Below, one piece after another: positions 1-21,776 of a DNA stretch of 21,776 nucleotides. The stretch comes from a virus. Location of the stretch: IMG/VR virus record IMGVR_UViG_3300034106_000517, positions 1 to 21,776 of that record. One strand, given 5' to 3'. The position numbers were made by a program, and so were the translations under genes. Numbering within the stretch: the stretch's first letter is position 1; every line of letters begins with the position of its first letter. The notes beneath the pieces were generated by a model. That model had not been told where the DNA came from. It worked only from the letters and a program-made list of their open reading frames with translations, and ran no database searches.

Positions 1-1
1 C

Positions 2-160
2 AAAACCAAGGATCTTGCCATCGATCATGACCACGCGACAGGCGCAATTCGCGCCCTGCTTTGCTCCAACTGCAATCGCGGCTTAGGTCTTTTTAACGAC
101 AGCATAGAGCTACTAGCCAAGGCACGTGAGTATGTGCTATATCACAAGCCACTGGGTTAA
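2..160 (+). CDS. Recombination endonuclease VII, C-terminal part (truncated by window edge)
   Basis: The 52 visible residues match the C-terminal half of the endonuclease VII family (T4 gp49 type, PF02945), a Holliday-junction and branched-DNA resolvase that clears replication and recombination branches before packaging. The diagnostic segment is visible: D-H-D-H-A-T-G near the start, then R-A-L-L-C-S-N-C-N-R-G-L-G. It holds the His-Me-finger His and Asp residues and the second Cys pair (CSNC) of the structural zinc site. A helix (NDSIELLAKAREYV) follows, as in the family. The start and first CxxC pair lie upstream of the window. It is the only nucleic-acid enzyme besides the homing nuclease here and marks the border between DNA-metabolism genes and virion genes. 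The family call is confident; the true start is unknown. Confidence 0.9.
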   Translation, partial: KTKDLAIDHDHATGAIRALLCSNCNRGLGLFNDSIELLAKAREYVLYHKPLG

Positions 161-229
161 TTAGCTTGCCAGACCTTCCCAGAGGACGATGCACAGACTG
201 GTGAGCGACTTGTGCAAAAGGATATGAAC

Positions 230-649
230 ATGGGTTCTACAACTTTCTCTGGTCCAGTCACATCGACCAACGGTTTCATCGGTACTGTCACCGGCAACAT
301 CACTGGCAACATCACTGGTAACGTCACTGGTAACGTCACTGGCGATCTCACCGGCCGCGTGTTCGGCACGGTCACGACCCGTTCGGGCGCTGGCGCTGTT
401 CCAATCACTTCTGGCACTGTCCGCCTGACCACCACGGGCACTGACGCCTTGACGCTGGCCAACGGCGCGAACGGCCAGATCCTGACCATCATCATGGTTG
501 TTGACGGCGGCGAAGGCACGCTCACACCGACCACCAAGACTGGCTACAACACCATCGCGTTCAACGACGTGGGCGACACGATTGTCCTTCAGTACCTGAC
601 CACCCTCGGCTGGATGATCGTCAGCAACTACGGTTGCACCCTCGCTTAG
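230..649 (+). CDS. Small virion-type protein with GNVT tetrapeptide repeats
   Basis: Protein of 139 residues of unknown exact role, probably a virion surface or fibre-associated protein. The N-terminal part carries eight successive four-residue units of G-x-[VIL]-[TF] type (GTVT, GNIT, GNIT, GNVT, GNVT, GDLT, GRVF, GTVT). That short hydrophobic/polar periodicity is typical of trimeric beta-helical shafts. The rest is Thr/Gly/Val-rich beta sequence ending in a G-W-M-I-V-S-N-Y-G strand resembling the closing strand of phage surface domains. I chose the ATG at 230 because AAAAGG at 216-221 sits eight bases upstream. An in-frame ATG six bases earlier and a GTG at 212 are worse placed. The function is inferred from composition and neighbours only. 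Confidence 0.75.
   Translation: MGSTTFSGPVTSTNGFIGTVTGNITGNITGNVTGNVTGDLTGRVFGTVTTRSGAGAVPITSGTVRLTTTGTDALTLANGANGQILTIIMVVDGGEGTLTPTTKTGYNTIAFNDVGDTIVLQYLTTLGWMIVSNYGCTLA
281..376 (+). repeat. Eight 12-base tandem units coding GxxT peptides
   Basis: Eight in-frame 12-base units. Units 2-3 (GGCAACATCACT) are identical to each other, units 4-5 (GGTAACGTCACT) are identical to each other, and the outer ones have diverged. Recent unit duplication by slippage or recombination is the simplest reading; copy number could vary between relatives. Confidence 0.85.
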
Positions 650-674
650 GGCATATCGCTTTTTGCAAACGACG

Positions 675-683
675 TGATATAAG
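675..683 (+). promoter_or_regulatory. Possible extended -10 promoter (TGATATAAG)
   Basis: TG-n-TATAAG matches an extended -10 element (five of six bases of TATAAT plus the upstream TG) in the second-longest gap of the window. No good -35 lies 16-18 bases upstream, so the call depends on the extended -10 alone. A start about seven bases downstream would place the following stem-loop at the very 5' end of the transcript. Confidence 0.35.
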
Positions 684-687
684 TTGC

Positions 688-727
688 GTGGTCGCTCAGT
701 TCCTACCCCTTGGGTCTGAGCGGCCAC
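688..727 (+). promoter_or_regulatory. 12-bp stem-loop upstream of the 752 gene
   Basis: GTGGTCGCTCAG (688-699) pairs fully with CTGAGCGGCCAC (716-727), 12 pairs with one G-T wobble. Inside the loop ACCC (705-708) can pair with GGGT (712-715), stacking on the main stem. No T tract follows, so it is not a canonical intrinsic terminator. It ends ten bases before the Shine-Dalgarno of the next gene, which fits a 5'-UTR stability or processing element. Confidence 0.6.
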
Positions 728-751
728 CTTCTAGCTGAAGGAGAGTTCAAC

Positions 752-1018
752 ATGATAGGTGATAAACTAGGCTATCAGGTGGTCAACAACACCACCGTAG
801 TTATCAAGCCCACACCGGCTGGTTTCTTTGGCTTGTCTGTGACTGGCGCTGGTAACGTGACTGTCTACGACAACGCATCTGCCGCAAGTGGCGTAATCCT
901 GTACACCAAGACTGGCGCCACTGCTGGCGACACTGTTAGTTTTGGTAGCAATGGGATTGCTGCAAACAACGGCTTGACTGTAATCTCTACGGGCACCGTT
1001 GTGGTGTTGTACACCTAA
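752..1018 (+). CDS. Small beta-rich virion-type protein
   Basis: Protein of 88 residues that I do not recognise by name. It begins M-I-G-D-K-L-G-Y-Q and consists of alternating Val/Thr/Gly strands, ending in a G-T-V-V-V-L-Y-T strand. The pattern resembles small beta-sandwich decoration or fibre-associated proteins; compare the 7930, 8343 and 8684 genes in this window. The start is set by an excellent Shine-Dalgarno, AAGGAGAG at 738-745, with seven bases of spacing. Longer readings of the frame run back through the upstream stem-loop and are unlikely. It has its own leader with a stem-loop and possible promoter, so it may be expressed separately from the gene before it. No catalytic motif is visible. 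Confidence 0.75.
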   Translation: MIGDKLGYQVVNNTTVVIKPTPAGFFGLSVTGAGNVTVYDNASAASGVILYTKTGATAGDTVSFGSNGIAANNGLTVISTGTVVVLYT

Positions 1019-1033
1019 CCAAGGCGAAGAATA

Positions 1034-1657
1034 ATGGCTAACGTCAAAATCACGGATCTCACAGCAGCCACCACACCTCTTGCGGGGACGGAGCTGTTCG
1101 AGACGGTGCAAGGCGGCACCAGCAAGAAAGTGGCGGCGAGCGACATTGGCAACAGCGCCAATGCGGTGCCGTTCCTGTCGCTCGCCGGCCGCGCGTACAT
1201 TTCGGCCAACAGCACGACTGACCAGACTGGCAGTGTGTCGGCGGCTACGGCGGTCAAGCTCGAGAACACCGTAACGTCCCCGACCGTTGGCATCACCATT
1301 GCCAATGACGGCAGCGGCAACCCGACGCGCATCACCTTCGCGGCGGCTGGCACCTACGCCCTCGCGCCGAGCATCCAGTTCAAAAACACGGACACCAACG
1401 ATCACGACGCGACGTTCTGGTTCCGCAAGAACGGCACAGACATTGCGAACTCTGCCAGCGTTGTGAACATCCCCAAGGCTGCCGATGGCGGGGCGGTGTT
1501 TGCCCAGATCGTCTTATACGAAACCGTGACGGCGGCGCAGTACATCGAGATCATGTGGCTGCCTGAGAACGCGGCTGTGACACTCGACTTCATCGCCGCC
1601 GGGGCGATTGCTCCGGCAGTCCCGTCTGTCATCCTCGCTGCTGAGCGGATTGCCTAA
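1034..1657 (+). CDS. Virion protein with fibre-type N-terminus and jelly-roll-like C-terminal domain
   Basis: Protein of 207 residues. Residues 1-40 (V-K-I-T-D-L ... L-A-G-T-E-L-F-E-T-V-Q-G-G ... K-K-V) follow a pattern common at the N-terminus of phage fibres and head fibres, where it probably mediates attachment; the 941-residue fibre at 5093 starts with a related segment. Residues about 65-195 look like a C1q/TNF-like jelly roll: F-W-F-R-K-N-G-T-D-I, then Y-I-E-I-M-W, ending P-S-V-I-L. I recall this domain from trimeric phage surface proteins. Likely role: a trimeric spike or decoration on head or tail. AAGGCGAAG lies upstream of the ATG, and the stop overlaps the next start (TAATG). The domain call rests on pattern memory, not a search. 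Confidence 0.8.
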   Translation: MANVKITDLTAATTPLAGTELFETVQGGTSKKVAASDIGNSANAVPFLSLAGRAYISANSTTDQTGSVSAATAVKLENTVTSPTVGITIANDGSGNPTRITFAAAGTYALAPSIQFKNTDTNDHDATFWFRKNGTDIANSASVVNIPKAADGGAVFAQIVLYETVTAAQYIEIMWLPENAAVTLDFIAAGAIAPAVPSVILAAERIA

Positions 1658-2298
1658 TGCTTGAAAATTTCGCCTTCGACCTAAAAGCACTTCGGGCGCG
1701 GGACGAGATTAACGACGCCCTCGGCGTCATGCAGAACCAGCGCATGGATATGCCAGGCGTGAACTACCAGCCGCAGCCGCAGGGCCCAACGCCCTCGATG
1801 AGCATGCAGGCTGATCAGCGCATGCAGCAAATGGGCGTAAATATGCCTATGGGCGGTGGTGTTTCGGCTAATGCTCAGTTCGGCGGCGGTCAGAACATGC
1901 CCTACGGTATGCAAAACGTGGGCGTAAACTACAACGCACCGAGTGGTTTTGGCGCCGGCCTGTCCTACTCACCGCAGCAAAAGGCGGTTGGCGCCAATTT
2001 GCGCGTTCCGTTCCGAAAGGGCGGTTTGGCGATGGCTGAAGGCGGCGGCGCCTGGACCCGTAAAGAGGGCCAGAACCCCAAAGGCGGCTTAAATGCGGTC
2101 GGCCGCGCCTCTCTGAAGGCGCAGGGCCAAGACATCAAGCCCCCAGTTTCGGCCAAGCAGGCCAAGAAGTCACCCAAGGCAGCCGCACGCCGCAAGAGCT
2201 TCTGCGCACGGTCTGCTGGACAGGCGAAAATGTTTCCTAATGCCGCGCGGGACCCTGAGAGCAGGCTCAATAAAGCGAGGCGCAAATGGGACTGTTGA
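1657..2298 (+). CDS. DUF6321-like basic phage protein with Met/Gly/Gln-rich N-terminal half
   Basis: Protein of 213 residues. Residues 25-100 are rich in Met, Gln, Gly and Asn with short repeated pieces (GVNY twice, G-V-N-M). Residues 119-125 are F-R-K-G-G-L-A, a peptide echoed in the next two genes. From about 131 to the end it matches what I know as DUF6321: W-T-R-K-E-G, G-G-L-N-A-V-G-R-A-S-L-K, R-R-K-S-F-C-A-R, and the terminal R-K-W-D-C. That domain occurs in many phages and its function is unknown. The conserved Cys residues and high Lys/Arg content suggest nucleic-acid contact or an internal virion role, which is inference. The start overlaps the preceding stop. Confidence 0.8.
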   Translation: MLENFAFDLKALRARDEINDALGVMQNQRMDMPGVNYQPQPQGPTPSMSMQADQRMQQMGVNMPMGGGVSANAQFGGGQNMPYGMQNVGVNYNAPSGFGAGLSYSPQQKAVGANLRVPFRKGGLAMAEGGGAWTRKEGQNPKGGLNAVGRASLKAQGQDIKPPVSAKQAKKSPKAAARRKSFCARSAGQAKMFPNAARDPESRLNKARRKWDC

Positions 2299-2335
2299 AC
2301 CAAGCGTGCCGTAAGCGCGGAGAAAGGTAAGTAGT

Positions 2336-2818
2336 ATGCCCTCGGAAGAAATCGTTGTAAGCGGGCGTCGCGCAGCGGATGCCGCTATGTTAGATCGTAT
2401 GATGCGCGAGAATGCCTTTGTCGGTGGCGATTTTAGCGGAGGCCCCCTTGGTGGTGGATTTGGCGGGGGCGGCTCTGACGGCGGTGGTAGCATTGTGCCC
2501 GTTCCTATGCGCGCACCGGCCCGTTCTATGGGCCCCCAGATAATGCCTACTGCTATCAGCCAACCTCGGTCTACGCTGGGCACTTTGACTGGCACCGCTG
2601 CACCGAAGGGGTATGGCGTTAAAATCTCAACGCGTTTCAAAAAGGGCGGCTTGGCTGTAAAGCCCGTTTGGGACAAGAAGCGCCCCAAGGATCTCGGCGA
2701 GCCCAAGGACTTGTCGGTCAAGCGCAAGAAATCTGCTAAGGCACGCGCCAAGGCGGCTGGCCGACCCTACCCGAATTTAATTGATAACATGGCTGCGGCC
2801 CGCAAGAAAGGTAAGTAA
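2336..2818 (+). CDS. Unknown Gly-rich, Lys-rich basic phage protein
   Basis: Protein of 160 residues with no family I recognise. Residues 29-52 are a Gly-rich stretch. Residues 95-107 (K-I-S-T-R-F-K-K-G-G-L-A) repeat the peptide seen in the gene before it. Residues 110-160 are strongly basic (K-K-R-P-K, K-R-K-K-S-A-K-A-R-A-K) and end K-K-G-K. The basic tail suggests binding to DNA or to an acidic partner. It sits between the DUF6321-like and DUF6496-like genes and is probably co-expressed with them. The ATG follows AGAAAGGTAAGTA (2321-2333), a 13-base leader repeated exactly before the next gene. Confidence 0.7.
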   Translation: MPSEEIVVSGRRAADAAMLDRMMRENAFVGGDFSGGPLGGGFGGGGSDGGGSIVPVPMRAPARSMGPQIMPTAISQPRSTLGTLTGTAAPKGYGVKISTRFKKGGLAVKPVWDKKRPKDLGEPKDLSVKRKKSAKARAKAAGRPYPNLIDNMAAARKKGK

Positions 2819-2819
2819 C

Positions 2820-3686
2820 ATGGACGGTTTCAAGAACACCACGAAGACCAGCTACGACACCACCTCGGGTCGCAAGTTTGCCAACGGCGGCATGACTGTC
2901 AGCCGCGCCGACATGCCAGGCGGGGAAGGTCCAATGAACAAGCCCGCTCTGGTGGCTAAGTACGCCAAGGGTGGCAGTGTCAAGGGCGAGCAGAAGATGG
3001 CCAAAGTCATGGGCGAGTTTGCGTCAGGCAAGCTGCACAGCGGCTCAAAGAAAGGCCCAGAGGTCAAGAACCCGAAGCAGGCTGTGGCGATTGCCATGAG
3101 CGAAGCTCGCAAGGCTGGCGCGAAAAAGCCTATGAAAAAGGGCTTTGGCGGCGGCGTATTTAACGAGAAGGGCAAGCGCGCAACGATGGCTGAGCTTGCG
3201 GCAGAAGATCGCCGCATGGCTGGCCGCCCATCCGAGGGTGTGTCCTCACGCCCAACCGACGCCTCTGGCCGCCGCATGACGAACGAAGAGCTTGGCATGA
3301 CCAGTCCAGCTAAGAAGGCAAAGCCTGTTGGCCCCTCGTCGGTGGCTGTATCAAAGGTGCTCGATGGTATGGCAAAGAAGGCGGTGAAGAAGAATATGGG
3401 CGGTGGAGTTAATTCAAAACTCGGCAGCGTGATTACACAAGCTAAAGCTAATATGGCTGCGGCACCGCGCGCCAAGTCTACTTTTGTAGACACGATGCCG
3501 AAGGGTGGCCCGCAAAAGCCATCATCTGGCAACCCGCTCATGGGCGGTATGAACCGAGGTGATATAGTGGCGTCTAAGCATACGCCGACACGCGGCCCAA
3601 GCATGGCACCAGCACACAGCAATCGCCCAATGATCCGCCGCGCTATGGGCGGACTTTCGGTGATGCCTAAAGGCGGTAAGTGCTAA
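2820..3686 (+). CDS. DUF6496-like basic phage protein
   Basis: Protein of 288 residues. Residues about 60-104 match the DUF6496 pattern: K-V-M-G-E-F, K-L-H-S-G-S-K-K-G-P, N-P-K-Q-A-V-A-I-A-M-S-E-A-R. That short domain is found in phages and bacteria and has no known function. The rest is low-complexity and very basic, with recurring G-G-G-V and K-K-G-G pieces and a terminal M-P-K-G-G-K-C. The N-terminal K-F-A-N-G-G-M resembles the F-x-K-G-G-L peptide of its two upstream neighbours. I use the ATG at 2820, two bases after the preceding stop, with AAAGG eight bases upstream; earlier in-frame TTG starts overlap the previous gene. Abundance of Lys and lack of enzyme motifs suggest a structural or DNA-associated role. 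Confidence 0.8.
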   Translation: MDGFKNTTKTSYDTTSGRKFANGGMTVSRADMPGGEGPMNKPALVAKYAKGGSVKGEQKMAKVMGEFASGKLHSGSKKGPEVKNPKQAVAIAMSEARKAGAKKPMKKGFGGGVFNEKGKRATMAELAAEDRRMAGRPSEGVSSRPTDASGRRMTNEELGMTSPAKKAKPVGPSSVAVSKVLDGMAKKAVKKNMGGGVNSKLGSVITQAKANMAAAPRAKSTFVDTMPKGGPQKPSSGNPLMGGMNRGDIVASKHTPTRGPSMAPAHSNRPMIRRAMGGLSVMPKGGKC

Positions 3687-3709
3687 TATGGGGAATTGAG
3701 GAGGTTGAC

Positions 3710-3738
3710 TTGCCGTCGGCCTCCACTTCTTGTATAAC
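3710..3738 (+). promoter_or_regulatory. Probable sigma70-like promoter before the 3802 gene
   Basis: TTGCCG (3710-3715) and TATAAC (3733-3738) are separated by exactly 17 bases and match four of six and five of six consensus bases. They lie in the longest non-coding gap of the window, at the change from basic proteins to tail genes. Transcription would begin near 3745. Confidence 0.5.
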
Positions 3739-3753
3739 CCCGAGGCCAGAAAT

Positions 3754-3773
3754 GTCTACTCGAGCTAGTAGGC
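3754..3773 (+). promoter_or_regulatory. 5'-UTR stem-loop before the 3802 gene
   Basis: GTCTACT (3754-3760) pairs with AGTAGGC (3767-3773) around a six-base loop, seven pairs with one wobble. It would sit near the 5' end of an RNA started by the promoter just upstream. Two further, mutually exclusive pairings lie before it: GGAGGTTG (3700-3707) with CGGCCTCC (3717-3724), and GGCCTC (3718-3723) with GAGGCC (3742-3747). Confidence 0.45.
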
Positions 3774-3801
3774 TGCTGACTGAACCCAGCGAGCAGGATT
3801 G

Positions 3802-4788
3802 ATGGCCTACAGCAACACGGTATCACAAACAGTATTCAACACGCGGAAGGTGATCGAAAACGCCATCCGTCGATGCAAGCTGCCTGCCGAAAGCATAACG
3901 GCTGAATACGTCGATATTGCCAACGACCAGCTCTATCTGCTGCTCTCCGACCTGGCTAACATGGGCGCCCCACTGTGGTGCATCGAGAAGCAGATCATCC
4001 CGCTTTATGACGGCGTTGGTGATGTGGTGCTCGACACTAAGGTCGTTGACATCCTGAACAGCAATTTCCGCCAGCTTCAAACCGTCTCTGGCGTCAATAC
4101 GACCACATCGACCACGCACACCATTGCGTTTGGTGGCGATACGTTCGTGACAACAGTCGGTGTTAAATGGCTGGCCGCATCAGTGCCGATCGCGCTTGAG
4201 CGCTCGCCCGATAGCATTGTCTGGGAGACGATCCAGACTGAGAACCCAGTGGCCACATCAGGTGAGTGGACTTGGTTCGACCTCGAAAGCTCTATTGCTA
4301 CGCCGTACTTCCGCGTGCGGGCAACAACCGGCACTCTCGTCTTCGAAGAGATCTATACCGGCAATACGCCGACCGAGATCCCGTTGGCGCGCATGAACCG
4401 CGACGACTACACGAACCTGCCGAACAAGTATTTCCAGAGCAATCGCTCCCTGCAATACTGGTACGATCGCGTCATTCCTAACCCTGTCATGCATCTGTGG
4501 CCTGTCCCCAACAGCGGCGCAGACTATTCCCAGCTCGTGATTTGGATCCAGCGCTACATCATGGACGTTGGTACCATGACGCAGGAGCTCGAGGTTCCGC
4601 AGCGCTGGTATGAGGCGATTGTCTCAATGCTGGCCGCTAAGATGGCTATGGAGATCGTTGAGGTCGAGGTTGGTATGATTGGCATGCTCGATGCCAAGGC
4701 GCAGCAGGCGCTTTACACGGCGCAGGCCGAAGAGCGCGACAACAGCCCGATGACGATCGCGCCCAACATAGCGATGTACACGAGGTAG
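3802..4788 (+). CDS. Head-tail adaptor-like structural protein with an inserted beta domain
   Basis: Protein of 328 residues. The helical N-terminus (1-62) and the C-terminal half (200-328: L-P-N-K-Y-F, W-Y-D-R, H-L-W-P-V-P, R-W-Y-E-A-I-V-S-M-L-A-A-K-M-A) look like connector or adaptor proteins at the portal-tail interface of short-tailed phages. Between them, about 105-188, is an apparently inserted beta module (V-P-I-A-L-E-R-S-P-D-S-I-V-W-E-T-I, W-T-W-F-D, P-Y-F-R-V-R-A) that reads like a discoidin/F5-8-type jelly roll. Such modules often bind carbohydrate. I use the ATG at 3802 rather than the TTG one codon earlier. It follows the promoter and stem-loop gap and is one base from the zinc-ribbon gene. 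The adaptor assignment is moderate; an alternative is a tail-tip structural protein. Confidence 0.6.
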   Translation: MAYSNTVSQTVFNTRKVIENAIRRCKLPAESITAEYVDIANDQLYLLLSDLANMGAPLWCIEKQIIPLYDGVGDVVLDTKVVDILNSNFRQLQTVSGVNTTTSTTHTIAFGGDTFVTTVGVKWLAASVPIALERSPDSIVWETIQTENPVATSGEWTWFDLESSIATPYFRVRATTGTLVFEEIYTGNTPTEIPLARMNRDDYTNLPNKYFQSNRSLQYWYDRVIPNPVMHLWPVPNSGADYSQLVIWIQRYIMDVGTMTQELEVPQRWYEAIVSMLAAKMAMEIVEVEVGMIGMLDAKAQQALYTAQAEERDNSPMTIAPNIAMYTR

Positions 4789-4789
4789 T

Positions 4790-5092
4790 ATGGGCATATA
4801 TCTCAACACTCTTGGGCGCTCGACACTGGCAATCGGCATTTGTGGCCGATGCAGCCGTAAGTTTAGCCTGGACGACTTGTACAGCGACCCGAACTATCCG
4901 GGCCTCAAGGTGTGCCTCGAAGATCGCGACGAGTATGATCCCTACCGCTTGCCTGCCCGGCAGCCGGAGAAGATCGCGCTTTTGTTTGCGCGACCTGACA
5001 CGCCGATTGGTACAGATCCGCTCGGCTTGCCGACCGAAGACGATAGCTACTTCCTCGTCAGCGAGGACTTTGAAGAATATCTGGAGCCGTAA
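4790..5092 (+). CDS. Small zinc-ribbon-like phage protein
   Basis: Protein of 100 residues. It starts M-G-I-Y-L-N-T and carries C18-G-R-C21 followed by C42-L-E-D45. The spacing is that of a zinc ribbon whose fourth Cys is replaced by Asp. The following D-E-Y-D-P-Y-R-L-P-A-R-Q and the acidic C-terminus (E-D-D-S-Y-F-L-V ... E-E-Y-L-E-P) resemble small conserved phage proteins found near connector and fibre genes; I recall the family but no proven function. It lies one base after the adaptor-like gene, and its stop codon is followed directly by the start of the fibre gene, so the three are probably translated from one message. It may be an assembly factor or minor connector, which is inference. 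Confidence 0.7.
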   Translation: MGIYLNTLGRSTLAIGICGRCSRKFSLDDLYSDPNYPGLKVCLEDRDEYDPYRLPARQPEKIALLFARPDTPIGTDPLGLPTEDDSYFLVSEDFEEYLEP

Positions 5093-7918
5093 ATGACATC
5101 AGTTCCCTCAAATCTGGTTCCGACACGCATTTCGCAGCTCACCGAGTACGATGGGCTGAGCCAAGACGGATACCTGCCTTATGTCCTCAACGGCGTCACC
5201 TACAAGGTCCGCTTCGGTAACATCGCGTCTGTCGGCGCTGTACCATCAAGCCGCACGATTACTGGCGGCGGTGGTCTCACTGGCGGCGGCGATCTGTCTG
5301 CTGACCGCGTCATTTCTATTGCTGCTGGCGGTGTTGGCTTTAGCCAGCTCGCTGATAGCGGTGTCGTTGCTGGCACCTACGGCTCGTCTTCTGAGATCCC
5401 GGTTCTTACGGTTGATGCGAAGGGCCGCGTAGAGATTGCGTCCACAACGGCGATCAGCCTGACCGGATACGTTCCGACAAGCCGCACAATTACCGCTGGC
5501 GCTGGCTTAACTGGTGGCGGAGACCTCTCGGCTAACCGCACGTTTGCATTGACCCTTTCCGCTGCCCTTCCTCAATCGGGCGGCACACCCTCTGCCGGTA
5601 CAAGTTCGGTTGCTGCGCGTGACGATCACGTTCACCCGGCTGTTGACCTCTCAGACACCACGGAAACCTCAGGAGTGCTCCCCTTGGCCCGTGGCGGCAC
5701 CGGCAGCAGTCTAAGCCCTGTTGCCGGTGCCATCCTTTATAGCGATGGCTCAAATGTAGATATGGGGCCGGCAGGCAGCAACAACCAGGTCTTCTTCTCA
5801 ACCGGCGGCGGCACTCCGGTTTGGCGCGACGTCACTGCTGGCACCACTGGTCTTAGCTTTGGCCTCTCTGGTAGCGACTATGTGTTGTCTGGCACACTGG
5901 CCATTAGCAGCGGCGGCACGAACGCCACAACGGTCACGGCGGCCCGCATCAACCTCCTGCCGAGCTACACGGGCAACGCGGGCAAGGTGCTGGCTATCAA
6001 TGCAGGCGCGACTGACCTTGAGTGGATCAGCGTCGCCGGTGCTGGTACCGTAACCTCGATCAACGCAAGTGGCGGCACGACCGGCATGTCGTTTACTGGT
6101 GGGCCGATCACGTCGGCTGGCACGCTGACGCTGGCTGGTACGCTAGGTGCGGTCAACGGCGGCACGGGCATCACGGGCTACACGGTTGGCGAAATCCTCT
6201 TTGCTAACACGACGACGACCCTCGACAAGCTGCCAGTTGGCTCCAACGGCTTCCTGCTGGCGTCCAACGGCACTGCGCCAGCCTACGTCAACCCATCGAC
6301 AATCACTGTCGGTACAGCGACAACGGCGACAACCGCAACCACTGCTACCAACATCGGCGGTGGCGCGGCTGGCTCTATTCCGTACCAGACAGGCGCAGGC
6401 GCGACGACGTTCTTGGGCTCGGGCACCGGCGTGCTGGTTAACGCTGGGGGTAATCCGAGCTACAGCATGACGCCGACGCTCACGTCTGTTGCGCTGACAA
6501 CGGGTACGATTAGCACGACGCCGACAACCGCTACCGAAATTGCGAACAAGAGCTACGTGGACACGCAGGTGTCCTCCGGCATCACGTATCACACGGCGGT
6601 TAAGTACGAAGTTCCAAACACGACGGGCAACCTGACTGCAACGTACAACCAGCCGGGCGGTGCGGGCGTTGGTGTTGGCGCCACACTGACCAATGCGGGG
6701 GCACAAGCCGCATTTGCGCCTGACGGCCCGACAGCTTCGGTTAGCGACCGCATCCTAATCTACAACCAGACCAACGCCTTCGAGAACGGCATCTACGAGG
6801 TTACGACGGTCGGCAGCGGCAGCACGAATTGGGTGCTGACACGCACGACCGACGCCGACACGTACGCATCAAAAGACCCCAATGGCCTCGGTCAGGGCGA
6901 CGCGTTCTTCGTGACGGCCGGCGACACGGGCGCTGGCGAAACCTACGTACTGAACACCGTCGGGACCATCACCTTCGGGGTGACGGCGCTCACCTTCGTG
7001 CAGGTCTCAGACAGCACGCTCTACACGGCGGGCAACGGCCTCCAGCTCACCAGCGGCACGCAGTTTAGCCTGATCAGCCCCGTCGTCACCACCAATGGCG
7101 GCACGGGTCTCACCAGCTTCACATCTGGCGGCGCGGTTTATGCGACATCCACATCAGCCCTGACGACCGGCACGTTGCCGATCGCATCGGGCGGCACCGG
7201 CCAGACAACCGCTTCGGCTGCGTTCAACGCGCTGTCGCCAATCACGTCTACCGGCGATCTTATCCTCGGAACTGGATCGAGCACGGCAGGCCGTCTTGGT
7301 ATCGGTGCTAACGGCTACGTGCTGACCTCGAACGGCACAACGGCCTCGTGGTCGCCTGGCGCGTCGAGCATGGTCTACCCGGCTGCGGGCATCGCGAACA
7401 GCACCGGCACGGCGTGGGCGACGAGCTACGCCGTGAGCGGCACGGGCGACGTGGCCTTGACGACCTCGCCTGTATTCACCACGCCGAACCTCGGCACGCC
7501 TTCTGCGGCCACGCTGACCAACGCCAGCGGCCTGCCGATCTCGACAGGCGTCAGCGGCTTGGGCACAAACGTCGCAACGGCGCTGGGCACCAACGTAGGC
7601 TCTGCCGGCGCTGTTGTCGTCAATGGCGGCGCACTCGGCACGCCGTCCTCTGGCACGCTCACCAGCGCAACAGGCTTGCCGTTGACCACTGGCGTCACTG
7701 GCACGCTGCCGGTCGACAATGGTGGTACGGGGGCATCTACGCTCTCTGCAAACGCTGTTCTTCTCGGCAACGGGACGAGCGCGCTTCAAACGGTTGCGCC
7801 AAGCACCGTAGGTAATGTATTAGTAAGCAACGGAACGACATGGGTTTCACAGGCACCAGCCGCGTCGGGGGTATCGCAAGCACGCGCTACCGCACTGGCG
7901 TTGGTCTTTGGGCTTTAA
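5093..7918 (+). CDS. Long GGTG-repeat tail fibre protein
   Basis: Protein of 941 residues and the largest gene here. The N-terminal 45 residues (R-I-S-Q-L-T ... D-G-Y-L-P-Y-V-L-N-G-V-T-Y-K-V) resemble the N-terminus of the 1034 gene and probably attach the fibre. Two copies of an R-T-I-T-x-G-x-G-L-T-G-G-G-D-L-S motif follow (about 54-69, 131-146), then D-D-H-V-H-P (177-182), an HxH motif that binds metal in some fibre shafts. Repeats built on G-G-T-G or G-G-T-N (P-L-A-R-G-G-T-G, N-G-G-T-G-I-T-G-Y, P-I-A-S-G-G-T-G-Q-T-T-A, P-V-D-N-G-G-T-G) recur to the end. This composition is typical of trimeric fibres that reach the host surface. The short hydrophobic end (T-A-L-A-L-V-F-G-L) resembles that of the 18805 fibre. 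No chaperone gene is obvious beside it. Confidence 0.9.
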   Translation: MTSVPSNLVPTRISQLTEYDGLSQDGYLPYVLNGVTYKVRFGNIASVGAVPSSRTITGGGGLTGGGDLSADRVISIAAGGVGFSQLADSGVVAGTYGSSSEIPVLTVDAKGRVEIASTTAISLTGYVPTSRTITAGAGLTGGGDLSANRTFALTLSAALPQSGGTPSAGTSSVAARDDHVHPAVDLSDTTETSGVLPLARGGTGSSLSPVAGAILYSDGSNVDMGPAGSNNQVFFSTGGGTPVWRDVTAGTTGLSFGLSGSDYVLSGTLAISSGGTNATTVTAARINLLPSYTGNAGKVLAINAGATDLEWISVAGAGTVTSINASGGTTGMSFTGGPITSAGTLTLAGTLGAVNGGTGITGYTVGEILFANTTTTLDKLPVGSNGFLLASNGTAPAYVNPSTITVGTATTATTATTATNIGGGAAGSIPYQTGAGATTFLGSGTGVLVNAGGNPSYSMTPTLTSVALTTGTISTTPTTATEIANKSYVDTQVSSGITYHTAVKYEVPNTTGNLTATYNQPGGAGVGVGATLTNAGAQAAFAPDGPTASVSDRILIYNQTNAFENGIYEVTTVGSGSTNWVLTRTTDADTYASKDPNGLGQGDAFFVTAGDTGAGETYVLNTVGTITFGVTALTFVQVSDSTLYTAGNGLQLTSGTQFSLISPVVTTNGGTGLTSFTSGGAVYATSTSALTTGTLPIASGGTGQTTASAAFNALSPITSTGDLILGTGSSTAGRLGIGANGYVLTSNGTTASWSPGASSMVYPAAGIANSTGTAWATSYAVSGTGDVALTTSPVFTTPNLGTPSAATLTNASGLPISTGVSGLGTNVATALGTNVGSAGAVVVNGGALGTPSSGTLTSATGLPLTTGVTGTLPVDNGGTGASTLSANAVLLGNGTSALQTVAPSTVGNVLVSNGTTWVSQAPAASGVSQARATALALVFGL

Positions 7919-7929
7919 GGAGTTAGACG

Positions 7930-8325
7930 ATGGCAGCGCCAAATATTGCATCCCTGACAACGATCACGGGCAAGACGACGTACTTTACGCCGTCGGGGAC
8001 GACGGCTGTCGTGCTTCTCCAGAACGCCGCGTCATCGAACACGGTTCTCAAGATCAACCAGATCGTTGTCGCCAACGTCGATGGAACGAACGCGGTTGAT
8101 TGCACCGTGTCGATCTACACCAACGGCGGCGTGGCTCAGGGGTCTGCCCCATCCGGCGGCACGGCCTACCCGATCGCCTCGACGATCTCGGTTCCGGCCG
8201 ACGCATCGCTGATTGTGACGGACAAGACGACGGCGATTTATCTTGAGGAGGGCACCTCCATCTCGATCACGTCGGGGACCGCAAGCAAGCTGACGTTTAG
8301 CGTCAGCTATGAACTCATGTCTTAA
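7930..8325 (+). CDS. Small beta-sandwich virion protein, paralogue of the 8684 product
   Basis: Protein of 131 residues, all beta-type sequence. Its core (N-A-A-S-S ... I-V-V-A-N-V-D-G-T-N-A-V-D, A-S-T-I-S-V-P-A-D-A-S-L-I-V) is shared almost word for word with the protein two genes downstream, so the two are tandem paralogues. The family appears near fibre genes in other phages as a minor tail or decoration protein; I know no defined function. A strong Shine-Dalgarno (TAAGGAG overlapping the previous stop) precedes the ATG. This copy carries a short extra loop (G-G-V-A-Q-G-S-A-P-S-G) that its paralogue lacks, a possible site of specialisation. Confidence 0.75.
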   Translation: MAAPNIASLTTITGKTTYFTPSGTTAVVLLQNAASSNTVLKINQIVVANVDGTNAVDCTVSIYTNGGVAQGSAPSGGTAYPIASTISVPADASLIVTDKTTAIYLEEGTSISITSGTASKLTFSVSYELMS

Positions 8326-8342
8326 TGTGATAGGAAGCTGAC

Positions 8343-8675
8343 ATGGCCAATACATTCACTCGCAAAGTAAGCCGTAACATCGGCGCATCGCTGACAGCCG
8401 TCGGCAGCTATACTGTCGGTGGCGGCGTGCAGACGACGGTCATTGGCCTGTCGGTCTGCAACACGACCACTTCCCCGATCACGGTTGACGTGACCGTCTA
8501 CGATGGCACGAACGACGCCTACCTGGTCAAGGGCGCTGGTGTTGGCGTGGGCAACGCCTTTATCCCGATTGGCGGCGATGAGAAGGTCGTTCTGATCACT
8601 GGCGACAGCCTTCGGGTTAAGTCCTCTGCGGCGACCTCTGTGGATGCCGTCATGTCCATTCTTGAGATTTCGTGA
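8343..8675 (+). CDS. Small beta-rich virion protein
   Basis: Protein of 110 residues between the two paralogous beta-sandwich genes. It starts M-A-N-T-F-T-R-K-V-S-R-N-I-G and continues with strands T-T-V-I-G-L-S-V-C-N-T-T, T-V-D-V-T-V-Y-D-G-T-N-D, a glycine loop, D-S-L-R-V-K-S-S-A-A-T-S-V-D-A-V-M-S-I-L-E-I. I recognise this as a recurrent small phage protein near tail genes, likely a minor tail or decoration component, without a proven role. The pattern 'cognate strand, D-G-T-N, sandwich end' resembles its neighbours, so it may share their fold at low identity. AGGAAG precedes the ATG; the next gene begins eight bases after its stop. Confidence 0.75.
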   Translation: MANTFTRKVSRNIGASLTAVGSYTVGGGVQTTVIGLSVCNTTTSPITVDVTVYDGTNDAYLVKGAGVGVGNAFIPIGGDEKVVLITGDSLRVKSSAATSVDAVMSILEIS

Positions 8676-8683
8676 GGTAACTG

Positions 8684-9055
8684 ATGGCCTATGTAGCCCC
8701 CAACAATTTGATCGGTGAGTTCACCGTCAACGTCGCCCTGAGCACAACGAGTGCCACGTCGCTGCTGTCAAACGCCGCGTCGTCTGGCCGCGTGTTCAAG
8801 GTCATCTCAATCGTTGCAGCCAACGTCGATGGCACGAACGCCGCAGACATTAGCGTGTCGCGCTACAGCGCAGCCGCTCTGGGTGGCACGGCCTTCCCGA
8901 TGGCGTCGACGATCTCAGTGCCTGCCGACGCATCGCTGATAGTCTCCGACGCGACAACGCCAGTTGTACTGGCCGCCAACACGTCACTCGGCGCGACGGC
9001 TGGCACCAGCAATACGATTACAATGACGGTGACTTACCAAGAATTTGCGGGATAA
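8684..9055 (+). CDS. Small beta-sandwich virion protein, paralogue of the 7930 product
   Basis: Protein of 123 residues. It shares with the 7930 product N-A-A-S-S-x-x-V-x-K-(V/I), V-A-N-V-D-G-T-N-A-x-D, A-(F/Y)-P-(M/I)-A-S-T-I-S-V and P-A-D-A-S-L-I-V, but has diverged at both ends and in the middle loop. Likely a minor tail or decoration protein that assembles with its two neighbours. The ATG follows GAGGTAA at good spacing. The next gene, the first propeller fibre, starts six bases after its stop, so the small proteins and the fibre tip are probably translated together. Confidence 0.75.
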   Translation: MAYVAPNNLIGEFTVNVALSTTSATSLLSNAASSGRVFKVISIVAANVDGTNAADISVSRYSAAALGGTAFPMASTISVPADASLIVSDATTPVVLAANTSLGATAGTSNTITMTVTYQEFAG

Positions 9056-9061
9056 AAGCGG

Positions 9062-10267
9062 ATGTCAAAGCGGTTTCAAGGCGGCATTCTCGGCGTCGGG
9101 TTTAACCCGCTGCAAGCCCCGAACGCGCCTACTATTGGCACGGCTGCGGAAGGTAATGCGTCCGCGACGGTGAGCTTCACCGCGCCGACCAATGTGGGTG
9201 GTTCTGCGATCACCGGCTATACCGGGCGGTCTACTCCGAGCGATGTTGCCGCGACTGCATCCGCTTCACCTTTGACGTTCTCCGGTCTGACCAACGGCAC
9301 CGCGTACACCTTTGGTGTCTTTGCACTGAACAGCTATGGGCCGTCACCGATTAGCGCGTTTAGTAATAGCGTTACCCCGTCAGCGGACGGGACATTTGGT
9401 ATCTTTGCGTTGGGTAGCACCGCCAGTTGTGGCCGCGTCACCACCCGCAACAAATACACCTACTCTGGCGATGCCGTCAGCGCGGGTGGAGCAGCCACAG
9501 CGGCTTCATCCCGAGGTTCCGCTACGGGTAACAGCACCGTTGGTATATTTGCGTTAGGGATTGCACCGTGCCCCGTCACCACTCGCAATAAATACACCTA
9601 CGTAGGCTGTGTAGTCAGCGCGGGCGGAGCAGCTACTGTGGCGTCTTTTTATGGCTCCGCAGCAGGCAATAGCACAGTAGGCATCTTTGCACTTGGTAGG
9701 TTAGTTTGTACTTTTCAAGGGTCAACCACTCGCAATAAGTATACCTACTCAGGTTGCGTTGTAAGCGCAGGTGGAGCTGCTACGGTGGGGTCTGAAGTAG
9801 GCTCTGCGGCAGGCAACAGCACCGTTGGCATTTTTGCTTTGGGGGTCGCCACCAACGGCATTTACACAACCCGCAATAAGTACACTTATTCTGGTTGCGC
9901 GGTAAGTGCGGGGGGAGCGGCAACAGTTGGTTCGTATTATGGCTCCGCTGCGGGAAATAGCACGGTTGGTATTTTTGCGTTAGGGCAGAATAGTTGCGGC
10001 ACTAGATTAACCACCCGCGACAAATACACCTACTCAGGCGATGTCGTCAGCGCAGGGGGCGCGGCAACGGCTGCATCTAAAAATGGTTCTGCGGCAGGCA
10101 ACAGCACCGTTGGCATCTTTGCGTTAAGCTGCACTGCATGCGGCAGAGTTGCTACCCGCAATAAGTACACCTACTCAGGCTGCGTTGTCAGCGCTGGTGG
10201 TGCGGCTACCGCAGGTTCCTTCGAGGGTTCCGCCGCATCCAACGGCATCATCGGCATCACGACATGA
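9062..10267 (+). CDS. Propeller protein A: FN3 domain plus six blade-like repeats (putative receptor-binding fibre)
   Basis: Protein of 401 residues. Residues 1-17 (M-S-K-R-F-Q-G-G-I-L) resemble the start of the 13337 fibre and probably attach to the virion. Residues about 19-107 form a fibronectin type III domain (P-T-I-G-T-A, F-T-A-P, I-T-G-Y, L-T-N-G-T-A-Y-T-F, N-S-Y-G-P-S). From 111 to the end come six repeats starting at 111, 159, 205, 254, 301 and 349. Each reads (T)V-G-I-F-A-L-G, a variable loop of 5-9 residues, T-T-R-N-K-Y-T-Y-S-G, (C/D)-V-V-S-A-G-G-A-A-T, two variable residues, G-S-A-A-G-N-S. A closing strand N-G-I-I-G-I-T follows. Length and strand pattern suggest a six-bladed, kelch-like beta-propeller; this is inference. 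No enzyme motif is visible. It is paired with a second propeller gene at 10887. Confidence 0.8.
   Translation: MSKRFQGGILGVGFNPLQAPNAPTIGTAAEGNASATVSFTAPTNVGGSAITGYTGRSTPSDVAATASASPLTFSGLTNGTAYTFGVFALNSYGPSPISAFSNSVTPSADGTFGIFALGSTASCGRVTTRNKYTYSGDAVSAGGAATAASSRGSATGNSTVGIFALGIAPCPVTTRNKYTYVGCVVSAGGAATVASFYGSAAGNSTVGIFALGRLVCTFQGSTTRNKYTYSGCVVSAGGAATVGSEVGSAAGNSTVGIFALGVATNGIYTTRNKYTYSGCAVSAGGAATVGSYYGSAAGNSTVGIFALGQNSCGTRLTTRDKYTYSGDVVSAGGAATAASKNGSAAGNSTVGIFALSCTACGRVATRNKYTYSGCVVSAGGAATAGSFEGSAASNGIIGITT
9392..10264 (+). repeat. Six blade-coding repeats of propeller protein A
   Basis: Six in-frame units of 46-49 codons. Protein framework is highly conserved but codon choice for the same residues differs between units (the G-I-F-A-L stretch is spelled many ways), so the units are not recent copies. 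Confidence 0.9.
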
Positions 10268-10299
10268 CACACTTCTCATCAAAGCAGGGAGCGTAATCC

Positions 10300-10316
10300 A
10301 TGCCATCGTACAGCGG
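10300..10316 (+). repeat. Direct repeat copy 1 (nuclease gene start)
   Basis: ATGCCxTCGTACAGCGG starts both the homing endonuclease gene here and propeller gene B at 10887-10903, with one mismatch in 17 bases. After this stretch the two proteins diverge completely. Confidence 0.8.
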
Positions 10317-10887
10317 CTCCCTAGCAAAGCCTTCAGTGCTGCCGGATGCGAACGGCAAGCAGTTCTACGCGTACATTCACGCCAAGCCTGATGGGACGCC
10401 GTTCTACATTGGCAAGGGCAATGGCAGGCGCTTGAACATGTTCCATAAGCGGAACCAGCACCACAAGAATGTCGTTGCGAAATACGACAGGCGCAACATT
10501 CTAATCGGGAAGCTGGACTGCTCCGACGAAAGCACCGCGTTCGATTTGGAAATGGGTCTTATCAAGTGCTTGCGTCGCTCAGGTGTTGCCCTCGTTAATC
10601 TTACTGATGGCGGTCACGGCCCCAGCGGGTTGATTGTGACACCAGAGCAGCGTGTTAAGATTTCTGCTACGCTTACGGGCAGAAAGGGCTCACCGCATAC
10701 AGACGCTTCAAAAGCTAAAATTAGCGCTGCTAATAAAGGCCGCAAGCGGACGCCGGAAGAGATACAAAAAATGAGCATAGCAGCTAAAAATAAAAAGCCA
10801 ATTTCCGATGAGACGCGTGCTAAACTCAGCGCTGCCGCTTATGTGTTCTGGGGACGCCGCAAGAAAATGCTGAAGGAGAACATCTGA
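10300..10887 (+). CDS. GIY-YIG homing endonuclease with NUMOD3-type repeats
   Basis: Protein of 195 residues. Residues 22-44 hold the GIY-YIG core (F-Y-A-Y-I-H ... F-Y-I-G-K-G-N-G-R-R), with the catalytic Arg expected at 43-44 and the metal-binding Glu at 84 (F-D-L-E-M-G-L-I-K), followed by N-L-T-D-G-G (100-105). Residues about 114-182 contain three NUMOD3-like helical DNA-binding repeats (H-T-D-A-S-K-A-K-I-S-A-A-N-K-G-R-K, then two diverged copies). Family members cut a specific DNA site and spread their own gene by recombination. It is freestanding, with no intron or intein boundary visible, and lies exactly between the two propeller genes, its stop overlapping the start of the second. Its first six residues (M-P-S-Y-S-G) equal those of propeller B, so it seems to have captured that gene's start. 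Composition is lower in GC than nearby structural genes. Confidence 0.92.
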   Translation: MPSYSGSLAKPSVLPDANGKQFYAYIHAKPDGTPFYIGKGNGRRLNMFHKRNQHHKNVVAKYDRRNILIGKLDCSDESTAFDLEMGLIKCLRRSGVALVNLTDGGHGPSGLIVTPEQRVKISATLTGRKGSPHTDASKAKISAANKGRKRTPEEIQKMSIAAKNKKPISDETRAKLSAAAYVFWGRRKKMLKENI

Positions 10888-10903
10888 TGCCCTCGTACAG
10901 CGG
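10887..10903 (+). repeat. Direct repeat copy 2 (propeller B gene start)
   Basis: Second copy of the 17-base stretch at 10300-10316, one mismatch (A/C at the sixth base). The two copies bracket the homing endonuclease gene. Confidence 0.8.
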
Positions 10904-11843
10904 GGTCTGGTCCCTCTCCCAGCAGTTTCAGGCAGTCGGTCAGGGGCTGTGGCCACCGAACTTCGTGCTGGACGGCACGTTTGGTATATTTGCGTTGGGG
11001 AATGCGCCTTGCGCTTCTACGACCCGTAATAAGTACACATATTCAGGTGACGCTGTCAGCGCCGGTACTGCCGCCACAGCCGCTAATAGATCAGGCGCTG
11101 CGGATGGCAACAGCACGGTCGGTATCTTTGCGTTGGGAATTGCAGCCTGCATCGTCTCTACAACCCGCAATAAATACACCTACGTAGGGTGCGTAGTCAG
11201 CGCCGGAACAGCCTCCACAGTGGGGACCTTCGGTGGCTCTGCTGCGGGAAACAGCACCGTTGGCATCTTTGCAATCGGGCTAAACCCTTGCTTCGTCCGC
11301 GTCACCACCCGCGATAAATACACATATTCAGGAGATGTCGTCAGTGCAGGGGGAGCGGCGACAACGGCATCAGGCGGCGGGTCCGCAGCCGGTAATAGTA
11401 CGGTTGGGATTTTTGCGCTGGGCTTTACGCCCTGTGGTCGTGTTGCCACCCGCAATAAATATACCTACTCAGGTGATGTAGTCAGCGCAGGCGGCGCGGC
11501 TACCGCAGCGTCAAACAATAATTCGGCGGGTGGGAACAGCACTGTTGGTATTTTTGCACTGGGGCAAACGGCTAGTGGTTATGTTACCACCCGCGATAAA
11601 TACACCTATTCAGGATGTGTAGTCAGCGCAGGAGGGGCCGCTACTGTCGCATCAATTTGCGGTTCGGCGGCTGGGAACAGTACGGTTGGCATTTTTGCAA
11701 TAGGATTTACAAGCTGCGGTCGTGTTACTACCCGCAACAAATACACCTACTCAGGATGCGTGGTCAGCGCAGGCGGCGCGGCTACAGTGGCATCATGTGC
11801 CGGTTCCGCCACATCCAACGGCATCGCAGGTATCACCCTTTAA
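10887..11843 (+). CDS. Propeller protein B: short attachment peptide plus six blade-like repeats (putative receptor-binding fibre)
   Basis: Protein of 318 residues and paralogue of the 9062 product without its FN3 domain. Residues 1-23 contain S-G-V-W-S-L ... Q-G-L-W-P, the same short module found at 27-45 of the 13337 fibre, likely a virion attachment piece. Six repeats begin at residues 31, 77, 124, 172, 219 and 267 with the same framework as propeller A and a final N-G-I-A-G-I-T strand. Variation is concentrated in the loop after G-I-F-A-(L/I)-G and in the two residues before G-S-A-A-G-N. I infer a second six-bladed propeller with a different binding surface. The start overlaps the nuclease stop (TGATG) and uses AAGGAG at 10873-10878, which lies inside the nuclease gene, so translation of the two is linked. 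Confidence 0.8.
   Translation: MPSYSGVWSLSQQFQAVGQGLWPPNFVLDGTFGIFALGNAPCASTTRNKYTYSGDAVSAGTAATAANRSGAADGNSTVGIFALGIAACIVSTTRNKYTYVGCVVSAGTASTVGTFGGSAAGNSTVGIFAIGLNPCFVRVTTRDKYTYSGDVVSAGGAATTASGGGSAAGNSTVGIFALGFTPCGRVATRNKYTYSGDVVSAGGAATAASNNNSAGGNSTVGIFALGQTASGYVTTRDKYTYSGCVVSAGGAATVASICGSAAGNSTVGIFAIGFTSCGRVTTRNKYTYSGCVVSAGGAATVASCAGSATSNGIAGITL
10977..11840 (+). repeat. Six blade-coding repeats of propeller protein B
   Basis: Six in-frame units of 46-48 codons. Blades 1, 2 and 6 match the same-numbered blades of protein A best by eye (for example the unique Y-V-G-C in blade 2 of both), whereas middle blades match out of order. Confidence 0.9.
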
Positions 11844-11870
11844 TTTCCACCACATCGTAGGAGCACAACG

Positions 11871-12488
11871 ATGAATAGTAAGCCACATCGCAATAATTGC
11901 GACTTTCAGTTAAAGCACTTCATGGCGGGAAGCTGCCACACAGCAGACGGTGCTTGGGCGCTCTTGCACGACCAGAAGATCGACATCGGCGTCAAGATTG
12001 AGCACTCGAAGGCACAAGCCCTACGCCGTCAGGCTAAGGTTCTCACGGCAGAGGCCGTGCTGGCTGACGACAACTCAACTGAAATCGACCGGCTCAAGGC
12101 AGAGGCAGACCTGCTTGAGTGCAACTCGGTCAACGAGGGCTGGGCGTTGAACCACCAAGCCGCACTCAATGAGTACGCATATATTTGCAAGCTGATGGAC
12201 GAGCTTGAGCCGAACCGCAAATACCGCGACCTGCCGTTCCTTGAAGCCAACGAGGCCATGCAGCGCGAAGAGTGGCTGGGCGAGCTGAAGACGCGGGCTG
12301 AGAACTTCCTGCTCACGGCTGGTACAATCCCGCACGATCACCTCAACACCATGCGCTGCCACCCTGACTTCGAGGCGCAGATTGTGCCGCACATCGAGGC
12401 AATCACCCTGAAGGTGATCAATAGCCAAGGCGACCGCACTAGCGTGCTGACGAACATGAAGCCGCTGTTCCTTGAGGATAAGTCGTGA
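11871..12488 (+). CDS. Unknown helical phage protein
   Basis: Protein of 205 residues, mostly helical. It starts with a His/Cys-containing segment (H-R-N-N-C-D-F-Q-L-K-H-F-M-A-G-S-C-H-T-A-D-G-A-W), then a charged helical stretch about 36-120 rich in Ala, Glu, Lys and Leu that could form a coiled coil, then L-P-F-L-E-A-N-E-A-M-Q-R-E-E-W and T-I-P-H-D-H-L-N-T-M-R-C-H-P-D-F. I recall similar proteins in aquatic phages beside a 2OG oxygenase gene, but no function. It overlaps that gene by four bases (GTGA), pointing to coupled translation. A good Shine-Dalgarno (TAGGAGC) precedes the ATG. The repeated His/Cys at the N-terminus could bind metal, which is unproven. Confidence 0.75.
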   Translation: MNSKPHRNNCDFQLKHFMAGSCHTADGAWALLHDQKIDIGVKIEHSKAQALRRQAKVLTAEAVLADDNSTEIDRLKAEADLLECNSVNEGWALNHQAALNEYAYICKLMDELEPNRKYRDLPFLEANEAMQREEWLGELKTRAENFLLTAGTIPHDHLNTMRCHPDFEAQIVPHIEAITLKVINSQGDRTSVLTNMKPLFLEDKS

Positions 12489-13102
12489 GCGATGAGCTGA
12501 CGCCTCTATACTGCTTCCCGACTGTCGTCGTGACGGCCTTCAAGCCTGAGTTCCTCGACGCCGTTCGCGCGGTGTCGGAGGATAACTTCGAGCCGCAGGA
12601 CATCAACGAGATTTACCCAGTCAAGATGACAGGCAACCTCGTTGACGACCCGCGCATGCACGCCTTCTGCGAGTATGTCGGCAGCTCCGCGTGGCAGATA
12701 CTGAGCAATCAGGGCAGCGACATGACTGGCGCGAGCACCTTCTTCACTGAGATGTGGACGCAGGAGCATCACAAGCACTCGCAGATGGAGCAGCACGTCC
12801 ACGGCAACGGGGCGCAGCTCGTCGGCTTCTACTTCCTTGAGACGCCCGAGGACTGCTCCAAGGCGCTGTTCTACGACCCGCGTGCGGGTAAGGTGCAGGT
12901 CAACCTGCCCGAGGCCGACATGGGTCAGGTGACGCCCGCCAGCAACGCTATGGGCATCGAGGCCAAGCCGGGCACGCTGATCTTCGCCAACGCGTGGCTG
13001 CCGCACGGCTTCACCCGCCACGCATCCGACAAGCCCATCCGCTTCGTCCACTTTAACATCGGCGTCGAGTACGCACCCGCTGCCGCAGCGGAGGTCATCT
13101 GA
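12485..13102 (+). CDS. Putative 2OG-Fe(II) oxygenase
   Basis: Protein of 205 residues. It resembles the phage and bacterial 'putative 2OG-Fe(II) oxygenase' family (PF13759-like), double-stranded beta-helix enzymes that hydroxylate a substrate with 2-oxoglutarate, O2 and Fe(II). Visible signature: H104-V-H106-G-N-G-A-Q-L-V-G-F-Y-F-L, L-F-Y-D-P-R (128-133), P-G-T-L-I-F-A-N-A-W-L-P-H174, and R186-F-V-H-F-N-I. The likely iron ligands are His in the first motif and H174; R186 would hold 2-oxoglutarate. The substrate is unknown; a virion protein, the host envelope or a metabolite are all possible. It starts with GTG, overlapping the previous stop, and its own stop overlaps the next ATG. Placed among fibre genes, it may modify virion proteins, but this is speculation. 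Confidence 0.8.
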   Translation: MSDELTPLYCFPTVVVTAFKPEFLDAVRAVSEDNFEPQDINEIYPVKMTGNLVDDPRMHAFCEYVGSSAWQILSNQGSDMTGASTFFTEMWTQEHHKHSQMEQHVHGNGAQLVGFYFLETPEDCSKALFYDPRAGKVQVNLPEADMGQVTPASNAMGIEAKPGTLIFANAWLPHGFTRHASDKPIRFVHFNIGVEYAPAAAAEVI

Positions 13103-13326
13103 TGTCGGTCGTGCATGTACGCTACAATCAAACTCGTGGCCAGCCGGGTCGCGGCACGATGGATCACGTCTGGCGCGTGTTCGAGGACGGCAAGGAGTAT
13201 CTGACGAAGAACGTCGAGATCAACGTGCCGTGCCGTGGTACGAAGACTGGCGCGGACTACAGCATGGTCTGCGAGGGCACTCTGCACTTGGATCGCGAGA
13301 CATCTACTGCTATAATAAACCCGTAA
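13102..13326 (+). CDS. Small unknown protein downstream of the oxygenase
   Basis: Protein of 74 residues: V-H-V-R-Y-N-Q-T-R-G-Q-P-G-R-G, D-H-V-W-R-V-F-E-D-G-K-E-Y-L, N-V-E-I-N-V-P, E-G-T-L-H-L-D-R-E-T-S-T-A-I-I. It is a compact mixed beta protein with an N-terminal basic loop. I recall this sequence type next to 2OG oxygenase genes in phages; no function is known. Start and stop arrangement (TGATG) suggests coupling to the oxygenase. Its last codons are unusual: two successive ATA isoleucine codons, rare in this GC-rich coding context, that together with the preceding codon spell a perfect extended -10 box for the next gene. Confidence 0.75.
   Translation: MSVVHVRYNQTRGQPGRGTMDHVWRVFEDGKEYLTKNVEINVPCRGTKTGADYSMVCEGTLHLDRETSTAIINP
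13288..13316 (+). promoter_or_regulatory. Strong extended -10 promoter before the 13337 fibre gene
   Basis: TTGGAT (13288-13293), 17-base spacer, TGC immediately followed by TATAAT (13311-13316): a perfect extended -10 with the ideal spacing and a half-matching -35. It lies inside the end of the preceding coding sequence. Transcription would begin near 13323, giving a leader of about 14 bases with AAGGAA before the ATG at 13337. Confidence 0.65.
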
Positions 13327-13336
13327 GGAACAAGAA

Positions 13337-15361
13337 ATGAGCAACCGTTGGCCGGGTGGAATAATCCGCAAAACTCCTGTAACCCCCGCTGGCCCGCTCC
13401 AGAATGGCGCGGCCTCTGGCGTGTGGACGCTGGCCGACGCTGCGTACTGGACGAAGCAGGGTCTGTGGCCGCTGGCGGGTAATCTACCTCCGGCTATTGA
13501 AGACGTGTTCTCAACGTATCTTTACGCGGGCGACGGAGCGTCTTCGCAGACAGTTACTACAAACGTAAATCTCGCGAGCGGGGGCGGCCTTGTTTGGCAA
13601 AAGGGACGCAGCGCCGTGTCCGCCCATTACTTGTTTGACACAACCCGCAACGACAGTGACTATCTAAGAACTAATCAGACTAACGATGTGGCTAGTTTTT
13701 CGGGGAGAACGCTGGCTATTGGAACCTCCGGTTTTACTGTCGGAAGCGATACGGCTGTTAACGGAAGCGGCAGTACTTTTGCCACTTGGTCATTTAAGAA
13801 GTCACCAAAGTTTTTTGACTTGGTAACGTGGACTGGGAATGGCGCTAATCGCACCATTGCACATAATCTCGGAGTGGCTCCGGGGTGTATCATAGTTAAG
13901 CGGCTAAATGGCTTTTCCGACTGGCAAGTCTACCACCGCAGCAACGCTAACACGCAGTATCAGGTGCTTAATAGCACGGCTGCTGTGGCCACTGGCACGA
14001 CCCGCTGGAACAGCACAACGCCGACCGCGACTGAGTTCACTGTCGGTACGGATACAACGGTCAACGCATCGGGCGGCACCTACGTTGCCTACCTCTACGC
14101 CCACGACACAGCGTCCACTGGGCTTATTCAGTGTGGGTCGTTTACGGCTGATGGCAGCGGGAATGTTACCAATCAAAATCTTGGCTGGGAACCGCAGTGG
14201 ATTTTGCTAAAAACATCGTCTTCAACAGAAGGATGGATACTCGCTGACAACATGCGCGGATGGTCCTATAGTTCAACTCAGGGGCTATTTGCTAATACGT
14301 CTGGCGCAGAATTTGGCAACACTCCTATTGTAATCCCAACGGCAAATGGGTTCGTTGGGCAGAACGGGCAACTTAGTCCATCACAAACATACATCTACAT
14401 CGCCATCCGTCGCGGGCCTATGCGGACCCCGACGCTGGGGACGAGTGTGTTTTTGCCTATTGCGCGTAATGGGACCAACGCAACCGCAACCATCACAACT
14501 GGTTTTACGGTTGATTTGCATATATCAAAAACACGCACCGTAGCTAATTCGCCCGGTGCCTTTGATAGGCTCCGTGGGGCTGGAAACTTCTTAAATCCAG
14601 CTTCAACAGCGGCAGAAGACGCAGTTAATTTTACAGATAGCCTTACTAGCTTTGCGAACAACACGGGCGACGGCGTTGGCGCAGACAGTGGTGGCGGAGT
14701 TATTAACTTTGGAACTCGCCCATATGCAAACTGGGCCTTCAGCCGCGCCCCCGGCTTCTTTGATGTGGTGGCTTACACAGGGACGGGTTCTGCAACCACG
14801 TTCAACCACAACCTTGGCGTTGTGCCTGAGTTGATGATTGTGAAGACCCGTAGCCTTACTGCCGGTTGGCAAACGTATTCGGCGGCACTAGCAAACACTG
14901 AATACTTGGTGCTGAATACCACAGCAGCTAAAGCTACCGGAACTACCCGTTGGAATAGCACGACGCCCACCTCAACTGTCTTTACACTTGGTACTGCGGT
15001 TGAAGTCAACAACAGCTCCTCAACCTACGTCAACTACCTCTTCGCCTCATGCCCCGGCGTGAGCAAGGTCGGCAGCTACACAGGAACCGGCGCGTTGCAG
15101 ACAGTCAACTGCGCGTTCACCACAGGCGCTCGCTTTGTGCTTATCAAGCGGACGGATAGCACAGGCGACTGGTACGTCTGGGATAGCGCACGCGGTATCA
15201 GCAGTGGAAACGATCCGTATCTGTTGCTCAACAGCATAGCGGTGGAAGAGACCGGCACGAACTACGTGGACACTGATACAACTGGCTTTAAGGTAACGGC
15301 AGCGGCTCCTGCGGCTCTCAACGCAGTAGGCGGTACCTACATCTTCTTGGCAATCGCGTAA
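13337..15361 (+). CDS. Large tail fibre with duplicated DUF7483-like modules
   Basis: Protein of 674 residues. Residues 1-45 form an attachment region: M-S-N-R-W-P-G-G-I-I, then S-G-V-W-T-L ... Q-G-L-W-P, shared with propeller B. The rest is two halves, 57-360 and 371-674, that align at a constant offset near 315 residues. Each half has a lead domain ending (F/N)-x-x-W-(S/A)-F and F-F-D, a module with H-N-L-G-V-(A/V)-P and G-T-T-R-W-N-S-T-T-P-T (165-255, 480-570), and a related, more diverged module (262-360, 574-674). The H-N-L-G-V-x-P modules match the DUF7483 type of phage domain as I remember it. Likely role: host-receptor recognition. A strong promoter precedes it. Base composition is mosaic, from about 65% GC near 13981-14040 to about 42% at 14161-14220, suggesting recombination. 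Confidence 0.85.
   Translation: MSNRWPGGIIRKTPVTPAGPLQNGAASGVWTLADAAYWTKQGLWPLAGNLPPAIEDVFSTYLYAGDGASSQTVTTNVNLASGGGLVWQKGRSAVSAHYLFDTTRNDSDYLRTNQTNDVASFSGRTLAIGTSGFTVGSDTAVNGSGSTFATWSFKKSPKFFDLVTWTGNGANRTIAHNLGVAPGCIIVKRLNGFSDWQVYHRSNANTQYQVLNSTAAVATGTTRWNSTTPTATEFTVGTDTTVNASGGTYVAYLYAHDTASTGLIQCGSFTADGSGNVTNQNLGWEPQWILLKTSSSTEGWILADNMRGWSYSSTQGLFANTSGAEFGNTPIVIPTANGFVGQNGQLSPSQTYIYIAIRRGPMRTPTLGTSVFLPIARNGTNATATITTGFTVDLHISKTRTVANSPGAFDRLRGAGNFLNPASTAAEDAVNFTDSLTSFANNTGDGVGADSGGGVINFGTRPYANWAFSRAPGFFDVVAYTGTGSATTFNHNLGVVPELMIVKTRSLTAGWQTYSAALANTEYLVLNTTAAKATGTTRWNSTTPTSTVFTLGTAVEVNNSSSTYVNYLFASCPGVSKVGSYTGTGALQTVNCAFTTGARFVLIKRTDSTGDWYVWDSARGISSGNDPYLLLNSIAVEETGTNYVDTDTTGFKVTAAAPAALNAVGGTYIFLAIA
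13505..14416 (+). repeat. Fibre half-repeat 1
   Basis: Codes residues 57-360 of the fibre. It corresponds to 14447-15358 with a constant offset of about 315 codons at the landmarks F-F-D, T-G-x-G, T-T-R-W-N and T-Y-V-x-Y-L. Confidence 0.75.
14447..15358 (+). repeat. Fibre half-repeat 2
   Basis: Codes residues 371-674, the second copy of the lead domain plus two ~100-residue modules. Similarity to the first half is strong in the H-N-L-G-V module and weak in the lead and last modules. Confidence 0.75.
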
Positions 15362-15370
15362 GGAAATCCA

Positions 15371-15733
15371 ATGATCGAACAACTTATCAGCCGCGTGTTC
15401 TATGCACGCAACGTGGCCCACTTCGAGCACTGGCGCGCAAAGGGTGACGGCAGCTACGCGCAGCATAAGACGCTGGGCAAGTTCTACGACGGCGTCATCG
15501 ACGCCATCGACAAGCTCGTGGAGGCCTACCAAGGCGCGTTCAGTCTCATCGGCAACATACCAGCACCCAGCGTGACTGAGCGTGACGTGTTGAAGCTCCT
15601 AGAGGCCGACGCAGAGTGGATCGAGGAGCATCACGAGGACATATGCAAGGGCAACCGCGCAGTGGCCAACCTGATCGACGGTGTCACGGAAGTGTATCTG
15701 ACCACCGTCTATAAGCTGCGGAACCTGAAATGA
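15371..15733 (+). CDS. DUF5856-like helical phage protein
   Basis: Protein of 120 residues, helical throughout. M-I-E-Q-L-I-S-R-V-F-Y-A-R-N-V-A-H-F-E-H-W, S-Y-A-Q-H-K-T-L-G-K-F-Y-D-G-V-I-D-A-I-D-K-L-V-E-A-Y-Q-G matches what I remember as DUF5856, a phage family of unknown function. The repeated His and Glu (A-H-F-E-H-W, A-Q-H, E-E-H-H-E-D) in long helices resemble ferritin-like or Dps-like four-helix proteins, so a metal site is possible but not shown. It follows the fibre gene after nine bases (GTAAGGAAAT leader) and overlaps the start of the first small membrane protein (ATGA), linking it to the lysis region. Confidence 0.75.
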   Translation: MIEQLISRVFYARNVAHFEHWRAKGDGSYAQHKTLGKFYDGVIDAIDKLVEAYQGAFSLIGNIPAPSVTERDVLKLLEADAEWIEEHHEDICKGNRAVANLIDGVTEVYLTTVYKLRNLK

Positions 15734-15891
15734 GCGACGATGTAAACCTGCGCCTGACCACGCACGAGGCCGTCTGCGCTGAGCGCTGGCGGGAAACCAT
15801 ATTGCGCATCAAGCGCATTGAGGCGCTTATGATTGGCAGTGCCGCTGGAATAATTGCGCTTCTGTCCACAATTGCATTCAAGATGGGCTGA
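15730..15891 (+). CDS. Small single-span membrane protein (XhlA/holin-like)
   Basis: Protein of 53 residues. Residues 1-32 are polar and helical (T-T-H-E-A-V-C-A-E-R-W-R-E-T-I-L-R-I-K-R-I-E). Residues 33-51 form one hydrophobic span (A-L-M-I-G-S-A-A-G-I-I-A-L-L-S-T-I-A-F) followed by K-M-G. That order, an amphipathic helix and then a C-terminal membrane segment, is the layout of XhlA-type holin-associated proteins. Being the first of a run of small membrane genes that leads to the endolysin supports a lysis role. The start overlaps the previous stop. Holin versus accessory membrane protein cannot be decided from sequence. Confidence 0.7.
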   Translation: MSDDVNLRLTTHEAVCAERWRETILRIKRIEALMIGSAAGIIALLSTIAFKMG

Positions 15892-15892
15892 C

Positions 15893-16075
15893 ATGAGGGT
15901 CGCGTCAATTTTAGCAGTGCTGCTGTTTTTGTTGGGCTGTCAGGACCGCTACCGCTACGATTGCCAAGATCCTGCGAACTGGCAGCAGGAAATCTGCAAG
16001 AAGCCCAAGTGCGTCGCTATGGGCTACTGCACCGAGTGGTTGATAAATACGGGCGAAGAAGATGAAGCCGACTAG
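15893..16075 (+). CDS. Small lipoprotein of the lysis region
   Basis: Protein of 60 residues with a lipoprotein signal: M-R-V-A-S-I-L-A-V-L-L-F-L-L-G-C17, lipobox L-L-G-C. The mature part is short and Cys-containing (D-R-Y-R-Y-D-C-Q-D-P-A-N-W-Q-Q-E-I-C-K-K-P-K-C ... Y-C-T-E-W-L-I), so two disulfides are possible in the periplasm. I recall such proteins near holin genes of aquatic phages; the role is unproven and could be envelope protection or superinfection control. It is distinct from the Rz1-like lipoprotein at 17753. It starts one base after the previous stop and its 3' end overlaps the next gene by 14 bases in another frame. Confidence 0.75.
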   Translation: MRVASILAVLLFLLGCQDRYRYDCQDPANWQQEICKKPKCVAMGYCTEWLINTGEEDEAD

Positions 16076-16346
16076 CGAATGGTCACCAGAGGAACTGCTG
16101 CGGTTCATCGTCGGCATCGTACTGTCGCTGACGCTTACATTTATTGTGGCGACTGTGCTATACTCGTTGGTGTTTGTGTCGCAGCCGATGGAGGGGCAGT
16201 CCCCAAATGACGCTGAGTTTTTTAAGCTGATTAACCCTATTGCGACGTTCATCGTCGGGGCGTTGGCAGGACTTATGGCTGGGCAGGGCAGCGGCTCGAT
16301 CAAGCCCAAAAAGACAGAAGGAGAAGAAGATGAACTTCCTAAATAG
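16062..16346 (+). CDS. Two-span holin-like membrane protein
   Basis: Protein of 94 residues. A short polar N-terminus (M-K-P-T-S-E-W-S-P-E-E) leads to a first membrane span at about 13-40, a polar loop (Q-P-M-E-G-Q-S-P-N-D), a second span at about 55-75 (F-F-K-L-I-N-P-I-A-T-F-I-V-G-A-L-A-G-L-M-A-G) and a charged tail. Topology and size are holin-like. The second span, N-P-x-x-x-x-x-I-V-G-A-x-x-G-L, is repeated in the next protein, so the two are tandem paralogues. It overlaps the genes on both sides (14 bases upstream, 17 downstream), a sign of coupled translation. Its function is inferred from topology and neighbours. Confidence 0.7.
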   Translation: MKPTSEWSPEELLRFIVGIVLSLTLTFIVATVLYSLVFVSQPMEGQSPNDAEFFKLINPIATFIVGALAGLMAGQGSGSIKPKKTEGEEDELPK

Positions 16347-16821
16347 TTTTGAAAGCAGACAAGACGGCGTCAACGATACCGTTGAGTTTGTCATCCGCGT
16401 TGCCATCGTCACGCTGTCTGCGGTTATCCTTGTCGTCGTGCTGGCGCTTGCCGTTGGCCTATTTGTGTCGAATGACGTTGTGAGCAGCGCAGCTATCCTT
16501 GAGACGGTCAACCCTGCGTTCCAGACGATCATCGGTGCGTTTGTCGGTCTGCTTGGCGGCCTGAGCCTCAACGCCAATGCGCGTGACAAAGAACCCGACC
16601 CAGAAGCGCCGACACCGGAACCAGAACCAGAAGTCGGTGAGTATAATCCTGTGCCGTTGGTCCGCCCTGCTGGGACGATCTTCCCTAAAGGCGACATTGA
16701 AGAAGACGATGACGACATGGAGCCTTGGGAGAAGTACCGCAACGACCTGCGCTATGACGTAAACGGCGATGGCGTGGTCGATGAGGCTGACTTCCCTGAC
16801 TGGCGCAACCCAGCAGCGTAA
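16330..16821 (+). CDS. Membrane protein with C-terminal EF-hand-like loop
   Basis: Protein of 163 residues. Membrane spans lie at about 22-46 and 60-80; the second (N-P-A-F-Q-T-I-I-G-A-F-V-G-L-L-G-G) is paralogous to the protein before it. Then comes a Pro/Glu linker (P-E-A-P-T-P-E-P-E-P-E), an acidic stretch (E-E-D-D-D-D) and, at 143-154, D-V-N-G-D-G-V-V-D-E-A-D, a canonical EF-hand/dockerin-type calcium loop with all ligand positions filled. The combination suggests a calcium-sensitive membrane protein in the lysis region, perhaps a holin or holin regulator. I know no characterised phage protein of this design. AAGGAGAAG precedes the ATG; the stop overlaps the next start (TAATG). Confidence 0.7.
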   Translation: MNFLNSFESRQDGVNDTVEFVIRVAIVTLSAVILVVVLALAVGLFVSNDVVSSAAILETVNPAFQTIIGAFVGLLGGLSLNANARDKEPDPEAPTPEPEPEVGEYNPVPLVRPAGTIFPKGDIEEDDDDMEPWEKYRNDLRYDVNGDGVVDEADFPDWRNPAA

Positions 16822-16991
16822 TGGCGGGCGATCTCTCCACCGTTGAACTGATTGGCCAGCTTTGGCCAATCGTATTGGCGTTTATTACGCTGACCATCAT
16901 CCTCGCCAAGATGGATGTGCGTCTCGCCGTGGTTGAGGAAAAGATTAAGACGCTCTTTGAGCTATGGAATAATCGGAAGGACGATAAATGA
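16821..16991 (+). CDS. Single-span holin-like protein directly before the endolysin
   Basis: Protein of 56 residues. Residues 9-28 form one membrane span (E-L-I-G-Q-L-W-P-I-V-L-A-F-I-T-L-T-I-I-L), followed by an amphipathic helix (M-D-V-R-L-A-V-V-E-E-K-I-K-T-L-F-E-L-W) and a basic end (N-N-R-K-D-D-K). Its position immediately upstream of the endolysin with an ATGA overlap makes it a strong holin candidate, of the small class with one span. Its start overlaps the stop of the EF-hand membrane gene. Sequence alone does not separate it from an XhlA-type accessory protein. Confidence 0.7.
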   Translation: MAGDLSTVELIGQLWPIVLAFITLTIILAKMDVRLAVVEEKIKTLFELWNNRKDDK

Positions 16992-17599
16992 GCCTGATTA
17001 ACCTTCAACAGAAAATAGGAGTAACGGCAGATGGCGCGTTCGGCCCGGGCACATTTAAGGCGGCTGCGGCTTATTATAAGCTATCACCTAATCGTGCAGC
17101 GCATTTCTTTGCTCAGACAGCGCATGAAAGTGGCGGCTTCAAGGCTTTTAGCGAGAACTTGAACTACGGCGCGAAGGGGCTGCGCGGTATCTTCCGCAAG
17201 TACTTCCCGACCGACGCACTGGCTCGTGCTTACGAACGCCAGCCAAAGAAGATCGCCAACCGCGTCTATGGTAACCGTATGGGCAATGGGCCGGAAAGCT
17301 CAGGCGAAGGCTTCGCTTTTCGCGGCCGAGGGGCCCTCCAGCTCACCGGGAAATTTAACTACCAAGCGTTTTCCGATTACATTGGCCGGCCGGACATCAT
17401 GGACAACCCTGACCTTGTCGCTACCGAACTGGCCTTCGAGAGCGCCCTGTGGTTCTTCGATAAGAACAAGCTCTGGTCGATCTGCGATCAAGGCACAGGC
17501 GATGCTGCCATCCTCGCGCTGACAAAGCGGATCAATGGCGGCACGCATGGCCTTGACGACCGTAAGGCAAAGACGAAGAAGTACGCAGCATGGCTTTAA
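16988..17599 (+). CDS. GH19-family endolysin
   Basis: Protein of 203 residues, a glycoside hydrolase family 19 (chitinase-like) endolysin that cleaves peptidoglycan glycan chains. Residues 1-30 resemble the end of a peptidoglycan-binding fold (L-Q-Q-K-I-G-V-T-A-D-G-A-F-G-P-G-T). The catalytic region starts with F-A-Q-T-A-H-E47-S-G-G-F and S-E56-N-L-N-Y; E47 and E56 are the expected acid and base. R-G-R-G-A-L-Q-L-T-G-K-F-N-Y (112-125) is the family's substrate-groove motif. There is no signal peptide, so release needs a holin; candidates precede it. It overlaps the holin-like gene upstream (ATGA) and the spanin gene downstream by ten bases. Confidence 0.93.
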   Translation: MSLINLQQKIGVTADGAFGPGTFKAAAAYYKLSPNRAAHFFAQTAHESGGFKAFSENLNYGAKGLRGIFRKYFPTDALARAYERQPKKIANRVYGNRMGNGPESSGEGFAFRGRGALQLTGKFNYQAFSDYIGRPDIMDNPDLVATELAFESALWFFDKNKLWSICDQGTGDAAILALTKRINGGTHGLDDRKAKTKKYAAWL

Positions 17600-17988
17600 T
17601 AAACCCAATCATGATATATGGTTTAGCAGGCGCTTTGATTATCGGCGCTGCTTCTGGCTACAAGGTTCGCGACTGGCAGTGCGATGCCGCGTTCGCAAAG
17701 GCGCTGGAGAAGGCTGAAAAGCTACGTGTTAAAAAACAAGAGGTGGTAGACAATGTTTCGCAAACCTACGAATTTGAACGGGATCAAGCCAATGTGGTGG
17801 CAACCGAACGCACCAACACCATACGTGAAATATATAAAACGGCTCCTGCCGTTCCTGTTGATTGCGCTGGTTCTGATGCTTTGCGCCGGGTGCTCGAAAG
17901 CGGTGTCAGTGACGCCAATGCCGCTGCCACCGGCGAACCTAGCGGCAAAGTGCCCGACACTTCAAAACCCACCAAAGGTAATGATTGA
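17590..17988 (+). CDS. Inner-membrane spanin (Rz-like)
   Basis: Protein of 132 residues with the layout of an i-spanin: a short N-terminus, one membrane anchor at about 5-24 (N-P-I-M-I-Y-G-L-A-G-A-L-I-I-G-A-A-S-G-Y), then a charged coiled-coil region (A-F-A-K-A-L-E-K-A-E-K-L-R-V-K-K-Q-E-V-V) and a periplasmic end with V-D-C-A-G-S-D-A-L-R-R-V-L-E-S, common in Rz-like proteins. With the o-spanin read from another frame inside its 3' half, it would fuse inner and outer membranes at the last step of lysis in a Gram-negative host. It overlaps the endolysin by ten bases. Confidence 0.82.
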   Translation: MALINPIMIYGLAGALIIGAASGYKVRDWQCDAAFAKALEKAEKLRVKKQEVVDNVSQTYEFERDQANVVATERTNTIREIYKTAPAVPVDCAGSDALRRVLESGVSDANAAATGEPSGKVPDTSKPTKGND

Positions 17989-18097
17989 CCCTGAGCGCGC
18001 GCTTTGGGAAGCTGACATCATCGCAAAGTATACAGACTGTAGCGTCAAGCATCGCCTGACGGTTAAGGCATGGGTAGACGCAGTAGCTGTAAAATGA
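17753..18097 (+). CDS. Outer-membrane spanin (Rz1-like lipoprotein), overlapping the i-spanin gene
   Basis: Protein of 114 residues in a different frame from the i-spanin gene, overlapping it over 236 bases and extending beyond. A basic segment leads into a hydrophobic stretch with lipobox L-M-L-C-A-G-C47, then a Pro-rich start of the mature protein (T-P-M-P-L-P-P-A-N-L) and a helical end (E-A-D-I-I-A-K-Y-T-D-C-S-V-K-H-R-L). This is the Rz1 type, anchored in the outer membrane and binding the i-spanin. I favour the ATG at 17753, preceded by AGAGGTGG at good spacing; an ATG at 17792 would give a signal peptide of more usual length but has a poor Shine-Dalgarno. The pair implies a Gram-negative host. 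Confidence 0.82.
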   Translation: MFRKPTNLNGIKPMWWQPNAPTPYVKYIKRLLPFLLIALVLMLCAGCSKAVSVTPMPLPPANLAAKCPTLQNPPKVMIDPERALWEADIIAKYTDCSVKHRLTVKAWVDAVAVK

Positions 18098-18151
18098 TGA
18101 AAGCGGGTTTTCGGGTGCGCAAAACGTAAAAAACTGATATAGGGGCGTGTT

Positions 18152-18805
18152 ATGGCGACCACAATGACCTTTACGACGCTCCAAGAGGACGTCCGGCGCT
18201 ACCTGGAGCGTGGCAACTCCTATGCGTCTGACCCTGTTGTTTACGAGCAAATCCCGCGTCTGATTAACCTTGCAGAGCGCCGGATCTCCCGTGAGCTCAA
18301 GGTGCAGGGCTTCATCAACGTCGTCACCGGCACTTTGGCAGTCGGGCAGTCCGTCTACCCCAAGCCTGACCGCTGGCGCGACACCGTGTCGGTCAACATC
18401 GGCACCGGCACGCAGAACAACACGCGCAAGGTGGTCTTCTCCCGCGCCTATGAGTACCTTTTGAGCTACTGGCCCGATCGTACCGCGACTGAAGAGCCGA
18501 TCTTCTACAGCGATTATGATTACAACCACTGGCTGATTGCGCCGACGCCGGACGCGGAATACCCGTTCGAAATCCTATACTACGAAATCCCGCCGCTGTT
18601 GGACGACGTTGTGCAGACCAACTGGCTTACCGATTTCGCTCCGCAGCTCCTGCTTTACGGCACGCTGCTTGAGGCGACGCCGTTCCTGAAGAACGACGAA
18701 CGCATTCCAGTTTGGCAACAGATGTACGATCGCGCTGCCGCTATGCTCAACGGCGAAGATCTCGCCAAGATACTCGACCGCTCAGCGGTTCGTAAGGAGG
18801 CCTAA
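18152..18805 (+). CDS. Head-tail adaptor protein (SU10-adaptor-like)
   Basis: Protein of 217 residues. The N-terminal L-Q-E-D-V-R-R-Y-L-E-R-G, then I-P-R-L-I-N-L-A-E-R-R-I-S-R-E-L-K, V-Y-P-K-P-D-R-W-R-D, and the C-terminal A-P-Q-L-L-L-Y-G-T-L-L-E-A-T-P-F-L-K-N-D and W-Q-Q-M-Y-D-R-A follow the adaptor family of short-tailed phages (SU10 adaptor type). These proteins form a ring under the portal and join it to the tail nozzle. The ATG follows AGGGG at 18141-18145. The gene starts a cluster with the 18805 fibre and the 20031 nozzle, joined by one-base overlaps. The 54-base gap before it holds no convincing promoter or terminator. It is a better adaptor match than the 3802 product. Confidence 0.82.
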   Translation: MATTMTFTTLQEDVRRYLERGNSYASDPVVYEQIPRLINLAERRISRELKVQGFINVVTGTLAVGQSVYPKPDRWRDTVSVNIGTGTQNNTRKVVFSRAYEYLLSYWPDRTATEEPIFYSDYDYNHWLIAPTPDAEYPFEILYYEIPPLLDDVVQTNWLTDFAPQLLLYGTLLEATPFLKNDERIPVWQQMYDRAAAMLNGEDLAKILDRSAVRKEA

Positions 18806-20031
18806 TGACCAACACCTACACACAGGTCTTCGGTGGGACGACAATCTACCCGTCCGACGTGTCTTATCTGGCGCTGGCGCTGACCGCCGATACGACGCTT
18901 GAGTGGCCTCTCGAGAGCAGCACGACCGAGTATCCGGCCGCCAGCATCATCGACATCACGCCGACAGGCTCCTACTCACTCTTCATGCCGCCGGCCGATC
19001 AGACCGGCACGGGGCAGACGATCCTGTTCAACAACCTCGGCCCGCAGTCGGTAACCATCAAGAGCAGCACCGGCGTCACCCTGGCGTCGATTGCGCAGGG
19101 CGAGCAGTGGCAGATCTACCTGATCGACAACAGCACGGCCTCGGGCACATGGCGCGTCTTCCGCTACGGCGCCGCGACTGCGCAGGCGCAGGCCTCCGCA
19201 CTTGCTGGCTACGGTTTGGCCGCGACAGGCTCGACGCTGTCTCAGTCAACGCCTGTGACGCTCTTCAACACGAGCTATACTGCTGGCGCTACCGATCGCG
19301 CCAAAGCTTACGTGTGGAACGGTGGCCTCGGCACATTCACGCTGCCTTCGGCGGTGTCAGTCGGCAACGACTGGTTCGTCGCTGTCCGTAACGAAGGCTC
19401 AGGCAACTGCGTCGTAACACCTCAGGGCCTTGAGACCGTCAACGGCGCAGCGTCCCTCACCCTTGCGCCTGGCGACAGCGTCACGCTGATCACCGACGGC
19501 TTGAACTGGTTCACGCTGGGTCTCGGTCAGAGCGCCGTGTTTGCGTTCGACTTTACGTCGATCAACCTTGGCGGCGTGAGCGGCAACTACACGCTCTCGG
19601 GCGCCGAGTTGAACCGTATTGCCTACCAGTTCACTGGCGCGATCACGGGCAACGTCGAGATTGTCGTGCCTAAGACGACACAGCAATACTGGGTCTACAA
19701 CAACACAACGGGCGGCTCGTTCACCCTGCGCGTCAGGACAAACACACAGACGCCAGGTGTCCTCGTCGCGCGCGGCAGCCGCGCAATCTTGTATTGCGAC
19801 GGTTCTGACGTCGTTGACGCTGAGACCGGCGGCATATCGACGCCAATCAGCATTGCTGATGGCGGCACGGGAGCGACAACGGCTGGCGGTGCGCTCATCA
19901 ACCTGGGCGGCACAACGGTCGGCATCGGCGTCTTTACCGCCGTCGATCAGGCAGCGGCGCAGGCGGCTATCGGCGTCACTGGTGGCGGCGGGGCCGACGA
20001 GGCCATCGTGTTTGCGGTGGCTCTTGGCTGA
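18805..20031 (+). CDS. Tail fibre or tail-attached structural protein with GGTG motif
   Basis: Protein of 408 residues. The N-terminal third is beta-rich (T-L-E-W-P-L-E, I-I-D-I-T-P-T-G-S-Y-S-L-F-M-P-P-A-D-Q-T-G-T-G, T-I-K-S-S-T-G-V-T) and repeats this plan in the middle (A-Y-V-W-N-G-G-L-G-T-F-T-L-P-S-A, C-V-V-T-P-Q-G) and near 285-340 (Q-Y-W-V-Y-N-N-T-T-G-G-S-F-T-L-R-V), three beta-sandwich-like segments. The end has the fibre motif I-A-D-G-G-T-G-A-T-T-A-G-G-A-L-I-N-L-G and A-A-Q-A-A-I-G-V-T-G, then a short A-I-V-F-A-V-A-L-G. It lies between adaptor and nozzle with single-base overlaps, the expected place for a fibre docked at the adaptor-nozzle joint. Confidence 0.78.
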   Translation: MTNTYTQVFGGTTIYPSDVSYLALALTADTTLEWPLESSTTEYPAASIIDITPTGSYSLFMPPADQTGTGQTILFNNLGPQSVTIKSSTGVTLASIAQGEQWQIYLIDNSTASGTWRVFRYGAATAQAQASALAGYGLAATGSTLSQSTPVTLFNTSYTAGATDRAKAYVWNGGLGTFTLPSAVSVGNDWFVAVRNEGSGNCVVTPQGLETVNGAASLTLAPGDSVTLITDGLNWFTLGLGQSAVFAFDFTSINLGGVSGNYTLSGAELNRIAYQFTGAITGNVEIVVPKTTQQYWVYNNTTGGSFTLRVRTNTQTPGVLVARGSRAILYCDGSDVVDAETGGISTPISIADGGTGATTAGGALINLGGTTVGIGVFTAVDQAAAQAAIGVTGGGGADEAIVFAVALG

Positions 20032-21650
20032 TGGCTGAAAAGATTGTCCAGATCCGGTCTGGGCCCGGCATTAAGCGGGATGGGACCAAGTTTGAAGGCG
20101 ACAGCTACGTCGACGGGCAGTGGGTCCGTTGGCAGCGCGGGTTGCCGCGTAAGATGGGCGGCTACCGCTCGATCAGCAAATATCTGCGCGAGATCAGCAG
20201 GGCGCTGCACGAGTACACGCAAGACAACCTGACGTATGTTCACAGCGGCTCGGCGAACTTTGTCGAGCGTTTTTACATTGATGGCGGCTTCAACACGTCG
20301 GTCATCACCAACCGCACGCCAGCCACGCTTGACCTGAACGACGCTAACATGTGGCAGTTCGACGTCGACACGGCGGTTGGTCTGGGCGGCACGCAGCTCG
20401 TGGCTCAAGTCGCGCCGAACCTTAACTGTATCTGCAACAGCGACGGTGGTCAGCTCTTCTACGGCGATCTGTTTGACACTGACGCGCTTCAAGAGGTGAC
20501 CAACCTGCCCACAGGCTACAGCTTGACGGGCGGCGTCGTGGCTCTGCATCCGTACACCTTCGCCTTTGGCGACAACGGCTACGTCATGTGGTCTGTGCCT
20601 GGCGATCCGACTAACTTTACCAGCAGCGGTTCTGGCGCTGCTAACATCACCGGCCAGAAGCTTGTGCGCGCCATGCCGCTGCGCGGCGGTCCTGGCAACG
20701 CACCGTCTGGCCTGTTCTGGTCGGCAGACAGCCTTCTACGTGCGTCCTATGTGGGCGGCGACGCTGTCTTCCAATTCGACACGATCAGCACGCAGACGTC
20801 GATCCTCGGCTCGAACACGGTTATCGAGTATGACGGCATCTTCTACTGGATCGGCACCGACCGCTTCCTGAGCTTCAACGGCGTCGTGCGCGAGATACCG
20901 AACGACATGAACCAGAACTACTTCTTCGACGGGCTGAACCAGCAGTACCGCCAGAAGGTGTTTGCGGTTAAGGTGCCGCGCTTCGGCGAGATCTGGTGGT
21001 GCTATCCGCGCGGCGACGCTACGGAACCGAGCCATGCGGTGATCTACAACATCCGCGAGAACACCTGGTACGACTGCGAGCTGCCCAACGGCGGCCGCTC
21101 TGCCGGCGTCTTCACCAGCGTCTTCCCCAAGCCGCTGATGACCGGCATCATCCCGACGGTGAGCGCTGAAGAGATCCGCGTCACTGAAGCGAACGACACG
21201 CGCATCACGCAGGGCGACGACGTGCGCGTCACGCAGGACAGCGAGATTGACCAGTATAGACTGTGGGTGCATGAGGTCGGTACGGATGAGATCGACGGGA
21301 TAGACATTCAGCCAGTCTATTCGTTCTTTGAGACCGCCGACCTATCCATGCCAGTGATGAGCCAAGAGAACAAGGCGCTTCAGGTGCTTATGCTCGAGCC
21401 TGACTTTGTGCAGTCTGGCGACATGACAGTACAGGTCGCCGGCCGCGCTAACGCCCGCGCCCCTGAGGTCTACAGCGAAGAGCACATCATCGTCGAGACG
21501 CCGCAGACGCCGCAGGAACAGGTCGTTTACTTTAAGACGCAGCGCCGTGAGCTTCGCTTTAAGTTTGCGTCGAACACGATCGGCGGCGACTACCAAATGG
21601 GTTTGGTGCTGGCGCACCTCCAGCCTGGCGATGGCACGGTGATCGGCTGA
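20031..21650 (+). CDS. Tail nozzle protein (P22 gp10-like stabilisation type)
   Basis: Protein of 539 residues. The start (I-R-S-G-P-G-I-K-R-D-G-T, Y-V-D-G-Q-W-V-R-W-Q-R-G-L-P-R-K-M-G-G-Y) is the hallmark of nozzle or packaged-DNA-stabilisation proteins of short-tailed phages. The middle has propeller-like strands (Y-V-M-W-S-V-P-G-D-P-T-N-F, G-L-F-W-S-A-D-S-L-L-R-A-S-Y, I-F-Y-W-I-G-T-D-R-F-L-S-F-N-G, I-W-W-C-Y-P-R-G). At 383-406 three octapeptides of the type R-V-T-E-A-N-D-T interrupt the fold. The C-terminal part (V-Y-S-F-F-E-T-A-D, V-A-G-R-A-N-A-R, E-L-R-F-K-F-A-S-N) is typical of the family. The protein would form the distal tube that seals and later conducts DNA. One-base overlaps join it to both neighbours. 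Confidence 0.85.
   Translation: MAEKIVQIRSGPGIKRDGTKFEGDSYVDGQWVRWQRGLPRKMGGYRSISKYLREISRALHEYTQDNLTYVHSGSANFVERFYIDGGFNTSVITNRTPATLDLNDANMWQFDVDTAVGLGGTQLVAQVAPNLNCICNSDGGQLFYGDLFDTDALQEVTNLPTGYSLTGGVVALHPYTFAFGDNGYVMWSVPGDPTNFTSSGSGAANITGQKLVRAMPLRGGPGNAPSGLFWSADSLLRASYVGGDAVFQFDTISTQTSILGSNTVIEYDGIFYWIGTDRFLSFNGVVREIPNDMNQNYFFDGLNQQYRQKVFAVKVPRFGEIWWCYPRGDATEPSHAVIYNIRENTWYDCELPNGGRSAGVFTSVFPKPLMTGIIPTVSAEEIRVTEANDTRITQGDDVRVTQDSEIDQYRLWVHEVGTDEIDGIDIQPVYSFFETADLSMPVMSQENKALQVLMLEPDFVQSGDMTVQVAGRANARAPEVYSEEHIIVETPQTPQEQVVYFKTQRRELRFKFASNTIGGDYQMGLVLAHLQPGDGTVIG
21177..21248 (+). repeat. Three octapeptide-coding repeats in the nozzle gene
   Basis: Three 24-base units code R-V-T-E-A-N-D-T, R-I-T-Q-G-D-D-V and R-V-T-Q-D-S-E-I. 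Each begins with the same CGC-(G/A)TC-AC pattern, so unit number may vary among relatives. Confidence 0.75.
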
Positions 21651-21776
21651 TGATTGATCCGCGCGGCATGACATTGCGCCAATGGGCTGACGCTGTTATA
21701 TTGTCCAACGGAGACGCTTGGTCTTTCGGGAAACTGGAAGACGATGCGGATTGGCAAGACTGGGCCACTGGGTTCG
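21650..21776 (+). CDS. Unknown phage protein, N-terminal part (cut by window edge)
   Basis: The first 42 residues are visible: M-I-D-P-R-G-M-T-L-R-Q-W-A-D-A-V, I-L-S-N-G-D-A-W-S-F-G-K-L-E-D-D-A-D-W-Q-D-W-A-T-G-F. The motif P-R-G-M-(T/S)-L-x-x-W-A-D-A-V is familiar from short, conserved phage proteins that follow nozzle genes; their role is not established to my knowledge. The ATG overlaps the nozzle stop (TGATG), so it belongs to the same translational unit. The rest of the gene lies beyond the window. Confidence 0.75.
   Translation, partial: MIDPRGMTLRQWADAVILSNGDAWSFGKLEDDADWQDWATGF

Follow-up and report, generated by a model that had tools for sequence, protein, structure and literature searches.

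A conserved calcium-type loop on a two-span membrane protein encoded with the GH19 endolysin of a viral lysis cassette

When holins open is a long-standing question, work on which has centered on membrane potential and antiholins. The locus described here raises a related one, namely what a calcium-type loop does on a small membrane protein of a lysis cassette. In the loci examined, the strongly selected tail that carries this loop is confined to two-span proteins of lysis cassettes with a neighboring GH19 endolysin; it offers a direct handle on whether calcium enters the decision of a holin to open, and it hints that calcium may help control the opening of the host cell. The window, meaning the whole stretch of DNA that was analyzed, is virus record IMGVR_UViG_3300034106_000517, with a length of 21,776 bases. 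A preliminary description had proposed that two tandem membrane proteins in it form a lysis pair, the first a holin and the second its calcium-responsive regulator. Our analysis retains the lysis cassette as the setting, the presence of a holin-type protein and selection on a calcium-type loop; it does not support the division of the pair into holin and regulator.

The lysis cassette and its two-span membrane family

The cassette genes, all on the + strand, encode in order an XhlA-like protein, a lipoprotein-like protein, three proteins called here P1, P2 and P3, a GH19 endolysin and an Rz/Rz1 spanin pair. Overlaps of 17 bases (P1/P2), 1 base (P2/P3), 4 bases (P3/GH19) and 10 bases (GH19/Rz) connect the genes as in a coupled lysis operon. 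The tandem frames lie where the preliminary description had placed them: P1 (94 residues, 16,062–16,346) is a two-span membrane protein without the calcium loop that matches phrog_25359, function unknown (E = 6e-14), and P2 (163 residues, 16,330–16,821) is a two-span membrane protein extended by an acidic linker and a calcium-type tail. The P2 start codon, an ATG at 16,330, is preceded by AAGGAG at 16,318–16,323, and M1 is invariant across 30 aligned homologs. A holin-like gene and then an endolysin had been read downstream, and this order is confirmed by P3 (56 residues, 16,821–16,991; phrog_4955, function unknown, E = 0.003), a one-span protein and optional member of the cassette, and by the GH19 endolysin (203 residues, 16,988–17,599; Pfam E = 6e-11, phrog_181 endolysin E = 3e-60). 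The Rz-like spanin (17,590–17,988; phrog_1152, E = 2e-4) is overlapped in another frame by the Rz1-like spanin (17,753–18,097; phrog_456, E = 5e-7; LysC, E = 0.0025, below the curated cut-off), and the presence of this pair suggests a Gram-negative host. Five metagenome-assembled contigs of the P2 family (L382–L386) are binned as Alphaproteobacteria, Opitutae, Bacteroidia, Rhodobacteraceae and a beta proteobacterium, some of them at least probably mis-binned, and because the bins span such disparate taxa no host can be named.

The cassette begins with a one-span protein (15,730–15,891) that we presume to be XhlA-like, which has no significant family in Pfam, PHROGs or NCBIfam; its weak NCBIfam match to NF048001, the GTA head formation protein RCAP_rcc01685 family, is below the cut-off (E = 0.0019). 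The small lipoprotein-like gene that follows (15,893–16,075), its lipobox read by eye, is a companion of P1. Among the best loci listed that were anchored on the endolysin it is present in 45 of 70 and P1 in 46 of 70, and the pair recurs in Actinomycetia phage DSL-LC01 and in two Manatee Spring phage records (L157, L158 and L159). Upstream of the cassette lie a 2OG-Fe(II) oxygenase-like gene (12,485–13,102), a DUF5856 gene (15,371–15,733) and a GIY-YIG/NUMOD3 endonuclease-like gene (10,300–10,887; NUMOD3 E = 6e-9, GIY-YIG by eye). The last is flanked by two genes with common repeats, GNSTVGIFALG...TTRNKYTYSG...VSAGGAAT (9,062–11,843), and its product and the next both start with MPSYSG.

P1 and P2 are, on profile evidence, divergent paralogs within one two-span membrane family. 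The second-span motif that had been noted in both is real, with the spacing N-P-x4-I-(V/I)-G-A-x2-G-L (NPIATFIVGALAGL / NPAFQTIIGAFVGL) rather than the x5 first given. Pairwise BLASTP aligns the membrane parts at 25% identity (E = 2e-4), and the P1 profile matches the loop-free relatives of P2 with a probability of 92.6% over 67 columns (E = 5e-7), the direct P1–P2 profile match being weaker (79%, 35 columns); six reversed-profile controls gave probabilities of 0.5–23%, against 79–100% in six real comparisons. The loop-free proteins form a third branch, a core of ~74 residues that matches P2 at E = 3e-24 and P1 at the E-value of 5e-7 just given, and the core profile also matches 30 of 37 P1-type proteins from loci of another GH19 type (E = 2e-4 to 6e-3). 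A GxxxG motif is present in the second-span region of 30/30 P2, 10/10 P1, 14/14 core and 6/7 second-subfamily sequences. In the P2 model the first membrane helix comprises residues 15–45 (16,372–16,464) and the second, which contains the GxxxG, residues 53–86 (16,486–16,587). The Pro/Glu/Asp linker that follows (residues 87–126, 16,588–16,707) is disordered in the model (pLDDT <50) and ranges from 24 to 69 residues, median 50, in 199 relatives.

P2 exhibits the features of a class II holin, namely two spans, small size, a charged C-terminus and a position in a lysis cassette beside an endolysin, and it is probably the main holin-type protein of this cassette. It has no significant holin family match in Pfam, PHROGs or NCBIfam, and its best PHROG match, of unknown function, has an E-value of 0.0073; the loop-free core reaches only E = 0.054 with the holin family phrog_1527, and the P1-type protein of L470 reaches E = 0.004 with the holin family phrog_9987. 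Positive charges flank the P2 spans and avoid the loop between them (mean K/R counts of 2.2 N-terminal to the spans, 0.26 between and 2.0 after, in 119 sequences), and on this basis the tail is probably cytoplasmic. Sequences of the second subfamily show the bias less strongly (4, 1 and 1; 34 of 53 sequences parsed), and the loop-free cores lack it (1.9, 1.8 and 1.5).

A known protein of similar layout is gp11 of mycobacteriophage D29, which the relevant passages of PMC9671378 present as a two-span N-in/C-in holin with a long C-terminal domain. Both gp11 and P2 have two spans, a long C-terminal region (81 residues in gp11) and a place in a lysis cassette, and both ends are predicted inside, in P2 tentatively from the charge bias; as compared by description, they differ in that the C-terminal domain of gp11 contains a coiled coil (PMC9671378). 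The words "calcium" and "EF-hand" have no occurrences in that paper. An essential cytoplasmic region is reported for the phage T4 holin in the abstract of PMC12162936. No holin with a calcium loop is described in the titles and abstract openings of the literature matches listed.

Conservation and fold of the calcium-type tail

The tail contains a conserved module (residues 130–159, 16,717–16,806) within which lies the calcium-type loop DVNGDGVVDEAD (residues 143–154, 16,756–16,791). The preliminary description had assigned a Pro/Glu linker and a complete loop to P2 and not to P1, and both are present as D-x-N-x-D-G-V-V-D-x-x-D preceded by the linker. The loop is the sole match to the EF-loop pattern, which we take to be PROSITE PS00018, among the 164 stop-to-stop frames of at least 60 residues in the window, and the pattern arises in 170 of 200,000 shuffles of P2 residues 88–163.

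The loop is found between LR[YWF] and F in 129 of 134 distinct P2 sequences, the other five running off the contig end. Its ligand positions are nearly invariant in these 129 sequences (D1 in 129; N3 in 123 and T3 in 6; D5 in 129; D9 in 128; D12 in 128), and positions 10 and 11, which are not ligands, vary freely; these counts, like those of the 53 second-subfamily sequences, require [LM]R[YWF] and F on either side of the loop and leave the first Asp free. In a wider set, for which the search pattern presupposes the first Asp and the membrane part, 198 of 199 distinct sequences are ligand-compatible, and the exception is D12V. From 2,500 random pairs of the 129 sequences, compared without a tree, pN/pS is 0.08 for the tail (residues 127–159), 0.24 for the membrane part and 0.51 for the linker, with pS between 0.55 and 0.69; the 12-residue loop by itself, free positions included, has a pN/pS of 0.135. 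As judged from these patterns, the P2 loop is under strong selection. Loss of the ligands in homologs had been named at the outset as grounds for doubting a calcium-related role; the ligands are instead kept, with a loop in 129/129 P2 tails.

A chance origin of the loop is ruled out by its conservation, the pN/pS values and the shuffles. Close kinship as the sole reason for the conservation is likewise ruled out, since synonymous differences are high and the ligand positions almost never change. Bias from the use of tail-derived seed peptides was checked with loci found through P1, through GH19 and through the tail itself. All 80 of the best P1-anchored loci listed contain P2, with 74 intact loops, five cut by contig ends and one D12V, and all 78 P2 genes in the best 80 endolysin-anchored loci have the loop (71 by pattern, seven read individually). 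All 53 distinct sequences of the second subfamily (best 80 loci) have the loop, and 79 of these 80 loci have GH19, the contig ending in the last.

The tail modeled separately has a pLDDT of 92–94 in its middle and only short helices, the alignments behind the models being shallow. A fold search with this model returned two EF-hand proteins at E-values of 7 and 8, and none with a Z score of 2 or more. At E-values up to 5 the tail profile gave 54 matches to solved structures (best E = 0.012); the majority bear names of calcium-binding or dockerin chains and align on the loop, and at least one (TetO) is of another kind. The whole P2 alignment gave no match to solved structures. EF-hand_1 is matched by 30 of 35 tails and Dockerin_1 by 21 of 35, at E-values up to 1 (best for Dockerin_1, 0.004). 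The tail of the window scores below both curated cut-offs (15.2 against 25.4 bits for EF-hand_1; 17.9 against 22.9 bits for Dockerin_1), and its Dockerin_1 match covers only profile positions 34–49 of 57. Like members of the EF-hand superfamily, P2 has a 12-residue loop with ligands at 1, 3, 5, 9 and 12; unlike them, it has a single, unpaired loop per chain, with short flanking helices in the model. Because of the sub-cut-off score, the short helices and the lack of a significant fold match, we call the modeled tail an EF-type loop and not an EF-hand domain.

Searches of named phages gave no match for P2 and one match, at an E-value of 5, for its membrane part. Two uncharacterized phage proteins, A0A6J5MK48 and A0A6J5NMR5, are 63% and 38% identical to P2 over nearly its whole length and are evidently relatives; the latter, from an uncultured Caudovirales phage, bears the name "EF-hand domain-containing protein". 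Separately, a holin-like protein encoded at 5,463–5,765 of L157 (OQ999401) matches the holin family phrog_443 (E = 1.5e-5) and, most strongly, phrog_26427 (E = 5e-18), a family labeled nuclease. It contains DGKLDADEI, half an EF-type loop, and tblastn finds it in no other phage record.

Association of the tail with the GH19 endolysin

Each scan kept its best 80 loci. P2 precedes GH19 in all 70 of the best endolysin-anchored loci listed that have at least 900 bases upstream; of the full 80 it is present in 78, and in the other two GH19 starts close to the contig edge (118 and 48 bases). Where at least 1,500 bases are available upstream, P2 is present in 61/61 of the best loci listed, P1 in 40/61 and P3 in 18/61, with neither P1 nor P3 in 14/61, so that P2 is the constant member of the cassette and P1 and P3 are dispensable. 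The assignment of P1 as holin and P2 as regulator is downgraded, because P1 is lost (absent from 21 of the 61) where P2 is kept.

More broadly, P1, P3 or another protein could be the holin and P2 a calcium-responsive regulator, either antiholin-like or a co-holin. P1 and P2 are paralogs, loop-free relatives of P2 adjoin a three-span holin in L466 and L388, and the abstract of PMC13056207 describes a pair of holin-like proteins that regulates lysis, LysF1a and LysF1b of F1 mycobacteriophages, both needed for efficient lysis. Like P1 and P2, those proteins are adjacent small membrane proteins of one cassette, and one of them is two-span and N-in-C-in; unlike P1 and P2, they are a two-span and one-span pair, with no calcium loop mentioned in the abstract (PMC13056207). 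Against a regulatory role stand the constancy of P2 in the counts above and the six second-subfamily loci that were read, in which no other two-span protein is found from 1.8 kb upstream to 1.9 kb downstream. We regard this alternative as doubtful.

The tail itself follows the endolysin. In the best 80 of at least 120 tail-anchored loci, 78 tails are on the P2 membrane family and two are cut at the 5' end, and GH19 is no more than 400 bases away in 79, the remaining contig stopping after a further 70 bases. Apart from this set, GH19 is present in 362 of the 377 loci listed in the anchored sets combined, and the 15 that lack it stop no more than 400 bases past the tail or before the tail; the sets overlap with many contigs recurring, so these counts are not independent events. 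Another GH19 type has a P1-type protein encoded up to ~1.1 kb upstream in 37 of its best 80 loci listed, and the tail profile matches none of those 80. Between the window and L302, the one pair in which two membrane types were compared, identity is 25% in the membrane part (16/64), 81% in the tail (29/36) and 90% in GH19 (183/203). By this comparison the tail has been inherited with the GH19 endolysin, and likeness of tail and endolysin beside a divergent membrane part suggests that the tail acts with the endolysin or at its release, although the two are adjacent and neighbors recombine together, so that co-inheritance need not mean interaction. The reading we favor, at a little under an even chance, makes P2 a holin-type protein and has its calcium-type tail act together with the GH19 endolysin.

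The same co-inheritance would fit a constitutive loop that calcium stabilizes without serving as a signal; such a loop could have a structural role or dock, for example, the endolysin or, should the tail lie outside, an envelope component. The weak tail matches include dockerin type I, a docking domain; dockerin, however, has two loops, whereas P2 has one and scores below the cut-off, and the P2 charge distribution would place the tail inside, where calcium is low. We consider a purely structural loop unlikely. Even a tail that did no more than dock the endolysin would be a holin–endolysin tether, of a kind we do not know from described phages. A dockerin-like gene 40 is mentioned in a passage on integration in PMC3558961.

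The two-span core also occurs without the tail. Among 82 loop-free loci listed, the core is complete in 81 and the loop present in 0/81, and GH19 is near none of the 82, partly because some contigs end soon after the core. The endolysins of five such loci tested are phage lysozyme (L390 and L439), M15 (L466 and L388) and GH108 (L387). A GTA-type three-span holin (Pfam) is encoded in two of three loop-free neighborhoods tested (L466 and L388), and a separate holin there may make the two-span protein an accessory one. In virus records, which may be fragments, the three-span holin is found in none of 22 with the tail and in one of two loop-free controls, being absent from that of L390; one GH19 is present in each of the 22 and none in the two loop-free records. 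Since loop-free relatives adjoin lysozyme, M15 and GH108 endolysins, P2 is a lysis-cassette protein with an added tail; the two-span core is an old protein of such cassettes, in places the companion of another holin, and P2 is its tailed form. The core gene and a P1 homolog are unannotated in GenBank records MW202520 (L387), MW202753 (L388) and MW202675 (L158).

A function of P2 unrelated to lysis, such as membrane remodeling or exclusion of other phages, with its place in the cassette due to chance gene order, would agree with the absence of a lysis function for P2 in the databases and is highly improbable given that the family lies beside four endolysin types, GH19 included, and that in 43 of the best endolysin-anchored loci listed, those without P3, the P2 alignment ends 9–18 bases before GH19.

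Proposed role of the tail in lysis

In the favored reading, with P2 as a holin-type protein acting with the endolysin, the two spans, the second with its conserved GxxxG, would bear a flexible acidic tether ending in one calcium-type loop. Free calcium is low in the cytoplasm until the membrane is breached, and the cytoplasmic loop would for this reason be mostly empty before the breach. The first breach would admit calcium, around which the loop is predicted to fold, and the folded loop may promote or commit opening and passage of the GH19 endolysin, with an effect on the timing of lysis. Tails possibly pair within the holin assembly, and the many tails gathered there could offset the presence of one loop per chain.

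A bolder and rather improbable form of this proposal is a calcium-gated holin, in which tails are unfolded until a leak admits calcium, upon which neighboring tails would fold, pair, latch the hole and hand over the GH19 endolysin. If it is true, a gradual leak would be turned into a one-way lysis decision set by the surrounding calcium, and tail and endolysin would be inherited as a single device able to fit different holin membrane parts. Relatives of both proteins are numerous in viral metagenomes, with 120 matching stretches for P2 and 310 for P1.
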